In this document: positions 1-64,000 of the stretch, piece after piece
Numbering within the stretch: the first letter of the stretch is position 1
How the letters are laid out: each line of letters opens with the position of its first letter
Source: an uncultured Bacteriovoracaceae bacterium
GTDB taxonomy: Bacteria; Bdellovibrionota; Bacteriovoracia; Bacteriovoracales; Bacteriovoracaceae
DNA length: 64,000 nt
Direction of reading: 5' to 3'
Assembly: GCA_937931205.1 (NCBI GenBank)
Contig: CALHBF010000013.1
Location: forward strand, 62,001-126,000
Position numbers and translations under genes: made by a program
Notes under the pieces: generated by a model
The model's input: only the letters and a program-made list of their open reading frames with translations
What the model was told of the DNA's origin: nothing
The model's database searches: none

Positions 1-150
1 CACCCAGTTAGCTACTTCATGATCCTCATTATAATTAATGAGGTACTTCGTTTTTTTGATGATCTCCCCTCGAGCATTTGAATCTGCCATCGGAGTAGAA
101 AGAGTCCATCCTGGAAGGGACAAAATAAAACTTAAAATGATTGTAAACAA
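1..150 (-). CDS. Secreted DNA/RNA non-specific endonuclease (N-terminal part; gene runs off the left edge)
   Basis: Only the first 50 codons lie in the window. Translation from a TTG codon at 150 gives a hydrophobic signal peptide (begins LLFTIILSFILSLPGW, first residue read as Met) followed by KYLINYNEDHEVANWV. A 'Y-x-x-x-Y-N-x-x-x-x-x-A-N-W-V' start is typical of the mature end of the NucA/EndoG-type endonucleases; the catalytic DRGH motif would lie outside the window. An AAGGA Shine-Dalgarno sits 7 bases before the TTG, and no ATG or GTG is available before the in-frame stop at 205-207. The family call rests on a short segment, so it is moderate; the reading frame and secretion signal are better supported. 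Confidence 0.6.
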   Translation of the reverse strand, partial: MFTIILSFILSLPGWTLSTPMADSNARGEIIKKTKYLINYNEDHEVANWV

Positions 151-203
151 AAGCCTATCCTTAGCTAATAGTTCTAAGAATAGTGTAGGGGAAAGTGAAA
201 TGC

Positions 204-230
204 CTTACCACCGAAAAAATCGGCGGTAAG
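204..230 (-). terminator. Hairpin downstream of the 5'-nucleotidase gene
   Basis: On the minus strand CTTACCGCCGA and TCGGTGGTAAG pair over 11 bp with one G-U wobble around a five-T loop. On the plus strand the same position would be an A-C mismatch, so the structure favours the minus-strand transcript of the 5'-nucleotidase gene, whose stop codon lies 13 bases before it. There is no strong U-tract, so termination efficiency is uncertain. Confidence 0.5.
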
Positions 231-242
231 GTAAAGTTTGTG

Positions 243-1808
243 TTAAGGGCGGTTTTTAATATAGTGACTAGGAGCGAAATCTTTCGCCTTTAATCCTTTC
301 TTTTTCACAAGGAAATCACGAACAAGACTCGCATCGAGAGCATCTTTCATTTCATATTCAACAGCAATATATTTATCGCCGCCTTTAGCGATGAATTCAG
401 GAAGAGCGATTGAATACGTTTGATTAGCATCAAGGGCCTTACCATTAATCTTGATATTGTTTAATTTTTTCAAGTTCATATCTGCTTCGGCCGTAACTCC
501 AGCGATGTGAGGATAGCTTCCTGAACCAGGTAATAGACTAAAGATAGAGTGCTCTAGATACTCTTGAAGTTTATCACCTTTTAATTTCGCAATAACGATC
601 TGTCCTTTAAAAGGAAGGATAGTGAGAATTGTTTCAAGGTGAATTTTTCCAGGAGGGAGAGTATCACGGATACCACCTGCATTCATTACGGCGATATCGG
701 TGTTAAGTTCATTCTTGTACGCTTGGGCAACGAGGTTACCAAGATTTGTTTCTTGGAAACGAATAATTTCTCTACGTCCGATAAACTCAACAGCAGCAGA
801 ACCTAGATTAAGAGTTGATTGATCAACACCTTTGTTGAGTTTCTTAATGAGCTCATTTCCTTTATCCTGATAAGTTTGTAGAAAAGCTTTCACACGTCTA
901 TTCTCAGGGATTTTTCTTGTAGAAGATTTTAAATTAACAGGAATTAATTCGTAGTTTTTAAGAGTTACTTTCCCATCTAAAAATTCTAGATCAACACGAC
1001 CAACGTACTTACCCCATTCATAGGCCTGAACAATGATGGTGTTATTTTGAATGTCAGGTTTAAAAAGTGGTTTCTGAGTATGTCCACCAACGATCACATC
1101 AATGCCTGATACTTGGCGGGCCAGTGTAACGTCACCTGGAGCATTCGCACCGTGCTGTTCATCCACATAGTGTCCAGTGTGAGTGAGCGCAATCAGGATA
1201 TCTGTATCTTTACGTAGTTTAGGCACAAGCTTCTTTGCTTCTTCAACGGAAGGAGTGAAGTTAAGAGTTGCCGTGTTTTTTGCATTTGTTTTAAGTGGAG
1301 TATCTTCTGTTGTTAATCCAAATACAGTGACTGTCAGATCATCAAAAGTCCATTTATGAGAAGCATCGAAAGGACGTTTACCTGAATCTTTGTAATAAAT
1401 GTTTGCTGAAAGAAATGGGAAATGGGCCCATTTTTTTTGTTCAAAAATTTTCTCAATGGGATTATCAAACTCATGGTTACCAATGGCCATGGCATCATAT
1501 CCAAGAAGTGCCATTCCTTTAAAGTCAGGTTCAGCATATTGGAGGTCAGATTGAGGGACACCAGTATTAATATCACCAGCAGAAAGAAGGAGAGAGTGTC
1601 CGCCATTTTTCTTGATATCTGCACGGAGCTCTTCAAGGAGAGTCGCACGAGCGGCCATCCCATATTCCCCATCCATATTATTCCAAAAGCGACCATGGTG
1701 ATCGTTGGTGTGGAGAATAGTGAATTTATAAGTTTTTCCCTTCGTATATGCCCAAGAGTTGAAGCTCAAGCAAAGCAGGGAAGCCATTAATAGTGGGTTT
1801 TTCTTCAT
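243..1808 (-). CDS. ushA: 5'-nucleotidase / UDP-sugar hydrolase family protein (UshA-like), exported
   Basis: A 521-residue metallophosphoesterase predicted to dephosphorylate nucleotides (and possibly hydrolyse UDP-sugars) in the periplasm. The chosen start (MKKNPLLMASLLCLSF) gives a clear signal peptide ending near SWA and has GGAG six bases upstream; a further in-frame ATG 14 codons upstream has no such site. Metal-binding motifs appear in the family order: LHTNDHHGRF near residue 33, AIGNHEFDNP, THTGHY and GGHTQKP. The C-terminal 5'-nucleotidase domain follows, with VMNAGGIRD and a GSGSYPHIAGV segment. It stands alone on the minus strand, divergent from feoAB. The length is close to E. 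coli UshA. Exact substrate is not deducible. Confidence 0.85.
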   Translation of the reverse strand: MKKNPLLMASLLCLSFNSWAYTKGKTYKFTILHTNDHHGRFWNNMDGEYGMAARATLLEELRADIKKNGGHSLLLSAGDINTGVPQSDLQYAEPDFKGMALLGYDAMAIGNHEFDNPIEKIFEQKKWAHFPFLSANIYYKDSGKRPFDASHKWTFDDLTVTVFGLTTEDTPLKTNAKNTATLNFTPSVEEAKKLVPKLRKDTDILIALTHTGHYVDEQHGANAPGDVTLARQVSGIDVIVGGHTQKPLFKPDIQNNTIIVQAYEWGKYVGRVDLEFLDGKVTLKNYELIPVNLKSSTRKIPENRRVKAFLQTYQDKGNELIKKLNKGVDQSTLNLGSAAVEFIGRREIIRFQETNLGNLVAQAYKNELNTDIAVMNAGGIRDTLPPGKIHLETILTILPFKGQIVIAKLKGDKLQEYLEHSIFSLLPGSGSYPHIAGVTAEADMNLKKLNNIKINGKALDANQTYSIALPEFIAKGGDKYIAVEYEMKDALDASLVRDFLVKKKGLKAKDFAPSHYIKNRP

Positions 1809-1892
1809 GAGAATCTCCAAGATCAGGGTATTTTTTCTTTTAACTACCATAACCTATTTGCTCTCGGAAACAGTGTCTTTTTTTAGAAAAGA

Positions 1893-1922
1893 TTGTCAGA
1901 TCTAGCTTCTGTTTGGTATACC
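1893..1922 (+). promoter_or_regulatory. Putative promoter of feoAB
   Basis: TTGTCA at 1893-1898 and TATACC at 1917-1922 are separated by 18 bp. The transcription start expected about 7 bases after the -10 would fall close to the ATG at 1929, implying a very short leader or leaderless mRNA. Seen by eye only. Confidence 0.4.
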
Positions 1923-1925
1923 GAA
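1912..1925. promoter_or_regulatory. Imperfect palindrome over the feoAB -10 region (candidate metal-regulator operator)
   Basis: TTTGGTATACCGAA is a near-perfect inverted repeat (core GGTATACC) lying exactly over the -10 hexamer, where a repressor would block transcription. A similar 14-mer (TTTGATATATTAAA) overlaps the -10 of the ZIP transporter gene at 35.8 kb. That both genes concern metal import suggests a shared iron- or manganese-type repressor; this is inference. Confidence 0.35.
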
Positions 1926-1928
1926 CCT

Positions 1929-2177
1929 ATGATGACTCTTAATTTTGCCCCACTAAATAAAAAGCTTCTAGTTTCTCATATCACTGGTACTCAGGAGGAG
2001 CTGGATCATTTGCAATCAAGGCTCATGCATTTGGGTTTTATTAAAAATGAGCCTGTTCTCTTAATTCAAAAAGCTCCTTATTTTGGAGTTCCTTTGTTGG
2101 TAGAAGTGAAAGGAAGAAGAATCGCTCTCTCTTTTGATGAAGCAGAATTAGTGATTGTTACTGAGGTATCTTTATGA
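1929..2177 (+). CDS. feoA: Ferrous iron transport protein A (FeoA)
   Basis: Small SH3-like FeoA protein, about 82 residues, thought to assist FeoB at the cytoplasmic face of the membrane. It carries the usual pattern: a start near MTLNFAPLNKKLLVSHITG, then LMHLGFIKNEPV and a C-terminal KGRRIALSFDEAELVIVT, which matches the FeoA 'G..I.L....A..I.V' ending. It overlaps feoB by four bases (ATGA), indicating translational coupling. A TTG at 1893 could extend it by 12 codons, but that codon overlaps the likely -35 box and the extension does not look like FeoA. No Shine-Dalgarno is visible before the ATG at 1929 or the adjacent ATG at 1932. Confidence 0.85.
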   Translation: MMTLNFAPLNKKLLVSHITGTQEELDHLQSRLMHLGFIKNEPVLLIQKAPYFGVPLLVEVKGRRIALSFDEAELVIVTEVSL

Positions 2178-4027
2178 GTTTTAGAATTGCTCTTGTTGGT
2201 ATGCCCAATGTGGGGAAAACTGCACTATTTAATAAATTAACTGGAAGTTTTCAGCGCGTGGCCAACTTCTCTGGTGTCACTGTTGAGAAAAAAAGTGCAA
2301 ACATTGCACATCATGGAAAAACATTCGGAGAGGTTATTGATTTACCAGGTATTTATTCTCTGGATTCAACGACGCTTGATGAGAAAGTAACCAAAGATTT
2401 TCTTCTTCAAAAAAAGCAAGAAAGTGCTGCTGATTTATTTGTATTAGTTTTGGATGCAACTAATCTGGATCGTTCATTGTTCTTGGCCATTCAATTAAAG
2501 AAGTTGGGATACCCGCTTCTTATCGCATTGAACTTGGTTGATGAATCAAGAAAACGTGGACTGGTTCTTGATTTAGAAAAATTATCGAAACTTCTTAACG
2601 CCAAAATTATTTCAACGAGTGCTGCGACAGGTGAGGGCGTAGAAGAATTAAAAAATGTTCTTCATTCTTATTCTACTAATCATCAGACTGTGCAAATTGA
2701 ACTGGCCCCTGGCCATCAAAAACTATTTCGCTCACCAACTTATGTGACTGGTATTTTTGATGAAGTGAATGAGATCTTAAATGATGTCACGATCTCGCCT
2801 CTAAGACCTGATACGCTGACACAAAAAGTTGATAAAGTTCTTTTACACCCCGTCTGGGGGATCTTGAGCCTTGTTGCCATTTTGATTCTTACTTTTCAGT
2901 TAATCTTTACTTGGGCAGCCCCACTACAAGATGGCATTGAAAATTTCTTTGGTTGGTTTGGAGAATTTTTATCTCCATTAATATCGCATGATCTTTTAAG
3001 AAGCTTAATTGTTGATGGAATTATTAACGGAGTGGGAGGAGTTATTGTTTTCCTTCCTCAGATTATGATTCTCTTTCTTTTAATTCAGTTCTTGGAAGAT
3101 ATTGGATATCTCGGAAGAGCAGCTTTCTTGCTCGATGGTCTCATGAGAAAATTAGGATTACCTGGTAAAGCAGTTCTTCCTCTTCTTTCGTCTCACGCAT
3201 GTGCCATTCCTGGTATCATGGCCACTCGTGTGATTGATAATCCCAAAGAGCGACTTACAACAATGCTGGTGATCCCACTGACGACTTGTTCAGCAAGGTT
3301 ACCGGTATTTGCCGTTCTTATTGCAGCGATTGTTCCGGCCATTAGTATTTTAGGATTAAATCTTCAAGGACTTGTACTATTTGCTCTTTATGCGACAGGA
3401 TTTTTCTCTGCTTTAGCGGCTGCTTTTGTTTTAAAAAAATATTTACCGCAAGAATCTCCTTCTATGCTTTTGATGGAACTTCCTCCTTATCGCATTCCCA
3501 AAGTTAAAAACTTGATCATGATTATGCTTAATAAAGGGAAGACATTCCTGAAAAAGGCCGGGGGAATCATTCTTATCATCAGCTTGGTGATTTGGGTTCT
3601 GATTTCTTTTCCACAGCAAGATGGTGAAGCTTCTATTGAGAACTCTTATGCCGCTTCTATTGGGAGAGTTTTTGAGCCGATCTTTAAACCATTAGGCTTT
3701 GATTGGAAAATAACCACAGCACTTATTCCGGCCATTGGTGCTCGTGAAGTGGTGGTGAGTGCCTTATCAATGGTATTTTCTGTTGATGAAGCGAATCCAA
3801 ACTTTGAAGAAACCATGTCACAAGTTCTCGTGGAACAGTTTGGTTTAGGTACTCTGATTGCTCTACTTGTGTGGTTTATTTTTGCTCCTCAATGTATCTC
3901 AACTTTTGCGGTATTGAAGAGAGAAACCCAAAGCTATAAATGGCCTTGGGTTATGGTTGGATATACTTTAGCGATGGCCTACTTCTTCGCTTTAATTGCA
4001 AAACTAATTACTGATTCTTTGTTTTAA
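2174..4027 (+). CDS. feoB: Ferrous iron transporter FeoB (GTPase-permease)
   Basis: Inner-membrane Fe(II) importer, 617 residues. The N-terminal G domain has G1 GMPNVGKT at residues 9-16, a switch region NFSGVTVEKK and G3 IDLPGIYSL; LNLVDE stands near the G4 position where NxxD is usual. The membrane part contains two Gate-type repeats with conserved Cys-bearing segments (SSHACAIPGIMATR and PQCISTF) and several hydrophobic helices. It is shorter than E. coli FeoB (773), as in many bacteria, mainly in the loop and C-terminal regions. No FeoC gene follows; the gene ends in a 20-base convergent overlap with the thioesterase gene. Confidence 0.93.
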   Translation: MSFRIALVGMPNVGKTALFNKLTGSFQRVANFSGVTVEKKSANIAHHGKTFGEVIDLPGIYSLDSTTLDEKVTKDFLLQKKQESAADLFVLVLDATNLDRSLFLAIQLKKLGYPLLIALNLVDESRKRGLVLDLEKLSKLLNAKIISTSAATGEGVEELKNVLHSYSTNHQTVQIELAPGHQKLFRSPTYVTGIFDEVNEILNDVTISPLRPDTLTQKVDKVLLHPVWGILSLVAILILTFQLIFTWAAPLQDGIENFFGWFGEFLSPLISHDLLRSLIVDGIINGVGGVIVFLPQIMILFLLIQFLEDIGYLGRAAFLLDGLMRKLGLPGKAVLPLLSSHACAIPGIMATRVIDNPKERLTTMLVIPLTTCSARLPVFAVLIAAIVPAISILGLNLQGLVLFALYATGFFSALAAAFVLKKYLPQESPSMLLMELPPYRIPKVKNLIMIMLNKGKTFLKKAGGIILIISLVIWVLISFPQQDGEASIENSYAASIGRVFEPIFKPLGFDWKITTALIPAIGAREVVVSALSMVFSVDEANPNFEETMSQVLVEQFGLGTLIALLVWFIFAPQCISTFAVLKRETQSYKWPWVMVGYTLAMAYFFALIAKLITDSLF

Positions 4028-4523
4028 CAAGATCCCATTTTTTGATCTGCCAAGTTGTAGTCACAGTAGCTACAACTTGGGAGTCAGAATCATAAATGGT
4101 AGCTGTTACCGTCTGAGTTGATTTTCCTGTGGTATCAATGTCGTTCTGAATTTTTTCCTTATCAAATTGAATCTGACTTTTTCCGGTTAAAGCTTTTCGA
4201 CCTTGATATCTGTATTCGGCCTTTAGTTCGCTCATAATGAGACGATACTTAGAAATTCCAAAAGATTTAAGCAGTCCGAGCCCTCCACAAAATTCTCCCA
4301 AGGTTGCAATCGCACATGCATGAATTCCACCAAGGTGATTGTGGTTAAGTTTCCTATTCGGAAGAGTGATCACGATTTCATGCTCATCAATACTTTGAAT
4401 CTTGAATCCATGAGGAGCATTAAAGGGAATTCCAAAAGTGAGAACTTTATCTAATGCCATGATATTCATCGGACGATGAGATTCGCTTAGTAGTTTATCG
4501 ATGAGTTTAAATGCTGCCTTCAT
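4008..4523 (-). CDS. DUF4442/PaaI-like hotdog-fold thioesterase
   Basis: A 171-residue cytoplasmic protein with hotdog-fold features. The segment NHNHLGGIHACAIATLGEFCGGL resembles the active-site helix of PaaI/DUF4442 thioesterases ('N..G..H.....TL.E'), followed by alternating beta strands and a TVTATIYDSDSQVVATVTTTW ending. It probably hydrolyses an acyl-CoA or similar thioester; the substrate is unknown. It starts two bases after the nitronate monooxygenase stop, so the two are likely cotranscribed. Its 3' end overlaps feoB by 20 bases. Confidence 0.7.
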   Translation of the reverse strand: MKAAFKLIDKLLSESHRPMNIMALDKVLTFGIPFNAPHGFKIQSIDEHEIVITLPNRKLNHNHLGGIHACAIATLGEFCGGLGLLKSFGISKYRLIMSELKAEYRYQGRKALTGKSQIQFDKEKIQNDIDTTGKSTQTVTATIYDSDSQVVATVTTTWQIKKWDLVKTKNQ

Positions 4524-4525
4524 GG

Positions 4526-5509
4526 TTAACCTGTGATCTTAGCGAGTTTCGTTATTGCTTCTTGGTACTCAGATTTGAGTCTTGTCACAATATCGCTGAC
4601 AGAATCAATCTCTTTGGTAAATTCAATAGAGCTACCAGCACACCAGACACTTTTGTAGTTCGCACTGAAGGCCGCTTTTTCTAAGAGCTTCATACCTTTG
4701 TAGTAGGTAAGCATCTTGGCATATTTTTTCATCTGTCGATTATTGTTTAAAAATTTCTCAACCGCATTCTGTTCGACGCCAATTTTTCTTACATAGGGCG
4801 AATTAATGACGGTGCAGCGAGAGCCAGACAGTTTTGTTGTCACGACAATATCCTGAGCGCCATATTGGATACATGCTTTTTTATAATCTTCACTCACATG
4901 GGATTCTTTGGTAGCGATGAAAGGGGAGCCGATTGAAAGTCCATCTGCTCCTAATGCAAGCATAGAGAGGATTCCGGCACCAGTACCAACCCCACCAGCA
5001 GAAATAACTGGAATTTTGCAAGTTTCTTTCAATAGAGGAATCAGGATCGTAGCAGGAATATTTCCGAGATGTCCGCCGGCTCCAGAATTGACAGCAATGA
5101 CAGCATCGGCTCCAAGACCTTCTACTTTTTTAGCGTATTCTTTTTCAATCACGTCACAGAATACTTTCACTCCCTGCTTTTTTGATTCCTTGATCACTTC
5201 TTCTGGACTGCCAAGGGAAGTAATAAAAAAATCAACACCATTATCAAGACAGGTGTGAAGGTGTTTTTTAGCAAGGACATTTGATTTATTGACGATGATA
5301 TTGACTCCCATCGGGCCTTTCGTCTTTGATCTAATTTCTTTAAGACCTTTATCTAATTCCTCAATAGTTCTGAAATTAAGTGCGGGAATACAACCAGCAA
5401 TTCCTGAGTTTCCAGCAGCAGCGATCATATCAACACTACTGACGAGAAACATTGGGGCCATGATGACAGGAAACTCAATGCCTAGAAGATCGCAAAGTGC
5501 GGGTTTCAT
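4526..5509 (-). CDS. Nitronate monooxygenase (2-nitropropane dioxygenase/FabK-like flavoprotein)
   Basis: A 327-residue FMN-dependent TIM-barrel protein. It shows the family's opening PVIMAPMFLVSS, the NSGAGGHLG loop, and the FMN-phosphate binding PVISAGGVGTG followed by ALGADGLSIGSPFIATKES. These features fit nitronate monooxygenases, which oxidise toxic alkyl nitronates; the FabK enoyl-ACP reductases share the fold and remain an alternative. GGGAG lies 8 bases before the ATG. It is the first gene of a two-gene unit with the hotdog thioesterase, which would also suit a role in acyl metabolism. Confidence 0.8.
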   Translation of the reverse strand: MKPALCDLLGIEFPVIMAPMFLVSSVDMIAAAGNSGIAGCIPALNFRTIEELDKGLKEIRSKTKGPMGVNIIVNKSNVLAKKHLHTCLDNGVDFFITSLGSPEEVIKESKKQGVKVFCDVIEKEYAKKVEGLGADAVIAVNSGAGGHLGNIPATILIPLLKETCKIPVISAGGVGTGAGILSMLALGADGLSIGSPFIATKESHVSEDYKKACIQYGAQDIVVTTKLSGSRCTVINSPYVRKIGVEQNAVEKFLNNNRQMKKYAKMLTYYKGMKLLEKAAFSANYKSVWCAGSSIEFTKEIDSVSDIVTRLKSEYQEAITKLAKITG

Positions 5510-5621
5510 ATTTCATTCTCCCTTTTCGAGTTTTAAAGAAATGTAAGATAACTTTCTCTTTCCAAAGAACTTCATTGTATGGGTTAATAATACAAGCAAT
5601 CGTTAAGGAAGGATGATAAAA

Positions 5622-6809
5622 ATGAAAAAAGTAGCTTTTGCCTGTATGATTTCCCTCTCACTCGCAGGTCCAAGCTTGGCCCAGGATGTATGGGTAACTG
5701 TTGATAACGATGTTTTGAATCAAGTTCAGACTTCTCTCGATTCTTCTTATCAGACCATTCATACTGCTCAGGGAGCTTCACTCTTGAAGCTTGATGCCCA
5801 AAAAGTAGAAAGTCTGGCCAATATCATTCACGATAAACTTCACCGTTGTGGTGGTTTTATTGCTCATGAGAGTTATCAAGAAGCATTTGACTCAATTTCT
5901 TACCAAGGTGAGATGTACTTTTCAAAGTCAGTCGCTTTTTTAAACTACAAGATCAATCAACAAAAAGCGGTCAATTCAATGGTTCCTCAGTTAGAGGAGA
6001 TGAAAATCAGAGAAATGATCATTAAGCTTTCTAGCTTTAAAACACGTCATCACAAATCTCAGACAGGTCTTGAATCAACTCAGTACATCCATGATGAGTG
6101 GAAGAAACTGATTTCTCATAGAACTGATGCAAAAGTTGAGCTTTTTACTCACCGAGGGACTCCTCAACCATCAGTAATTCTGACTTTAACTGGCAGTGAA
6201 TCACCTAATGATATTTTGGTGATTGGCGGCCACGCAGATTCTTTAGCTGGTTTTTTTGGCGGGGCCAATTCTACCGCTCCAGGGGCTGATGATAATGCTT
6301 CAGGAATTGCTACTATGACTGAGACTCTACGAGTTCTTATGCAAAATGGTTTTCAGCCTAAAAAAACAGTGATGTTTATGGCCTATGCAGCTGAAGAAGT
6401 AGGGTTAGTTGGCTCGAAAGAAATCGCTCAGCAGTTTAAGCAAGAAAATAAAAACGTTTTAGGTGTTATCCAGTTCGACATGACTCTTTTTAAAGGGACA
6501 GCGGACAAGGATATCGTGATGATGACCGATTATACGAATACGGCCCAAAATGAGTTTTTAGGTCAGTTAATTGATGAGTACGTTAAAGTTCCATGGGGAT
6601 ATTCTCGCTGTGGTTATGGCTGTTCAGATCACGCTTCTTGGTCGAATGCAGGCTTTCCTGCCTCAATGCCATTTGAGTCGAATAAGGGTGATATGAATAG
6701 ACACATCCATTCTGCTAAAGATACTCTTCAAAATTCTGGCGGAAATGCAAGTCATGCTCTGAAATTTGCTAAACTTGGATTGGCCTATTTGGTAGAATTA
6801 GCTAACTAA
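5622..6809 (+). CDS. Secreted M28-family zinc aminopeptidase (Vibrio/Aeromonas leucyl aminopeptidase type)
   Basis: A 395-residue exported peptidase. The signal peptide is MKKVAFACMISLSLAGPSLA. The M28 catalytic domain occupies the C-terminal half with the two-zinc ligand set visible in order: GGHADS, PGADDNASG, YAAEEVG, IQFDM and NRHIHS. The CGYGCSDHASW segment matches the disulfide-bearing loop of the Vibrio proteolyticus aminopeptidase. Residues about 20-145 form the N-terminal propeptide-like region. I chose the second ATG (5622) because AAGGAAGG lies at good distance from it but abuts the first ATG at 5613. A role in digesting host or environmental peptides fits a predatory or scavenging lifestyle, by inference. 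Confidence 0.9.
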   Translation: MKKVAFACMISLSLAGPSLAQDVWVTVDNDVLNQVQTSLDSSYQTIHTAQGASLLKLDAQKVESLANIIHDKLHRCGGFIAHESYQEAFDSISYQGEMYFSKSVAFLNYKINQQKAVNSMVPQLEEMKIREMIIKLSSFKTRHHKSQTGLESTQYIHDEWKKLISHRTDAKVELFTHRGTPQPSVILTLTGSESPNDILVIGGHADSLAGFFGGANSTAPGADDNASGIATMTETLRVLMQNGFQPKKTVMFMAYAAEEVGLVGSKEIAQQFKQENKNVLGVIQFDMTLFKGTADKDIVMMTDYTNTAQNEFLGQLIDEYVKVPWGYSRCGYGCSDHASWSNAGFPASMPFESNKGDMNRHIHSAKDTLQNSGGNASHALKFAKLGLAYLVELAN

Positions 6810-6822
6810 CCTTAGGAGTCCT

Positions 6823-9513
6823 TTGAATATTACGATTGAGAACCTTTATAAGGAAATTAGGGAAAACTTAACTCTTTCTAGAAAAACTTTAATTCAAACA
6901 GGAATGCTTGATGAGGAATCAGCAAGCATTCGTTCTGAAGAAGACGCACGATTCATCGTGGACATCTTAGAACCTATCGCCTCATATTTTTCCAAAGTTA
7001 TTGAAGAATTCCCAACCCTCGAGCCAATCTTTGACAGGTTGGTAGGGAAGGTCAGTGAACTTTTTGACCGTGAGGCCATTGTTGAGACGGCCTTTGTAGA
7101 AGATTTTCTTTTCCCATTAAAGGAGCAGTACGGCTTCTATGTTGATGGGCAATTTAATACAGAGCTGATTTCAAGTTACCCTGAAATCATTCGTGCATGG
7201 ATCAACGATCGAATCGAGTTTCACACCAGTACTCAGAAATTATTAAAAGAAAATTTCTCGCTAAAGCTCAACGATAAAGAAATGAAATGTCAGTGTGCTC
7301 AATGTTCAGGTGATTACCGAACTCAAGTGCGCGAACATGTTTTAAAAGTTCAGATTGATCTTATTGATCGCACAGAAGAAAAACTTCATGATTGGGTTCT
7401 TGTTAAGAAAATCGGAGATCTTTCCGGTGCTGTTTTTCATCTAAAAAAAGATTTAGATAAAAACTTCCATGCTATGAGAAATAAGTTAAAACGCTCATCT
7501 GTTAACAAGCTTGAAAATGAAGTTAAACATCATTTCCGTCTTAAATTTGGAACGAATTCTGAATTAGGAAAAGTATTTAAAGAAAAACTGAAAGTATTTT
7601 TCAATACCATGCTGGTAGAGAAAGGGCTTAAGCCCGAACTCGTGTCAGCTGATGAGTACGAAAGATTTTTTCTTCAGATTGAAACAGGAATGTGGAAAGG
7701 TGAAGGAGTTCTCAAAAAAGAATTCGATCGTTTCGTAGGTGCAATCCTCACTCTTAAACGAAAAGATATTTCAGCAACGATCCTAAGAGAGTATCTTGGT
7801 CAGTTCTGGCTACATACGGATGCCCGTAGAATTAATCGTAAGATTATTTATCATATGGGGCCAACGAACTCAGGGAAAACATATCACGCCATTGAAGCTC
7901 TTGTAGCAGCGAAGACTGGTTCTTATCTTGCTCCTCTAAGACTTCTTGCCTCAGAGCTTTTTGATACAATGAATAGCAAGGGCGCCAAGACAACACTTCT
8001 GACTGGTGAAGAGGTGATCGAAGTTCCTGAGGCCACACACTTCTCATCTACTATTGAGATGGCAAAACTGTCGACTCGTTTTGATTGTTGTGTGATCGAT
8101 GAAATTCAGATGATCACTGATCCTCAGCGTGGATGGGCATGGACGAGAGCACTGATTAATATGCAGGCCGATGAAGTCCATCTTTGTGGTGACCACTCAG
8201 CTCTTGAACTTGTAAAACAAGTTCTTGCTCTTTGTGGTGATACTCTTGAAATTAGAGAGTACACAAGAAAAACAGAACTCAATGTCATGAATCATCAGAT
8301 TCCTCTTACTCAGCTAGAGAAGAATGATGCTCTTATTGTTTTCTCTCGTAGAAACGCTCTTAAATATAAGGGTGATCTAGAAGAAGTTGGTTTTAAAGTT
8401 TCTATTGTTTACGGAAGACTTTCTCCAGAAGTTCGTCGTGAGCAGGCCCGCAAATTTGATGTCGGTGAAACTGATATTATGGTGAGTACCGATGCCATTG
8501 CCATGGGGATGAACTTACCAGTAAAACGAATCGTTTTCTCTGCACTTTCAAAATTTGTTGATAATAAAGAGTTACCTCTTACTTACTCTGAAATTAAGCA
8601 AATTGCAGGTCGAGCGGGTCGTTTTGGCCGCTTCCCTGTGGGAAGTGTGACAACACTCAATCGAGTGGAAGACGGTCTTAAAATTTTAAAAGATGCTCTT
8701 AATCATCATCTTTCACAAAGTGATAAGGCGATGGTTGGCCCGGATTTGGAAATTTATAAATCTGTTAACCAGGCCCTTGAAGCAAGCTCTCTTACGAGTC
8801 TCTCTCTTTCTGAGTTTTTACGACTGTTTAATACCATGACTTTCCAAAAGCCATTCTATTGTGTGGATATGAAGGAGATGATTGAGCTAGCAGAATTAGT
8901 GGAAGCTGCGGATGAGAATAAGCAGCTTAACTATGCTGAGATTTTTGGTTTTTCTTGCGCTCCAGTGAATCTTGGATTGATTGAGCATGTTCAGTACTAC
9001 ATGTGGATTTTAAATCACTATGTAAACAATCAGCTGATCATGAGTGAGCCGATTGATGATTCTTCGGATAATATTGATTATCTTGAAACATCTATTAAGT
9101 GTGTTGAGCTCTATCAGTGGTTATCTCGCCACTTTGCGAATAAAAACTTCTCATTTGATCCTGACAAATTACTTGATAACAAATCAAAGGCGATTGAGAA
9201 ATTAAACGAACTTCTTAGTGATAAAATAGGAAAGACTTGTTCAAGTTGCGGAGTGAAAATGGCGGCTAACGCTAAATTCAACATCTGCGAAGAGTGTTTC
9301 TCTGCGAAGAAGTTTGTTCGCCGTCCACGCTTTGAAAGAGCAAAAGAAGGCGGTCGTGGAAATGATCGAGGAGAGCAACGAGGTCAGACTAAAGGTGGCC
9401 CTCGCAGTAGCTCAAGACCATCATCAGCTAGGCCATCTTCAGGATCAGGTTTTAAAAAGAAATCTGGATCAGGTAATAAAAATGCTGCGGCAGCATTTAA
9501 AAAACACCGCTAA
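6823..9513 (+). CDS. Suv3-type DExH RNA helicase with zinc ribbon and basic tail
   Basis: An 896-residue protein from a TTG start (AGGAG four bases upstream). The helicase core resembles mitochondrial/alphaproteobacterial Suv3: Walker A GPTNSGKT at residues 346-353, a DEIQ Walker B at 426, motif III-like LCGDHSALEL, then IVFSRRNAL, VSTDAIAMGMNLP and QIAGRAGRFGR. Before the core are about 340 mostly helical residues with a C-x-C-x-x-C cluster (CQCAQC). After the Suv3-like C-terminal domain comes a four-cysteine ribbon (CSSC...CEEC) and a Gly/Arg/Ser/Lys-rich tail, both typical RNA-binding additions. It probably unwinds structured RNA for decay or ribosome-related work. A ferritin-like gene follows after 9 bases. 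Confidence 0.88.
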   Translation: MNITIENLYKEIRENLTLSRKTLIQTGMLDEESASIRSEEDARFIVDILEPIASYFSKVIEEFPTLEPIFDRLVGKVSELFDREAIVETAFVEDFLFPLKEQYGFYVDGQFNTELISSYPEIIRAWINDRIEFHTSTQKLLKENFSLKLNDKEMKCQCAQCSGDYRTQVREHVLKVQIDLIDRTEEKLHDWVLVKKIGDLSGAVFHLKKDLDKNFHAMRNKLKRSSVNKLENEVKHHFRLKFGTNSELGKVFKEKLKVFFNTMLVEKGLKPELVSADEYERFFLQIETGMWKGEGVLKKEFDRFVGAILTLKRKDISATILREYLGQFWLHTDARRINRKIIYHMGPTNSGKTYHAIEALVAAKTGSYLAPLRLLASELFDTMNSKGAKTTLLTGEEVIEVPEATHFSSTIEMAKLSTRFDCCVIDEIQMITDPQRGWAWTRALINMQADEVHLCGDHSALELVKQVLALCGDTLEIREYTRKTELNVMNHQIPLTQLEKNDALIVFSRRNALKYKGDLEEVGFKVSIVYGRLSPEVRREQARKFDVGETDIMVSTDAIAMGMNLPVKRIVFSALSKFVDNKELPLTYSEIKQIAGRAGRFGRFPVGSVTTLNRVEDGLKILKDALNHHLSQSDKAMVGPDLEIYKSVNQALEASSLTSLSLSEFLRLFNTMTFQKPFYCVDMKEMIELAELVEAADENKQLNYAEIFGFSCAPVNLGLIEHVQYYMWILNHYVNNQLIMSEPIDDSSDNIDYLETSIKCVELYQWLSRHFANKNFSFDPDKLLDNKSKAIEKLNELLSDKIGKTCSSCGVKMAANAKFNICEECFSAKKFVRRPRFERAKEGGRGNDRGEQRGQTKGGPRSSSRPSSARPSSGSGFKKKSGSGNKNAAAAFKKHR

Positions 9514-9522
9514 TTTTGTTTC

Positions 9523-10335
9523 ATGACCTCATATAAAGATTATTTCACATCAATTTTAGAAGGCGCTGACTTGGACGATAAACTCCAAGTCAGTGACTTT
9601 AATTGGGATGGTTGGTCGGAGTATGAAATTCCAAGTTATCCATCAAGAAGTGACAAATTAAAGTTCTCCAAAGATCAGTTGAAGTTTCCTAAAAAAGAAA
9701 GTCTTCACCTTGATGAAAAAAAAGCACTGGCCCTTCACTCATTTGCCAATCATGAATTGCTTGCTATTGAAATGATGGCCGCCGCGATTCTTCATTATCC
9801 GCATAAGACAGAAGAAGATATCAAAATTAAGAAGGGTATTTTTAGTGCCCTTAAAGATGAGCAAAAGCATTTTAAACTTTATGTGAATCGTCTAAACGAT
9901 TTAGGCTTTGAGTTTGGAGATTTTCCTTTAAATGACTTCTTCTGGCGTCAGATGCATAGTTTGAAAACACCAGCTCAGTATTTCTCAGTAATGGCCTTTA
10001 CTTTTGAGGCCGCTAATTTAGATTTTGCTCAATACTACCGTGATATTTTTCAATCTTTGGGAGATTCCACCACTGCTAAAATTCTGAATGTGGTTTTAGA
10101 GGATGAAATTTCTCACGTGGCGCTGGGAAGTTTCTGGTTAAAAAAATGGCGAGAAGATAAGAGTTTGTGGCAGTACTATCTTGATTCACTTCCTTGGCCT
10201 TTGACTCCGGCCAGATCGAAGGGAATTGGCTTTGATCCGCTCATTCATGAGAAAGCGATCAATGATCCAGACTTTATCTCCCAATTAATTCAATTTGAAG
10301 ATCCGTTCCGAGTGACCAAGAGAAAACCGACATGA
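9523..10335 (+). CDS. DUF455 ferritin-like protein
   Basis: A 270-residue cytoplasmic protein with the spaced Glu/His pattern of a four-helix diiron fold: SFANHELLAIEMMA, LKDEQKHFKLY, FTFEAANLDF and LEDEISHVALG. This E-x(6)-Y/H spacing is that of the DUF455 family (COG2833), uncharacterised ferritin-like proteins related to MiaE. It likely binds two metal ions and may be an oxygenase; its substrate is unknown. The gene lies nine bases after the Suv3-like helicase and its stop overlaps the start of the next gene (ATGA), so the three are probably one operon. No clear Shine-Dalgarno precedes the ATG. Confidence 0.75.
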   Translation: MTSYKDYFTSILEGADLDDKLQVSDFNWDGWSEYEIPSYPSRSDKLKFSKDQLKFPKKESLHLDEKKALALHSFANHELLAIEMMAAAILHYPHKTEEDIKIKKGIFSALKDEQKHFKLYVNRLNDLGFEFGDFPLNDFFWRQMHSLKTPAQYFSVMAFTFEAANLDFAQYYRDIFQSLGDSTTAKILNVVLEDEISHVALGSFWLKKWREDKSLWQYYLDSLPWPLTPARSKGIGFDPLIHEKAINDPDFISQLIQFEDPFRVTKRKPT

Positions 10336-11339
10336 TCTACGTGGCCAACACTGATTATGAATCAGTGCTTTTCCATAATCGTCCTGCACTGAAAATGACC
10401 AGAGAACTGGAATTTTTAAGTCTTTGGTTAGTCGACTCCCTTAAAAACTCAGTTAGCTATAATGATGAGTACTTAGAGCGTATTTATAAACTAACTGGTA
10501 AAAAGACGCTACTTGCTCCTCAGGCGCAAAAAACGGTGAACTGGTGGGGAAGTCTTACTAATCTTGAACTTGAGAGAGAATTAAATTCCAAAGAAACAAG
10601 TAAGCAGCTCGCTCAAACTATTGGTGAAGAGGCCGGAGTTATTCTCTCTTCACTCACTGAGCTCAACTCACTTAATAATCAGCAGACTTATCTTTTTAAA
10701 AGTTTTGACGGTGTTTCTGGTAAAGGAAATAAACTGATTCACCAATTAAAAGAAAATGACTTTCCTTTGATTGCCGAAGTTCTTCATAAGAGATTGATCG
10801 ATTTCTCATCTTACTCATTTGAGAATGGCCCAAGAATTTATTATCAAAATTTTATTAGTCAGCAGTTCAGTTATAAGGGGTCCTTCTTTGATCTAAAGAA
10901 TGCCCAGAATTTAATGGAGCTTGATTTTGTTAAAGCACATCAGCACTTGCCTTGGGATACTTACTTAAAGCAAGTAAATCTTGTAGAAGCCTTTGTCAGA
11001 TCAAAAGGGAAGGGTGGGTTCTCGGTTGATTCTTATATTCATGAAGCAGGAATAAGAACACTTTGTGAAATTAACTATCGCCGCACGATGGGGGCCACTG
11101 CTTTTGAAATCGCAAAATTATTTCCGAATAAGAGATTTCATTTTTTTACGATTCTCAAAGTGAATGAGGATTATCAAAAGTTACTAGAGAAATGTGAGAG
11201 TGAAGAAATTCTTTTACTTTCACATGAATTAACCTACTTCTCTTACTTTCTTATCTCTGCAGATAAGAAAGAAGAGGTGAGTAAGAAAATAAAAACATTG
11301 GAATTAATTTCTGGAACAAGTCTCGCGGTAGATATCTAA
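10332..11339 (+). CDS. ATP-grasp-like protein paired with the DUF455 gene
   Basis: A 335-residue protein I do not recognise as a named family. Around residues 125-140 it has TYLFKSFDGVSGKGN, like the phosphate-binding loop of ATP-grasp enzymes, then PLIAEVLHKRLIDFSSYSF as an adenine-clamp-like strand. Near residue 245 it has SVDSYI followed by EINYRRTMG, matching the E-x-N-x-R metal/ATP-binding motif. It should therefore ligate a carboxylate to an amine or thiol using ATP. Its four-base overlap with the ferritin-like gene suggests the two products act in one modification or biosynthetic step. The 3' end overlaps the convergent aldolase gene by 36 bases. Confidence 0.55.
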   Translation: MIYVANTDYESVLFHNRPALKMTRELEFLSLWLVDSLKNSVSYNDEYLERIYKLTGKKTLLAPQAQKTVNWWGSLTNLELERELNSKETSKQLAQTIGEEAGVILSSLTELNSLNNQQTYLFKSFDGVSGKGNKLIHQLKENDFPLIAEVLHKRLIDFSSYSFENGPRIYYQNFISQQFSYKGSFFDLKNAQNLMELDFVKAHQHLPWDTYLKQVNLVEAFVRSKGKGGFSVDSYIHEAGIRTLCEINYRRTMGATAFEIAKLFPNKRFHFFTILKVNEDYQKLLEKCESEEILLLSHELTYFSYFLISADKKEEVSKKIKTLELISGTSLAVDI

Positions 11340-11957
11340 AAGAATTTTCCCTGCCTCTTCAGCAGTTTTTCCGTATGAAATAATACCATCTTCATGGCCC
11401 TTCATCACGAATGCTCCATAAGTCTTGCCATCAAGAACTTCAAGAGCAGCAGTTGCCATCGCCTGAGTTCCATAAGGGATATTTTCAGCAATTGAATCAA
11501 ATTCATTTTCAATCATGTGCTTCCACATTTGTGGATGGTGAATATGGAAAACATATTTGATGGTATTTGATGCTTCGTAAATCGCGTGATGAGTAAGGGA
11601 CTCAGATGAAGGGGGAATCATTCCACGAGCTTCAACGGAACCTTTTTTCAGGTTACAATCAGTCACAACTGTATAGTGATGAGCTTCAAGATGGGCCAAG
11701 TGACCTGTCTGAGTTCCAGTAATGATGAAATTATCGCTACCGATACGAGACGATAGATTACCGAATCCGACTTTCTCGATCGGATACTCGCCGATCATAT
11801 TGAGCTTATAGAAGAGGGCACGCCACTTTTCTAGTTTAATATATTCTGTTTTCTCAGGAGCGGGGGCCATTTTTAGTGTATATTGAAACTTAATGACACC
11901 TTCGTCGCGATTTGTTTCCACACTAAGTCCTTGGATATTGTAGGGAATTGATTGCAA
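11304..11957 (-). CDS. Class II aldolase/adducin family protein
   Basis: A 217-residue protein with the zinc aldolase pattern: GFGNLSSRIGSDNFIITGTQTG for substrate phosphate binding, PPSSESLTHHAIYEA, and the zinc-ligand segment VFHIHHPQMW with a later His (MKGHEDGII). Members include fuculose-phosphate and ribulose-phosphate aldolases and MtnB; the phosphate-binding GNLSSR suggests a sugar-phosphate-like substrate, but which is unclear. The only usable start for the full frame is a TTG at 11957 with no good ribosome-binding site; the first 35 residues are unlike the family, so a later start is possible. Its 5' end overlaps a plus-strand promoter for the next gene. Confidence 0.75.
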   Translation of the reverse strand: MQSIPYNIQGLSVETNRDEGVIKFQYTLKMAPAPEKTEYIKLEKWRALFYKLNMIGEYPIEKVGFGNLSSRIGSDNFIITGTQTGHLAHLEAHHYTVVTDCNLKKGSVEARGMIPPSSESLTHHAIYEASNTIKYVFHIHHPQMWKHMIENEFDSIAENIPYGTQAMATAALEVLDGKTYGAFVMKGHEDGIISYGKTAEEAGKILLDIYRETCSRN

Positions 11958-11979
11958 ACTATTCAGGCTTATCTATAAT
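11952..11979 (+). promoter_or_regulatory. Strong sigma70-like promoter upstream of the acidic membrane protein gene
   Basis: TTGCAA at 11952-11957 and a perfect TATAAT at 11974-11979 are separated by 16 bp. Transcription would begin near 11986, giving a leader of about 50 bases to the proposed ATC start at 12037. The -35 box overlaps the start codon of the divergent aldolase gene. Confidence 0.6.
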
Positions 11980-12036
11980 TAGATTAGATGATTCCAGATG
12001 AGTCGGACAAGTTAGAAATTAGCAGGGGATGAATAT

Positions 12037-13179
12037 ATCATCAAAAAATTTTTAGATGACCTCAAGTCTAAGCTTCCTTTTAAGAAAAAGTTAACAAATG
12101 AAGAGGAAGGGGAGTACGAGACTGAGGAGGAAGAGCTAGAAGATATTGAAACTACTAATACGGAGCGCACCGTTGCGGTCAAGCTATCCGATTTAGATGA
12201 AGACGAAGATGATCTGGAAATTGAAGAAGAAGATATAGACGAAACGGAAGATCGTACCGAAGCGGCGATTTCCATCAAAGATAAAATTCTTAATGTCATT
12301 AATCAGCTAAAGGCCGGCGGAAAAGCAAAGACTTCTGTTAGTTCGGAAGATGCAACTCAGGCCAATGTTAAAAAGCCAAATAATCGCACAAAACAACTGA
12401 TCCAAGCTGCAGTAGTACTTGGAATTGTTTTCATGTTGTTTGATGAGTTCACTAAAGAAGAGAATGTTGATCACACACCACCTCCACAAGTGGAGTCAGA
12501 TGCAGGAGACAATCCTGAATCTGCTCCGCAGGATGACTCAACTCCAGTTGCAGATACTCCTAGTGAAAGTACTCCTTCTGATGCAACAGGTATGTCCGAG
12601 AGTGACATGGGATTAAATGAGGCAACGATAGATGAGCCTTCTCCAAGTGAGCCAGCTCAGCCGGATACTTCTATTTCTGATTCTTCATTCCCTGACTCGT
12701 CGACAACAACAGAAACTCCTTCTGAGGATTTCACGCAGACTCCGTCTGAACCGGAACCTGAGCCAGCACAACCGGATTATTCTAGTGATACCAGTGGTAG
12801 CTCACTTAGTGATTCAATGGGCGATCTTTCTTCGCCGATTGATGATCAAGACAGCGGAGATTTGACAGAGAAAATTCTGCAAGATTTAGAAAATCAAACG
12901 AAGACAAAAGTGAGTGAGACTCCAACTCAATATGTTGCTCCACCTGACTATGAATATACAGGGCGAGGTTTAGTTTATAACTGTAAAGCTCTTCACTGGG
13001 CCTGTGTTGATGGTCCAAGTTACAAGACTTGCGAAGATAACTTCAACTTCCAAAAGTCTAAGAGTGCGAAACCTGAATGTTATCCGTTTAATGTTTACGA
13101 GAACTCTCGAGGATGCGCGAACATGCAAAACCGCATGGTATCAGCAGGATCTAAGACAGAGTTTTGTAGCGGAAATTAA
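12037..13179 (+). CDS. Acidic single-pass membrane protein with six-cysteine C-terminal domain; non-canonical start or frameshift
   Basis: Unrecognised protein, about 380 residues. The frame is open from 12016, but has no ATG, GTG or TTG before 12433, although the 5' part is clearly coding (KKFLDDLKSKLPFKKKL, then about 60 very acidic residues). AGGGG at 12024-12028 lies 8 bases before ATC 12037, so ATC is the simplest start; the alternative is a frameshift from upstream ATGs (see findings). A short hydrophobic segment at about residues 120-136 (LIQAAVVLGIVFMLF) is probably one membrane pass. It is followed by about 165 residues rich in Pro, Ser, Asp and Thr, and a compact C-terminal domain of about 75 residues with six cysteines (from YEYTGRGLVYNC to EFCSGN), suggesting a periplasmic disulfide-bonded head. 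Function unknown. Confidence 0.7.
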   Translation: MIKKFLDDLKSKLPFKKKLTNEEEGEYETEEEELEDIETTNTERTVAVKLSDLDEDEDDLEIEEEDIDETEDRTEAAISIKDKILNVINQLKAGGKAKTSVSSEDATQANVKKPNNRTKQLIQAAVVLGIVFMLFDEFTKEENVDHTPPPQVESDAGDNPESAPQDDSTPVADTPSESTPSDATGMSESDMGLNEATIDEPSPSEPAQPDTSISDSSFPDSSTTTETPSEDFTQTPSEPEPEPAQPDYSSDTSGSSLSDSMGDLSSPIDDQDSGDLTEKILQDLENQTKTKVSETPTQYVAPPDYEYTGRGLVYNCKALHWACVDGPSYKTCEDNFNFQKSKSAKPECYPFNVYENSRGCANMQNRMVSAGSKTEFCSGN

Positions 13180-13898
13180 GCAGCGTTCTTATCAAAGCTT
13201 CTCTCCATTAATGGAATGAAGAATTGATCTTCGCCTTTGAGTGCTTCCTTTTTCATTCCTGCACAAAAAGCTTTTACCAACTCAGGATCAAATTGAGATC
13301 CTGAGAACTGGTTAAGTTCATCGTAAGCAACTTCGTAAGGAAGACCTTTGCGGTAAGGACGTGTTGAAGTCATAGCATCAAAAGTATCTGCAATAAGAAT
13401 AATACGAGCAAGAAGAGGAATCTCTTCTTCTTTGAGGCCTAGCGGATATCCTTTGCCATCGTATCTTTCATGATGGAAGCGAGCATTGAGCGCAATCTTT
13501 TCAAAACCAGGATACTCTTTGAGAATTTCGTAAGATTTCTCAGGATGCTGTTTCATCACTTGGAATTCTTCTTCTGAAAGGCGAGTTGGTTTATTTAATA
13601 CGGCATCAGGTGTACCGATTTTACCGATATCATGGAAAATAGCAGAAAGTTCTAGTTCACGCATTTCATCGTCACTCAAGCCCAGTTCACGTCCAGTCAC
13701 CAGAGAGAAGTATGCCACACGCATACTGTGACCGAAGGTATAGCTATCTTTGCAGTCGAGAGCTTTAAGAATAGTTCTCGCGGCTTGCTCACTGATGGAT
13801 TTATTTTCAGTTTTAAGTTGTTCGACTTGCGCGGCCATCCCTAAAAGAGACAATGCCGTGTTCATTGAAGGTAACTCGTAAACGTTATTTTTCTTCAT
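13176..13898 (-). CDS. HD-GYP domain protein (putative cyclic-di-GMP phosphodiesterase)
   Basis: About 240 residues, nearly all HD-GYP domain. The metal-binding motifs are intact: FGHSMRVA, FHDIGKIGTPD, KQHPEKS, RFHHERYDGKGYPLGL (the HHE...DGKGYP signature) and LIADTFDAMTSTRPYRKG. It should hydrolyse cyclic-di-GMP or a related dinucleotide. There is no receiver domain; the N-terminal 50 residues are helical. I prefer the ATG at 13898, preceded by AGGAA, over the ATG at 13934, which lacks a ribosome-binding site. The gene is convergent with the acidic membrane protein, overlapping its stop by four bases. Confidence 0.88.
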   Translation of the reverse strand: MKKNNVYELPSMNTALSLLGMAAQVEQLKTENKSISEQAARTILKALDCKDSYTFGHSMRVAYFSLVTGRELGLSDDEMRELELSAIFHDIGKIGTPDAVLNKPTRLSEEEFQVMKQHPEKSYEILKEYPGFEKIALNARFHHERYDGKGYPLGLKEEEIPLLARIILIADTFDAMTSTRPYRKGLPYEVAYDELNQFSGSQFDPELVKAFCAGMKKEALKGEDQFFIPLMERSFDKNAA

Positions 13899-14038
13899 AA
13901 TCCATTTATTCCTAGAAAAAACACGTGCTTTCATAGCACTCTACTGGTTCTCTTCGGTTGTTTTGCTTCAAAATTAACGCTAAAATAGGAGAAATTCGAT
14001 AAAGCTTCTAACTAATTGAAAATGAAGGGTGGTCACGG

Positions 14039-15151
14039 ATGATCGTCATTGAAGGCAAGGGACAAATTGTTCAGAAATTTCAGGACTTAGGTTTAGAGTT
14101 CTATGATTTTTTTGATCACCTTAAAGTTAACTCAATTACTACTTTTAATAAGCATCCACTGCAAAGGCGTCCAGAAGTGGTTATTCTTGATTACTCTGCT
14201 CTGGTAGAAAACCCGATGGAAATTGAGGATTTTAAAATTCACCTCAATACTTATGCTGGGGTAGTAGTGATATGCCAAACTGAGGATGAAAGGAAAAAGG
14301 CGATAGACTTCGCCAATATGGTTCCTAAGGTTCTTGGAATCTATGGGCCAAAACTTGATATGAAAGAAGCGGCCCTTTTAGGAAATCTGCTTTCTTATTT
14401 TTGGGCAACAACTCAGGAACATCGTTTTTTCCAACAAAAGATGTATCAATTCTCTTTAGAGATTGATCAATTAGTTCAGGGTGCTCAGGAAGATATGATG
14501 AGGGCGCAAGGCCTTCATGAAAAATTACTTCCTAAAAGAACCCAGTCAGTTAAAGGCATAAACTTTTTTTCTAAGTACGCATCTGGTACTGGAAGAGGAG
14601 TAGAGTTCTTCGATATTATTCAGAACGGAAATAAGTGCTCAACTGTTTTCTTATCAACAGATTCTTATCTTGCTTCAGGAAATCTTCTTTCACTGCTTGA
14701 GAGACATAAGAATGAGGGCTTTAAAACAGATCATTTCTTGAAGGAAGCTTGGGCCGATATTGCCACTTTGCAAGAAGGGCGCGGAAAACCGATTGAAATT
14801 GATTTGGGAGTGATAGAAGTTGATTTAAATGAACTGAAAATGAGTTTTCATGGGAAATCAATTCTAAAAGTTATCATGGATGGAAAACTGATTGATGTGA
14901 ATCAGGAATTTCAGCTAGCAAAAGATAAAAAAATAACTATTCTATCTGCTGGCTACGTGAAAAACTTAAACCAGCTAACAATACCTTTTAATGTAGAAAA
15001 AACTTATAATCAGCACGCTCATTTAAGCCCTCATGAACTTCTCAATGAAATGATTATCAAAGTGAAATCAGATCAAGAGTTTAACAAAGACATGAGTGAT
15101 ATGGTTGCAGTGATGATGGAGGTCAACAGACATGGCATGCATCAAGTTTAG
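14039..15151 (+). CDS. Degenerate SpoIIE/RsbU-like PP2C phosphatase with N-terminal receiver-like region
   Basis: A 370-residue cytoplasmic protein. Residues 1-115 have a receiver-like alternation of strands and helices (VVILDY near residue 45, VVVICQ). From about residue 150 the sequence parallels the SpoIIE/RsbU phosphatases: a linker helix, LHEKLLPKR (compare the 'Q..LLP' motif), FFSKYASGTGRGVEFFDII where active enzymes have GGDFYD, TVFLSTDSYLASGNLLSLL where they have DVSGHG, and a C-terminal DMSDMVAVMMEV. Key acidic and Gly-His-Gly residues are replaced, so it may bind a partner rather than dephosphorylate it. It overlaps the next gene by 20 bases. The family call is by fold pattern and is moderate. 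Confidence 0.45.
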   Translation: MIVIEGKGQIVQKFQDLGLEFYDFFDHLKVNSITTFNKHPLQRRPEVVILDYSALVENPMEIEDFKIHLNTYAGVVVICQTEDERKKAIDFANMVPKVLGIYGPKLDMKEAALLGNLLSYFWATTQEHRFFQQKMYQFSLEIDQLVQGAQEDMMRAQGLHEKLLPKRTQSVKGINFFSKYASGTGRGVEFFDIIQNGNKCSTVFLSTDSYLASGNLLSLLERHKNEGFKTDHFLKEAWADIATLQEGRGKPIEIDLGVIEVDLNELKMSFHGKSILKVIMDGKLIDVNQEFQLAKDKKITILSAGYVKNLNQLTIPFNVEKTYNQHAHLSPHELLNEMIIKVKSDQEFNKDMSDMVAVMMEVNRHGMHQV

Positions 15152-15746
15152 TTTCATCCTAATTTTAACGACATTGAGTCTTTCAGTGTTTGCTCAGGAG
15201 CGATTCAGTTCTAAAAGCTGTCTCGATGCGAATTTTTCATTAACAATGAATCATCGTGGAATTCTCTTCGGGCTTTTGAGCCAAGAGCTAACAATCGATA
15301 AGAAAGATTGTATTATCAAAGTGAAGCACCGTAAGTATCTGACCAAAGAGTGGATCGTTGATATTTGTCGTGAGCCAGTTCACATTAAAACGGCCGCTTC
15401 AACAGGTGTGGACGTTGCTAAAAAAGTGGCCCCATGTCATGGTGAAGAACCTGCTCGTGAGACTGAAAATTTCTGCGGTCAATACAATGAACTGATGAAC
15501 TTCCTGCAAGATGACGGATTAATTTTTGCAGAAGGGGATAGAGACGACATTACAACTAATCACGGTAGAACATACTGTGCTTACCTTCTATTAAAAAAGT
15601 ATCTTGATGATTCAGTACTTTTTAGTCGCTACACAGATGTTCCCAATCTTTTTACTGGTGGGATTGAACCGAGTTTTCCTGCGGAGAGAGTAGAGAAGAA
15701 AGAGGAAGTGGTGGTGCCTGCTAGTGAGGCGACTCCGGCGAATTAG
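15132..15746 (+). CDS. Secreted cysteine-containing protein of unknown function
   Basis: A 204-residue protein with a signal peptide (FSFILILTTLSLSVFAQ). The mature part contains eight cysteines (for example SKSCLDANF, KDCIIKV, VDICREP, APCHGEE, NFCGQY, TYCAYLL among them) and ends in a Glu/Pro/Ala-rich tail (EKKEEVVVPASEATPAN). GGAGG sits 8 bases before the ATG, inside the preceding PP2C-like gene, so the two are translationally linked. I do not recognise a family; a periplasmic location with disulfides is likely. Confidence 0.7.
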   Translation: MACIKFSFILILTTLSLSVFAQERFSSKSCLDANFSLTMNHRGILFGLLSQELTIDKKDCIIKVKHRKYLTKEWIVDICREPVHIKTAASTGVDVAKKVAPCHGEEPARETENFCGQYNELMNFLQDDGLIFAEGDRDDITTNHGRTYCAYLLLKKYLDDSVLFSRYTDVPNLFTGGIEPSFPAERVEKKEEVVVPASEATPAN

Positions 15747-15749
15747 TAA

Positions 15750-15781
15750 GTAGAGGGCCTCTGTGATACGAGGCCCTCTAC
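15750..15781. terminator. Strong convergent hairpin between two operons
   Basis: GTAGAGGGCCTC and GAGGCCCTCTAC form a perfect 12-bp stem with an 8-base loop, exactly between the stop codons of the secreted protein gene (plus) and the gshA operon (minus). Neither side has a long U-tract, so it may terminate both strands weakly or protect 3' ends. Confidence 0.6.
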
Positions 15782-15788
15782 GATTAGA

Positions 15789-16940
15789 TTAAACCTTACC
15801 AAAAGCCGTATTCAAATCCCCAATCAAATCATCACAGTCTTCAACACCAACTGACAATCTGATCAAGTTATCATAGATCCCAAGGCCTTCTCTTACTTCT
15901 TTAGGAATCGAAGCATGAGTCATAATCGCCGGGTGATCAACTAGAGATTCAACGCCGCCCAGAGATTCAGCAAGAGCGAAGAGGTGAACGTTCTCAAGAA
16001 ATCTGCGAGATTCTTCAATCCCACCTTTCACAAAGAAAGTAATCATTCCACCGAAACCGCTCATCTGCGATTTTGCAAGAGCGTGCTGTGGGTGAGATGT
16101 TAGACCCGGGTAAATGACTTTTTCAACCTTAGGGTGAGTCTCTAAGAACTTAGCAATCTTCATCGCATTTTCTTGGTGAGCTTTCATACGAAGAGCAAGT
16201 GTCTTGATCCCACGGATAACTAACCAAGAGTCGAATGGTGACTGACATGGGCCGATCGCATTCTGAAGATAGAAAAGCTTCTTATGAAGATCATCTGAGT
16301 TAAACATCATCGCACCACCAACCACATCAGAGTGACCGTTGATGAATTTTGTCATTGAGTGAATAACGATATCCGCACCCAGCGTGATTGGGTTTTGGAA
16401 GTAAGGAGACATGAATGTGTTATCAACAACAGTCATTGCACCATTCTTCTTAGCAATGGCGCTAATCCCTTTGATATCAGAGATTTTTAAAAGTGGGTTT
16501 GTTGGAGTTTCAACCCAAATAAGAGCAGGTTTGATTTTATCAACCGCTGTCTCAAACGTAGAAAGGTTCGTCGTATCCACGAAATGAAACTCGTGCATAT
16601 CTTGGAATACTTTTGTAAACAGTCGGTAAGTTCCACCGTAAACATCATCACCACAAATGATCTTTGAACCTTTCGGTAGCATGTGCATGATAAGGCTTGA
16701 TGCTGCCAATCCTGAAGAGGTTACGAGACAGTGCTTAGCGTTCTCAAGGCTTGCTAGAAGCGTTTCTAGACGTGTACGAGTAGGGTTGTGAGAACGTGTG
16801 TACTCATAACCTTTATGCTCACCCGGAGATGATTGCACATAAGTAGAAGTTTGGAAGATCGGCGGCATGATCGCACCAGTAACTGGATCTGGTTCACCAC
16901 CAACATGGATAACTTTAGTTTCAAATTTCATTTCTTTCAT
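15789..16940 (-). CDS. Cystathionine gamma-synthase/gamma-lyase (trans-sulfuration PLP enzyme)
   Basis: A 383-residue Cys/Met-metabolism PLP enzyme. It shows YEYTRSHNPTRTRLE, the TSSGLAAS phosphate-binding loop, VETPTNP, DNTFMSPYFQNP and the PLP-lysine segment SMTKFINGHSDVVGG (Lys198), ending in GVEDCDDLIGDL. It either makes cystathionine from an activated homoserine and cysteine or cleaves cystathionine to cysteine. Because it directly follows gshA (four-base overlap), a role in supplying cysteine for glutathione is attractive, favouring the lyase, by inference. GGAG lies five bases before the ATG. Last gene of the minus-strand operon. Confidence 0.88.
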   Translation of the reverse strand: MKEMKFETKVIHVGGEPDPVTGAIMPPIFQTSTYVQSSPGEHKGYEYTRSHNPTRTRLETLLASLENAKHCLVTSSGLAASSLIMHMLPKGSKIICGDDVYGGTYRLFTKVFQDMHEFHFVDTTNLSTFETAVDKIKPALIWVETPTNPLLKISDIKGISAIAKKNGAMTVVDNTFMSPYFQNPITLGADIVIHSMTKFINGHSDVVGGAMMFNSDDLHKKLFYLQNAIGPCQSPFDSWLVIRGIKTLALRMKAHQENAMKIAKFLETHPKVEKVIYPGLTSHPQHALAKSQMSGFGGMITFFVKGGIEESRRFLENVHLFALAESLGGVESLVDHPAIMTHASIPKEVREGLGIYDNLIRLSVGVEDCDDLIGDLNTAFGKV

Positions 16941-18169
16941 ATGGTCTCCATTAAGTCTTTCATTTCATAACTTGCTGCTAGAGTTGAGAGTCGGGCAATG
17001 ACTGAGTACACTGACTCTTTTAAAAGGTGATCACTGTTCTCTTCGATTTCTGAGATACAGTATTTCTTATAAAGCATACCTTGCGAGTTAAGGTTAGCGT
17101 TACTGCCTTTTAATGGATTCGTTCTCACAAATCCGCCAGTGCTTTTGCCATTGATAAGGTAAATTGTTACTTCGGCCGGAGCTTGATCGTAATAAACGAT
17201 CGTTTCCACTGCCTCTTGCACCAGAGTTGATGTGAACTTTAAGTTGTTCTTGCCCACATCCATTTTATTTCGAACTTTTCTGTTCATGCTGCGAACTTCG
17301 TCTCCAGAAGAGAATACTGAAATTCCCATTCCGTAAGTTCCTTGGCTCGCTTTCACAAAGACCGCTGAACCTTCACCCAGTTTCTTAACCATGGCATCAA
17401 CGCTGTCAGCGAGACCATCAAGACCTTCTTTGGTATTGAAGTCGATATTCTCCACCGCCATAAAGTCGGCCTGGATAAGTGTTGGGTTGATATTAAAATG
17501 CTCAGCAAAAAGATTGGCGATAATTTTGTAGTGATGAAAGTGATGAACTTTCTGTCTTCTAAACCATCCTACATAAGGAGGCGGAAGAATTGGTGTTGTT
17601 AACTCGCTCCATTTGATATCAAAGGGCGATGACTGATCGTTGTTTAAAATGATGAAATCAAAATTAAAGTCGATCTCATTATTCTTTGCCTTGAACTGAC
17701 CACTCTTGAACTCACCTTGGTGAAGAGTCAGGATAAATCCTGATTGAGATTCTAGTTCTAATTTTGGACCTTCTTCAAAAAGCAATTCATGTGGCGAGAA
17801 AAGAATCACTTCCATCTCTGCCAGCTCTAGAGTCGTTTTTAATTTATAAAGGTTATCAAGATAAAATTTGTTCTTGGTATGAGACTCAGGGAGAAGACCA
17901 ATTCTTTTAATGTTTCCTTGAGTCGCAAAAAACTCTTTAAAAACTTCTGCTGTGTAGAGAAGATCTTTACCGCAGATGTTGTTAAATCCTGCTGGATACA
18001 TGTTCTGATCCACTGGTGCAAATTTAGTACGGCTTTCACGCACGTCCACACTTGAAGTCAGCGGTTGAGGAAGCTTTGCTTGTTCCTCATCGATCCATTT
18101 GTTTACATTGTTCCAGTTCTCAATAATAAATTGTTCGAACTGCTCTTTTGTTTCTATTTTATAGCTCAT
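16937..18169 (-). CDS. gshA: Glutamate-cysteine ligase, Acidithiobacillus-type
   Basis: A 410-residue protein that resembles the gshA_ferroox family of glutamate-cysteine ligases, not the E. coli or plant types. Recognisable parts are SVDVRESRTKFAPVDQNMYPAGFNNIC near residue 40, a central IILNNDQSSPFD, PPYVGWFRRQKVHHF, and the ATP-binding VFVKASQGTYGMGISV, with LINGKSTGGFVRTNP near the end. It should catalyse the first step of glutathione synthesis. The ATG overlaps the stop of the preceding ArsA-like gene (TAATG). No gshB gene lies in the window. Confidence 0.8.
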   Translation of the reverse strand: MSYKIETKEQFEQFIIENWNNVNKWIDEEQAKLPQPLTSSVDVRESRTKFAPVDQNMYPAGFNNICGKDLLYTAEVFKEFFATQGNIKRIGLLPESHTKNKFYLDNLYKLKTTLELAEMEVILFSPHELLFEEGPKLELESQSGFILTLHQGEFKSGQFKAKNNEIDFNFDFIILNNDQSSPFDIKWSELTTPILPPPYVGWFRRQKVHHFHHYKIIANLFAEHFNINPTLIQADFMAVENIDFNTKEGLDGLADSVDAMVKKLGEGSAVFVKASQGTYGMGISVFSSGDEVRSMNRKVRNKMDVGKNNLKFTSTLVQEAVETIVYYDQAPAEVTIYLINGKSTGGFVRTNPLKGSNANLNSQGMLYKKYCISEIEENSDHLLKESVYSVIARLSTLAASYEMKDLMETI

Positions 18170-19221
18170 TATTTGTTCCAGTTTTTAATCAATTCCGAAA
18201 TATGCTTTAGTGGTGAGACGTCCGCAATGTCCGGAAAGTATAGCACGTTTTCAAAGAGTTCACTCATGGAGTGTTTTAATTCTCTCTCTTTTAATAAGGC
18301 CTTTTGTTGATATCGTAAATGAGTATCATTCTCAGGCGTCCAGGCCGCAAGCTCATCTTCAAGGCACTTATTTAATAGTAGGTAGTGTCCCTCATGAAAA
18401 TACCCTTTGGCGTGGTGTTTGATATCGAGGGCCTCTGCAATTTTTCCCTGCTCAATAGAGGTCACTAAGAACCAATTGGACAGCCTTTCTTGCTTAAACT
18501 TTTCCTGCAATGAGAGACCCTTCATAAAAGCATCTTTAGAGTCATAAATGATGCGAATGGCCTCAATAAAATTGTTGAGAAATTCGGCGCCTGTGACTTT
18601 ATGAAGGTATTCGAGCAGTTTATTCACTCCTGAAGAAATCACTTTATTGATGAGTGAAAATCTCTTCGGAGCATTCTTATTAGTCACATAATCAAAAATA
18701 TCAATGAAGCTTTGATCAAAAAAATGATTGATACGACTGGCCCCCGAGAGGAAATCTAAAAAGTGATGCCCAGGAGGAGTATCAAGAATGATGGAGTCAT
18801 AAATATTCTTCTCTGACTGAATTTGCACTTCAATGAGAGAGAGAATTTCATTCATTCCGCCATAAGGTTTGGTCAGAGTTTTTATAATGCTATTTTGTTC
18901 AAGTGCTTCCGAGTGATTGAGCTTCGCCATCCGTTTGATGGTGTGTTGACTCGACATCAGAAGCGCATCCAGCGTGGCATTTTCAAACTGAACTGTTTTT
19001 ACTTCGCCAGTATCTTCATCGTGAAGTCCTAAAAGGTCTTTTAATCGCTTGGCCGGATCAATGGTAATAAGAAGAACTCTCAGGCCTTGGGAGGCAAGAT
19101 AGATCGCACGACTAGTGGCCAAGGTTGTTTTACCAACACCACCGGTTCCACAGAAAATTTCAAAAGGTTTAGCAGGAATAGTCATTGCAGCTATTTTAGA
19201 TAAGTGTGGAGAGACTTCCAA
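18169..19221 (-). CDS. ArsA-family ATPase (first of a pair, downstream copy)
   Basis: A deviant Walker A (FCGTGGVGKTTLATSR) and ITIDPAKRLKDLLGL place it in the ArsA/Get3/MinD-like group of dimerising ATPases. The Switch-like ILDTPPGHHFLDFL corresponds to the ArsA DTAPTGH motif. Arsenite-binding cysteines of true ArsA are not obvious, and no arsB, arsC or arsR is near, so arsenic transport is unlikely. Both a TTG at 19221 and an ATG at 19185 are possible starts; the TTG overlaps the upstream ArsA-like gene by 26 bases and would favour coupling. The two adjacent ArsA-like proteins probably form a heterodimer. Length 350 residues with the TTG. Confidence 0.8.
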   Translation of the reverse strand: MEVSPHLSKIAAMTIPAKPFEIFCGTGGVGKTTLATSRAIYLASQGLRVLLITIDPAKRLKDLLGLHDEDTGEVKTVQFENATLDALLMSSQHTIKRMAKLNHSEALEQNSIIKTLTKPYGGMNEILSLIEVQIQSEKNIYDSIILDTPPGHHFLDFLSGASRINHFFDQSFIDIFDYVTNKNAPKRFSLINKVISSGVNKLLEYLHKVTGAEFLNNFIEAIRIIYDSKDAFMKGLSLQEKFKQERLSNWFLVTSIEQGKIAEALDIKHHAKGYFHEGHYLLLNKCLEDELAAWTPENDTHLRYQQKALLKERELKHSMSELFENVLYFPDIADVSPLKHISELIKNWNK

Positions 19222-20008
19222 GTAAATCTCTTTGAATATCCAGATTGCTGCTCTCCATCGAATGAGGAATGACCGCTTTGATCACATCTTTTTGTTCACG
19301 AATGAGTTGTTCCTCAAATTTGACCTTCTCTCTCAGGTTCAGAGGCAATTCATCGCCCAGCTTAAAAATAGGAGTGAGCGCATTATTTAACACGATATCA
19401 CAATCGATCGGGCTTCTTTCCTTTAGGGAAGTTTTTAATTCCATTGATTCCTGCCAGCTCATGAGGCTTGGAAGTGAAGCAATAACCACTTTGGCGTATT
19501 CTGGATTATTGAGTCGAGAAAGCATCTTTTTAGTATCTTCAAAAACCAGACCCGCTCCGAAAATTTCGCCGAAATTGCTGGTTGCTTCCATCATCGTCAG
19601 AGCGTGACCTGAGGCAGGGGAATCAAGAACAAAAATAAGACTCGAATCTCTCTCTGCAAGTTCTAGGGCCTGACCCAGATAAATAAGATAATTAAATCCT
19701 GGAATCATATTTACCAGCGCTCTGAAAAAAGGCGTCTTCATAATCCAAGAAGCGATCATCGCTGAATTTAACTTTTTCTCGATATAGCCTTGAGCACTTT
19801 TTTCAAGATCCAGTGAGAGCTGTTTGATACCGTCAATCATTTCAATTTGATTACTTGAACCCTCGACTCCGAGTGAAGAAGTGGCAAAAGTTAAATAGAC
19901 GGCATTAAAATTTTGAGAAGCCAGATAGCGAGTGAATGCTTGAGCAAGAGTGGTTTTTCCCACACCGCCTTTACCTGTGAAAATGTATAGGCGGTGTGGT
20001 TTATTCAT
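19196..20008 (-). CDS. ArsA-family ATPase (second of a pair, upstream copy)
   Basis: A 270-residue protein with Walker A IFTGKGGVGKTTLAQAF, a Switch I-like region, and VLDSPASGHALTMMEA matching the ArsA/Get3 'D.P.SGH' switch II. It is shorter than its neighbour and lacks the standard ArsA C-terminal half-duplication. It starts on a TAATG overlap with the upstream beta-barrel gene and runs into the next ArsA-like gene with a 26-base overlap, so the stoichiometry of the pair is probably tightly controlled. The pair could gate, load or insert an envelope component such as the adjacent beta-barrel; the specific client is unknown. Confidence 0.8.
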   Translation of the reverse strand: MNKPHRLYIFTGKGGVGKTTLAQAFTRYLASQNFNAVYLTFATSSLGVEGSSNQIEMIDGIKQLSLDLEKSAQGYIEKKLNSAMIASWIMKTPFFRALVNMIPGFNYLIYLGQALELAERDSSLIFVLDSPASGHALTMMEATSNFGEIFGAGLVFEDTKKMLSRLNNPEYAKVVIASLPSLMSWQESMELKTSLKERSPIDCDIVLNNALTPIFKLGDELPLNLREKVKFEEQLIREQKDVIKAVIPHSMESSNLDIQRDLLGSLSTLI

Positions 20009-20724
20009 TAGAATTGATACATTCCTGTGAACATAAGTTTAGCGTAGTAACCACGAAGATCTTTTTGTCCATCTTGCTCCACCACGAATGGGGCGTGAAG
20101 TTGAGCTAATAGTCCAACCACCCATTCATCATTAAGTCTAAGATCTACTCCAGCTCCGAAGTTAACACCAAAAGTAACCTTCTGGCTTGACCACTCAGTT
20201 CCAGTGCTTCTTTGTCTTTTTGCTCGAGGAGCATAAAAACCAACACCACCAACAACGTAAGGTGAGAAGTTATCGTATTCAACAAGACGGGCCTTAATCC
20301 CTGCACTTGTTCCTAATAATTTCATTCTCTCGTTATCATCTTTGTGCTGAGAAAAATGAGCATTAACTAGTAAGTCAAAAGAGTAGCTGGCCGCATAGCT
20401 GTAAAGAAGATCAGCAGTAATGCTGCTATCGCCGTGCTTGCCATATCCACCAAGAAGAAATGTTTGGCCGATTCCAAGTCCAAGTCCGTGACGTTGAAGA
20501 CGTCTTGGAGCGGAAGAAAGCGGATATTCTTTGATTGCCTTTGGCTCTTGGACTGACGGAGCTTGAGTCTTAGGTCCTTGGGCCGGAGCTGAATCAATAA
20601 GATCGGAACCCGTATCTTGGGTTTTAATCTTGGGAGAAAAAGCTTTTTCTTGAGAGTAAGAAGGGAGTGAAAAACTCATGGCCGCAAGGGCCATGAGTGG
20701 TAGAAAAATTTTATTTTTGCTCAT
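20008..20724 (-). CDS. Small outer-membrane beta-barrel protein
   Basis: A 238-residue exported protein: signal peptide MSKNKIFLPLMALAAMSFSLPSYS, a Pro/Gln-rich linker (residues about 25-75), then an eight-strand-type barrel of alternating residues (LGLGIGQTFLLGGYG, ADLLYSYAASYSFDLLVNAHFS, YVVGGVGFYA, FGVNFGAGVDLRL) ending in the outer-membrane signature aromatic residue (LMFTGMYQF). It resembles OmpA/OmpW-like small barrels. It lies between the phaR-like gene and the ArsA-like ATPases in one tight operon. Confidence 0.72.
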   Translation of the reverse strand: MSKNKIFLPLMALAAMSFSLPSYSQEKAFSPKIKTQDTGSDLIDSAPAQGPKTQAPSVQEPKAIKEYPLSSAPRRLQRHGLGLGIGQTFLLGGYGKHGDSSITADLLYSYAASYSFDLLVNAHFSQHKDDNERMKLLGTSAGIKARLVEYDNFSPYVVGGVGFYAPRAKRQRSTGTEWSSQKVTFGVNFGAGVDLRLNDEWVVGLLAQLHAPFVVEQDGQKDLRGYYAKLMFTGMYQF

Positions 20725-20733
20725 GAACCTAGA

Positions 20734-21120
20734 TTAGTTCAGAGTTGTAGAATTTTCCATAGAAGAATTAAGGTTAGCAACAAATGCTGGCTTGAAATCT
20801 TCAGCAGCAGGTGCTTCGAAGTTAAGGTTAAGCTTAGCTTCTAGCATTTTGATGTAACCAGTAAGAGTACCTTCCTCAGAACGAACAACACGCTTAAGAA
20901 GCTCTGTGTCACCCGGCTTAAGAGACTTACGCTCTTGATCAAATAAAAGCTGGATTTGAGTCATGTACGTAATATCATTTTTTGATTTGTTGTCGATAAC
21001 TTGGATCTCGTGGCCTTCACGAATAATCTGAGCGATTTCTTCTAGAGTCACGTAGCAGCTTTGGAAAGTGTCGTAGAGCTTGCGGTTCTGGTAACGCTTG
21101 ATGATACGTACGTCTTTCAT
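20734..21120 (-). CDS. PhaR-like polyhydroxyalkanoate synthesis regulator, DNA-binding domain protein
   Basis: A 128-residue protein. The N-terminal 60 residues (IIKRYQNRKLYDTFQSCYVTLEEIAQIIREGHEIQVIDNKSKNDIT) match the PHB/PHA accumulation regulator DNA-binding domain, whose hallmark is 'I.RY.NRKLYDT....Y.TL..I'. The following helix (QIQLLFDQERK) matches the adjacent PHB accumulation region. No PHA synthase or phasin gene is in the window, so it may regulate other targets here. It is the first gene of the six-gene minus-strand unit ending at 15789, with the barrel gene starting 9 bases after its stop. Confidence 0.8.
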   Translation of the reverse strand: MKDVRIIKRYQNRKLYDTFQSCYVTLEEIAQIIREGHEIQVIDNKSKNDITYMTQIQLLFDQERKSLKPGDTELLKRVVRSEEGTLTGYIKMLEAKLNLNFEAPAAEDFKPAFVANLNSSMENSTTLN

Positions 21121-21508
21121 GTTGTTCCCCTAATTTTAGTTAGACCTAATGAACGGTTCAGTAGGTAAATGGTTTTAGTTTATTGAATCCGGGATGAGGC
21201 ATTAACAAATGTTGTTTTGGTGCGCCATCTCACCTGAGTAACTTAGTTGGGCTGTTTCTACTAACTGCCAGTTCTCCTGTCAACCCAGATAGTCATAAAA
21301 AAACCTTAAGATATTAGTTTTTACGCACCTAGGTAAAAAGTACCCATGGCACCCTGTAGAAAGGTAACAAATTCATGTGGTTAAAGTGTGTTTACACAGG
21401 GAGTAAAAAGCTTGAGATAAAGCGGAAAAATCTAAGAAATCAGAGGCGCCATCCGATAGGTCAATAAGGAAGTCTTGAAAGGAATTAAGACTTTTCATTA
21501 GGGAACCT
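21121..21508. other. 388-base divergent intergenic region with two hairpins
   Basis: No gene is visible here. It contains a minus-strand promoter, a possible operator or hairpin TTTTTAC-N8-GTAAAAA (21318-21324 with 21333-21339), and a hairpin AAGTCTT/AAGACTT (21470-21476 with 21487-21493, loop GAAAGGAATT) just before the ribosome-binding site of the TPR lipoprotein gene. The long leaders on both sides suggest post-transcriptional control, but no known riboswitch consensus was recognised. Confidence 0.4.
21255..21283 (-). promoter_or_regulatory. Putative promoter of the phaR-barrel-ArsA-gshA operon
   Basis: On the minus strand a perfect TTGACA (21278-21283) is followed after 17 bp by TAGAAA (21255-21260). 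It would give a leader of about 125 bases before the PhaR-like start codon. Confidence 0.5.
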
Positions 21509-23341
21509 ATGAAATTTAACTCGATTTTACCTTTGATCGTTTTCACCTCGCTAGTCTCATGTGCTCATCATCCGCACCCACAATATTCCCAGCTAGCAGT
21601 AGAAGATCAGGAAACGCTCAATAGAGAAGCTTTAAAAATAGCCAGCTCTCGCCTAGAGACAATGGTAGTTGCTGCTCAAAAAGATGAGAGTGTTAAAAAT
21701 TATTTAGCCTCCGATTTATTCTTAAAGGCCAACATGTCTCTCCTCAATGGGGATTTCACGACGGCCAATGAACTCTTCAAACATCTTAATCGCCTTGTTC
21801 CTGATGAGAGTTTTATCCAAAAGAAATATGCAATCTCGCTTATTCGTGGGGGAGAGTTAGAATCTGCTCAGTCAGTTCTAGAAGCCCTATGGAAGAAAGA
21901 AAGAGAAGAGAGAGTGGGGTTAATCCTTGCGGGAGTTTATACAGGGCTAGATCAAGAGAACAAATCAATTGATATTTATAAAGAGATTTTAGCGATCAAT
22001 AAAAAGAGTGAAGATGCCTGTGTCTTTTTAAGTAAAGGATACGTTCTTAAAAAGATGACCTCTAAGGCCATTTCGCAACTGCAGGAGTGCTCAAAAAATA
22101 ATCCTAAAAGTGGGATGTTTGAATTTTATTTAGGAAAGATGTACCAAGATCTTAAAAAAGTAGATCAGGCCATCGCTTCATTTAATTCAGCTTTAAAGAG
22201 ACAGCCAAGTCTTAGTGCTGCAGTAAGTGCTCTCGGTTCAATCTACGAAGAGAGAGAAAATTTCCCGAAGGCTTCTCAGATATATAAAGAGCATTTGAAA
22301 AAATATCCACGTGATCGTGAGATTCTCACTCATGTGGTGAATACTTTATTCCTGATGGAAAAATATGAGGAAGTCATTGGCTATGCAGAAATGCTTAGTG
22401 ATATTGATTCTGAGAACCTAAACCTAAAAGTGAAGTTAGGTGTTCTTTATACAGATACTAAACAATACCATAAGGCCATTGGTGTTTTCCGTGACATTCT
22501 AAAAGCTGCACCAGAATCAGATAAGATTCTCTATTATCTAGGTGCAATTTACCAAGAAACAAAAAACCTTGAGACTTCAATCGATTTCTTTAATCGCATT
22601 ACTCCTCAAAGTGGTCTTTATACAGACAGCTCAATTCAAGTGGCCAATATGCTTTCTCATCTGGCCCAAAGTTCAGAAGAAGAAAGCAAGTGGCATCAAG
22701 CTTTTATCAATCATGTTGATAAAAGAATCGAAGAACTTAAAGATACGAAAGTTGAATTCAGTGTGATTAAGGCCGGCTTCTTTGAAAATAAAGGCGACTA
22801 TAGTAAGGCCACTGAAATTCTCTCAGTTGTGAGTGAAGAGAAATCTTTTAGTGATCAGCACCGCTATTATTTGGCCAATCTTTTTTCTAAAACTCATAAA
22901 TATGAAGAGTCGACTAAACTGGTGATGGCCATTATTGAAAAAGATCCTAAGAATGCTCATGCCTGGAACTTCTTAGGTTACTCACTGCTTGAGCGAGATG
23001 AGGATTTGAATAAGGCCTATGAGTATATTCAAAAAGCGATTGCCCTAGCACCAAACGATGGTTACATCCGTGATTCACTTGGCTGGTATTATTATAAGAC
23101 AGGTCAATTTGATCTTGCTCTTAAAGAACTGAATGTTGCTTTCAAACATGCACCTGGGGACGTTGAGATCTTAAAGCACCTTGCGATGGTTCATAAAGAA
23201 TTAAAAAACTTCAACCAGGCCAGAACATTTATTGATCAAGCTCTCGGTCAGGCCAAGTTTGAAGATGAGAGACAAAAAATTCTTGCAGTGAAAGAAGGAA
23301 TTGAAACTGATCGACTTCCTGCTTCCGGCAGAGACAATTAG
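21509..23341 (+). CDS. TPR-repeat lipoprotein
   Basis: A 610-residue lipoprotein. The signal sequence has a lipobox (FTSLVSC, Cys at residue 18). From residue 70 on nearly the whole protein is tetratricopeptide repeats, visible as recurring 34-residue units with A/G-Y-P spacing (for example FYLGKMYQDLKKVDQAIASFNSALKRQP, YYLGAIYQETKNL, WYYYKTGQFDLALKELNVAFKHAP, each part of a longer repeat). It should act as a protein-interaction scaffold on the inner face of the outer membrane or in the periplasm. AGGG lies five bases before the ATG. A second lipoprotein gene follows 36 bases on. Confidence 0.85.
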   Translation: MKFNSILPLIVFTSLVSCAHHPHPQYSQLAVEDQETLNREALKIASSRLETMVVAAQKDESVKNYLASDLFLKANMSLLNGDFTTANELFKHLNRLVPDESFIQKKYAISLIRGGELESAQSVLEALWKKEREERVGLILAGVYTGLDQENKSIDIYKEILAINKKSEDACVFLSKGYVLKKMTSKAISQLQECSKNNPKSGMFEFYLGKMYQDLKKVDQAIASFNSALKRQPSLSAAVSALGSIYEERENFPKASQIYKEHLKKYPRDREILTHVVNTLFLMEKYEEVIGYAEMLSDIDSENLNLKVKLGVLYTDTKQYHKAIGVFRDILKAAPESDKILYYLGAIYQETKNLETSIDFFNRITPQSGLYTDSSIQVANMLSHLAQSSEEESKWHQAFINHVDKRIEELKDTKVEFSVIKAGFFENKGDYSKATEILSVVSEEKSFSDQHRYYLANLFSKTHKYEESTKLVMAIIEKDPKNAHAWNFLGYSLLERDEDLNKAYEYIQKAIALAPNDGYIRDSLGWYYYKTGQFDLALKELNVAFKHAPGDVEILKHLAMVHKELKNFNQARTFIDQALGQAKFEDERQKILAVKEGIETDRLPASGRDN

Positions 23342-23377
23342 TTTTTCTCTTTTGTTATTTTCGATTAATATCTGGGG

Positions 23378-23998
23378 ATGAATTATTTCATCCCCTTTTT
23401 ATTTTTGTCTCTTATTGGTTGTTCTACTTTTAAACCCACTTCATTTGATGAATCCATGAAGCCAATCCGCTTTGAAGGAGAGGGAAGAGGAAGAATCAGT
23501 TATTATGATCAGAGTTACCTCTTTCGATTTGAATCAGTCATTCAAAAGAAGAACTGGCTTCTGAGTCTGAATATCCCCATGCATGGCCAAGAAGTGCTGG
23601 AGTTTGAAAATTTGGATAAGCGCAGTGCTGCTGGGAAGGCCCAGGAGTTTGAAAGCAGAATTGATTTTGAGCTAAAAAAACAAATTAAAAAATCAGAACT
23701 CAATGATGAGCGAATCATTACTCATGTGAGAAGTATTGCACGTTTTGTACTTGCTCCTCAGTTAGGATTAAAAACAGTTTGCAACAATGATAAGTGTGAT
23801 TTGGATGGAGAGACTTTTGTGGTAACCAATATTACTGATGGCGTCATGATTAAAAAGCACATCAATAAAAATTATTACATTGAGTTCAACGGCCTCTATC
23901 CTGAGGATGGAAACTATAAAAGAACTAATTTTTATTTAAAGAAAGATCAATTAAAAGAGAAATTCTTCTCGCTTGAGCTCTTTTGGAGCAATAACTAG
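23378..23998 (+). CDS. Lipoprotein of unknown function
   Basis: A 206-residue lipoprotein with signal MNYFIPFLFLSLIGC and acylated Cys at 15. The mature part opens with RFEGEGRGRISYYDQSYLFRFE and continues with alternating beta strands, reminiscent of LolB/LolA-like half-barrels that carry lipids, but no sequence signature confirms this. It follows the TPR lipoprotein by 36 bases and may be cotranscribed with it. Confidence 0.65.
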   Translation: MNYFIPFLFLSLIGCSTFKPTSFDESMKPIRFEGEGRGRISYYDQSYLFRFESVIQKKNWLLSLNIPMHGQEVLEFENLDKRSAAGKAQEFESRIDFELKKQIKKSELNDERIITHVRSIARFVLAPQLGLKTVCNNDKCDLDGETFVVTNITDGVMIKKHINKNYYIEFNGLYPEDGNYKRTNFYLKKDQLKEKFFSLELFWSNN

Positions 23999-24028
23999 GT
24001 AAAAATTCGAAGAAATTCCCAAGAATAC

Positions 24029-24055
24029 TTGTCAGGAAATCATTGTTTTTATAAA
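24029..24055 (+). promoter_or_regulatory. Putative promoter of the oligopeptide transporter operon
   Basis: TTGTCA (24029-24034) and TATAAA (24050-24055) with a 15-bp spacer. It lies just before an alternative ATG at 24057, which supports placing the true start at the ATG with a ribosome-binding site at 24111. Confidence 0.4.
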
Positions 24056-24110
24056 GATGAGAGTCAATTTAAATGGGATTTATACAACGCTTAGCGCAAG
24101 AGGGCTATCT

Positions 24111-25862
24111 ATGAAGAGTCTTGTGATTTTCATATTAGCTATAGTTTTCATTGGGTGTACCAAGGAACATCAATTTGATGCTCGTGAATTACACTTAATT
24201 TCTCCAGAGAAGATCGCTGGTCTTGATCCTATTCATGCGTCTGATCGCTACTCAGGCCTTGAAGTTGGTAAAGTGTATGAAGGTCTTTTTGAATTTCATC
24301 CTCTTAAGCGTCCTTATGAACTCATGCCTAATCTTGCCGAAGCACTTCCACAAGTTGCTAAGGACGGACTCACTTATACATTTAAAATTAAAGAAGGCGT
24401 TCTCTTTCATGATTCTCCTGCTTTCCCAGAGGGAAAAGGCAGAGAATTAGAGGCCCGCGATTTTATCTATTCATTTAAACGTCTGGCCGATCCAAAGCTC
24501 TCTGCTAAAGGCTGGTGGCTTTTTGATGGAAAAGTAAAAGGTCTTAATGAGTGGAGAGAAAAATCAAGCAAAGAAGAAACAACTGATTATAGTGCAGAGA
24601 TCGAAGGATTCAAAGTAACTGGAAAATATACTTTCCAGATTAAATTGGTAAAGCCTTATCCTCAGTTCTTATACGCACTTGCTATGCCTTACTCGTATGT
24701 CGTGGCACAAGAAGCAGTTACTCACTTTGGCCCGGAGTTTTTGAATCACCCAGTAGGAACTGGCCCGTTCATTCTGCCAAAATATGAGCAGTCGAATAAA
24801 ATTGTATATACTAAAAATCCTAATTTCAGAGTGAAGTTTTATCCTAGTGAAGGTGAAGAGGGCGATGAAAAGCTTGGTCTTCTTTCAGACGCAGGTAAGA
24901 AGATTCCTCTTGTTGATCGTATTACCGTTTATGTGATTGTTGAATCTCAGCCTAAGTGGCTTGGATTTCAAAAAGCAAAGTTTGATGTGATTGAATTGGA
25001 TGAAACTCAAGCTGATCAAGCACTTACTGAAGAGAGAGTGATTAAGCCAGAGTTTCGCAATTTAGGAATGAGACTTGTTTCGTCTCCTCAAATTGATATC
25101 AGCTTCTTCGCTTTTAATAATGAAGATAAGATATTTAAGGATGTGAGAGTTCGTCAGGCGATGAGCCTTGCTTACGATAGAAAAGAGGCCAATAAGCTTT
25201 TCCAAAAAGGCACAGGGGTTATTGCTCAAAGTATTATTCCCCCTGGACTTGCTGGATATGAAAGTGAATTTAAGAATCCATATGTTGCTTTTGATGTAGA
25301 GCAAGCAAAAAAATTACTCAGTGAAGCCGGTTATCCAGAAGGAAAAGGCTTTCCTGAGGTAACTGTGCAGACTCGCAATGAGACAATTGCCAGACACCAG
25401 ATTGAATTTTTTGCAAAGTGTATGGAAAAAATAGGCATTAAGGTTCAAGTAGGTATGAATACTTGGCCAGAATTGATAAATAAGGTTAGTAAAAAACAAC
25501 ATCAGATGTACACGATGGCATGGGGTGCGGACTATCCAGATGCTGAGAATTTCTTAGGGCTTGTTTATTGTCCTAACAAAGCTCCAGGATCAAATGGTTC
25601 AAATTACTGTAACCCAGAAGTAGATAAGATGTTTGAAGAAGCAGTGATTCTTCAGGATGGAGAAGAGAGAACGGCCAAGTACAAAGCATTAAATGAAAAG
25701 ATTGCTTTAGAAGTTCCTTGGATTTTTGGTTTCCACCGTACCAAGTTTAGTCTCACTCAAGCATGGGTGAAAAATTATAAGTTTATGGAATTTAATCATA
25801 ACCAAGCTCAATATCTGAATGTGGACTTTGAGGTAAAAAAAGAGCTAAGGAAGAAGTTTTAA
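24111..25862 (+). CDS. Oligopeptide/dipeptide ABC transporter substrate-binding lipoprotein (OppA/DppA family)
   Basis: A 583-residue SBP family 5 lipoprotein. From the chosen start (AAGAGGG six bases upstream) it has MKSLVIFILAIVFIGC with lipidated Cys. Family landmarks are EGLFEF, the LAEALPQVAKDGLTYTFKIKEGV block, DFIYSFKRLADP, PVGTGPFIL, and VRQAMSLAYDRKEANKLFQKG; the ligand-site AWGADYPDAENFLGL is near residue 470. It captures peptides in the periplasm for the three downstream components. It starts the operon. Confidence 0.9.
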   Translation: MKSLVIFILAIVFIGCTKEHQFDARELHLISPEKIAGLDPIHASDRYSGLEVGKVYEGLFEFHPLKRPYELMPNLAEALPQVAKDGLTYTFKIKEGVLFHDSPAFPEGKGRELEARDFIYSFKRLADPKLSAKGWWLFDGKVKGLNEWREKSSKEETTDYSAEIEGFKVTGKYTFQIKLVKPYPQFLYALAMPYSYVVAQEAVTHFGPEFLNHPVGTGPFILPKYEQSNKIVYTKNPNFRVKFYPSEGEEGDEKLGLLSDAGKKIPLVDRITVYVIVESQPKWLGFQKAKFDVIELDETQADQALTEERVIKPEFRNLGMRLVSSPQIDISFFAFNNEDKIFKDVRVRQAMSLAYDRKEANKLFQKGTGVIAQSIIPPGLAGYESEFKNPYVAFDVEQAKKLLSEAGYPEGKGFPEVTVQTRNETIARHQIEFFAKCMEKIGIKVQVGMNTWPELINKVSKKQHQMYTMAWGADYPDAENFLGLVYCPNKAPGSNGSNYCNPEVDKMFEEAVILQDGEERTAKYKALNEKIALEVPWIFGFHRTKFSLTQAWVKNYKFMEFNHNQAQYLNVDFEVKKELRKKF

Positions 25863-25863
25863 C

Positions 25864-26799
25864 ATGACCAATTACATTATTCGTCGTTTGCTGTATCTGA
25901 TCCCTGTTCTACTCGGGGTAAGTTTTCTTATCTTCCTCTTGTTTAACGTTGTTGCTGGAGATCCGACAGCGGTTCTATTAGGTAAAAATGCAACGGCCAG
26001 ACAAATGGAAGAGCTTCGTGAGCAACTCGGACTCAATAAGCCACTTTTCATGCAGTATCTTGATGTGGTGAAATCTGCCTTCACTTTTGATTTCGGAAGA
26101 TCTTGGGCAACAAAACAAGAAATCACTTATATGTTAAAGCAGGGAGCGTATCCTTCTCTAACATTAACGATTCCGGCATTTGTTATCTCGACTGTTCTTT
26201 CTCTTTTCATCTCACTTTTTGTCGCTTACTACCGCGGTAAAGGGATCGATCTTTTCATTCGTTTCCTTTGTATTGCTGGTATGAGTGTTTCAGCACTTGC
26301 TTACATCCTTGGGTTTCAGTGGCTATTTGCTTATAAGCTTGGTTGGTTTGAAATTTCTGGTTTCGAATATGGTTTCCCTGAATTCCTTCCGTACATTGCA
26401 CTTCCGGCAATCATTTGGATTATTCTCTCTCTAGGCCCTGACGTTCGTTTTTTCAGAACAGTTATCCTTGATGAGATCTACCAGGATTACGTAAGAACTG
26501 CTCGTGCGAAAGGTCTTGGAGAAATGACTATTCTCCTTAAACACGTACTACGTAATGCGATGATTCCGATCATCACTTATACTGTTATCCAGATTCCTTT
26601 CCTGATCCTAGGAGCTCTTCTTCTTGAGAACTTCTTCGGTATTCCGGGAATTGGCGGGATGACTTTGAATGCTCTTAATAACTCGGATTTCCCAGTGATT
26701 AAGGCAATGGCAATTTTATCAAGTGTTGTTTACATTATTTTTAGTCTGGTCTCGGACATTCTTTATACGATTGCTGACCCTAGAGTGAAGCTGAAGTAG
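25864..26799 (+). CDS. Oligopeptide ABC transporter permease (OppB/DppB family)
   Basis: A 311-residue inner-membrane permease with six hydrophobic segments. It starts MTNYIIRRLLYLIPVLLGVSFLIFLLFN, the usual DppB opening, followed by GDPTAVLLGKNAT and REQLGLNKPLFMQYL. The EAA loop contacting the ATPase is VRTARAKGLGEMTILLKHVLRNAMIP. The gene begins one base after the substrate-binding protein stop, consistent with a single transcript. It pairs with the OppC-like protein that follows. Confidence 0.92.
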   Translation: MTNYIIRRLLYLIPVLLGVSFLIFLLFNVVAGDPTAVLLGKNATARQMEELREQLGLNKPLFMQYLDVVKSAFTFDFGRSWATKQEITYMLKQGAYPSLTLTIPAFVISTVLSLFISLFVAYYRGKGIDLFIRFLCIAGMSVSALAYILGFQWLFAYKLGWFEISGFEYGFPEFLPYIALPAIIWIILSLGPDVRFFRTVILDEIYQDYVRTARAKGLGEMTILLKHVLRNAMIPIITYTVIQIPFLILGALLLENFFGIPGIGGMTLNALNNSDFPVIKAMAILSSVVYIIFSLVSDILYTIADPRVKLK

Positions 26800-26803
26800 G
26801 ATT

Positions 26804-27655
26804 ATGAAAGAAAATTCTTTGTGGAAAGATGCATTTATTAGATTAACAAAAGATAAGTGGGCCTTGGCCTCTCTTATCATCGTAGTGGTTTACTCATTGG
26901 TTGCCATTCTTTCAGCGTGCGGATTTATCGCTGCCGATTGGGCCCAGGAAGTAGGCGCTTCAAATTTAGCTCCTAATGCTGAACATATTTTTGGAACAGA
27001 CATTTTTGGTCGCAGTGTTTTCCAGAAAGTTGTTCGCGGAACACAGGTGGCAATGTCAGTGGGTCTAGCGACAAGTTTGATTGCTATCCCTATCGGCGTA
27101 GTCCTAGGTGCGGTTGGTGGTTATTTTGGCGGATGGGTAGATGACTTTATTACTTGGTTATATACAACATTCTCTTCTATCCCAAATATCATGCTCCTTA
27201 TCTCGATCACGATGATTCTAGGGAAAGGTCTCTTTGCAGTTTATGTTGCACTTGGTGCGACAAGCTGGGTGACTCTTTGTCGTCTTATTCGTGGTGAAGT
27301 GATGAAGCATAAAGAGCGTGAATATGTTCAGGCCGCAAGTGCTATCGGTGGCGGACACACAAGAAAGCTCTTTAAGCATATCTTGCCTAACGTTACACAT
27401 ATTGTGATTATTAATACCTCGCTTCAGTTCCAAGTAGCGATCAAGTCAGAGGTAATTCTTTCTTACTTAGGTCTTGGAGTTCAAGGTGAGCCAAGTTGGG
27501 GTACAATGATCGACGATGCAAAACTTGAACTTGCTCGTGGTGTTTGGTGGCAGCTTGCTGGAGCGACTCTGGCAATGTTTATCATCGTATTAGCATTTAA
27601 CATTCTAGGAGATGCTCTCAGAGACTCGCTAGATCCGAAGTTAAAAGGAAAGTAA
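26804..27655 (+). CDS. Oligopeptide ABC transporter permease (OppC/DppC family)
   Basis: A 283-residue permease. The [27 protein letters not shown] segment is the DppC/OppC hallmark ('GTD..GRD'), and the EAA loop reads [22 protein letters not shown]. The ending [15 protein letters not shown] is also typical of OppC. Six membrane segments are apparent. AGGA lies just before the ATG, four bases after the upstream stop. Confidence 0.92.
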
Positions 27656-27656
27656 A

Positions 27657-29372
27657 ATGACGGCTCCTCTTCTTTCAGTGCGAAATCTTACTGTAGAGTT
27701 CCATACTTCTGAAGGTGTTACTCGCGCTGTAAATAATATTTCATTCGATATCCCACACGGTAAAACAATCGGTATCGTGGGAGAGTCGGGTTCAGGTAAA
27801 TCGGTTACTTCACTTGCAGTAATGGGTCTTCTTCAAAAGCCAGCTGCTAAGATTCTCTCGGGAGAAATTCTTTTCAATGGTGAAGATCTTCTTACTTACG
27901 ATGAAAATCAAATGAGAAAACTTCGTGGAAATCAGATTTCTATGATTTTCCAAGAGCCAATGACTTCTCTTAACCCAGTATTCAAAGTGGGTGAGCAGAT
28001 TTCAGAAGCACTAAGAATTCACAAAAACATGAATCCGAAGGAAGCTTGGGATAAGGCCGTAGATCTTCTTACACAAGTAGGGATTCCTAATCCAGCTGCT
28101 TCAGCTCATAAATATCCGCATGAAATGTCTGGTGGTCAAAAACAACGTGTAATGATCGCTATGGCCATCTCTTGTGAGCCAAAACTTCTTATCGCTGATG
28201 AGCCGACAACAGCTCTGGACGTGACAATCCAGAAGCAAGTTCTTGAGCTTATGCATGATCTTCAACAGAAATATAAAATGAGTATGATGTTCATTACTCA
28301 CGATCTTGGTGTTATCGCAGATATCGCTGATGATGTAGTAGTAATGTATCGCTCTAACGTTGTTGAAAAAAATACTGCGAAACACATTTTCCAGACAGCA
28401 ACTCACCCATACACAAAGGGTCTAATCGCTTGTCGTCCAAATCTTGGAAACAACCCAAGACGTCTTCTTACTGTTTCAGACTTTATGACTGAAGCTGGTG
28501 AGGAAATTAAACTTGATGCAGGCAAAGTCGAAGTTTTCGATAAAGAATCAGTTCCTGAGAAGTCTTCTGAGATCCTTCTTGAGGTGAGAAACCTGGTGAC
28601 TCAATTCCCAATCAAAGGTGGATTGTTCGGTCGCACTGTTGATCATCACAAAGCTGTAAATGATGTGAGTTTCACTCTTAAAAAAGGTCAAACCCTAGGT
28701 CTTGTAGGAGAGTCTGGTTGTGGTAAAACAACTCTAGGTCGCTCTATCCTAAGACTGATTGAGCCAGCTGCTGGGGAAATCATCTATAAAGGTAAAGATA
28801 TTATCAAGGCCGGTTCTGAAGAAATGCGTCAGCTTCGTAAGCAGATGCAGATCATTTTTCAGGATCCATACTCATCTCTTAACCCTCGTATGACGGTAAC
28901 TGAGATTCTTACTGAGCCTTTAATCATCCACGGAGTTGGTGCTAATCGTGCTGAGCGAGTAGAGCGAGCGAAGTGGCTAGTTGAGAAAGTAGGCCTTAAA
29001 GTTAATCAGATGAACCGCTACCCACATGAGTTCTCAGGTGGTCAACGTCAACGTATCTGTATTGCTCGTGCTCTTATGCTTAATCCTGAGTTTGTTATCT
29101 GTGATGAATCAGTATCAGCTCTAGACGTATCAGTACAAGCTCAAGTGCTTAACCTTCTTCTTGATCTACAAGAAGAGTTTGGTCTTACTTATATCTTTAT
29201 TTCTCACGATCTTGGAGTAGTGAACTTTATCTCTGATCACGTGGGTGTAATGAATGCGGGAAGAATTGTAGAGATGGATCGTGCATCTGAAATCTATAAG
29301 AACCCAAGAGAAGAGTATACGCGCACACTTCTTTCAGCGATTCCTAAAGGGAAAGCTGGTCTAGTACTTTAA
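27657..29372 (+). CDS. Fused OppD-OppF ABC transporter ATPase
   Basis: A 571-residue protein with two complete ABC domains. Domain 1 has Walker A GESGSGKS near residue 43, signature MSGGQKQR and Walker [13 protein letters not shown]; domain 2 has GESGCGKT near residue 350, FSGGQRQR and [11 protein letters not shown]. Each ends with the oligopeptide-type C-terminal extension ([12 protein letters not shown] and [11 protein letters not shown]). This fused arrangement is seen in GsiA and YejF. It energises the OppBC-like permease; both nucleotide sites look intact. Codon content is rich in CTT and GTT, a little different from its neighbours but not strikingly so. Confidence 0.93.
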
Positions 29373-29376
29373 TCCT

Positions 29377-29419
29377 TATTCTTCTTTAAGGCCTATTGAT
29401 TAGGCCTTAAGGAAGAATA
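29377..29419. terminator. Convergent hairpin at the 3' ends of oppDF and the symporter gene
   Basis: A 19-bp stem with one T-G position and a 5-base loop (left arm 29377-29395, right arm 29401-29419, centred on AAGGCCTA/TAGGCCTT). The left arm contains the symporter stop codon, so the hairpin can protect or terminate both transcripts. No long U-tract follows on either side. Confidence 0.6.
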
Positions 29420-30823
29420 TATCTTCAAATATATCATTGCTAAGAAGCATCCTAGATAGACATTCAAGTTCCAGTTCCAAGCTAGTACCTGGCTATTTAA
29501 ATACACACCGATGATTCCAAAAAGATAGGCCCCTACAACGGATGGGATATCTAGCTTATATGGGAAGAACTTCTTAAAAAGAATCTTACTCATAAAAAGT
29601 CCAACCAATGGTCCAGCTGTCCAAGATTGAATTTTAAGTCCAAGAAGAAGTAATCCGTCGTTTTGAGAGGCTACTACGGCCACGACAAAAAGAAGGAGGG
29701 TGATAACGGTGGTGTCGATAAAGGCAAAGAATTTAAATTTGCTTGTTTCTCTCTTGGGAAGGATATCGTTATAAACAGTCGCGCAAAGAGCATTAATCGT
29801 TGAATCAAGAGTACTCATGGTAGCCGCCATTACTCCTGAGACGATCAGGCCTTTGAGTCCCACTGGAAAATGATTCACAATAAAATAACTGAACAAGTGA
29901 TCTGCGTTCAGGACTCCTACAGGGAGATTCCCTTTATAATGAGACCAGAGAAGGGCGCCAATTCCCAAAAAGAGAAATCCAATCGTAATGGAAAAGAACG
30001 AAGATATGAAAATGGCTAACTGTGCTTTTTTAAGACTACTATTGGCCAGAAGTCTTTGAGCGAAGTCCTGATCCACTCCATGAGTGGCCATATCAAAAAG
30101 AATCCCACCCACAAATCCAAGAATAAATCCTGAAGGATTTGAGAAATCAAGAAATGAGGTTTTTCCATTAGCAAAAGCGAAGCTCATGAGGTTAGTCCAT
30201 GACTCATTAACTGTGATAGGAATAAATATATGGGCAAAAATTCCGCCGGTAACAAAAAGTCCTAGTTGCAGAATATCGGTGCGCACTACCGCCTTTAGAC
30301 CACCGATGAGAGTGTAGAGAAAAGTAATAAAGGTAACGAGGGCCAGGGCCGAGCGCATATCCGTGCCCAGAAACTGGGCCACAAGAATTGAACCAGAGAA
30401 GAGTCGAACTCCAACGGAGAGAATCTTTGCGATGGCATAAAAAATCGCAACAGTTCTTCTTCCTCCATCTTTATGAGAGTCATTCATTATTTCGTAGATG
30501 GTAAGACCTTTATCGTAAATGCGAGGAAGGAAAAATTTAGCGATAATAAATCTTCCCAAAATTGCTCCCATATAAATCTGCACAAAGGAAAAGTCACTAT
30601 TGAAAGCGAAAGCGGGGATTCCTAAAAAAGTTAAGGCAGAAACTTCTGTGGCCAAAATTGAGCAAATTGATTCAGTAAAGGTTAAGGATTTTCCTGCCAT
30701 GAATTGTTCTTGAACCTGAGTCTTTCTGTCGGATGAGTCTGTTTTCACGGCCTTCGAAGCCCGATAGGCCAGGAAGAAGATAAAGAGGATATAAGCAGTC
30801 AGAATAAGCGAATCAATAGTCAT
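29393..30823 (-). CDS. Sodium:solute symporter (SSS family)
   Basis: A 476-residue inner-membrane protein with about 12-13 hydrophobic segments. It shows the SSS pattern: AYRASKAVKT, FMAGKSLTFTESICSILATEVSALTFLGIPAFAF, a YTLIGGLKAVVRTDILQ segment (consensus 'GG...V..TD..Q') and GLIVSGVMAATMSTLDSTINAL. The latter two carry the sodium-site residues of PutP/SGLT-type carriers. The substrate cannot be told. An ATG with AGGA upstream was chosen over a TTG six codons earlier. Confidence 0.9.
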   Translation of the reverse strand: MTIDSLILTAYILFIFFLAYRASKAVKTDSSDRKTQVQEQFMAGKSLTFTESICSILATEVSALTFLGIPAFAFNSDFSFVQIYMGAILGRFIIAKFFLPRIYDKGLTIYEIMNDSHKDGGRRTVAIFYAIAKILSVGVRLFSGSILVAQFLGTDMRSALALVTFITFLYTLIGGLKAVVRTDILQLGLFVTGGIFAHIFIPITVNESWTNLMSFAFANGKTSFLDFSNPSGFILGFVGGILFDMATHGVDQDFAQRLLANSSLKKAQLAIFISSFFSITIGFLFLGIGALLWSHYKGNLPVGVLNADHLFSYFIVNHFPVGLKGLIVSGVMAATMSTLDSTINALCATVYNDILPKRETSKFKFFAFIDTTVITLLLFVVAVVASQNDGLLLLGLKIQSWTAGPLVGLFMSKILFKKFFPYKLDIPSVVGAYLFGIIGVYLNSQVLAWNWNLNVYLGCFLAMIYLKIYSSLRPNQ

Positions 30824-30898
30824 CCTAAATTTTCCTATCAAATTTTAAAAAGCTCATTGCTTCTTAAAAGTTATGTAATCTTTTCCGATCAGTTCCAT

Positions 30899-31864
30899 AT
30901 GAGTGTGAAACTACAAAAACCTTTTGATTTACAGGCAAATACGATTTGCCAAGGTTTTGTATTTTTACAGATGAAGACTTCTAAGCTTTTGATGGTAAGG
31001 CCAGGCGAATGGATCGATTCAAAAGCCTATAAAAAACTTCAGGGCCTGCACAACTCAATCGTAATTGAGAGTGTAGTAGATAATGAGATAAAAGAAAATT
31101 TTAAAACACTTCTGCGCAAGCATTTAAAATCAAAATTAGTAAGTGAAGTGAAGCGCTCTTCAGAGGAACTTCTCAATTTCTTTCATCAGCAAATAATTTC
31201 AGGAACTTCTTTTAATTGCTGGGCCCAAAGTTGTTATGAAGTTATTTCTAAAGCTTCTCAAGAGCAGATGACCCGTATGTATGAAGTTGATATCAAGCTT
31301 CTACAGAAAGCTTATTTATCAGGAGCAATCGCCGTTTGGATAAGTTTGGTGAATGACTATACTGAGCCTTCATTTATTGAGGACATATATCATCTCGCTT
31401 TCTTTCAAGACATAGGACTTATCTCTAATAATTATTCTTATTTTGTTAAAGAAGCTATTCATAAAGAGCAGCAGAGATCAGGCACTGGTCTTTCTCATTT
31501 GGTTCAGATGAAGGCGAGCGCAGATGAGATTTCTGCCTTTGAGTCACATCCTCAGAAGTCTTTGGAGTTTTTGGCCGAAGCCCAGCTGCTTCACAATCAG
31601 AGTTTAGTTCAAAGTCTACTAGTTCAGCATGAGCAGGTTAGTGGTGATGGTCTTCTAGGATTCTCGGAAGAAGTCATGAGTACTTGGGAAGAGATTCTTG
31701 TTTTAGGTGACAAGCTTATTCCGTTCACCTCATTAGATGAATTTAATTTATTGAATGAATTGAGTTCTTTCAAAGATCATCAAGATATAAAAAATCCAAT
31801 TCAAAAAGTGATAAAGAAAGTTTTGTCTTTCTTCACTCTCATTCCTGAAAAGGAGAGTGCATGA
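30899..31864 (+). CDS. Degenerate HD-GYP-like protein
   Basis: About 321 residues. The C-terminal half follows the order of an HD-GYP domain but with its catalytic residues mostly lost: LAFFQDIGLIS in place of HDIGKI, FESHPQKSLEFLAEA (His-Pro retained), LLVQHEQVSGDGLLGF in place of HHERxDGxGYP, and VLGDKLIPF in place of the AD-x-x-D strand. It may bind a nucleotide or act as a protein-interaction module rather than a phosphodiesterase. The N-terminal 120 residues are unassigned. The ATG at 30899 is preferred over a TTG at 30857; neither has a clear ribosome-binding site. It is coupled by a four-base overlap to the coiled-coil gene. Confidence 0.55.
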   Translation: MSVKLQKPFDLQANTICQGFVFLQMKTSKLLMVRPGEWIDSKAYKKLQGLHNSIVIESVVDNEIKENFKTLLRKHLKSKLVSEVKRSSEELLNFFHQQIISGTSFNCWAQSCYEVISKASQEQMTRMYEVDIKLLQKAYLSGAIAVWISLVNDYTEPSFIEDIYHLAFFQDIGLISNNYSYFVKEAIHKEQQRSGTGLSHLVQMKASADEISAFESHPQKSLEFLAEAQLLHNQSLVQSLLVQHEQVSGDGLLGFSEEVMSTWEEILVLGDKLIPFTSLDEFNLLNELSSFKDHQDIKNPIQKVIKKVLSFFTLIPEKESA

Positions 31865-34794
31865 AAAAAGACATTATTATCTTGAATCTATGTGAAGAGC
31901 TTAGTCCTCAAATCATGGATTACTTCAATCGAAGGGAAATTCAACTTATCGATCCAAAGATTGATGAGAAAAACTATAAATGGACCCATATCCTGACTCA
32001 GAATTTACAGGATTTCTCGTTCATCAGAGAATCTTATAAAACGATTGAGAATAATATCCAGATTATCTCTCTGACTCCTGTTACGAATAAACAGAATTTC
32101 ATCTGTGCTAATGGTAAAATTGTCCTGAATGAATTTTGGATCAAATCTAAAATTAAAAATTTTATTTTAGATAAGTTTTTTCAAGAATATCTATCTCAGG
32201 ATGTTTCCTTAAGCGAAGTACGTTTTGGAACTATGGGGAAGTTTAATCTTCATAAGTTTCATATTATTGGTGATCATTTTGACCAATTAGTGTCCGCTTC
32301 GTATGAAGAGTCTGTATCTGCTGTTAATGTCAGAAGCTTTCTTGATCATACACTCATGTATCTTGCGGCCTTGAAAAATCGTCAGAAAATGGATTTTCCG
32401 CTCGAGGTCGTTTATGGGACATCCGAGGATGCCTTCGGAGTTCAATTCTATTTCTCTAGCCAGGGATTAATGATTGAAGATGTCAGTTCCGCTTTTGGCA
32501 TGGAAGGAAATCGCCATTCTGAGGAGTCCCTTCTTTCGACAGCGCTAAACCGCTGTGACTTTTTAGATTTCTCTCTTATTGAAAGTGCCAAGAAAATGGT
32601 TATTACAGCAGCTTGGGTTAAAGGTGGAGGGGTCAATGATGCCTCACTTCTTTTAACAACTCTGCCACATAAAGCAAAGTTAGTAGGATACCTACAAGAA
32701 TCAAATATCGAGCCAGCAGTTAACAATGGGGCTGACTATTTAGAGCACATACAATTACCTGAAATCCACAATGAAGAGATTCGCAGAGTCTCTGGGGAGA
32801 ATTTTAGTGAAATCATTGCGACAAGAATTTCTGACGTTCTTGAACTTGAGAGAATTCAAAGAATTGCCGGCACTGAGGAGTCAGAAGAAGAGTTGGTTCA
32901 AATCCTTAAAGAGAGCGCTCAAGAAGAAAATGACAAAATAGTATTTTCGGGTGAGAACGAATTTGAAGATGTTAAACAGATCATTTCTTCATCGTTGAGT
33001 CAGACGAGTGAGAACATTCAGAAAGATTTTATTAATTCTGATGAACTCAAAAAAATAATCATAAAATCAATTGGTGAAGAGAAACCCGAAGTTTTTAAAG
33101 TGGGATCTTTTCAGGAGAAGATTTCCAATGAGATCCAAAGAGCGATAGGAGATTTCTGTAAAGAAAAGCAGCTCAAGTCAGGTGACTTTTCTCGAGAGCA
33201 CATTCAGGAATTTCAGGCATTCTTTTTAAGTAAAGGACTTAAAGAAAATTCAATTATATTAAGTTCGGTGGCCAAAGATTTAGTAAATGATCTTCGTCAG
33301 CGCTTGAAAACGGGGCTATCTATTGAATTCCAAGAAAACTCTATTGAGACCGTTTTTGAAAAAGCTAATCAGCACGATTTCGATCAGAAAAGAATTAGAA
33401 GTGTCTTTAAGAATAATTTAAAAGAAGCTCTAGAAGCAACTTTTGGCTTTGAAGAGAAAGGTCTTATTCGAAGAGATGAAGAAGATGTCATTGCCAAGGT
33501 TCTAGGTTCTACCCCGGTTGAGCGAGAGGCTATTAAAGAGCTGGTTCAAGATGAAACGGCAGTGCAGCCTCACGAGCCTTTATTTTTAGATCATACTTCA
33601 GAAAAAGAAAAAGCCTTGATGATTCAACTTGAGGCGATGAAAAAAGATAATCAGTCACTTTTAGAAAAATTGCAGGCAACTATTCTGGAAGTCCGAGTGC
33701 TGAAGGATGCTAAGCAGACTGTCGCCGAAATCAAAGGAAAAGCAGAAGAATTAGCAGCAGGAACAATTGAGCAAGATCTTTTTGAAGCTAGCATTGCTCT
33801 GAAACAAGAACTGAAAAAGAATCTTGAAGAAGGGAGTATCCCTTCAGCCGACAAAATGAAGATCACTGAGCTTCTTGAAAGAGAAGTTCAATTGATGACA
33901 AACTTCAATGATGAGATGAAAAAGAGCAAGAAACAACAGATTGAATTATCTCAGAAAGAAAGTCTTTATATTTCAGAACTTGAAAAAATGAAACGTCAAT
34001 TGAAGGCCCGTGACTTCATGCTCACCAAGAGTAAAGAGAGTATGCAGAAAGTTTTTCAGAGAAAAGATTCAGAGATTGATAATCTGAAAGCAAAGCTTAA
34101 TAAATCGAATACTCTTCTGGCCCAAGATGAAAACAATATTTCAAGTATTGAGAATAAGCATTTAAGGATGCAGAACCTTAACCTTACGAAGCAGCTTGAA
34201 GTTTATAAAGTAAAGCTTAGTTCATTAAGTGAGAATCTCAAGAGTCGAGAAAAGCCTGATAACTCACGCGATGAGATAAGAAAGATGCAGATGGAAAAAA
34301 ATCAGATTCTTTCTCAGCTGAATCAACTTCAAAAAGAATCACATCGATGGGAAATGAAACTAAAGTCGGAGGCTGAGCGCTCGCAGATGCTTCAGACAGA
34401 GATGAAGCGTTTACAAGAAGAGCTGAGTCTTCAGGTGGAAGCAAACAAGACCAACATGAGTGCGAGTCAGAGTAATCTTGAAAAGTCTGAACCAGAGAAT
34501 CCTGTGCAAGAAATTCAGCTCTCACATATCAAAGAGCTTGAGGCGAAAGTTATTCAACTGGAGTCAAAACTTGCTGAGTCTCAGAAAAATCAGAAGTCTA
34601 ATAATACAGATGAGAAGAAGATTATTCATCTTGAAACGAGCTTGAAGAAACTTACGCAAGACATTGCTGAAGCCCGTAATGCCAGCAATGAGTTAAAGAA
34701 AGAGAGCAACAAACTACGCCAAGAGAAGACAGCACTCCAAAACCAGATTGAGCGTATGAAAAAAGATGCTCAAAAAAATAAAAAATCGGCCTAA
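31861..34794 (+). CDS. Large coiled-coil protein of unknown function
   Basis: A 977-residue cytoplasmic protein with no signal peptide. Residues 1-310 are globular (opening MKKDIIILNLCEELSPQIMDYF; includes MVITAAWVKGGGVNDASLLLTTLPHKAKLVGYL). Residues about 320-560 are helical and acidic with repeated Glu-rich stretches. From about 580 to the end it is almost continuous heptad-type coiled coil rich in Lys, Glu, Gln and Leu, ending in a basic tail (KKDAQKNKKSA). It could be a structural or scaffold protein. Overlap with the HD-GYP-like gene (ATGA) suggests they function together. I recognise no family. Confidence 0.65.
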   Translation: MKKDIIILNLCEELSPQIMDYFNRREIQLIDPKIDEKNYKWTHILTQNLQDFSFIRESYKTIENNIQIISLTPVTNKQNFICANGKIVLNEFWIKSKIKNFILDKFFQEYLSQDVSLSEVRFGTMGKFNLHKFHIIGDHFDQLVSASYEESVSAVNVRSFLDHTLMYLAALKNRQKMDFPLEVVYGTSEDAFGVQFYFSSQGLMIEDVSSAFGMEGNRHSEESLLSTALNRCDFLDFSLIESAKKMVITAAWVKGGGVNDASLLLTTLPHKAKLVGYLQESNIEPAVNNGADYLEHIQLPEIHNEEIRRVSGENFSEIIATRISDVLELERIQRIAGTEESEEELVQILKESAQEENDKIVFSGENEFEDVKQIISSSLSQTSENIQKDFINSDELKKIIIKSIGEEKPEVFKVGSFQEKISNEIQRAIGDFCKEKQLKSGDFSREHIQEFQAFFLSKGLKENSIILSSVAKDLVNDLRQRLKTGLSIEFQENSIETVFEKANQHDFDQKRIRSVFKNNLKEALEATFGFEEKGLIRRDEEDVIAKVLGSTPVEREAIKELVQDETAVQPHEPLFLDHTSEKEKALMIQLEAMKKDNQSLLEKLQATILEVRVLKDAKQTVAEIKGKAEELAAGTIEQDLFEASIALKQELKKNLEEGSIPSADKMKITELLEREVQLMTNFNDEMKKSKKQQIELSQKESLYISELEKMKRQLKARDFMLTKSKESMQKVFQRKDSEIDNLKAKLNKSNTLLAQDENNISSIENKHLRMQNLNLTKQLEVYKVKLSSLSENLKSREKPDNSRDEIRKMQMEKNQILSQLNQLQKESHRWEMKLKSEAERSQMLQTEMKRLQEELSLQVEANKTNMSASQSNLEKSEPENPVQEIQLSHIKELEAKVIQLESKLAESQKNQKSNNTDEKKIIHLETSLKKLTQDIAEARNASNELKKESNKLRQEKTALQNQIERMKKDAQKNKKSA

Positions 34795-34823
34795 AAAAAA
34801 TAACTTTGAGATATAAAAAGTTG

Positions 34824-34855
34824 TTGACACAAAACTTCATTTGTCGGAATATAGA
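34824..34855 (+). promoter_or_regulatory. Putative tRNA-Leu promoter
   Basis: A perfect TTGACA (34824-34829) precedes either AATATA (34848, spacer 18) or TATAGA (34850, spacer 20). The tRNA begins 15-16 bases after. Confidence 0.45.
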
Positions 34856-34869
34856 GCTCCGCTTCGATT

Positions 34870-34952
34870 GCCCGGTTGGTGGAATTGGTAGACACGTTAG
34901 GCTTAGAACCTAATGCGCGAGCGTGGGGGTTCGAGTCCCTCACCGGGCACCA
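34870..34952 (+). tRNA. tRNA-Leu (anticodon TAG), CCA encoded
   Basis: The acceptor stem GCCCGGT pairs with ACCGGGC. The anticodon stem TTAGG/CCTAA encloses the loop CTTAGAA with anticodon TAG, reading CUA/CUN leucine codons. A long variable arm (class II tRNA) follows, then the T arm GGGGGTTCGAGTCCCTC and a genomically encoded CCA. It has its own promoter and a strong terminator, so it is a single-gene unit. Confidence 0.97.
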
Positions 34953-34970
34953 TTAAAAAGCGGAAAGTTT

Positions 34971-35004
34971 AAAAAGCCAGGTCTCGCGCCCTGGCTTTTT
35001 TTTT
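34971..35004 (+). terminator. Intrinsic terminator after tRNA-Leu
   Basis: GCCAGG and CCTGGC, extended by flanking A and T runs, form a stem with an 8-base loop followed by nine T residues. The A-rich left side also allows it to work for the convergent minus-strand gene ending at 35007. Confidence 0.9.
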
Positions 35005-35006
35005 GC

Positions 35007-35738
35007 CTAATTTTCAACTTCACTTGATCTTCTTGCCCAATAACCACGCGCTTTGATCCAATCTATGTTCTGCGTAAATTCATTCTCTAAGAATTCCTTC
35101 ACCTTAATTGTTTCTCTGTTCTCTAATGAAACCCAGGTAAAGAAATTTCCTTCAGGCTTATCTAGAGATTTAAGAATTTCCACCATTCTTTGGCTGGAGC
35201 TGAGCTGATTGTTATTTCGATAGCTCCAAATAATCTCCACATTTTTGGCATCCGTTAATAGGGCCGCTTCATTCTCTTCTTCAACCTCGATGATTAAAAC
35301 AATTTTGGAGTAAGCAGGAATTTCAGCAATTCTTCTCAGCATACTTGGGATGTTTGTTTCGTCTCCGATCATCAAGTACCAGTCGAAAGAGTAAGGAACT
35401 ATTTGCGAGCCCCTTGGCCCTGCTACGATAAGTTCGTCGCCAATTTTAGCGTTGATGGCCCATTGAGATGCGGGACCATTGCCATGGAGGTAGAAGGCCA
35501 GCTCCAGCTCCTTGTCCTCATTATTAAAGCCCATGGGGGTATAATCCCTCATTTCTCCAGAGGGAAGGAAGACTTTGACGTGATCATCAGGGGAGAGGCT
35601 GACAAAGTCTTTTAAGTCTTCACCCGTAAAGGTTATTTTTTTGATACGGGGGTTAATCATTTCTACATTTTTAACGGCGACTTTTCTTTTTTTGATTTCA
35701 TGCATAACTGTTTTCAGTAACTTATTTGAGTTTTCCAC
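35007..35738 (-). CDS. Siderophore-interacting protein (SIP/ViuB-family ferric-chelate reductase)
   Basis: A 243-residue flavoprotein. It has the family opening NPRIKKITFTGEDLKDF, the FAD-binding RDYTPMGF (consensus R-x-Y-T), a LAFYLHGNGPASQWAINAKIGDELIVAGPRGS block and the NAD(P)H-side YLMIGDETNIPSMLRRIAEIP, ending in RGYWARRSSE. It should reduce ferric iron from siderophores in the cytoplasm. GTG start with AAGGA six bases upstream. It is divergent from a ZIP metal transporter with a palindrome between the two, consistent with metal-dependent control. Confidence 0.88.
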   Translation of the reverse strand: MENSNKLLKTVMHEIKKRKVAVKNVEMINPRIKKITFTGEDLKDFVSLSPDDHVKVFLPSGEMRDYTPMGFNNEDKELELAFYLHGNGPASQWAINAKIGDELIVAGPRGSQIVPYSFDWYLMIGDETNIPSMLRRIAEIPAYSKIVLIIEVEEENEAALLTDAKNVEIIWSYRNNNQLSSSQRMVEILKSLDKPEGNFFTWVSLENRETIKVKEFLENEFTQNIDWIKARGYWARRSSEVEN

Positions 35739-35778
35739 GTGTTTTCCTTTCTACTGCATCCCAACAATACAAGAATGT

Positions 35779-35808
35779 TTGACGGGTCAATTGATTGTTT
35801 GATATATT
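35779..35808 (+). promoter_or_regulatory. Putative promoter of the ZIP transporter gene
   Basis: TTGACG (35779-35784) and TATATT (35803-35808) separated by 18 bp. Transcription from here would begin after the upstream TTG and near the ATG at 35813, supporting translation start at 35882. Confidence 0.45.
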
Positions 35809-35812
35809 AAAC
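35797..35812. promoter_or_regulatory. Palindrome overlapping the ZIP gene -10 (candidate metal-regulator operator)
   Basis: GTTTGATATATTAAAC is a 16-base inverted repeat with one mismatched pair, lying over the -10 box of the ZIP gene and about 60 bases upstream of the divergent SIP gene. Its inner 14 bases share the form TTTGRTATAYYRAA with the sequence over the feoAB -10 box. Confidence 0.4.
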
Positions 35813-35881
35813 ATGTTTGTTATAGAATGTCACTTGTTAAGCTTGTTATCTTTAGCTGCAAAGCAGAAGGGGTGGATAGGC

Positions 35882-36697
35882 ATGAGTTTTTCTAATTGGT
35901 CACATTTCTCGCCAGTTTTCTTGGCCTTTGTGGCCACAACTTTTACCTGGTTTTTAACAGCACTTGGGTCGGCGACAGTTTTTTTCTTTAAGTCCCTTAA
36001 TCAAAAGTTTTTTGATGGAATGCTTGGATTTACCGGCGGGGTAATGATTGCTGCTAGCTTCTGGTCATTGCTTAATCCAGCAATAGAAATGAGTTCAGGA
36101 TCAGGGATTATCAAGGCCCTTCCTGCGACGATTGGTTTTCTCATAGGAGGAGGTTTCTTATGGGGATTGGATAAATTAATTCCGCATCTTCATATTAATC
36201 ATCCGATGAGTGAAGCGGAAGGAGTTGCTACCAACTGGCATGGAACAACACTCCTAGTTCTTGCAATCACTCTTCATAATATTCCTGAAGGTCTGGCCGT
36301 AGGAGTGCTATTTGGTGCTGCTGCTCAAGGAGTGGAAGGTGCGAATTTTTCAGGTGCCATAAGTCTGGCCATTGGAATAGGTATTCAGAATTTTCCGGAG
36401 GGGATGTCAGTGGCCTTTCCATTGAGGCGACTTGGGATGTCTCGAGGGAAGAGCTTTTTTTATGGCCAGTTATCCGCCATTGTTGAGCCTATTGCTGGGG
36501 TAGCAGGGGCGATGATGGCCGCCCATATGACTGGTTTTTTACCTTATGCGCTCTCTTTTGCAGCAGGTGCCATGATTTATGTGGTGGTTGAGGAAGTTAT
36601 CCCAGAATCGCATAAAAACAACTATGCCGACAGTTCTACTTTAGGACTTATGTTGGGATTTGCAGTGATGATGATTCTCGATGTAGGACTTTCATGA
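35882..36697 (+). CDS. ZIP-family divalent metal transporter
   Basis: A 271-residue inner-membrane protein with eight predicted membrane segments, GufA/ZupT-like. The metal-pore helices carry the family motifs: TLHNIPEGLAVG in helix 4, QNFPEGMSVAFP in helix 5 and VVVEEVIPE in a later helix. A His-containing loop (PHLHINHP) precedes helix 4. It imports zinc, iron or manganese. The ATG at 35882 is supported by AGAAGGGG upstream; a 29-codon TTG extension overlaps the promoter and is rejected. Divergent SIP gene suggests iron, by inference. Confidence 0.9.
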   Translation: MSFSNWSHFSPVFLAFVATTFTWFLTALGSATVFFFKSLNQKFFDGMLGFTGGVMIAASFWSLLNPAIEMSSGSGIIKALPATIGFLIGGGFLWGLDKLIPHLHINHPMSEAEGVATNWHGTTLLVLAITLHNIPEGLAVGVLFGAAAQGVEGANFSGAISLAIGIGIQNFPEGMSVAFPLRRLGMSRGKSFFYGQLSAIVEPIAGVAGAMMAAHMTGFLPYALSFAAGAMIYVVVEEVIPESHKNNYADSSTLGLMLGFAVMMILDVGLS

Positions 36698-36699
36698 AA

Positions 36700-36729
36700 A
36701 ACGACCTCACTTTGAATCGTGAGGTCGTT
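36700..36729. terminator. Bidirectional hairpin between ZIP and porin-like genes
   Basis: AACGACCTCAC and GTGAGGTCGTT form a perfect 11-bp stem with an 8-base loop, followed on the minus strand by a T run. It terminates the minus-strand porin-like gene and lies three bases past the ZIP stop codon. Confidence 0.8.
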
Positions 36730-36737
36730 AGTATGCT

Positions 36738-37811
36738 CTAAAACCAAAAGGCGAGCGAGGAAACAAAGAAGCCATTTAATCTGCTGAGATTGGAAGTACT
36801 TTGAGGATAAATTTTATCTTTCGAGTAGAATCCTCTTAACTCCATTCGGCACAGAACGTTTTGATCGAGTTTTCGGTCGAAGTTGACCGAGGTTCCTATG
36901 ACCTGGAAACCATTTACCGAATTAGTATCAACATTGGCACGATGGCGATCATTGTAATATTCCCCTCGAAAAGTAATGGAATCTCTTTCATCGAGTACAT
37001 GTCTGGCCGTCATAGTGAAGGCATACCAGCTATCAACTCCATTATTTTCTCTCTGTGATTGATGTCCAAAATCGATAGTTGCGATATATTGCCAAGCTTG
37101 AGATTGTTGATAGTTAAGTATGAAATTATGATAGACGCGAAATCGGGGGTTCGGAGAAGTTACCTCTTCATCTCCAAGAAAGTTGTTATAGGTAAAAGTT
37201 GTTGAAGGAGAGAGTGCATTTTTATACTGCATTCCAAGAGCTTTTCCTTGATTGTTCTCCGATATATTTTGCCATCCATTGAGAAGTTGAATTTGAATTA
37301 CTTCTTTGTTTGAGAGTTGGTGCTCTAAGCGAAGACCTGAGGAATAATAGGGGACATAATCAAGATTTAGAGATCTGGTATAAGTCATATTATCTTTTGA
37401 AATCCATGACTCTGATCCGATATTCCCTAAAAAAATACCCATATCAATCCAAGTGCTATCTGTAATTTTGGTTCCTACGAAAGCTTCTTGAAAAATCTGT
37501 GCATCACGTGGACCTGAAGTTGTTCCTTGTGTTGGTTCTCCTGCATAATTTTTAGAGACAGAGTTTCCATACTGTAGTGCTATTCTTCCTCTTGTCCTTT
37601 CTCGTTTTAAAGCAACATCAAGAAAGGCGAGATTCACATTGAATTCATTGTGTCTAACCGGCTGAGTTGTAAAACTCCGTTCATGAGACTGAGGAGAATT
37701 GAAATCATAAGCATAATATGTATCAAGAAAACCTCCTATCTTTAGCCCTTCCGGGATTTGTGCCCAGGCGTTAGTTGTTATAGCAAGAAAAGTAATAATT
37801 TTTAATTTCAT
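36738..37811 (-). CDS. Outer-membrane porin-like beta-barrel (OmpL/bbp2-like)
   Basis: A 357-residue exported protein. Signal peptide MKLKIITFLAITTNAWAQ; mature part starts LKIGGFLDTYYAYDFNSP and contains many amphipathic strands (RGRIALQYGNS, GLRLEHQLSN, YNNFLGDE, FTMTARHVLDERDSITFRGEYY), ending FVSSLAFWF with a terminal aromatic as in outer-membrane barrels. The 'FGYGYVDVYYAYDFN' type opening is like the beta-barrel porin-2 family. The ATG at 37811 has AGGA five bases upstream; the 15-codon extension is rejected. It is divergent from kdpABCDE, so potassium-related expression is possible. Confidence 0.78.
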   Translation of the reverse strand: MKLKIITFLAITTNAWAQIPEGLKIGGFLDTYYAYDFNSPQSHERSFTTQPVRHNEFNVNLAFLDVALKRERTRGRIALQYGNSVSKNYAGEPTQGTTSGPRDAQIFQEAFVGTKITDSTWIDMGIFLGNIGSESWISKDNMTYTRSLNLDYVPYYSSGLRLEHQLSNKEVIQIQLLNGWQNISENNQGKALGMQYKNALSPSTTFTYNNFLGDEEVTSPNPRFRVYHNFILNYQQSQAWQYIATIDFGHQSQRENNGVDSWYAFTMTARHVLDERDSITFRGEYYNDRHRANVDTNSVNGFQVIGTSVNFDRKLDQNVLCRMELRGFYSKDKIYPQSTSNLSRLNGFFVSSLAFWF

Positions 37812-37892
37812 GATATTCCTAGTGTTGAATTCACTAGAATTAAGCGTATCGGCCATAAAAATGGCATAAAAAGTTTGTCTGTTTGAATAAAA

Positions 37893-37919
37893 TTTTTATA
37901 AAAGGGGATTTTTTTATAA
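37893..37919 (+). promoter_or_regulatory. Direct repeats TTTTTATAA upstream of kdpA (candidate KdpE site)
   Basis: TTTTTATAA occurs at 37893-37901 and 37911-37919, starts 18 bp apart (nearly two helical turns), in an AT-rich divergent region. The known E. coli KdpE site is also a T-rich TTTATAC-type sequence, so this is a plausible KdpE target serving kdpA and perhaps the divergent porin gene. Inference only. Confidence 0.35.
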
Positions 37920-37995
37920 TTTTTTAATGTTCCTGAGCAAACTTTAAATACCTTTTATATCTAGATTGATTAAGACTCTTCTCAGAGGAGTTTTT

Positions 37996-39687
37996 ATGCA
38001 AACAGAGGCCATTTTTTACAATGTATTTTTTGTTATTGTTCTTTTATCGCTCGGTTACCCATTAGGTTTGTTCATTGCACGTATTTTCGAAGGTGACATT
38101 CCTAAGAGAGTGTCCTTTTTGAAACCAGTGGAGAATTTAATTTATCGAGTTTCAGGGATTAATCCACAAACCAAATTTTCGGCACCGACTTATTTTCTTC
38201 ATCTCCTAACTTTCAATTTGATGGGGTTAGTTTTGTTGATTTTAATACTGATGGGACAAGGATTTCTGCCTTTAAATCCCCAGAGTGTTTCAGGTCTAGA
38301 TTTTCCATTAGCATTTAATACCGCGGTTAGTTTTATTACTAATACGAACTGGCAAGCCTACTCTGGTGAAGTCAGTTTATCTTACTTTTCTCAAATGGTA
38401 GGTCTTACGACCCAAAACTTTCTTTCCGCTTCAACGGGTTTAGCCGTCATTATGGTGGTAGTGAATGGACTTAATCAAAAGTCAGAAAAAATAATCGGGA
38501 ATTTTTGGGTTGATATGGTGAGAATGAATCTTTATCTCCTTTTGCCATTGGCCTGTATTCTAGCGCTGATACTCATAGGTCAAGGAGTCATTCAAAATTT
38601 CTCACCATACATAAAATCACTTACTCTTGAAGGTATTGAGCAAGTTATTCCTATGGGACCTGCGGCATCTCAGATTGCGATCAAGCAGCTGGGAACCAAC
38701 GGAGGAGGATTTTTTGGAGTTAACTCTGCACATCCTTTTGAAAACCCAACCCCATTCTCTAATTTTTTGCAGATGCTTTCGATTCTACTTATACCAGTTG
38801 CGCAAGTTTTTGCTTTTGGGAAACTCGTCAAAAATGAAAGACAAGGGTTCTCTATCGCTGCAGCGATGTCTGTGATCTTTATTGTCCTTCTTACTTTTTC
38901 TCTTTGGAGTGAATTTACAACAATTCCATCTTGGGCAGGTGATATTCCACTTGAAGGAAAAGAATTGAGATTTGGCACCAATGAAAGTGTACTTTGGTCA
39001 GTGGTAACTACAGCAGCTTCTAATGGTTCTGTGAATGCCATGCATTCATCTCTTTCTCCACTTTCTGGATTAGTAGCTCTCTTTAACATGATGACTGGAG
39101 AAGTTGTTTTTGGAGGAGTTGGTTCTGGTCTTTATGGTATGTTTTTATATGTAATCCTCACTGTTTTTGTCGCAGGTCTGATGGTTGGGAGAACTCCTGA
39201 ATATTTAGGTAAAAGAATTGAGGCATACGAAATTAAATTGGCGATGATTGGAATACTGATTCCTTCAGCATTAATATTGATTGGAGCTGGGGTAGCCTCA
39301 GTTTCCGATTGGGCATTATCCTCACTTTCTCACCAAGGGCCGCACGGATTATCTGAAATCCTCTATGCATTTACTTCGACATCCGGAAACAACGGCTCTG
39401 CCTTCGCTGGTTTTAATGTTAACACTCCTGTCATTAATATTGTTTTAGGTCTCTGTATGTTTATTTCTCGCTTCATTGTGATCTACGCTGTCATTATGAT
39501 TTCAGGATCTCTTGTCGCCAAAAAATATACGCCAGTTACTGCAGGAACATTTCCTACTGACTCATATCTTTTCTCTATTCTGTTGATAGGTGTTGTATTT
39601 ATTGTAGGAGCCCTTACATTTTTTCCGGCCTTAACTTTAGGGCCTATTGCAGAACATTTTTTGACAATTTATGGAATTACATTCTGA
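37996..39687 (+). CDS. kdpA: Potassium-transporting ATPase potassium-binding subunit KdpA
   Basis: A 563-residue channel-like subunit of the KdpFABC potassium pump. Selectivity-filter-type segments are visible: [49 protein letters not shown] and [13 protein letters not shown], the four degenerate P-loops. The GGAG five bases before the ATG at 37996 decides the start; ten extra codons upstream are unlikely. No kdpF peptide is visible before or after it. First gene of kdpABCDE. Confidence 0.96.
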
Positions 39688-39694
39688 GGTATAT

Positions 39695-41776
39695 ATGTCA
39701 CATCATTCAAAAAATATTCTTTTTACTAAGAAAGATATACTTAAAGGCATCCACGATTCTTTTAAGAAGCTTAATCCTAGAGATCAGATAAGAAATCCTG
39801 TCATGTTCATTGTTTTTATTGGTGCAATCATGACCTCTGCGATCGTTTCCTATGAGAGTTGGTTAGGACATTTTTCTGGATTCAATTTGCAAATAGCTAT
39901 TTGGTTATGGGTCACAGTCCTATTTGCTAACTTTGCTGAGGCCATTGCTGAAGGGAAAGGGAAGGCACAGGCTGAATCTCTTAAGAACGTGAAGAGCGAA
40001 ACAATGGCAAAACTATGGACTGGGAAAACACATGTATTAATATCTGCAGCAGAATTGAATAAAGGGGAAGTTGTTCTCTGTGAAGCCGGAGATGTTATAC
40101 CAGGAGATGGTGAGGTGGTAGAAGGGATTGCAAGTGTAGATGAATCTGCAATTACTGGTGAATCAGCTCCTGTCATTCGTGAATCAGGAGGAGATCGCTC
40201 AGCTGTCACCGCCGGAACAAAAGTGATTTCAGACCGAATAATTATTCGAATAACAGCAGCACAAGGTGAAACTTATATTGATAAGTTGATATCAATGGTT
40301 GAAGGCGCCAATCGACAACCGACTCCCAATGAAATAGCTCTTTCCACTTTACTCATTGGCCTAACAGCAATTTTTTTATTAGCAGTAGGATCTTTAAAGG
40401 GATTAATGAGTTATTCTGAAACTCAGTCTAACTCCGTACAGTCTTTAGCTACTATCCCAGTGCTTATTGCTCTTCTCGTTTGCCTTATTCCAACCACTAT
40501 TGGTGGACTGTTGTCCGCCATTGGTATCTCTGGAATGGAGAGACTTTTGAAAAAAAATATTATTGCGAAGTCTGGTCGGGCCGTTGAAGCAGCGGGAGAT
40601 GTGGATGTTCTTCTTTTGGATAAGACTGGGACGATCACAATAGGTAATCGTCAAGCATCTGAGTTCATACCTTCTTCTTATTCGAATGCAGATGACGTTG
40701 CACGAGCTGCATTCTTAGCGAGTATAAAGGATGAAACCCCTGAGGGGAGATCTATTGTGAAGCTTGCAGAAATCGGTCATAAAATTCAGAACATCGAATT
40801 AAAGAATCAGGCAATGACTTTTATCCCATTCAGTGCTGAAACAAGAATGTCAGGTTTAGATTTAACTGAAGCTGGAGAAGTACAGTATTACAGAAAAGGA
40901 GCTCCAGACTCTGTTACTAAATGGATTACGAATCAGGGAGGACAAGTCCATCCGATAATTAAGAACGCTGCCGAGAAAATTGCAAAATCAGGAGGGACAC
41001 CGCTTTTTGTTGCTCACAATAATAAAGTGCTTGGAGTGATCCATCTGAAAGATATTGTGAAGGCAGGAATTAAAGAGAGATTTCTTGAATTAAGAAAAAT
41101 GGGAATTAAGACAGTCATGATTACAGGTGACAATCCCATCACTGCTGCAGCTATTGCGGCAGAGGCGGGTGTAGACGACTTTCTAGCGGAAGCAACTCCT
41201 GAATCAAAAATGAATAAAATCCGTGAAGAGCAAAGAGCAGGGAGAATGGTAGCGATGGTAGGAGATGGCACCAATGATGCTCCAGCTCTAGCTCAAGCCG
41301 ATGTTGGTGTTGCAATGAATACTGGGACTCAGGCTGCACGAGAGGCCGGTAATATGGTTGATCTGGATTCTAATCCCACAAAACTCATTGAGGTCGTTGA
41401 AACTGGTAAGCAACTTTTGATGACAAGAGGGGCCCTTACTACATTCTCCATGGCCAATGATGTCGCCAAGTATTTTGCGATACTGCCTGCCTTATTTACT
41501 GGGATTTATATTGTAAATAATATTCCAGCGCTAAAATCTCTAGATGTGATGTCTTTGCATTCTGCTCAAAGTGCTATTCTTTCGGCAGTTATTTTTAATG
41601 CTTTAATTATTATAGTCCTTATCCCTTTAGCACTTAAAGGTGTTCCATATCGCTCATTGTCGGCTAAGGAAATCCTTCGAAGAAATCTTTTAATCTATGG
41701 GATAGGAGGGATCATTGTTCCCTTTATTGGGATCAAGCTTATTGATCTTTTTATAGTTGGTATTGGACTTATTTAG
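39695..41776 (+). CDS. kdpB: Potassium-transporting ATPase ATP-binding subunit KdpB
   Basis: A 693-residue P-type ATPase. Key motifs are intact: [11 protein letters not shown] (actuator TGES), DKTGT with phosphorylated Asp309, the KdpB nucleotide-binding segment around [12 protein letters not shown] and [15 protein letters not shown] and [12 protein letters not shown]. The [20 protein letters not shown] and [12 protein letters not shown] helices carry the KdpB membrane features. GAGG before the ATG at 39695 sets the start 7 bases after the kdpA stop. Confidence 0.97.
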
Positions 41777-41785
41777 GAGATGTAT

Positions 41786-42325
41786 ATGTCGAGTATTTTA
41801 ATATCATGTAGAAGCTTATTGGCCATGACTCTTCTTTTGGGAGTTTTATATCCACTTTCTATAACGGTTCTTGGAAAATTAGTCTTTCCTATCAAGAGTC
41901 AAGGAAGTCTTTTTTATACGAAAGAACATATTGTGGGCTCAGAATTAATTGCTCAAAAATTTTCGAGTAAAGGATATTTTTGGTCTCGACCATCAGCTGT
42001 TGATTATGCCTCACATTCTGCTGGTGCTTCTCAGAAATCTGCAACAAGTTCTGAGTTGAAAAAAATATATCAAGAGAGAGTCAGACTTTATGGTGCAGAA
42101 GTCCCAAACGATATGATTTGGGCTTCTGGGTCTGGATTGGACCCTCATATAAGTCTTGAATCTGCAAAGTTTCAAGCTTCAAGAGTTGCGGAAGCCCGAA
42201 ATATGACCATCAAAGAACTAGATGATCTTATTGAAGGTCTGGCCGAAGACCGTTTTCTTGGTTTTATGGGACAACCGAGAGTCAATGTTTTAAAGTTAAA
42301 TAGAATAATTGATAATAAGAGGTAG
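41786..42325 (+). CDS. kdpC: Potassium-transporting ATPase subunit KdpC
   Basis: A 179-residue single-pass membrane protein. One N-terminal hydrophobic helix (LLAMTLLLGVLYPLSITVLGKLVFP) is followed by the KdpC periplasmic domain with GSELIAQKFSSKGYFWSRPSA, ASGSGLDPHIS and a C-terminal FLGFMGQPRVNVLKLN. AGGAG six bases before the second ATG at 41786 makes that the start. It ends three bases before the CTG start of kdpD. Confidence 0.96.
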   Translation: MSSILISCRSLLAMTLLLGVLYPLSITVLGKLVFPIKSQGSLFYTKEHIVGSELIAQKFSSKGYFWSRPSAVDYASHSAGASQKSATSSELKKIYQERVRLYGAEVPNDMIWASGSGLDPHISLESAKFQASRVAEARNMTIKELDDLIEGLAEDRFLGFMGQPRVNVLKLNRIIDNKR

Positions 42326-42328
42326 TAT

Positions 42329-44998
42329 CTGAATCAGGTAGATGAACTATTAAAAACGATTAATAAAGTTGAAGCTCGTAAAAATCAGGGGAAATTAAAG
42401 ATTTTTATGGGTATGGTTGCCGGTGTTGGTAAGACATATGCAATGCTCAAGGCTGCCCAATCTTTGAAAAAAACCGGTCATGAGCCAGTGATCGGTTATG
42501 TGGAAGTGCATGGAAGGCCAGAGACAGAAGAACTGCAAGAAGGTCTGATCATTCTTCCTCGAAAACAAATCATTTATAAAGATGTCGTTCTTGAAGAATT
42601 CGATATTGATAGCTGTTTAGAGCTAAAGCCTAAGCCTAAACTTGTTCTCATCGATGAACTTGCTCATACCAATGTTCACGGCTCCAGACATCATAAACGA
42701 TGGCAGGATGTTGTTGAAATTTTAAATAATGGCATAGACGTCTGGACAACTCTTAATGTTCAACATGTAGAATCTCGTGCAGAAACAATTGCATCTATTA
42801 CAGGTGTTCGGGTAAATGAATTAGTTCCTGATTCAATTATTGATCGTGCAGATGAAATTGTCTTAATCGATCTTATTCCGGAAGAGGTTTTAGATCGATT
42901 AAGAAGTGGAAAAATTTATGCGAAAGAAAAAGTCGATTCTGCTACTCAGAATTTTTTTAAAGTGAGTAACCTGACTGCTTTGCGTGAGATTTCTCTTCGT
43001 TTAATGGCCGAAAGAGTAGATCACGAACTCAAGGATTTATCTGCTATTCAAGGGATTTCCAATTACAAAACACATCATCGAATTCTTGTTGCGATCTTTG
43101 GTTCTCCTTATTCAGACTCTTTAATAAGGTACACTAGAAAATTGGCCTATGGACTGAACTGCCAGTGGTATGCAGGCCATGTTAATTCAAAACTCATTTC
43201 TGATGAAGAGTCGCAGTTATTGGACAAAAACATCGAACTTGTGAAGCAACTTGGTGGTGAAGTCGTATCTACTCAAAATGAGTCGGTTACTGAAGGGTTA
43301 CTTCATTTAGCTGAGCAGTATGGAGCCTCCCAAATTATTGTTGGTAACTCTCAGGGAAAATGGTTTCATAACCTTTTCTGGCGAAGAAGTTTACCTGGAA
43401 AGCTTATTAAGGCTTCTCATGGAATTGATATAACAGTGATATCTCCTTCTGAGAAATTGAAGATAAGAACTGGTCGAAAGAAAAAAGAAAAGGTTGATTT
43501 TGAGATTGATTGGCGAGGGGTTGTTACGACAATTGGTTATCTTGCAAATATAACATTTATCAATGCGATTATCTTTCCACTAGTGCAGTATCCGGCCATT
43601 GGTATCATCTACCTGATGGGAATTACGTTGGGCTCACTTTTAATCAAAAGATATAATATCTATGTTGCTACCGTTATTGGTGGTCTATGTTGGAATATCT
43701 TTTTTATACCTCCAAGGCTTACCTTACATGTTGAGCATCATGAAGATATCATGATGCTTGGACTGTATATTATTGCAGGAATTGTGATTGGTACCTTCAC
43801 AAGAAGGTTACAAGAGAAGGAAGAAATTCTAAGAAGAGAGGGGACTCAGGCTGCTTTAATGTATACGATTACCAAAGATCTATCCAATACTGAAAACCTA
43901 CCATCACTAATTTCAACTGTTCATTCGATTATTGATCAAATTTTAGGTTGCCCAATGTCTGTTTATGTAAAAGCTCCAGGGGCTGATGAATTTGATCCTG
44001 GAGCTGAAGATGGAAAAGGGACTTTCATCGTCTCTTATAAAGAAGAATATGTATTGCAGTGGGTGATAAAAAATCGTTTACCAGCAGGTCGCTTCACAGA
44101 CACGCTTCCTTCTTCATCGGGTTATTATGTGCCGGTAATTTCTGATAAGAAGGTTATTGGGATATTGGCGATAGATGTTTCAAAGATTTCTCATCTGTCT
44201 CAAGATCAAAAAAGGATTATTGATACTATTGCGCGACAGTTATCAGCTGGAATCGAGCGTGAGAATCTGCAAACAGAACTGCGTGGAAAGCTTGTTTCTG
44301 AAGAGTCCGAAAGAATCTATAAAACATTACTAAACTCTGTGTCTCATGAAATGAGAACCCCTATTGCAGCGATTAAAGGATTTGCATCAGTTTTACAGCG
44401 GCCATTGGTCGATGATGTATCTGTTAAAGAAATTGCAAACGAAATTGGCCAAGGAGTAAGCAGGCTTGATTATGTCGTACAGAATCTTCTTGATATGAGT
44501 CGTCTAGAATCAGGTAATCTTAGGCTTAATCTTGACTTTTATGATTTAACCGAGATTATTCAAAAGGCAATCTCAAAGGTTTTAGTATTGGACCCTAGTA
44601 GACCTGTTCATTTTAAAGCCCAAAAGGATTCTCCCTTAATTTACTTAGATTATTTTTTAATCGAGCAAACAATAGAGAACATTCTCAGAAACGCCTTTAT
44701 GTATACTCCGTCACGCACTCCGATAGAGATAGAAATGGTGTTTGAGGAAGACCAAGTCTTATTAACGATTATGGATCATGGTCCTGGAATTCGGGGAAGT
44801 GATCCCGAGATGATTTTTAAAAAATTCTATCGAGAAAATCCAAAAGAAACTGGCGGATTAGGATTGGGCCTATCAATTTGCCGGGCGATTATTGAACTGC
44901 ACCGAGGTCATATTTCTGTTGAAAATATCCCTGGTAAGGGGGCCTGCTTCAAAATAAGATTACCTCGAGAGTTGGATAGGGATTTAATGTATGAGTAA
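42329..44998 (+). CDS. kdpD: Sensor histidine kinase KdpD with CTG start codon
   Basis: An 889-residue turgor/potassium sensor. The first ATG (42407) falls inside the Walker A region and cannot be the start. Reading from CTG 42329, with AAGAGG six bases upstream, restores the KdpD N-terminus (NQVDELLKTINKVEARK, then KLKIFMGMVAGVGKT with Lys35). Domains: KdpD ATP-binding domain (LVLIDELAHTN, 1-210), USP-like domain (about 245-375), four membrane helices (about 395-480), GAF-like (about 510-640), histidine kinase with phospho-accepting His673 (SHEMRTPIAAIKG) and ATPase motifs N (NILRNAFMYTP) and G (DHGPGIRG, GGLGLGLSI). It signals to KdpE, whose gene overlaps by 8 bases. Confidence 0.93.
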   Translation: MNQVDELLKTINKVEARKNQGKLKIFMGMVAGVGKTYAMLKAAQSLKKTGHEPVIGYVEVHGRPETEELQEGLIILPRKQIIYKDVVLEEFDIDSCLELKPKPKLVLIDELAHTNVHGSRHHKRWQDVVEILNNGIDVWTTLNVQHVESRAETIASITGVRVNELVPDSIIDRADEIVLIDLIPEEVLDRLRSGKIYAKEKVDSATQNFFKVSNLTALREISLRLMAERVDHELKDLSAIQGISNYKTHHRILVAIFGSPYSDSLIRYTRKLAYGLNCQWYAGHVNSKLISDEESQLLDKNIELVKQLGGEVVSTQNESVTEGLLHLAEQYGASQIIVGNSQGKWFHNLFWRRSLPGKLIKASHGIDITVISPSEKLKIRTGRKKKEKVDFEIDWRGVVTTIGYLANITFINAIIFPLVQYPAIGIIYLMGITLGSLLIKRYNIYVATVIGGLCWNIFFIPPRLTLHVEHHEDIMMLGLYIIAGIVIGTFTRRLQEKEEILRREGTQAALMYTITKDLSNTENLPSLISTVHSIIDQILGCPMSVYVKAPGADEFDPGAEDGKGTFIVSYKEEYVLQWVIKNRLPAGRFTDTLPSSSGYYVPVISDKKVIGILAIDVSKISHLSQDQKRIIDTIARQLSAGIERENLQTELRGKLVSEESERIYKTLLNSVSHEMRTPIAAIKGFASVLQRPLVDDVSVKEIANEIGQGVSRLDYVVQNLLDMSRLESGNLRLNLDFYDLTEIIQKAISKVLVLDPSRPVHFKAQKDSPLIYLDYFLIEQTIENILRNAFMYTPSRTPIEIEMVFEEDQVLLTIMDHGPGIRGSDPEMIFKKFYRENPKETGGLGLGLSICRAIIELHRGHISVENIPGKGACFKIRLPRELDRDLMYE

Positions 44999-45689
44999 TG
45001 AAAATCAAGTAACGATCTTATTTGTTGATGATGAAGCTCAAATGCGAAAGCTAATTAATATTTCTTTGAGGAACGAAGGATTTAAACTCGTAGAAGCGAA
45101 TAATGGTCGTGAAGGTGTATCTCTTACTGCCAGTCATAGACCAGAATTGGTGATTCTAGATATTGGACTACCTGACATAAGTGGACTTGAAGTGATACGT
45201 CAGATTCGTGAATGGTCTGAAATCCCGATTATTATTTTGTCGGTGCTTGATGACTCCGAAACAATTGTAGAAGCCCTCAATAGTGGTGCAGATGATTACA
45301 TGACGAAGCCTTTCGAAGCGAATGAACTTATTGCACGGATTAAAGTCTGTCTTCGTCGCTCGTTGAAGAAAGATTATGAAAATCATATTTTTGAAGCACG
45401 AAATATAAAAGTAGATCTCATAGGTCGTATCGTTACTAAAAATGGTGTCGAAGTGAAGCTTACTTCAACTGAGTATGATCTTTTGAAGTATTTTATAAAG
45501 AATGCCAATAAAGTTTTAACCAATCGCCAGATATTGAAAGAGGTTTGGGGACCTTCTTCTGTTGAAAATACGCAATATCCTAGAGTTTATGTACGCCATC
45601 TGAGACAGAAACTTGAGGAACACCCTGAATCTCCTAAGTTGATACTTACGGAAGCAGGTGTCGGATATCGTTTAAAGGTTAAAGATTAA
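44991..45689 (+). CDS. kdpE: OmpR-family response regulator KdpE
   Basis: A 232-residue regulator. The receiver has DDE at 13-15, phospho-acceptor Asp57 (VILDIGLP), the conserved Ser and a Lys in DDYMTKPF. The winged-helix domain has LTSTEYDLLKYFIKNANKVLTNRQILKEVWG and ends RVYVRHLRQKLE...ILTEAGVGYRLK. It overlaps kdpD by 8 bases. It activates kdp under potassium limitation, as in E. coli. Confidence 0.94.
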   Translation: MSNENQVTILFVDDEAQMRKLINISLRNEGFKLVEANNGREGVSLTASHRPELVILDIGLPDISGLEVIRQIREWSEIPIIILSVLDDSETIVEALNSGADDYMTKPFEANELIARIKVCLRRSLKKDYENHIFEARNIKVDLIGRIVTKNGVEVKLTSTEYDLLKYFIKNANKVLTNRQILKEVWGPSSVENTQYPRVYVRHLRQKLEEHPESPKLILTEAGVGYRLKVKD

Positions 45690-45714
45690 GAGGAATATAG
45701 CCGAAAAGTAGGAA

Positions 45715-47439
45715 ATGAAGTTGCCCCTTCATTTCCTCATTATTTTTGCCATTTTTAACATCTCTGCAGCTTGTGCGGAGGGGTTTTTTAATGAAATAAA
45801 AAAAGACTTTCAAAGTGATGAAGCGGCCAAGGCCATGGAGCATTTTCAGAATGCTTATCAAAAACAAAACAGTGCCTCTGCAACTGAGCGAGCAGAATAT
45901 TATTATCAGTCAGACATTGATTTAAGACCGCAAGGTTGCGCCGACTGCCCTGAATACTTAAAACTCATTCGAGAAGTGAATTCGATTGTTGAAAAACTTC
46001 CTGAGCCCAAGGAAATAGCCAAGGCCAATGAGCAAAAAATCCAGATTGATCGTCTGAAGTTTATGTATGTTGAAAGTGTTTCTGCTTCCATGGGCAATGA
46101 GTTTTGCTCAATTCTTCATAACTCCGACCCTCTGATGACAAGAGGTTTGGATAAAGAAAAGCTAAGTCTGGTCTTTGAAGAGCTAACAACACTTCCGAAT
46201 GTGACTTCCTTGCAATATTATCCTATGCCTCCGGAGAAGGAGAGACGATACTTCTATCGTGGTGATGGAATGCAATCACACATCGTTATTGAAGTGATTG
46301 TAAAAAATGATAGGACAGCCCTAGTTCGCTATCACCATTATGATCCTTACAATCTTCCTGGTTTGGGAAGTAAAGTCAGTGAGAGAAGTCTTTTTGACGC
46401 CTTTGAAGGTCAAGGACGGCTCACTGATAACTTATCTGTAAATTCTCGTGCCCAGATGGATCTGGCCCAACAAAATGTTCGATTAGGGGTTGCAGGGGAT
46501 TCTGGAAGAGAATGGATTCAACTTGAAGGAAAACACGAAACTCAATCGAATGCCCGAGTAAAAGCAATTATCCCGATGGAAATTGATTTATCAGAGGATA
46601 GTAAATGGAAATTATCTGGACAAGTGTCGCATGAGCAAAAGAAGGACCTCGTCTCGTCTGAGCATGCGAAATCCAATAGAGTTGCTGTTAAAGTAAGTGA
46701 TAATGAAAAAAGTTTTATCTCGGGTGAAATCGAGCAAAAAGATGAAACGAAAGAAGTAAAAATAGGGACTGGTTATCAAATGAATGTTGGTAATAGTGTC
46801 CTGATAGATGCAAATGCTGGACAAGTTGAAAAATCAGCCGAGACAAGTAATTCAAGAAATCAAAATTTATCAGTAAGTGTAAAAGATACAAAGGGCAATC
46901 ACGAATTTGTCACGGCCAATGTTTCTCGAGATCAAAAGAATAATCTATCTCAGGAAAAGATAAGTGTTGGAACAAAACATCAAGTGGAGCTCGATAAAGA
47001 AAACGGATTAAAGGTGAGTGGAGCGGCCATTGGATCAACAATGGTAGCAGATAATAGCGATGCGCCTATCAGAACAAATGAACTGATTTTATCATTAACG
47101 GATCATAATCATGAGTATGTTACAGCAAAAGTAGTGAAAGGAGATGCCCTGAATGATCTGATGTCTCTTTCTTCAGCTTATAGGGTCGGAGATTATGGAA
47201 ATGTGAAAGGGACTTATGAGACTTATGAAAGTGGAAGAGAGGCAGTTTCATTTGGCCATCAGATGAAATCAGGGAAAAACTCTTTTGAAACAAGTGTAGG
47301 GCGGGATTCAAAGGAAGGAAATTATTTTAGCTTTAAGATGGAAAGAAAAATTTCTTCGACTTCAAGCATGGTTTTAACAGTTAAGACTGATACGAATAAT
47401 GACAAAACCATCATGTATCAATATCAGGCCAAGTTTTAG
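45715..47439 (+). CDS. Exported protein with barrel-like C-terminal half
   Basis: A 574-residue protein with a signal peptide (LPLHFLIIFAIFNISAACA). Residues 20-240 form a distinct domain with a QGCADCPEYLKLIR motif. From about residue 245 to the end the sequence is a long series of charged, alternating strands, many of about 20-30 residues (DLSVNSRAQMDLAQQ, EWIQLEGKHETQSN, KWKLSGQVSHEQ, SVLIDANAGQ, KDTKGNHEFVTANVS), ending YQYQAKF, like a large outer-membrane barrel. AGGAA overlaps the region just before the ATG. It follows kdpE by 25 bases and may be cotranscribed. No family recognised. Confidence 0.6.
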   Translation: MKLPLHFLIIFAIFNISAACAEGFFNEIKKDFQSDEAAKAMEHFQNAYQKQNSASATERAEYYYQSDIDLRPQGCADCPEYLKLIREVNSIVEKLPEPKEIAKANEQKIQIDRLKFMYVESVSASMGNEFCSILHNSDPLMTRGLDKEKLSLVFEELTTLPNVTSLQYYPMPPEKERRYFYRGDGMQSHIVIEVIVKNDRTALVRYHHYDPYNLPGLGSKVSERSLFDAFEGQGRLTDNLSVNSRAQMDLAQQNVRLGVAGDSGREWIQLEGKHETQSNARVKAIIPMEIDLSEDSKWKLSGQVSHEQKKDLVSSEHAKSNRVAVKVSDNEKSFISGEIEQKDETKEVKIGTGYQMNVGNSVLIDANAGQVEKSAETSNSRNQNLSVSVKDTKGNHEFVTANVSRDQKNNLSQEKISVGTKHQVELDKENGLKVSGAAIGSTMVADNSDAPIRTNELILSLTDHNHEYVTAKVVKGDALNDLMSLSSAYRVGDYGNVKGTYETYESGREAVSFGHQMKSGKNSFETSVGRDSKEGNYFSFKMERKISSTSSMVLTVKTDTNNDKTIMYQYQAKF

Positions 47440-47453
47440 TAAGTAAGGACAAT

Positions 47454-48149
47454 ATGAAATATAATCTCTTCTTATTTGATCTGGATGATACTCTTTTGGA
47501 TTTTAAGGCTTCAGAAGCCAAATCATTTGCTTTAGCGATGGCAGATTTAGGACTGAAAGAGAATGTTGATAAGCTATTTGCCGACTATCAGGTTATCAAT
47601 GCAGATTTATGGAGAAAACTTGAAAGGGCCGAAACATCCAAAGAGCATTTGAAAGTTGAAAGATTTAGGCAAACATTTCTCAAGCATCAGATCGATATTG
47701 ATCCTGAAAAGGCCAGTACAAGGTATTTAGAAACCTTGCCGGAAACAGTTGTTCTAATCGATGGAGCAGTGGAGTTATGTGAAAAACTAAGCCAGTTGGG
47801 TGAAATCGGTATTATTACCAATGGCATTCAATATGTTCAAAAGAAGCGTATTGAGAATTCTCAAATATCATCTTTCTTTAGCTTCGTTTCAGTCTCCGAT
47901 GAGTGCGGCTTTGCTAAACCCGATTCTCGTTTTTTTGAATTTACTGTGAGCAAGGCAAAATCTTTTGTGAAAGAGAATACAATCATTGTCGGCGATAGAT
48001 TAGATGCAGATATTTTGGGAGCACAGAATTTTGGAATTGATAGTATCTGGTTTAATCCTGAGAAGAAGATCAATGACTCCAAGGCCATGTCAACTTTTGA
48101 AGTTTCTAAGTTGAATGAAGTCATTGTGAAACTGTCACTTCAATCCTAG
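47454..48149 (+). CDS. HAD-superfamily hydrolase, YjjG-like pyrimidine nucleotidase
   Basis: A 231-residue HAD phosphatase. It has DxD motif FDLDDTLLDF (catalytic Asp 9), Thr in ITNGIQYVQKKRI, Lys in FAKPDSRFF and the acidic motif VGDRLDADILGAQNFGI. The ITNG and 'DLDDTLLDF' wording match the YjjG family, which dephosphorylates noncanonical pyrimidine nucleotides. It ends with a four-base convergent overlap with the quinone reductase gene. Confidence 0.85.
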   Translation: MKYNLFLFDLDDTLLDFKASEAKSFALAMADLGLKENVDKLFADYQVINADLWRKLERAETSKEHLKVERFRQTFLKHQIDIDPEKASTRYLETLPETVVLIDGAVELCEKLSQLGEIGIITNGIQYVQKKRIENSQISSFFSFVSVSDECGFAKPDSRFFEFTVSKAKSFVKENTIIVGDRLDADILGAQNFGIDSIWFNPEKKINDSKAMSTFEVSKLNEVIVKLSLQS

Positions 48150-49123
48150 ACTTCCAATAAGATTGCTCCAACTCTGCTTCTTTCCAGTAACTCTTGGTGT
48201 GCCAGAGCTGCATCTTTTAGTTTAAAAATACTATCAATGTGCGGAGTAATAACACCTTCTTTTACCAGTTTAAAAAGTTGAGATCCTCTTGCTTGAAGTT
48301 TTTCAGGAGTATCAACGTAGTGAGCAAGCATAGGGCGGGTAACAAATAGTCCGCCTTTTTGCGCTAGAATTCCTAAATCAACATTTCTCACAGGACCTGT
48401 CGTATTACCAAAGCTCACCATGAGTCCTTTGGGACTTAGACTATTGAGAGATTCTTCCCAGGTATCAGCACCAACACTGTCATAAACGACTGACACTTTT
48501 TTATGATGAGTAATATCTAAAACTCGTTGTGAGATTTTTTCTCGAGTGTAGTTGATGGCCGCATAGGCACCCATTTCCTGAATCAAACGGGCCTTCGTTT
48601 CCGAACTCACTGTCCCAATCAATTTGACTCCTAAGTGTCTCGCCCACTGGCAGGCAATGAGACCAACTCCACCAGCAGCTGCATGAAATAGAATCGTATC
48701 CCCACTTTGAAGTTGATGAACATCTTCAAAAAGATAAGAAACAGTCAGACCTTTGAGTGTTAAGGCAGCAGCCGCTTCAAGAGAGATATCATCTGGAAGA
48801 AGGATCACTTTATCAGCAGCAATTACTCGCTTCTTGGCATAGGCCCCGAGTGGTCCTTGAGCATAAGTAACCCGGTCTCCCACTTTGAGATGAGCAACTT
48901 GGCTGCCGACTTTTTCGATAACCCCAGATGCTTCTGTTCCTAATCCTGAAGGTAGAGGAACAGGATAGAGTCCTGAGCGATAATAGGTATCGATAAAATT
49001 TACCCCAATGAACTTTTGAGAGATGAGAACTTCATTCTCTTTAGGTTCTGGTAAATCTATTTCTTCAAATTTTAAAACTTCTTTATTTCCTGTTTGATAA
49101 AAGCGAATAGCTTCTGTTTTCAT
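48146..49123 (-). CDS. NADPH:quinone oxidoreductase (Qor, MDR superfamily)
   Basis: A 325-residue zinc-independent MDR enzyme. It has IGVNFIDTYYRSGLYPVPLPSGLGTEASG, the QOR signature region around GDRVTYAQGPLGAYA, the NADPH fold HAAAGGVGLIACQWA and a typical SFGNTTGP loop. It reduces quinones in one-electron steps with NADPH. It lies 11 bases downstream of the DOPA-dioxygenase gene, and both are divergent from a LysR regulator, suggesting an aromatic or quinone stress module. Confidence 0.9.
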   Translation of the reverse strand: MKTEAIRFYQTGNKEVLKFEEIDLPEPKENEVLISQKFIGVNFIDTYYRSGLYPVPLPSGLGTEASGVIEKVGSQVAHLKVGDRVTYAQGPLGAYAKKRVIAADKVILLPDDISLEAAAALTLKGLTVSYLFEDVHQLQSGDTILFHAAAGGVGLIACQWARHLGVKLIGTVSSETKARLIQEMGAYAAINYTREKISQRVLDITHHKKVSVVYDSVGADTWEESLNSLSPKGLMVSFGNTTGPVRNVDLGILAQKGGLFVTRPMLAHYVDTPEKLQARGSQLFKLVKEGVITPHIDSIFKLKDAALAHQELLERSRVGAILLEV

Positions 49124-49134
49124 AAAACCTCTTA

Positions 49135-50001
49135 TTAACCAATTCTAAAACTTCTCATTGATATAGAGGAGTTTTGAATTTCTTCGTACTCAAATTTTAA
49201 TTCTTCATCATCATGACCTGCTCCCAATGCATAAAGGACTGGGTAGTAGTGATCAAGTGTCGGATTAGATAATTTCCCGGCTTCTGACTTTAAGAAATCG
49301 TTCTGAATGGCCTTAAAGTCTCTTTTTAGAATTTTATCTTTCATCCATTCATCAAACTCAATGGCCCAATCGTAAGCACGAGCATTCTTTGACCAATCAA
49401 GACGTCGAAGGTTGTGAACAATATTTCCACTGCCGATAATCATCACTCCTTTAGAGCGAAGCTTGGCGATCTCTTTTGCCAATTGAAAATGATACTCTGG
49501 CCCTTCATTCATGTTGAGACTCAACTGAAGGACTGGTACATCAGCTTCTGGATACATATGTCTAAGAACTGACCAAGTTCCGTGATCAAGACCCCATTCA
49601 TGTGAATCGGTTTTTATGTGATGAAGGGGTGCAGCTGCTACTACTTCACGAGCGATCTCCGGCCCTCCAGGTGCGGGATACTGCACATCAAAAAGGGCCT
49701 GAGGAAATCCATAGAAATCATGAATCGTCGGAGGATTTTGCATCTCTGTGACCCAAGTACCAGCAGTCATCCAGTGTGCTGAGATACAAAGAATAGCTTC
49801 AGGTCTAGGCAGAGATTTTCCTAACTTATTCAAGGTTTGTGTGAATTGATTTGTTTCAATGGCATTCATGGGTGAGCCATGGCCAATAAAGAGTGAGGGC
49901 ATTTTGATGCCGTTATCTTTTTTCTCAAATAGTTTATTTAATCCTAAGCCGCTCATAATTGTACCACCTGCTAATAGACCTAAAAATGTTCTTCTTTGCA
50001 T
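49135..50001 (-). CDS. YgiD-like extradiol dioxygenase (LigB family) with Tat-type signal
   Basis: A 288-residue protein. After the N-terminus QRRTFLGLLAGGTIMSGLG, which has the twin-arginine motif RRTFLG and a hydrophobic stretch, it matches 4,5-DOPA extradiol dioxygenases: MPSLFIGHGSPMNAIE, ILCISAHWMTAG, IHDFYGFP, DHGTWSVLRHMYPEADVPVLQLS and GSGNIVHNLRRLDW. The His ligands for metal are in these segments. Cytoplasmic YgiD lacks such a signal, so export by Tat would be unusual. Likely opens catechol rings of DOPA-like compounds. Confidence 0.83.
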   Translation of the reverse strand: MQRRTFLGLLAGGTIMSGLGLNKLFEKKDNGIKMPSLFIGHGSPMNAIETNQFTQTLNKLGKSLPRPEAILCISAHWMTAGTWVTEMQNPPTIHDFYGFPQALFDVQYPAPGGPEIAREVVAAAPLHHIKTDSHEWGLDHGTWSVLRHMYPEADVPVLQLSLNMNEGPEYHFQLAKEIAKLRSKGVMIIGSGNIVHNLRRLDWSKNARAYDWAIEFDEWMKDKILKRDFKAIQNDFLKSEAGKLSNPTLDHYYPVLYALGAGHDDEELKFEYEEIQNSSISMRSFRIG

Positions 50002-50057
50002 AAGTCCTCGTCTGCATCCATTTTAGACGTTGGGGAATTGGAGGAGTAGGTGGTATA

Positions 50058-50078
50058 ATTGATAATCAGTGTATCAAT
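50058..50078. promoter_or_regulatory. LysR-type operator ATTGATA-N7-TATCAAT
   Basis: A perfect 7-bp inverted repeat (ATTGATA at 50058-50064, TATCAAT at 50072-50078) lies between the divergent LysR and dioxygenase genes. It contains the T-N11-A framework of LysR boxes and overlaps a TATAAT at 50054-50059. It is the natural binding site for the adjacent regulator. Confidence 0.65.
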
Positions 50079-50102
50079 AATTAATACAATTTAAGAGGGA
50101 TA

Positions 50103-50996
50103 ATGATAAATCAAATAGATATTAACCGAATCTATTATTTCGTTAAGATTGTAGAAGCCGGCAATATTACTCGAGCGAGTGAATCACTCAATCTGGCCAA
50201 AACCAAATTAAGCAGAGAGCTAAGTCTTCTTGAGGAGGAGTTGGGGGTTCAGCTTGTTTATCGGACCACCCGCCAATTCAAACTAACTGATGCTGGGTTG
50301 TCTTTTTACAAAAAAGTGAAGGAGAACATCGAAGGTCTTAATCAATCGATTTCTCTTCTCAAAAATCAGGATGATTCCTTTACAGGTAAACTAAAAGTGA
50401 CTGCTCCAGATGATTTAGGTGTTTATCTCATTACTAAAATCATTGATGAGTTTTCAAGACTCCATCCAAAACTGGAATTTGAAATTATCTACTCCAATGA
50501 AATACTGGATATTGTAAAAAACAGCATTGATGTTGCTATTCGTATTGGTCATTTACGAGATAGTTCTTTAATTCAAAAGAAGGCAGGAAATATTGAATTT
50601 ATCCTTGTCACTTCTCCGCAATACCTTCGTGGAATTAATCCTCTTTCCGACATTGAAGCTTTAAAAAACTATCAGACAATAGGATTTCTCAATCGCGATT
50701 GGGTTCTTTTTAATAAAACTAGAAAAGAAAAAATAAAACTAAAACATACAAAAAATTGTAATAACTTTTTTGCGATTAGAGATTTAGTCATAGCAGGCCA
50801 TGGCATCTCTTATCTGCCTCGCTTTATTTGTGATGAGCATTTGAAAACAGGAGAGCTAGTTCATATCTTAAAGTCGTGGGGAGATTATGGTCCACCGATA
50901 CAAGTCGCTATTCCTCAGCAAAAGAATGTTCCTAAAAAAGTAAGGGCCTTTATGGATTTTTCCGCAAAAAAAATTGGGGATTTTTTCAAAAAGTAG
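50103..50996 (+). CDS. LysR-family transcriptional regulator
   Basis: A 297-residue regulator. The N-terminal winged helix has YYFVKIVEAGNITRASESLNLAKTKLSRELSLLEEELGVQLVYRTTR, the family signature, followed by a LTDAG element. The substrate-binding domain starts near residue 90 (GKLKVTAPDDLGVYLI) as in DHCR/AaeR-type regulators that sense aromatic compounds. Divergent from the dioxygenase/quinone reductase pair, with a perfect operator in between. AGAGGG precedes the ATG. Confidence 0.9.
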   Translation: MINQIDINRIYYFVKIVEAGNITRASESLNLAKTKLSRELSLLEEELGVQLVYRTTRQFKLTDAGLSFYKKVKENIEGLNQSISLLKNQDDSFTGKLKVTAPDDLGVYLITKIIDEFSRLHPKLEFEIIYSNEILDIVKNSIDVAIRIGHLRDSSLIQKKAGNIEFILVTSPQYLRGINPLSDIEALKNYQTIGFLNRDWVLFNKTRKEKIKLKHTKNCNNFFAIRDLVIAGHGISYLPRFICDEHLKTGELVHILKSWGDYGPPIQVAIPQQKNVPKKVRAFMDFSAKKIGDFFKK

Positions 50997-51005
50997 AGTG
51001 CTTCT

Positions 51006-51090
51006 TTATCCGCTACCTAATGATGGGCCTTTAAAGGTGGGATTTAAGAAAGGATTATAGGTGGGCTAAAAGACAAGAAAGTGCGGATAA
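51006..51090. other. Nested inverted repeats in the intergenic region after the LysR gene
   Basis: TTATCCGC (51006-51013) pairs with GCGGATAA (51083-51090), and inside it ACCTA (51015-51019) pairs with TAGGT (51058-51062); CCTTTAAAGG at 51028-51037 is a small palindrome. Together they could fold into one long hairpin, but the paired segments are short and widely spaced, and no terminator tract is attached. Confidence 0.25.
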
Positions 51091-51195
51091 GTAATTGAGA
51101 TTAGACCCTCATTAGGAGTTTGTTCTTCTTTGTATACTTTAGTTTGACATGCCAAACAAGTCAAGACAAAAATAATCTCTTTAAAAATTTAGGGT

Positions 51196-51831
51196 CTATC
51201 GGCCTTCGAAAAGTCGAGGATCGCCTGCGCCGACACGAACGACTTCAGCCGCACCAGAAGTAAAATCAATAATTGTGCTAGAGCCGATAAATTGAACTTC
51301 ACCTGGGTCAATAATCAGATCAATAAGATGGGGATACTGGTCTTCAATAAGAGCTGAGTAAATGTAGTCACCTTCTTCTAAGCCCAACATTTCATGAGTA
51401 ATACTAGAAGTTATAATTAAGTCATTATGAGTTTTGAGAAGGGCCCTGAAGAGTGGTGAAGGTGGAAAATGAATTCCCACTTCTTTGTCGTACTTTGAGG
51501 CCTTAAGGTATTTGGTCACTTTTTTTTGAGCTTCAAAAATAAAAGTGTAAGGTCCAGGAATAACCTTTTTGACGAGGCTGAAGGCAGCGTCTTCAATATT
51601 TGCTACTTCCATCGCTTTATTAAAGCTGTCGGCCTGAAGAGTGAAGTGTTTAGTGTTTTCAATATGGCGGAGTTTGTAGAGCTTATCTAGACCCTCTTTA
51701 GAATAAGGATCAGCTGCCGCTACCCAATTTGTTTCCGTTGGAAGACAAATAAGGCCTCCCGACTTTAAAATCTGGGAGGCCTTTTGAAGTATGCGGTCGT
51801 CAGGATTGTGTTCGACGACGTATTCGATCAT
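51196..51831 (-). CDS. Sua5/YciO/YrdC-family protein
   Basis: A 211-residue member of the YrdC superfamily. It has the ATP/threonine pocket pattern GGLICLPTETNWVAAADP, KLYKLRHIENTKHFTLQ and PGPYTFIFEA, then EVGIHFPPSPLFRALL. This is nearer to YciO than to TsaC, since the strict PTDTVYGL wording is altered; it may synthesise threonylcarbamoyl-adenylate or have a related role. Downstream partner of the DksA-like gene (6-base gap). Confidence 0.78.
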   Translation of the reverse strand: MIEYVVEHNPDDRILQKASQILKSGGLICLPTETNWVAAADPYSKEGLDKLYKLRHIENTKHFTLQADSFNKAMEVANIEDAAFSLVKKVIPGPYTFIFEAQKKVTKYLKASKYDKEVGIHFPPSPLFRALLKTHNDLIITSSITHEMLGLEEGDYIYSALIEDQYPHLIDLIIDPGEVQFIGSSTIIDFTSGAAEVVRVGAGDPRLFEGR

Positions 51832-51837
51832 AAGTAA

Positions 51838-52275
51838 TTAGTGTCCTGCTAGGCTGATTTCTCTTCCTAACGATTTAGAACGTCTTTCAAAGAAGTTCTG
51901 GTTTTCTTCTCTTTCTGAGTCTTCTTTACAAAGAATGCACATTTCAGAAGTAGGGCGAGCAATCAAACGTTGAAAAGAAATCGATTCGCCGCATTCATCA
52001 CACATTCCGTAAGTTTCAGATTCAACCTTACTGAGTGTTTTCATTATCTTTTTATAATAAAGATTTTCTCTGTTGGAAAAACGCATGTCGCTGGCCAGAA
52101 GGATGTTGTCATTTGCAGAGTCAACTTCATCTTTTGCACCAGTTAGCGTTGTAGTTTCATACTCTTGTTTTTTGAGCTGAAAATTTGTGCGGATTCTTTC
52201 TGCTTCAGCTAGTAGTTTATCTCTAAGCATTTCAATTTGCTTATCAGACAGGTGCTTATTGAGTCGAACTGACAT
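51838..52275 (-). CDS. DksA/TraR-family zinc-finger protein
   Basis: A 145-residue protein. A coiled-coil helical hairpin (residues 8-85, LSDKQIEMLRDKLLAEAERI) is followed by the C4 zinc finger YGMCDECGESISFQRLIARPTSEMCILC. Such proteins enter the RNA polymerase secondary channel with ppGpp to control transcription. The tip has DEVDSANDN, close to the acidic tip of DksA. Start chosen at ATG 52275 with AAGGAG 8 bases upstream; a 27-codon extension is rejected. Ends with a basic tail. Confidence 0.88.
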   Translation of the reverse strand: MSVRLNKHLSDKQIEMLRDKLLAEAERIRTNFQLKKQEYETTTLTGAKDEVDSANDNILLASDMRFSNRENLYYKKIMKTLSKVESETYGMCDECGESISFQRLIARPTSEMCILCKEDSEREENQNFFERRSKSLGREISLAGH

Positions 52276-52451
52276 CCTAAGTTCTCCTTGTTTCCAGACT
52301 AGACGATTTTCGTTGTGAAAATTAAAACAAGGCTTCTTTTGATTGCCAATAGGCATAAGTGAGCTAAACTCCTGTATTATCTAACATTTACTTGCACAAT
52401 TGCGAGATACTGTAAGGTTCTGGTAAGTGTTACTAAAAAATAGGTATATGC

Positions 52452-53846
52452 ATGAACTCCCTTAATGAAGAAAAGTTTTTAAACGACGTTTTTTTGACAC
52501 TCAAAAAATATCTCGATGAAAATACTATCAACACACCAGTTATAAAATCTTCAACTCCGTTAGAGATGAACAAGCTTGTTCCTGAATTAAATCAGAGCGG
52601 AGTGAGCTCAAAAGAATTTTTAAATGAGCTGCAATTTATTTTAGATCACTCAGTCAGAACAACACATCCTTTGTTTTTAAATCAACTTTTTGGTGGTGCA
52701 GATACCTTTGCACTTCTAGGTGATTTAGTAGGAAGTCTTCTTAATCCGACGATGGCCACTTTTGAAGTCGCACCTGTTCTTACCGTTATTGAGAAAAGAT
52801 TGGTCAAAGAACTTTTAAAGCTCACTGGCCTGGGAACTGGTGAAGGAATCATGGTGACAGGTGGGAGTAACGCCAATCTTCTTTCCATGCTCTGTGCCCG
52901 CACTGATTACAATCCAAGTATCCGCCAAACGGGTTTTACTCATAATAATTTTCGCGTCTATGTTTCTAGTGAAGCTCATTATTCATTCGATAAAGCGGCT
53001 AATATCATAGGTCTGGGAACTCAGAATTTAATTCTTGTACCAAGTAATAGTAAGGGAGAAATGATCCCAGAAGAGCTTGATCGAATTATCGCGGCCGATA
53101 TTAAAGATGGTTTTACACCGTTAATGATCGGAGCAACTATAGGAACAACTGTGCTAGGGGCCTTTGATCCTTTAGTACGAATTTCGAAGATCGCTCAAAA
53201 ATATGGAGTTTGGTTTCATGTAGATGCAGCTTGGGGAGGCGGAGTGGTTTTCTCAAAAACGCATGCTCATATGGCCCGTGGATTAGAATTTGCCGACTCT
53301 ATTACTTTTGATGCTCACAAAACTCTTGGAGTGTCTCTTATCACTAGTTTCTTTTTAACGAAGAGAACTGGAATTTTAAGAGCAACAACTCGTGGTGGAG
53401 GGGCAGAGTACTTATTCCACGATGAAGAAAGATTTGAGTGGGATACGGGAACTTACTCACTTCAGTGCGGTCGCAGATCCGATGCCCTTAAGCTTTGGTT
53501 CTTATGGCGTGCTTATGGAACTGAAGGTTTAATGGCAAGAACCGAACAACTTTTAGATTTAGCTGAATACGCAGTGGCAGAAATTAAAAAAAGAAAATCT
53601 TTTAAACTTAATCACGCCAATTATTTGAACATTTGTTTTCAAGTCATTCCACAGGATGGCAGTAATATTAATGAACATACTCAAAAAGTTCGTGAAAGCT
53701 TAATCAGCAAGGGACTTGCTATGGTCAACTATGCCCAAAGACCTGATGGAACTATTTTCTTTAGATTGGTACTGCCAAATCATAAGACGACAAAAGAACA
53801 TATAGACCACTTGTTGGATTTGATTGAAAATGAAGGAAGAAACTAG
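52452..53846 (+). CDS. Group II PLP-dependent amino-acid decarboxylase
   Basis: A 464-residue enzyme of the glutamate/aromatic amino-acid decarboxylase fold. It has NPTMATFEVAPVLTVIEKRL, the cofactor loop VTGGSNANL, HVDAAWGGGVVFS, and the PLP lysine in FDAHKTLGV (Lys290). GADTFALLGD near residue 80 and the CGRRSDALKLW segment are as in the cysteine-sulfinate, aspartate 1-decarboxylase and glutamate group. The substrate is not certain. It is 9 bases ahead of a membrane protein gene. Confidence 0.85.
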   Translation: MNSLNEEKFLNDVFLTLKKYLDENTINTPVIKSSTPLEMNKLVPELNQSGVSSKEFLNELQFILDHSVRTTHPLFLNQLFGGADTFALLGDLVGSLLNPTMATFEVAPVLTVIEKRLVKELLKLTGLGTGEGIMVTGGSNANLLSMLCARTDYNPSIRQTGFTHNNFRVYVSSEAHYSFDKAANIIGLGTQNLILVPSNSKGEMIPEELDRIIAADIKDGFTPLMIGATIGTTVLGAFDPLVRISKIAQKYGVWFHVDAAWGGGVVFSKTHAHMARGLEFADSITFDAHKTLGVSLITSFFLTKRTGILRATTRGGGAEYLFHDEERFEWDTGTYSLQCGRRSDALKLWFLWRAYGTEGLMARTEQLLDLAEYAVAEIKKRKSFKLNHANYLNICFQVIPQDGSNINEHTQKVRESLISKGLAMVNYAQRPDGTIFFRLVLPNHKTTKEHIDHLLDLIENEGRN

Positions 53847-53855
53847 GAGTTACCT

Positions 53856-54506
53856 ATGCTACCACTTCATCCTTTCATGGCCCATATTCCTCTTGTTCTT
53901 GCTCTTTGTCTGCCGATCGTTGTCGTCAGCAGTATTGTTTTCATTATGAAGAAAAAAATCTCACCACGCTTTTGGTGGGTTCCTGTTATCATGCAAATCA
54001 CGATAGTTGTCTTTTCCTATATTGCTCTTGAAACCGGCGAAGCCCAGGAGGATACAGTGTTACAATTTGTTGCAAAACCTTTTGTTCAACAGCATGAGAA
54101 TGCCGCAGAAATTTTTAGTGGTTTAGGTGTTATTCTCTTAGGTCTGATGGTTGTTGTTCTCTTTGTGGGGGAGAGCTTGGCCCGAAATCTTCGTTTCCTG
54201 ACAGCTGCTTTAAGTTTAATTCCAATTGCGGCAGGTCTTTATGCAGGCAGATTAGGCGGAGCGATCGCTTACACTCATGGTGGAGCAGAAGCCTATTATC
54301 AAGTTGAAGGGGAAGAGCAACACGGGATTCTTCCAACTCCGGGAATGAATACTTCCGAATCAGAATTTCCGATTAATGAGTTGGAATTAAACAATCCTGA
54401 TCAAGATGCAGATGATGAGGGTGGTGATGAGAGAGACAACGTGAATACGGAAGTCTCTCCCGACGATGAATCACTTCCTGAAAATGAAGAAAACCGCTCC
54501 AACTAA
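53856..54506 (+). CDS. DUF2231-like membrane protein
   Basis: A 216-residue inner-membrane protein with four hydrophobic helices. The opening LPLHPFMAHIPLVLALCLPI and the ending segment GLYAGRLGGAIAYTHG match the DUF2231 pattern of His-containing helices near the membrane surface, perhaps binding haem or metal. A long acidic C-terminal tail (about residues 165-216, rich in Glu, Asp and Asn) is unusual. It follows the decarboxylase and overlaps the convergent DUF486 gene by 36 bases. Confidence 0.68.
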   Translation: MLPLHPFMAHIPLVLALCLPIVVVSSIVFIMKKKISPRFWWVPVIMQITIVVFSYIALETGEAQEDTVLQFVAKPFVQQHENAAEIFSGLGVILLGLMVVVLFVGESLARNLRFLTAALSLIPIAAGLYAGRLGGAIAYTHGGAEAYYQVEGEEQHGILPTPGMNTSESEFPINELELNNPDQDADDEGGDERDNVNTEVSPDDESLPENEENRSN

Positions 54507-54803
54507 ACATAGAGAAGCGTAGATGTAATTGCGATTAAGTTCTTCTTTCATAAAGAAAATCGCAAATAATGAGAAGACCACCATCGTGATGACTTCTTGA
54601 ATAATTTTAAGTTGCGGCAATGTGAAATGAGTAAAACCAATTCTATTTGCCGGAACTTGAAAGCAATACTCAAAAAAAGCGACACCCCAACTGACAAGAA
54701 TTGCGATCCAAAAAGGTTTAGAGCCCAGAGTTTTTAAATGGCCATACCAAGCGTAGGTCATAAAAATATTTGATAAGATAAGCAGTCCAATCGTTTGAAA
54801 CAT
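54471..54803 (-). CDS. DUF486 small multidrug-type membrane protein
   Basis: A 110-residue protein with four membrane helices, matching DUF486 (DMT superfamily): AWYGHLKTLGSKPFWIAILVSWGVAFFEYC, QVPANRIGFTHFTLPQLKIIQEVITMVVF and FMKEELNRNYI. It is probably a small transporter or envelope protein; substrate unknown. It lies 6 bases after the TlpA-like gene, so they form one unit. Confidence 0.85.
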   Translation of the reverse strand: MFQTIGLLILSNIFMTYAWYGHLKTLGSKPFWIAILVSWGVAFFEYCFQVPANRIGFTHFTLPQLKIIQEVITMVVFSLFAIFFMKEELNRNYIYASLCLVGAVFFIFRK

Positions 54804-54809
54804 AAAATC

Positions 54810-55964
54810 CTATTTTAAAAGTTGATCAATCGTTAAATTAAAATCTCTTTGCCACTCTTCGTAAAACTCTTTTGTACTAGGCCCGTTAAACCCTGCATGT
54901 ACTTTGAAGATATTGTGTTTTTTATCAAGATAAATAGTGGTCGGGAAGGCCTTAAAGTTCTTTAATCCTTGAAGCTTATTTTCAGGAGTATCCTGAGCTG
55001 TAAATCCTGCAATCAGCATCGGGTAGTTAAGCCCATACTGTTTTGAGATCTTCGAGAGAATCATCTGAGCTCTTTTGAGATCATTTGTTCTCTCAAAAGA
55101 CAGAGCGATGATTTTAATTCCTCTGTCCTTGTTTGATGCATACCAAGGAATGAGGTACTTCAATTCATCAATACAGTTGGGACACCAGCTACCAAAAATT
55201 TGAATGATAACCGGTTTGTTTTCAAATTCTTTATCTTTGATGGAAACTTTTTTCCCCGAGAGATCAGGAAAGGTGAACTCAAGTTTCTTTTCCATTTGAG
55301 TCAGTTTATAGGGGTCAGGAAGTTTTGCTTCTGCGTTTTTCTTACCGATAAGTTCAATTTTATAATTGGCAAGAATCTGAGCTTTGAGCTCTGCGCCTTT
55401 GAGTTCACCGGTAATGAGGTAGTTGTAAATACCGTCAAAACTTGAAGCTTCAAAGGTAGAACCATTAATTTGGCCATGAAAATAGCGATAATCTCCATAA
55501 GGCGTCAGGTAAGAGCCTTTAATCTGGCTCCCTAGTTGCTCAAGGAGAAGAATATTTTTTTCTCCCTTCCCATCAGTTACTTCCCATCTTCCCTTGAAGT
55601 TCTCAGGCTTCTTTTTCGTTCGATAGAATAAAAACTCATTCATTTCACCCGCGAGTGGAACCTGATCACCACTGGCCTTAATTAAGAAGCCTGATACCTT
55701 ATCTCCGGAAAAATCCAGTGATAGCTGAATGGGATAGGGGGGAATTTCCAGGGCCATGTGGTTCTTTTTCTTAGAACCAAGATTTTTAAGTGTAATGACT
55801 TCATCCCCATTCAGGATGCTGGCCACTTTCCCAGCATTTTTAAATTCAAGATGGAATGGTATTTTGGCGTATTGAGTCGCAAGCTCTAGGCGGTATTTGC
55901 CGTCTTTAACTGCCCATAAAGGGAGTGAAAAAAGCATAAGGAAGAGAATTAAAGTTTTTTCCAT
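54810..55964 (-). CDS. Exported TlpA-family thiol:disulfide oxidoreductase
   Basis: A 384-residue protein with a signal peptide (EKTLILFLMLFSLPLWA). Residues about 20-215 form a beta-rich N-terminal domain, followed by a thioredoxin-fold domain with FTFPDLSGKKVSIKD, active site FGSWCPNCIDEL, a cis-Pro region AFPTTIYLDKK and a final GFNGPSTKEFYEEW. It should reduce disulfides in the periplasm, as TlpA and ResA do. GGAG lies 10 bases before the ATG. Confidence 0.88.
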   Translation of the reverse strand: MEKTLILFLMLFSLPLWAVKDGKYRLELATQYAKIPFHLEFKNAGKVASILNGDEVITLKNLGSKKKNHMALEIPPYPIQLSLDFSGDKVSGFLIKASGDQVPLAGEMNEFLFYRTKKKPENFKGRWEVTDGKGEKNILLLEQLGSQIKGSYLTPYGDYRYFHGQINGSTFEASSFDGIYNYLITGELKGAELKAQILANYKIELIGKKNAEAKLPDPYKLTQMEKKLEFTFPDLSGKKVSIKDKEFENKPVIIQIFGSWCPNCIDELKYLIPWYASNKDRGIKIIALSFERTNDLKRAQMILSKISKQYGLNYPMLIAGFTAQDTPENKLQGLKNFKAFPTTIYLDKKHNIFKVHAGFNGPSTKEFYEEWQRDFNLTIDQLLK

Positions 55965-56046
55965 TGGTGTCTTTCTCCAGAGGGGTCAATCTGCTATTAT
56001 CTTATCTTCAAGTTAATCAGAATGTATAAGGGAAAGGAGAGTCACG

Positions 56047-58773
56047 TTGAAGCAGTTCATCATTGGACAACGTTGGATTTCTGAGTCAGAGCCAGAGCTA
56101 GGATTAGGAATTATTGTTGATGTGGAAGGAAAAACAGTTACCTGTTTTTTCCCTGCGACAAAAGTTGATAGAAGGTACGGAATTGGAACAGCTCCTCTAA
56201 AGCGAATCAAATTTGCAGTAGGGGATGAAGTTAGAGATAAAGAAAACGATACTTTCATTGTTACTGAGGTAGAAGAGGAAGAAGGTCTCGTTGGTTATTT
56301 TGCCGGTGAAGACTATATTCTGGAAACAGAACTTTCAGGAACTCTTTCATTTTCAAAACCTGAAGAAAGACTTTTTGCGGGAAGTATTGATTCTAATGAA
56401 ATTTTCAAACTTCGCTATGATGTTCTTCTTAACCAAAGAAAGCTTTTTATTTCTCCAGTGAGAGGATATTTAGGACCTCGTCTGAGCCTTATTCCTCATC
56501 AGATGTATGTTGCTAATCAAGTCGCCCAGAGATCGCGTCCGCGTGTACTGCTCGCAGATGAAGTGGGTTTAGGTAAAACCATTGAAGCTGGATTAATTAT
56601 CCATCACCTGATTCAAACCAATAGGGCACAAAGAGTGTTGATTCTTGTTCCTGATTCATTGGTGTATCAGTGGTTTGTTGAGATGCTAAAAAAGTTCCAA
56701 CTAAGCTTTCAAGCAATCAATCATGATACAGGTCTTGCTCGTGGAGAAAATCCTTTTGAAGAAGGACAACTGTTTGTGGCCTCTCAAAGATTTCTGATGA
56801 AAGAAACTCATCTGATGGAGATGGCCCTTGATTCCAAATGGGATCTTTTAGTTGTTGATGAAGCCCACCAACTTCGTTGGGCCCCCGATAATTCAAGTCC
56901 TGAGTATGACTTTGTCGCTGCTCTTGCCAAGGATACTCCAGGAGTTCTTCTTCTTTCCGGAACACCGGAAATTCTAGGATTGGCCGGTCATTTCGCCCGA
57001 CTTCAGCTTCTTGATCCAAATCGCTTCCATAGTTTTGAAACCTTCATCGAAGAGACAATGAACTATAAGCCAATTAGTGATCTCGCGAATAAACTTATCA
57101 GCGACAAGAAATTAACCAAGAGTGAATACCAAACACTTAATACCAAGCTTGGGATAGATCTTGAGAGTCTTTCTCGTCAAGAAGCACTTCAATCACTAGT
57201 GGATCGTCACGGAACTGGACGAGTGTATTTTAGAAATACTCGTCAGAAGATGGCGTCCTACTCAGAGTTTTTTCCAAAAAGAAACTTCTACCCTCATCAG
57301 ATCAGTTTAGGTAAATCGAAAAATACTGAAGCGAATGTTCTGAAGGCCAAGGGAGAGTGGTTAGCTGGATTTATTGAAAAACATAGAGACGATAAAACGC
57401 TTCTTATCTGTCACGATAAAGAAACGGTACTTGCTTTAGAGAAGACGCTCAAAGATTCGACAACTGTTAAAATTGCTTATTTCCACTCTGGAATGAACTT
57501 ATTGAATCGAGACCGCCAAGCGGCTTACTTTGCTGAAGTGGGTGGGGCACAGATTCTTCTTTCAACTGAAATTGGGTCAGAAGGAAGAAACTTTGAATTT
57601 GCTCGCCATTTGATTCTTTTTGATCTGCCTAAGCTTCCTGATCTACTAGAGCAGCGTATTGGACGTCTGGATCGTATTGGACAGAAAAATGATATTGAAA
57701 TCCATGTGCCTTATCTGGCCGCAAGCAATGAAGAGTCATTAATGCGCTGGTATCACGAGGGCTTTAATGCTTTTGAAAGCTCTCCTCGTGGAGCGACGGA
57801 GAGTTATGCCAATCTTCGCGCGGATCTCATTGCAGTTCTTGAAAATGAGTTTGATGAAAAAGATCTGGCTGCTCTGATTCAAAAGACCAGAGAGATTCAT
57901 GCTGAAATTGAAACGAAACTAGAAGAAGGTCAGGACCAGTTAGTGGAACTAAATTCATTTCATCACGACAAGGCGATGGATTTTGTAAAACTTCTCAAAG
58001 ATGCCGATGATTCTGATGACTTAAAACTCTTCATGTTAAATATTTTTAATCAGCTGGGAGTTGATGTTGAGGATATGGACGATCCTGATACGTTCTTTAT
58101 CAGACCGGGGGATAATATGTATCTTCCTCACTTCCCGGGCCTTGAGAGTGACGGAATGATGATTACTTTTAAACGTGCCAATGCTCTTAAAAAAGAAGAG
58201 CAGGTATTTTTAACTTGGGATCACCCGATGGTCATTGGGATCATGGATTTCATCAGTTCTAAGGAACTAGGGAATTCGACTATTGCCCAATGGAATACTC
58301 CAAGCAAAGAAAATTTTCTGTTTGAGGGGTTTTATCTTCTTCACACAGTTGCTGATAAAAAACTTCAGATGGAGAAATGGTTTCCACCAACTCCACTGCG
58401 TGTCTTATTGAATGCTAATAAACAGGATCTTACGGCCAAACTTCCAAAAAAGTTTATCGACGAGAACACTGAAGCCATTGGTATGGAGAAAAAAGCAAGT
58501 CTGGGAGATCTTCCTAAGGACTTTATCAAAGAATGTATTAAAACTGGACGAGCTCAATGTATGGCACGTGCTAAACAATACAAAGATAAGTTCAAGGAAG
58601 AGATGCTCAAGTCTTTTAACTCTGAAATTGAAAGACTAGAGTCACTTCGAGCAGTGAATCCGACAGTGTCGGAGACAGAAATTTTACTTTTAAAGTTTAA
58701 TAGAGATCAGATTTCTCAAGCAATGGATAAAGCAGAGTTAAGTCTTGATTCACTAAGAATTGTAATTAATTAA
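56047..58773 (+). CDS. rapA: RNA polymerase-associated SWI2/SNF2 ATPase RapA
   Basis: A 908-residue protein from a TTG start with AGGAG seven bases upstream. It has the RapA Tudor-like N-terminus (MKQFIIGQRWISESEPELGLGIIVDVEGK, shown in part), helicase motif I DEVGLGKT at 171-178, DEAH box at 271 (VVDEAHQLRW), motif III LLSGTPE, and motif V/VI IGSEGRNF and QRIGRLDRIGQ. Its length is close to E. coli RapA (968). It recycles RNA polymerase after transcription. It leads an operon with thioredoxin, a small protein and a GNAT gene. Confidence 0.95.
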   Translation: MKQFIIGQRWISESEPELGLGIIVDVEGKTVTCFFPATKVDRRYGIGTAPLKRIKFAVGDEVRDKENDTFIVTEVEEEEGLVGYFAGEDYILETELSGTLSFSKPEERLFAGSIDSNEIFKLRYDVLLNQRKLFISPVRGYLGPRLSLIPHQMYVANQVAQRSRPRVLLADEVGLGKTIEAGLIIHHLIQTNRAQRVLILVPDSLVYQWFVEMLKKFQLSFQAINHDTGLARGENPFEEGQLFVASQRFLMKETHLMEMALDSKWDLLVVDEAHQLRWAPDNSSPEYDFVAALAKDTPGVLLLSGTPEILGLAGHFARLQLLDPNRFHSFETFIEETMNYKPISDLANKLISDKKLTKSEYQTLNTKLGIDLESLSRQEALQSLVDRHGTGRVYFRNTRQKMASYSEFFPKRNFYPHQISLGKSKNTEANVLKAKGEWLAGFIEKHRDDKTLLICHDKETVLALEKTLKDSTTVKIAYFHSGMNLLNRDRQAAYFAEVGGAQILLSTEIGSEGRNFEFARHLILFDLPKLPDLLEQRIGRLDRIGQKNDIEIHVPYLAASNEESLMRWYHEGFNAFESSPRGATESYANLRADLIAVLENEFDEKDLAALIQKTREIHAEIETKLEEGQDQLVELNSFHHDKAMDFVKLLKDADDSDDLKLFMLNIFNQLGVDVEDMDDPDTFFIRPGDNMYLPHFPGLESDGMMITFKRANALKKEEQVFLTWDHPMVIGIMDFISSKELGNSTIAQWNTPSKENFLFEGFYLLHTVADKKLQMEKWFPPTPLRVLLNANKQDLTAKLPKKFIDENTEAIGMEKKASLGDLPKDFIKECIKTGRAQCMARAKQYKDKFKEEMLKSFNSEIERLESLRAVNPTVSETEILLLKFNRDQISQAMDKAELSLDSLRIVIN

Positions 58774-58783
58774 GGGAGAAGAT

Positions 58784-59089
58784 ATGCAAGAGTTGAATGA
58801 TGAAACAATTTTTGAAGTGGTAGAAAAAGAAGAATTAGTTTTTATTGATTTTTATGCTTCTTGGTGCGGCTCTTGCCGTATGGCCGCTCCGATGTTTGAT
58901 CGTGTAGCAAAAGAAGAGGGTGTAAAAATCTTTAAGATTGATGTTGAGAAAAATCCAAAGATTAAAGAGATGGTTGAACTTCCAGGACTACCAAGTGTTG
59001 GCTGTTTTAAAAATGGTGAACCTCAAGACTTAGTCAACGTGACTAAAGAAGAAGGATTCCGCGAATTCGTTCAAAAGATGAAAGGCTAA
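58784..59089 (+). CDS. Thioredoxin
   Basis: A 101-residue thioredoxin with active site WCGSC (residues 27-31) in FYASWCGSCRMAAPMF and the cis-Pro segment LPSVGCF; the second active-site Pro of WCGPC is Ser here. The VDVEKNP stretch is typical. It lies 10 bases after rapA and reduces cytoplasmic disulfides, partner unknown. Confidence 0.93.
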   Translation: MQELNDETIFEVVEKEELVFIDFYASWCGSCRMAAPMFDRVAKEEGVKIFKIDVEKNPKIKEMVELPGLPSVGCFKNGEPQDLVNVTKEEGFREFVQKMKG

Positions 59090-59094
59090 GAGTT

Positions 59095-59331
59095 ATGGAT
59101 ATTAAATCTATTAAAGATCTTGCTCAAAAATATACAGTTGATGAGCTGAATGCTTTTGCCGACGAATTTGAAAATACTGGAGTCGCTCCTGTGAAAACTC
59201 AGGAAGATGATGGAGATCAGATGAGTGATTACCTACAAGCGGCTGAACTCAGATCATATCTTGATAGTGGTATGAGCCTAATGGATGCGACTAGAGAGTT
59301 CTCAAAACGCGTTCGTGGAGTTTTATCGTGA
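59095..59331 (+). CDS. Small acidic protein linked to thioredoxin (DUF6952-like)
   Basis: A 78-residue soluble protein. Its pattern, IKSIKDLAQKYTVDELNAFADEFENTG, an acidic segment with DDGDQ, then LQAAELRSYLDSGMSLMDATREFSKRVR, resembles the small proteins found next to thioredoxin in Bacteroidota (DUF6952). I recall that family from memory, so the link is tentative. Position between thioredoxin and a GNAT gene, with a four-base overlap to the latter, makes it a real gene. Confidence 0.6.
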   Translation: MDIKSIKDLAQKYTVDELNAFADEFENTGVAPVKTQEDDGDQMSDYLQAAELRSYLDSGMSLMDATREFSKRVRGVLS

Positions 59332-59783
59332 GTGAGATTCTTGTTCGCCCAGGCCTTCTTTTTGATATTGAAATTATCGCTGATTTTCAGATAAAGATGG
59401 CCCTTGAAACGGAGAACCTCAAACTTGATGCTAATACAGTGATCAAGGGAGTAACCGCCGTTATGGATGATCCTTCAAAAGGGAAATACTGGGTTGCTGA
59501 AATCAATGGTGAAGTTACAGGCTGTCTTCTCACTGTTAATGAGTGGAGCGACTGGCGCAACGGAACTGTTCTTTGGATCCATTCTGTTTATGTTCTTCCT
59601 CATATGAGAAAATCAGGAGCTTTTAAGGCCCTCTATCAACATTTAAAAAATATGGTTAATGAATCATCCGATCTGCGCGGACTCAGATTATATGTCGATA
59701 AAACTAATCTGAATGCTCAGAAGGTTTATGAAAGTTTGGGAATGAGTGGAGAGCATTATCATTTGTTTGAGTGGTTGAAGTAA
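59328..59783 (+). CDS. GNAT-family N-acetyltransferase
   Basis: A 151-residue acetyltransferase. It shows the GNAT pattern: EINGEVTGCLLTVNEWSDWRNG, IHSVYVLPHMRKSGAFKALYQHL (the acetyl-CoA loop R-x-x-G-x-x-x-x-L), and the GLRLYVDKTNLNAQKVYESLGMSGEHYHLFEW ending. Substrate unknown. Its start overlaps the preceding gene by four bases. Confidence 0.9.
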   Translation: MSEILVRPGLLFDIEIIADFQIKMALETENLKLDANTVIKGVTAVMDDPSKGKYWVAEINGEVTGCLLTVNEWSDWRNGTVLWIHSVYVLPHMRKSGAFKALYQHLKNMVNESSDLRGLRLYVDKTNLNAQKVYESLGMSGEHYHLFEWLK

Positions 59784-59789
59784 AAACCT

Positions 59790-60050
59790 AGCTGAAGATG
59801 GAACATTGATGCTTTTGTGGTGGGGTGGGGGAGAATCTATTAAGTGGTTAGCTTAAAAGATTCAAGGTGGGGACTATGGAGACTTTGTGGAGTTCTCACC
59901 TTCAGCTTACCTTCTATAGAGCAGGAACCGTGCCAAAGATAACTGATTGAAATAATATAGAATTATCTCGGTACTGGAGCTGTTTTGTCACCTTTTGGAT
60001 TCACTATGCTCCTAAAACAAAAAAGCCCAAGTATCAACTTGGGCTTTTTT
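59790..60050 (+). ncRNA. Unidentified structured RNA candidate with terminator
   Basis: Four stems and a terminator are visible. Outer stem AGCTGAAG (59790-59797) with CTTCAGCT (59900-59907). Inside it, P2 GAATCTATTAAG (59833-59844) with CTTAAAAGATTC (59852-59863), 12 bp with one mismatch, and P3 GGTGGGGACT (59866-59875) with AGTTCTCACC (59891-59900), two G-U pairs; they form a three-way junction. P4 GTGCC-AA-AGATAA (59930-59942) pairs with TTATCT-C-GGTAC (59963-59974). The final hairpin is the terminator at 60019-60050. Between 59816 and 59831 is a G-rich tract. It matches no RNA class I know (tmRNA, RNase P, SRP, 6S consensus were considered). It could also be the processed 3' end of the rapA operon. 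No promoter was identified. Confidence 0.45.
60019..60050. terminator. Strong bidirectional intrinsic terminator
   Basis: AAAAAAGCCCAAGT pairs with ACTTGGGCTTTTTT over 14 bp with a 4-base loop. The T and A runs at both ends allow termination on both strands. It ends the ncRNA candidate and the rapA operon. Confidence 0.92.
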
Positions 60051-60508
60051 ATAAGATTTTAACCTTGCAGGGAGAGAACAGTGATAATTGTTCAAACGAG
60101 ATGAGTGTTGAGAAGAAAAGGTTGGTTAGACTTTTTCTTCGGGGATAAGAACTTGGACTTTTTTAGTGGAGTTCATTCCCCCTGCGATTGCCTATAAAGC
60201 AATGCTGATGCCAAATTCTCTGCCCTATAACTGCCTAATTTCCTACAGTTGTACACCTTGTCAAAATAAATTCCTACTTAGTCAGATTGCCCCACATCTT
60301 AAGATACATGGGTCAAAAATGTCAGTTTTCACTTTTTTGGCCCGCCCAATAGTAAAAGTTTAGAGGACTTAACTTGATAAGCAGATGTAAGAATATTTAA
60401 GAAGTTTGCTTTGGCCCTTAAGTCGGCAATGATCAGCAGGGTGAACAGGAAATATTTTTTTACCTTAAGAAATCTCTCAATCTTCTTAAGGTTTAGACGT
60501 TAAGTGTA
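60051..60508. other. 458-base intergenic region with short minus-strand ORF and 5' hairpin
   Basis: No full gene recognised. On the minus strand, 60126-60176 encodes a 16-residue peptide (MNSTKKVQVLIPEEKV) preceded by a G-rich segment but with poor spacing, and a TTGACA (60259-60264) without a good -10 lies upstream; transcription would run into the bidirectional terminator. The tail of the region holds a strong hairpin just before the secreted protein gene. Confidence 0.3.
60462..60492 (+). promoter_or_regulatory. Leader hairpin before the 907-residue secreted protein gene
   Basis: ACCTTAAGAA (60462-60471) and TTCTTAAGGT (60483-60492) form a perfect 10-bp stem with an 11-base loop, 20 bases before the start codon and preceded by a T run. 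It could be a leader structure or an operator dyad; no U-tract follows it. Confidence 0.4.
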
Positions 60509-60511
60509 TTG

Positions 60512-63235
60512 ATGAAAAGTTATTCTACAAAACTGCTTATACTTTCAAGTCTCCTTTTATCTCAGCTTTCATGGGGAGCTGCTGATGAACCTTGCTCTCT
60601 GAGCGCTGATCTATTGGGAGTAGGAGCTGCGACGGGATGTGTTAGTGGTGAGAATAAGGATTTCGGTGCTCTCTATAAGAGGGTTGCGAAGTCTGCTAAT
60701 ACCTTTGATAACTATGTAAGTATAAATGCCAATCAGAAATCATTTAATCCGGATGCCCTGTATTCAGGAGAGAACTTCCATTGCTCAGTATTTAAGGTCA
60801 ATAGAGAGGATTGTGAGGAAGAGGCGACGCCTGGATCTGAGCTTTCTAGCTTTATGTATGATTCGATTACGGCTATCAGCAGTTACGGCTGGTCTACGAT
60901 GGGTGGCAAGGAGATTAGTCGTGATAACGAGCTGTCGCAGAAGTGTGCCTGTATTGAAACTAATTTTTATGTGAGTTCTCCGGGTATAAAACCAAAAGAG
61001 ATTGAGAGTTACATCACTTCTCAAAAAGAGAAGGCTTCAGAAAAAGTTCTCAAGGCTTACGGTAAAAAATTTCTCAACGAATACGCTCTTTTTTTTGAAG
61101 ATATGATTTATCTGGTTAACCAGACGAAAGTTATTCAGGGTAAGACCAAGGAATCACTTTTTTGTCGAGGCTCTGAACAAATCCAAAAAGAAATTTCGAA
61201 GAAGTGTCCGGGAGTTAGTTCAGGGCAATTAGAAAAGAGAATGGGGTTACTGTTTGAAGGTATTGAAGGCCCTGAAAAAAAATCTGATTTAAATTCTATT
61301 TTAAGTTTCGTAGATGCTTCAACTGTTCAGCGTAAAGTGGTGGATGCAAATGGAGCTGAGGTGATTTATGCCAGAACAGAATTTGATAAATCAAGATTTG
61401 GACTAACTTTAAGTCCTGAATTCCGCTTCGTAGATAGTATGCTTACTGAAGTTATCTTCAATGATGAGAATTTTAGAGAAAAATTTATGTATAGACCCAG
61501 CGAGGGCCTAGAAAGTGTAGCTGAACATCTTGCTGAACAGTTAAAAAACAATTTTGATGAAACAGTAGTGAAGCTTTCTCGTAATGGAAGACCTACTAAA
61601 GCTATCCTTGACGAGTTAAATGCTCTTAAAACGCAATCAAAAGACGCCGTCAGTGATAAGTTGAAAAATTACTTATTAGATTCTGTGGCCATTCATCCAG
61701 GGTTATCGGCCATTCTGCTTGAGCCAGGTTTACTCCAGCAAACACTAAGAGCGACTAGAGGGAAGAAGAGTAATAGTCTTATGGAAAGTCTTCAGAATAA
61801 TTTTTCATTTCTTGAAGATCATATGAAAGAGAAATGCGATAGTATGGTAAGCCAGTTTGCACAAGTGGCATGTCTTCCTCCTGAAAATGTTCTTGCTCAT
61901 CTTCCTAAGTCTTCATTGAAACAACTCATTGAAGAGGAAGAGAATTTTGCTCCTAATCAGAATATTAATGATCTTATTGATTGCGCATCTGGTGAGAAGA
62001 AGTTCGGACCTTTTGAGAATCTCTCTCAAAATGGATCATCAGTAGTCCAGTCAGATTTTTTGGCCCTTTACGATGGTAAGAATAAAAAGCCTCAAGATTC
62101 CTTTTCCCTTTTTGCTGAATCATTGGCCAACAAAAATCAGGAAGGTGACCTGATTGCAAAAGCCGCTAATGTTTACTATCAGAGAGGCGGTAGAGAGTCA
62201 GTGTATGAGCCTTTATCAAAATATGTGGGCAACAATGAAAATAAACTGATCGATTCAAATGGTAATACGATGACGATCGCTCAGCGTGAGGCAGCGAGAG
62301 TTGCTGAACGCAATAGAGAGCAAAGCCTTGAGTCTTCACAGGGGAATCAAATTTCTCAGATGACTGCTGCTAAAGCCCCAATGAGTTCTTCTCTAAGTGA
62401 TTTTAGGATCGGGGGAAATTCTATCTTTAATAATTCTTCCGCTAAAGCAGTCTCCGAATTTTTATCTAAGAGAGAAGATAAAAAAGAGATAGATCAACAT
62501 ATTTCTCGAGTCGAGAATTCTGAGTTAAAGAAACTTCAGGAATTTAAAGATTCAGTTCTCGCAGATAAAGAAGCTAGTTTGTTAAAACAACTGGATGATG
62601 AAAAGAAAAGTTTAAGTGAGCTAAGAAGCCAAATTGATAAACTAACGACTGGGAAAAACAATGTTGTCGATCACACTCAGCAGCAGCAGCAGCAACCTCG
62701 TCAAATGGGCAGTAGAGTAGAAGAGAGTAGAGTTGCTATTGATCAAAGAGTGCAATTTGCTCAATCCCAGAACAGCGAAGTGAGTTCATCTCGCAGTTTT
62801 GATAGAGCTCCGGCCTCTGTTGCTTTTTCTACAGGAGGATCTGCGATGGGAGCCTCAGCAATGGGAAGATCACTTGCACCAAGTGCGCCGAATAGTTCGA
62901 CACAGAAGGCAGTCGCTGGACTTCAGCTTCAGGATGAGAAGAATTTCTTTAAAGATTCAAAAGAGCTATCAGATAAAATTGTTGATTACTTGAAAAATGC
63001 AGATGGAGAAACTTTCTTGAAATTTACCAAGGAAGGAGTCGTCTACAAGTATAAAGTTGTTGAGAATGGGGTAGAGGTTGAGAAAGAGGTCTATGTCTCT
63101 TTATCTGATCTGGATACTAATCTGATTAAAGAAATTATTAAGAACTCTGAAGAGAAAATCTCATTGTTAGAGAGAAAATATTCATTCGATTCTCTAAAAA
63201 TGATCATTACTGAAGAAGTCACTTCTAAGCAATGA
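60512..63235 (+). CDS. Large exported protein of unknown function
   Basis: A 907-residue protein with a signal peptide (KLLILSSLLLSQLSWGAA). Residues 25-240 contain most of its cysteines (PCSLSADL, FHCSVFK, REDCEEE, CACIETN). Residues 240-500 are mostly helical. From about 615 to 715 there is a coiled-coil region rich in Lys and Glu that ends in a run of glutamines (QQQQQ) and a Ser/Gly/Ala-rich linker, then a small C-terminal domain (residues about 815-907) of helices and strands. No known family. The gene starts with ATG 60512 or the adjacent TTG 60509, without a clear ribosome-binding site, and faces the lexA group. Confidence 0.65.
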   Translation: MKSYSTKLLILSSLLLSQLSWGAADEPCSLSADLLGVGAATGCVSGENKDFGALYKRVAKSANTFDNYVSINANQKSFNPDALYSGENFHCSVFKVNREDCEEEATPGSELSSFMYDSITAISSYGWSTMGGKEISRDNELSQKCACIETNFYVSSPGIKPKEIESYITSQKEKASEKVLKAYGKKFLNEYALFFEDMIYLVNQTKVIQGKTKESLFCRGSEQIQKEISKKCPGVSSGQLEKRMGLLFEGIEGPEKKSDLNSILSFVDASTVQRKVVDANGAEVIYARTEFDKSRFGLTLSPEFRFVDSMLTEVIFNDENFREKFMYRPSEGLESVAEHLAEQLKNNFDETVVKLSRNGRPTKAILDELNALKTQSKDAVSDKLKNYLLDSVAIHPGLSAILLEPGLLQQTLRATRGKKSNSLMESLQNNFSFLEDHMKEKCDSMVSQFAQVACLPPENVLAHLPKSSLKQLIEEEENFAPNQNINDLIDCASGEKKFGPFENLSQNGSSVVQSDFLALYDGKNKKPQDSFSLFAESLANKNQEGDLIAKAANVYYQRGGRESVYEPLSKYVGNNENKLIDSNGNTMTIAQREAARVAERNREQSLESSQGNQISQMTAAKAPMSSSLSDFRIGGNSIFNNSSAKAVSEFLSKREDKKEIDQHISRVENSELKKLQEFKDSVLADKEASLLKQLDDEKKSLSELRSQIDKLTTGKNNVVDHTQQQQQQPRQMGSRVEESRVAIDQRVQFAQSQNSEVSSSRSFDRAPASVAFSTGGSAMGASAMGRSLAPSAPNSSTQKAVAGLQLQDEKNFFKDSKELSDKIVDYLKNADGETFLKFTKEGVVYKYKVVENGVEVEKEVYVSLSDLDTNLIKEIIKNSEEKISLLERKYSFDSLKMIITEEVTSKQ

Positions 63236-63236
63236 G

Positions 63237-63260
63237 GGTGGGAGTTAAAAAACTCCCACC
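63237..63260. terminator. Hairpin at the convergent 3' ends
   Basis: GGTGGGAGTT and AACTCCCACC form a perfect 10-bp stem with an AAAA loop just after the stop of the secreted protein gene, and contain the stop codon of the 29-residue gene on the minus strand. No U-tract on either side, so its terminator strength is uncertain. Confidence 0.6.
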
Positions 63261-63334
63261 AATGAGAAAAATATAAAGCTTCCAATAAGAATAAGAACTG
63301 ATCGAGTAATCCATAAATCTTCATTCGTAATCAT
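63245..63334 (-). CDS. 29-residue single-pass membrane peptide
   Basis: A very small ORF. The ATG at 63334 is preceded by GAGG at six bases. The peptide has a short polar N-terminus (MITNEDLWITR) and one hydrophobic helix (SVLILIGSFIFFSLVGVF), then a TAA stop. Length and layout fit regulatory inner-membrane micropeptides. It lies downstream of lexA and a 62-residue gene on the same strand, and has its own operator (see 63357). Function unknown; a stress-response membrane peptide is one idea. Not related, by eye, to KdpF, CydX or CcoQ. Confidence 0.6.
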   Translation of the reverse strand: MITNEDLWITRSVLILIGSFIFFSLVGVF

Positions 63335-63350
63335 TCAAAACCTCATTGTT

Positions 63351-63356
63351 ATTATG
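63351..63356 (-). promoter_or_regulatory. Candidate -10 box of the 29-residue gene
   Basis: CATAAT on the minus strand, giving transcription from about 63344 and a leader of about 10 bases. The -35 is poor, and the CRP-like palindrome occupies the spacer, an arrangement typical of repression. Confidence 0.3.
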
Positions 63357-63374
63357 TTGTGAAATTCTTCACAA
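63357..63374. promoter_or_regulatory. Perfect CRP/FNR-type palindrome TTGTGAA-N4-TTCACAA
   Basis: The core reads TGTGA-N6-TCACA (63358-63373), identical to the CRP consensus half-sites. It lies in the 42-base gap between the 62-residue and 29-residue genes, next to a possible -10. A CRP/FNR-family protein is the likely ligand; none is in this window. Confidence 0.65.
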
Positions 63375-63376
63375 AC

Positions 63377-63565
63377 TTATTGCAGGAAGTATTGGTCAAC
63401 AAGACTGAGATCTGAGTTGAGTGTCAGAAGTAAATCTAAGAAATCCCAAGTCATTTCTTGGGCAAGACGATCATCAACTTGGTATCTATTCATTAGTTCA
63501 TTCTGGATCCTAATAAAGAGATCCGTTTCATAAATTTTAGAAAAAAGGCGTGAAGAAGCCTGCAT
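63377..63565 (-). CDS. Small protein of unknown function downstream of lexA
   Basis: A 62-residue protein (begins MQASSRLFSKIYETDLFIRI) with an excellent AAGGAGG four bases before the ATG. It is helical and acidic toward the end (FLDLLLTLNSDLSLVDQYFLQ), with no signal peptide or cysteines. It starts 48 bases after the lexA stop on the same strand, so it may be cotranscribed with lexA. I recognise no family. Confidence 0.7.
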   Translation of the reverse strand: MQASSRLFSKIYETDLFIRIQNELMNRYQVDDRLAQEMTWDFLDLLLTLNSDLSLVDQYFLQ

Positions 63566-63613
63566 GAGTCCTCCTTGACTACATTATTTGAAAAAAGTGA
63601 TGTGTGTTAGAGC

Positions 63614-64000
63614 TTAGTAGGTTCTTATCAGGCCAACCAAGAGTCCTCGAATTTCACATTCCTTGTCTTTGACAATGATGGGAGTCATCGTCGAGTTGGC
63701 AGGGTGAAGTTCGATTTGACGGGCCTTCTTAAAATATTTTTTAAGAGTTGTTTCATTATCAATCACAGCAACTACGATCTGCCCGTTATTGGCCTGTGTT
63801 TGATGCTTAATGACTGCGATATCACCATTAAGAATTCCTTCTTCAATCATTGATTCTCCCTTCACTCGAAGGGCATAGTGCTGTCCTTTGCCAAGCATGT
63901 GGGTTGGAACGCTGATGAAGTCAGAGTTTTCGATGGCTTCGATAGGAATACCGGCAGCAATTTCACCAAGAAGAGGAATTTCTTCAGTATGCTGTTGAAC
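63614..64000 (-). CDS. lexA: LexA repressor, C-terminal protease part (runs off the right edge)
   Basis: The visible 128 residues cover the cleavage site and the S24 peptidase domain. EIPLLGEIAAGIPIEA contains the Ala-Gly bond cut during SOS; ALRVKGESMIEEGILNGDIAVI holds the catalytic Ser, and ETTLKKYFKKA the catalytic Lys. The ending IRGLLVGLIRTY is typical of LexA. The DNA-binding domain is outside the window. UmuD-like proteins are shorter and unlikely. Two small genes lie downstream on the same strand. Confidence 0.9.
   Translation of the reverse strand, partial: VQQHTEEIPLLGEIAAGIPIEAIENSDFISVPTHMLGKGQHYALRVKGESMIEEGILNGDIAVIKHQTQANNGQIVVAVIDNETTLKKYFKKARQIELHPANSTMTPIIVKDKECEIRGLLVGLIRTY

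Follow-up and report, generated by a model that had tools for sequence, protein, structure and literature searches.

In bacteria, SOS inhibitors of cell division are often single-span membrane proteins that are encoded adjacent to lexA. In this group YneA and ChiZ contain a LysM domain, whereas sosA is known for being transcribed divergently from lexA (PMC6851548). SidA is a 29-amino-acid inner-membrane SOS inhibitor that acts on FtsW (PMC4211646). Another peptide of 29 amino acids, TisB, is controlled by LexA and held back by structure in its 5' UTR (PMC8145889); its charged and polar residues are reported to matter (PMC11449926). The literature that we searched does not describe how DNA damage is coupled to growth in this part of the Bdellovibrio-Bacteriovorax group, most of which is uncultured. 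Here we describe a locus that offers a testable candidate SOS effector for the Bacteriovoracaceae, a probable LexA box of the clade, and a strongly covarying RNA element that matches no Rfam family.

A peptide gene downstream of lexA

The window, by which we mean the whole 64,000-nucleotide stretch of DNA analysed, comes from an uncultured Bacteriovoracaceae bacterium and ends within lexA (Table 1). A sequence-only reading had called attention to a very small ORF following lexA and a 62-residue gene. Its coordinates, the length of the product (MITNEDLWITRSVLILIGSFIFFSLVGVF) and the GAGG site before the ATG are correct, and the gene order can be read directly, with lexA identified by its match to TIGR00498. 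The peptide ORF is separated from the 62-codon ORF by 42 bases. On its other side is a convergent 908-codon ORF (60509-63235, + strand) that ends at 63235. The hairpin over the stop codon of the peptide gene probably marks the end of both the operon and this convergent gene, and it may act as a terminator; no U-tract follows it on the minus strand. In congeners, the genes downstream of the peptide are convergent and vary.

Table 1. Features of the locus, in the numbering of the window
Feature	Position	Strand	Basis
lexA, C-terminal part (start lies beyond the window)	63614..64000	-	TIGR00498, E 2.3e-39
Gene for a 62-residue soluble protein, predicted to have three helices; Shine-Dalgarno AAGGAGG	63377..63565	-	Congeners and other genera; AlphaFold2
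RNA hairpin TTGTGAA-GAAT-TTCACAA, formerly read as a CRP operator	63357..63374	-	7-bp stem, GAAU loop
Shine-Dalgarno GAGG of the peptide gene	63341..63344	-	Read directly, six bases 5' of the ATG
Gene for a 29-residue peptide with a single predicted transmembrane span	63245..63334	-	Congener homologues; pN/pS
Hairpin GGTGGGAGTT-TTTT-AACTCCCACC over the peptide stop codon	63237..63260	-	Read directly; 10-bp stem in fold

We collected the locus from congeners by whole-genome searches with the 62-residue protein; the genomes that carry it are metagenome-assembled Bacteriovoracaceae records. A homologue of the peptide occupies the same position in 25 of 26 congeneric genomes, and the one genome that the search missed is 59% complete. 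These congeners have the peptide gene near lexA, the place where the sequence-only reading had suggested looking for it in relatives. All 25 genomes with the 62-residue gene have the order lexA, a gene of about 62 codons, and the peptide gene, and all 25 have a GGAGG-like site 5' of the peptide ORF. The ORFs are 29-32 codons long, each with its own ribosome-binding site (n=25). Because it is conserved in 25 species, the peptide ORF is far beyond chance, and on these comparative grounds it is a real gene, the last of the predicted lexA operon.

The homologues have the consensus MVTEQDLWISRSxLILIGSFIFFSLxGxI, in which L7, W8, S12, S19, F20 and F23 are invariant. The single hydrophobic helix that had been proposed for the peptide is consistent with all homologues: residues 13-29 are hydrophobic and include no charged residue in 23 of 23. 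The C-terminus coincides with the end of this predicted span, and there is no periplasmic domain. The gene is under purifying selection, with a pN/pS ratio of about 0.27 and a pS value close to saturation, and stop codons mostly break the other two frames. Conserved residues did not form a significant stripe along the helix (p 0.18-0.33), and therefore the sequence does not indicate a protein partner. A profile of the peptide gave exactly one match per genome in 14 of 14 sampled congeners and none in 101 sampled genomes of other genera in the family, so by this search the peptide is genus-specific. Comparison with Pfam and NCBIfam gave no family match.

Direct repeats upstream of lexA

The lexA promoter lies outside the window at G000:C13:126215-126258 and contains two TACGG-N6-TACGG direct repeats with a period of 11. 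A pair of direct repeats of the type TACGGAA-N4-TACG[GC] is present upstream of lexA in all congeners examined, and the first repeat overlaps the lexA -35/-10 elements (TTGAAC-N17-TATACT). When up to one mismatch is allowed, the repeat is also found in the genome of the window 5' of recN and of an umuD-like S24 gene (loci L073 and L069). Sites of this type number 10 genome-wide against 11 for a reversed control and, therefore, it is their position rather than their number that is evidence. From that position, TACGG-N6-TACGG is likely to be the LexA box of the clade. The LexA box of Bdellovibrio bacteriovorus is TTAC-N3-GTAA (PMC8565304), so the clade of the window would differ from it.

No box of this type was found beside the peptide gene or between it and the 62-residue gene. 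The peptide would therefore depend on read-through in the lexA operon, most simply from the lexA promoter by co-transcription. The peptide gene is the third after this promoter, and its control by LexA through the operon promoter appears more likely than control by CRP.

In many congeners (L041-L060), the gene located upstream of lexA encodes a cysteine motif (SNICNLQCTFCPE) similar to that of radical SAM proteins. It was not seen directly upstream of lexA in the genome of the window.

A conserved hairpin in the leader of the peptide gene

In the 42-base gap before the peptide gene, a stem of 7 bp encloses a GAAT loop. Such a stem arises in shuffled gaps with a frequency of 1.8e-4, and only as a hairpin is the palindrome of the window beyond chance. 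The gap is about 80-118 bases long in relatives (33 in L023) and has a conserved GAAT with paired arms, as in GTAAC-GAAT-GTTAC, GTGGC-GAAT-GCCAC, GAAGC-GAAT-GCTTC and GTTTC-GAAT-GAAAC. In an alignment of 23 sequences, 87.5% of cells pair compared with 69% after shuffling, and double (compensatory) changes occur among relatives in 8 of 8 stem pairs. The covariation score was 0.60, compared with 0.26 for shuffled alignments and at most 0.17 when the alignment was slid. A second alignment with 10 pairs agreed with the first and showed, in addition, two bulges: one of 1 base on the 5' side and one of 3 bases on the 3' side, the latter followed by GG. The GAAU loop is invariant and is closed by C-G, G-C, U-G or A-U. 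On average the leader hairpins are more stable than shuffles (mean z -1.9). Among the congeners, L023 no longer has the hairpin.

The copy in the window appears to be a reduced or minimal form of this covarying element, with its homology resting on position and loop; it was not detected by a covariance model of the hairpin. Covariance searches gave only one strong match per congener and, therefore, point to no wider regulon. No credible Rfam match was found for the hairpin at 19 loci. Genera g5 and g66 also have the hairpin after the 62-residue gene. In g5 it takes the form GCTTG-GAAT-CAAGC or one of two other sequences, and in g66 (L130/L101) it tips a strong, plain intrinsic terminator of the lexA operon, after which there is no peptide gene.

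We considered several ways in which the leader might act. Folds suggested that a conserved TTCTC sequesters the Shine-Dalgarno site, an idea not supported by a shuffle test, in which this site was as accessible in the real leaders as after shuffling (mean rank 0.51, p 0.55). A U-tract terminator following the hairpin was not supported either (9 of 24 compared with 6.9 expected, not significant). An upstream ORF from the ATG inside GAATG was rejected, as it is without a Shine-Dalgarno site, meets immediate stops in L002 and L025, and has no conserved frame length. From the sequence of the window alone, the Shine-Dalgarno site is predicted to pair with the peptide ORF. In some species, the structured leader may allow little expression of the peptide. 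The TTCTC motif occurs 5-12 bases after the stop codon of the 62-residue gene in 19 of 23 leaders (L002-L025), compared with 2.6 expected, and is not explained by pairing with the Shine-Dalgarno site.

The locus in other genera

At the threshold of the whole-genome search, the 62-residue gene was found in 25 of 26 congener genomes and one other genus. Overall, the protein was found in eight genera of the family, namely the genus of the window (25 congeners) and seven others, and its gene sits after lexA wherever this was checked. It was not found outside the family in a sample of 291 genomes from the phylum. The AlphaFold2 model of the protein has three helices with a mean pLDDT of 86. Genome G129 has two separate copies of the gene (L157, L158), and a tiny transmembrane ORF of its own comes after each copy; contamination of this genome is 9% and one copy may be foreign.

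The 62-residue homologues of other genera are diverged, and in g38 the gene is lost or reduced. Five other genera have a different single-span peptide of 20-53 residues in the slot after lexA and the 62-residue gene: 21-24 amino acids in g10, g38 and g62 (MFFDFFIISLILYIIARFLPENS and similar), 20 in g41, and 46-53 in g5. The chance of finding any such hydrophobic ORF is 0.1-2% per locus for g10, g38, g41 and g62. Genera g54 and g66 have no tiny hydrophobic ORF in the slot. Homology among the three peptide types from different genera was not detected, which is expected because the sequences are so short.

Possible functions of the peptide

Single-span inhibitors are found adjacent to lexA and SidA is itself 29 amino acids long; therefore, a brake on division or on a membrane activity is the leading reading. 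We tentatively propose that the peptide is a real inner-membrane microprotein of a LexA-autoregulated operon that is induced in the SOS response and most likely acts as such a brake, working like SidA or YneA and SosA. Taken whole, we give this proposal somewhat less than an even chance. DNA damage would lead to LexA cleavage and transcription of the lexA operon, and read-through past the conserved GAAU-loop hairpin would then supply a small dose of peptide. The peptide would most likely delay the synthesis of the septum, or some other activity of the inner membrane, during DNA repair. In this scheme we infer that the genes are co-transcribed and induced by SOS, that the peptide inserts into the membrane, what it targets and how the hairpin acts. 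The likeness to SidA and YneA, raised before any relatives were compared, holds up as a lead, with the peptide conserved alongside lexA in the 25 congeners that have the locus.

The peptide might instead be membrane-active in the manner of TisB or DinQ, so that under SOS induction it lowers the proton motive force and the cell rests while the structured leader limits translation. TisB has the same length, LexA control and restraint by 5' UTR structure (PMC8145889), and the leader of the peptide gene contains a conserved hairpin. However, residues 13-29 are without charge in all 23 homologues, unlike TisB, and sequestration of the Shine-Dalgarno site is no stronger than in shuffled leaders. We consider this unlikely.

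It is similarly unlikely that the peptide regulates a membrane protein, or is a small accessory subunit of one, with no relation to division, so that linkage to lexA provides only damage-dependent dosing. The high residue conservation (invariant L, W, S, S, F and F) would suit a peptide that binds a partner better than one that disrupts membranes nonspecifically. On the other hand, other genera fill the slot with dissimilar peptides and there is no linked partner gene, the downstream genes being convergent and varying.

A broader reading, which we regard as rather improbable, is that Bacteriovoracaceae keep a permanent place at the end of the lexA operon for single-span SOS membrane effectors that differ from lineage to lineage. 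This place would be accompanied, in three genera, by a new cis-acting RNA, the GAAU-loop hairpin with its 1-base and 3-base bulges, which might set the dose or timing of the effector and might be read by the upstream 62-residue protein.

As a refinement of any of these readings, the 62-residue protein could be a stand-alone ANTAR-like RNA-binding protein, which by binding to the GAAU hairpin would govern how far transcription reads through into the peptide gene. The gene and the hairpin adjoin in three genera, the protein is modelled as three helices, and the ANTAR domains of EutV and AmiR headed the Foldseek list for a first model. However, all Foldseek E-values were above 1, EutV ranked only fourth with a second model, and a Pfam scan of 18 homologues of the protein gave no ANTAR score. 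Moreover, the GAAU loop is without the signature of ANTAR RNAs, a hexaloop with A1 and G4 (PMC8934654), and genera g10, g41 and g62 have the protein with the hairpin absent. With a fold match that is weak and not reproduced by the second model, we rejected an ANTAR identity, and this refinement seems very unlikely.

Sites for transcription factors keep their arms while the center drifts. The sequence-only reading had placed the peptide gene under CRP/FNR control on finding a CRP-type operator, TGTGAAGAATTTCACA at 63358-63373, over a promoter region, and this is the sole exact match to TGTGA-N6-TCACA in the window. We find such control hardly credible, since the pattern is not enriched (three sites in the 3.08 Mb genome compared with two for the reversed control pattern), no sigma-70-like promoter was found in the gap between the 62-residue gene and the peptide gene nor any promoter-like site at the palindrome, and in relatives the arms vary with pairing kept while the central GAAU is conserved, the opposite of what a CRP site would show. 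The sequence of the palindrome is not conserved in relatives, which have the covarying hairpin in its place, and the supposed operator is better explained as the stem of that RNA hairpin. A palindrome that resembles an operator and yet is a hairpin stem is a caution for annotation from sequence alone.

Comparison with known systems

ANTAR systems such as EutV and AmiR resemble this locus in having a small three-helix protein beside a conserved hairpin. They differ from it in that there is no sequence match and a weak fold match, and the loop here is a GAAU tetraloop rather than an A1/G4 hexaloop. The TisB and DinQ type I toxins are, like the candidate described here, tiny SOS-linked membrane peptides with a structured leader. 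By contrast, there are no charges in the predicted span of our peptide, the leader structure differs, and sequestration of the Shine-Dalgarno site is not supported.

We propose that the peptide may work like SidA or YneA, as a candidate counterpart in function. YneA, SosA, DivS and ChiZ are likewise single-span proteins encoded beside lexA, although here one gene lies between. They are larger than the peptide of the window and have an extracytoplasmic C-terminal region, often with LysM, whereas the peptide is without such a region and has no Pfam match. Its gene is also co-directional with lexA and third in line, whereas sosA is divergent. SidA of Caulobacter crescentus has a length of 29 residues and a single inner-membrane span, as predicted for the peptide, and is tied to LexA, as the peptide may be. 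SidA is not known to be encoded in a lexA operon, whereas the peptide gene of the window follows lexA. SidA acts on FtsW (PMC4211646).
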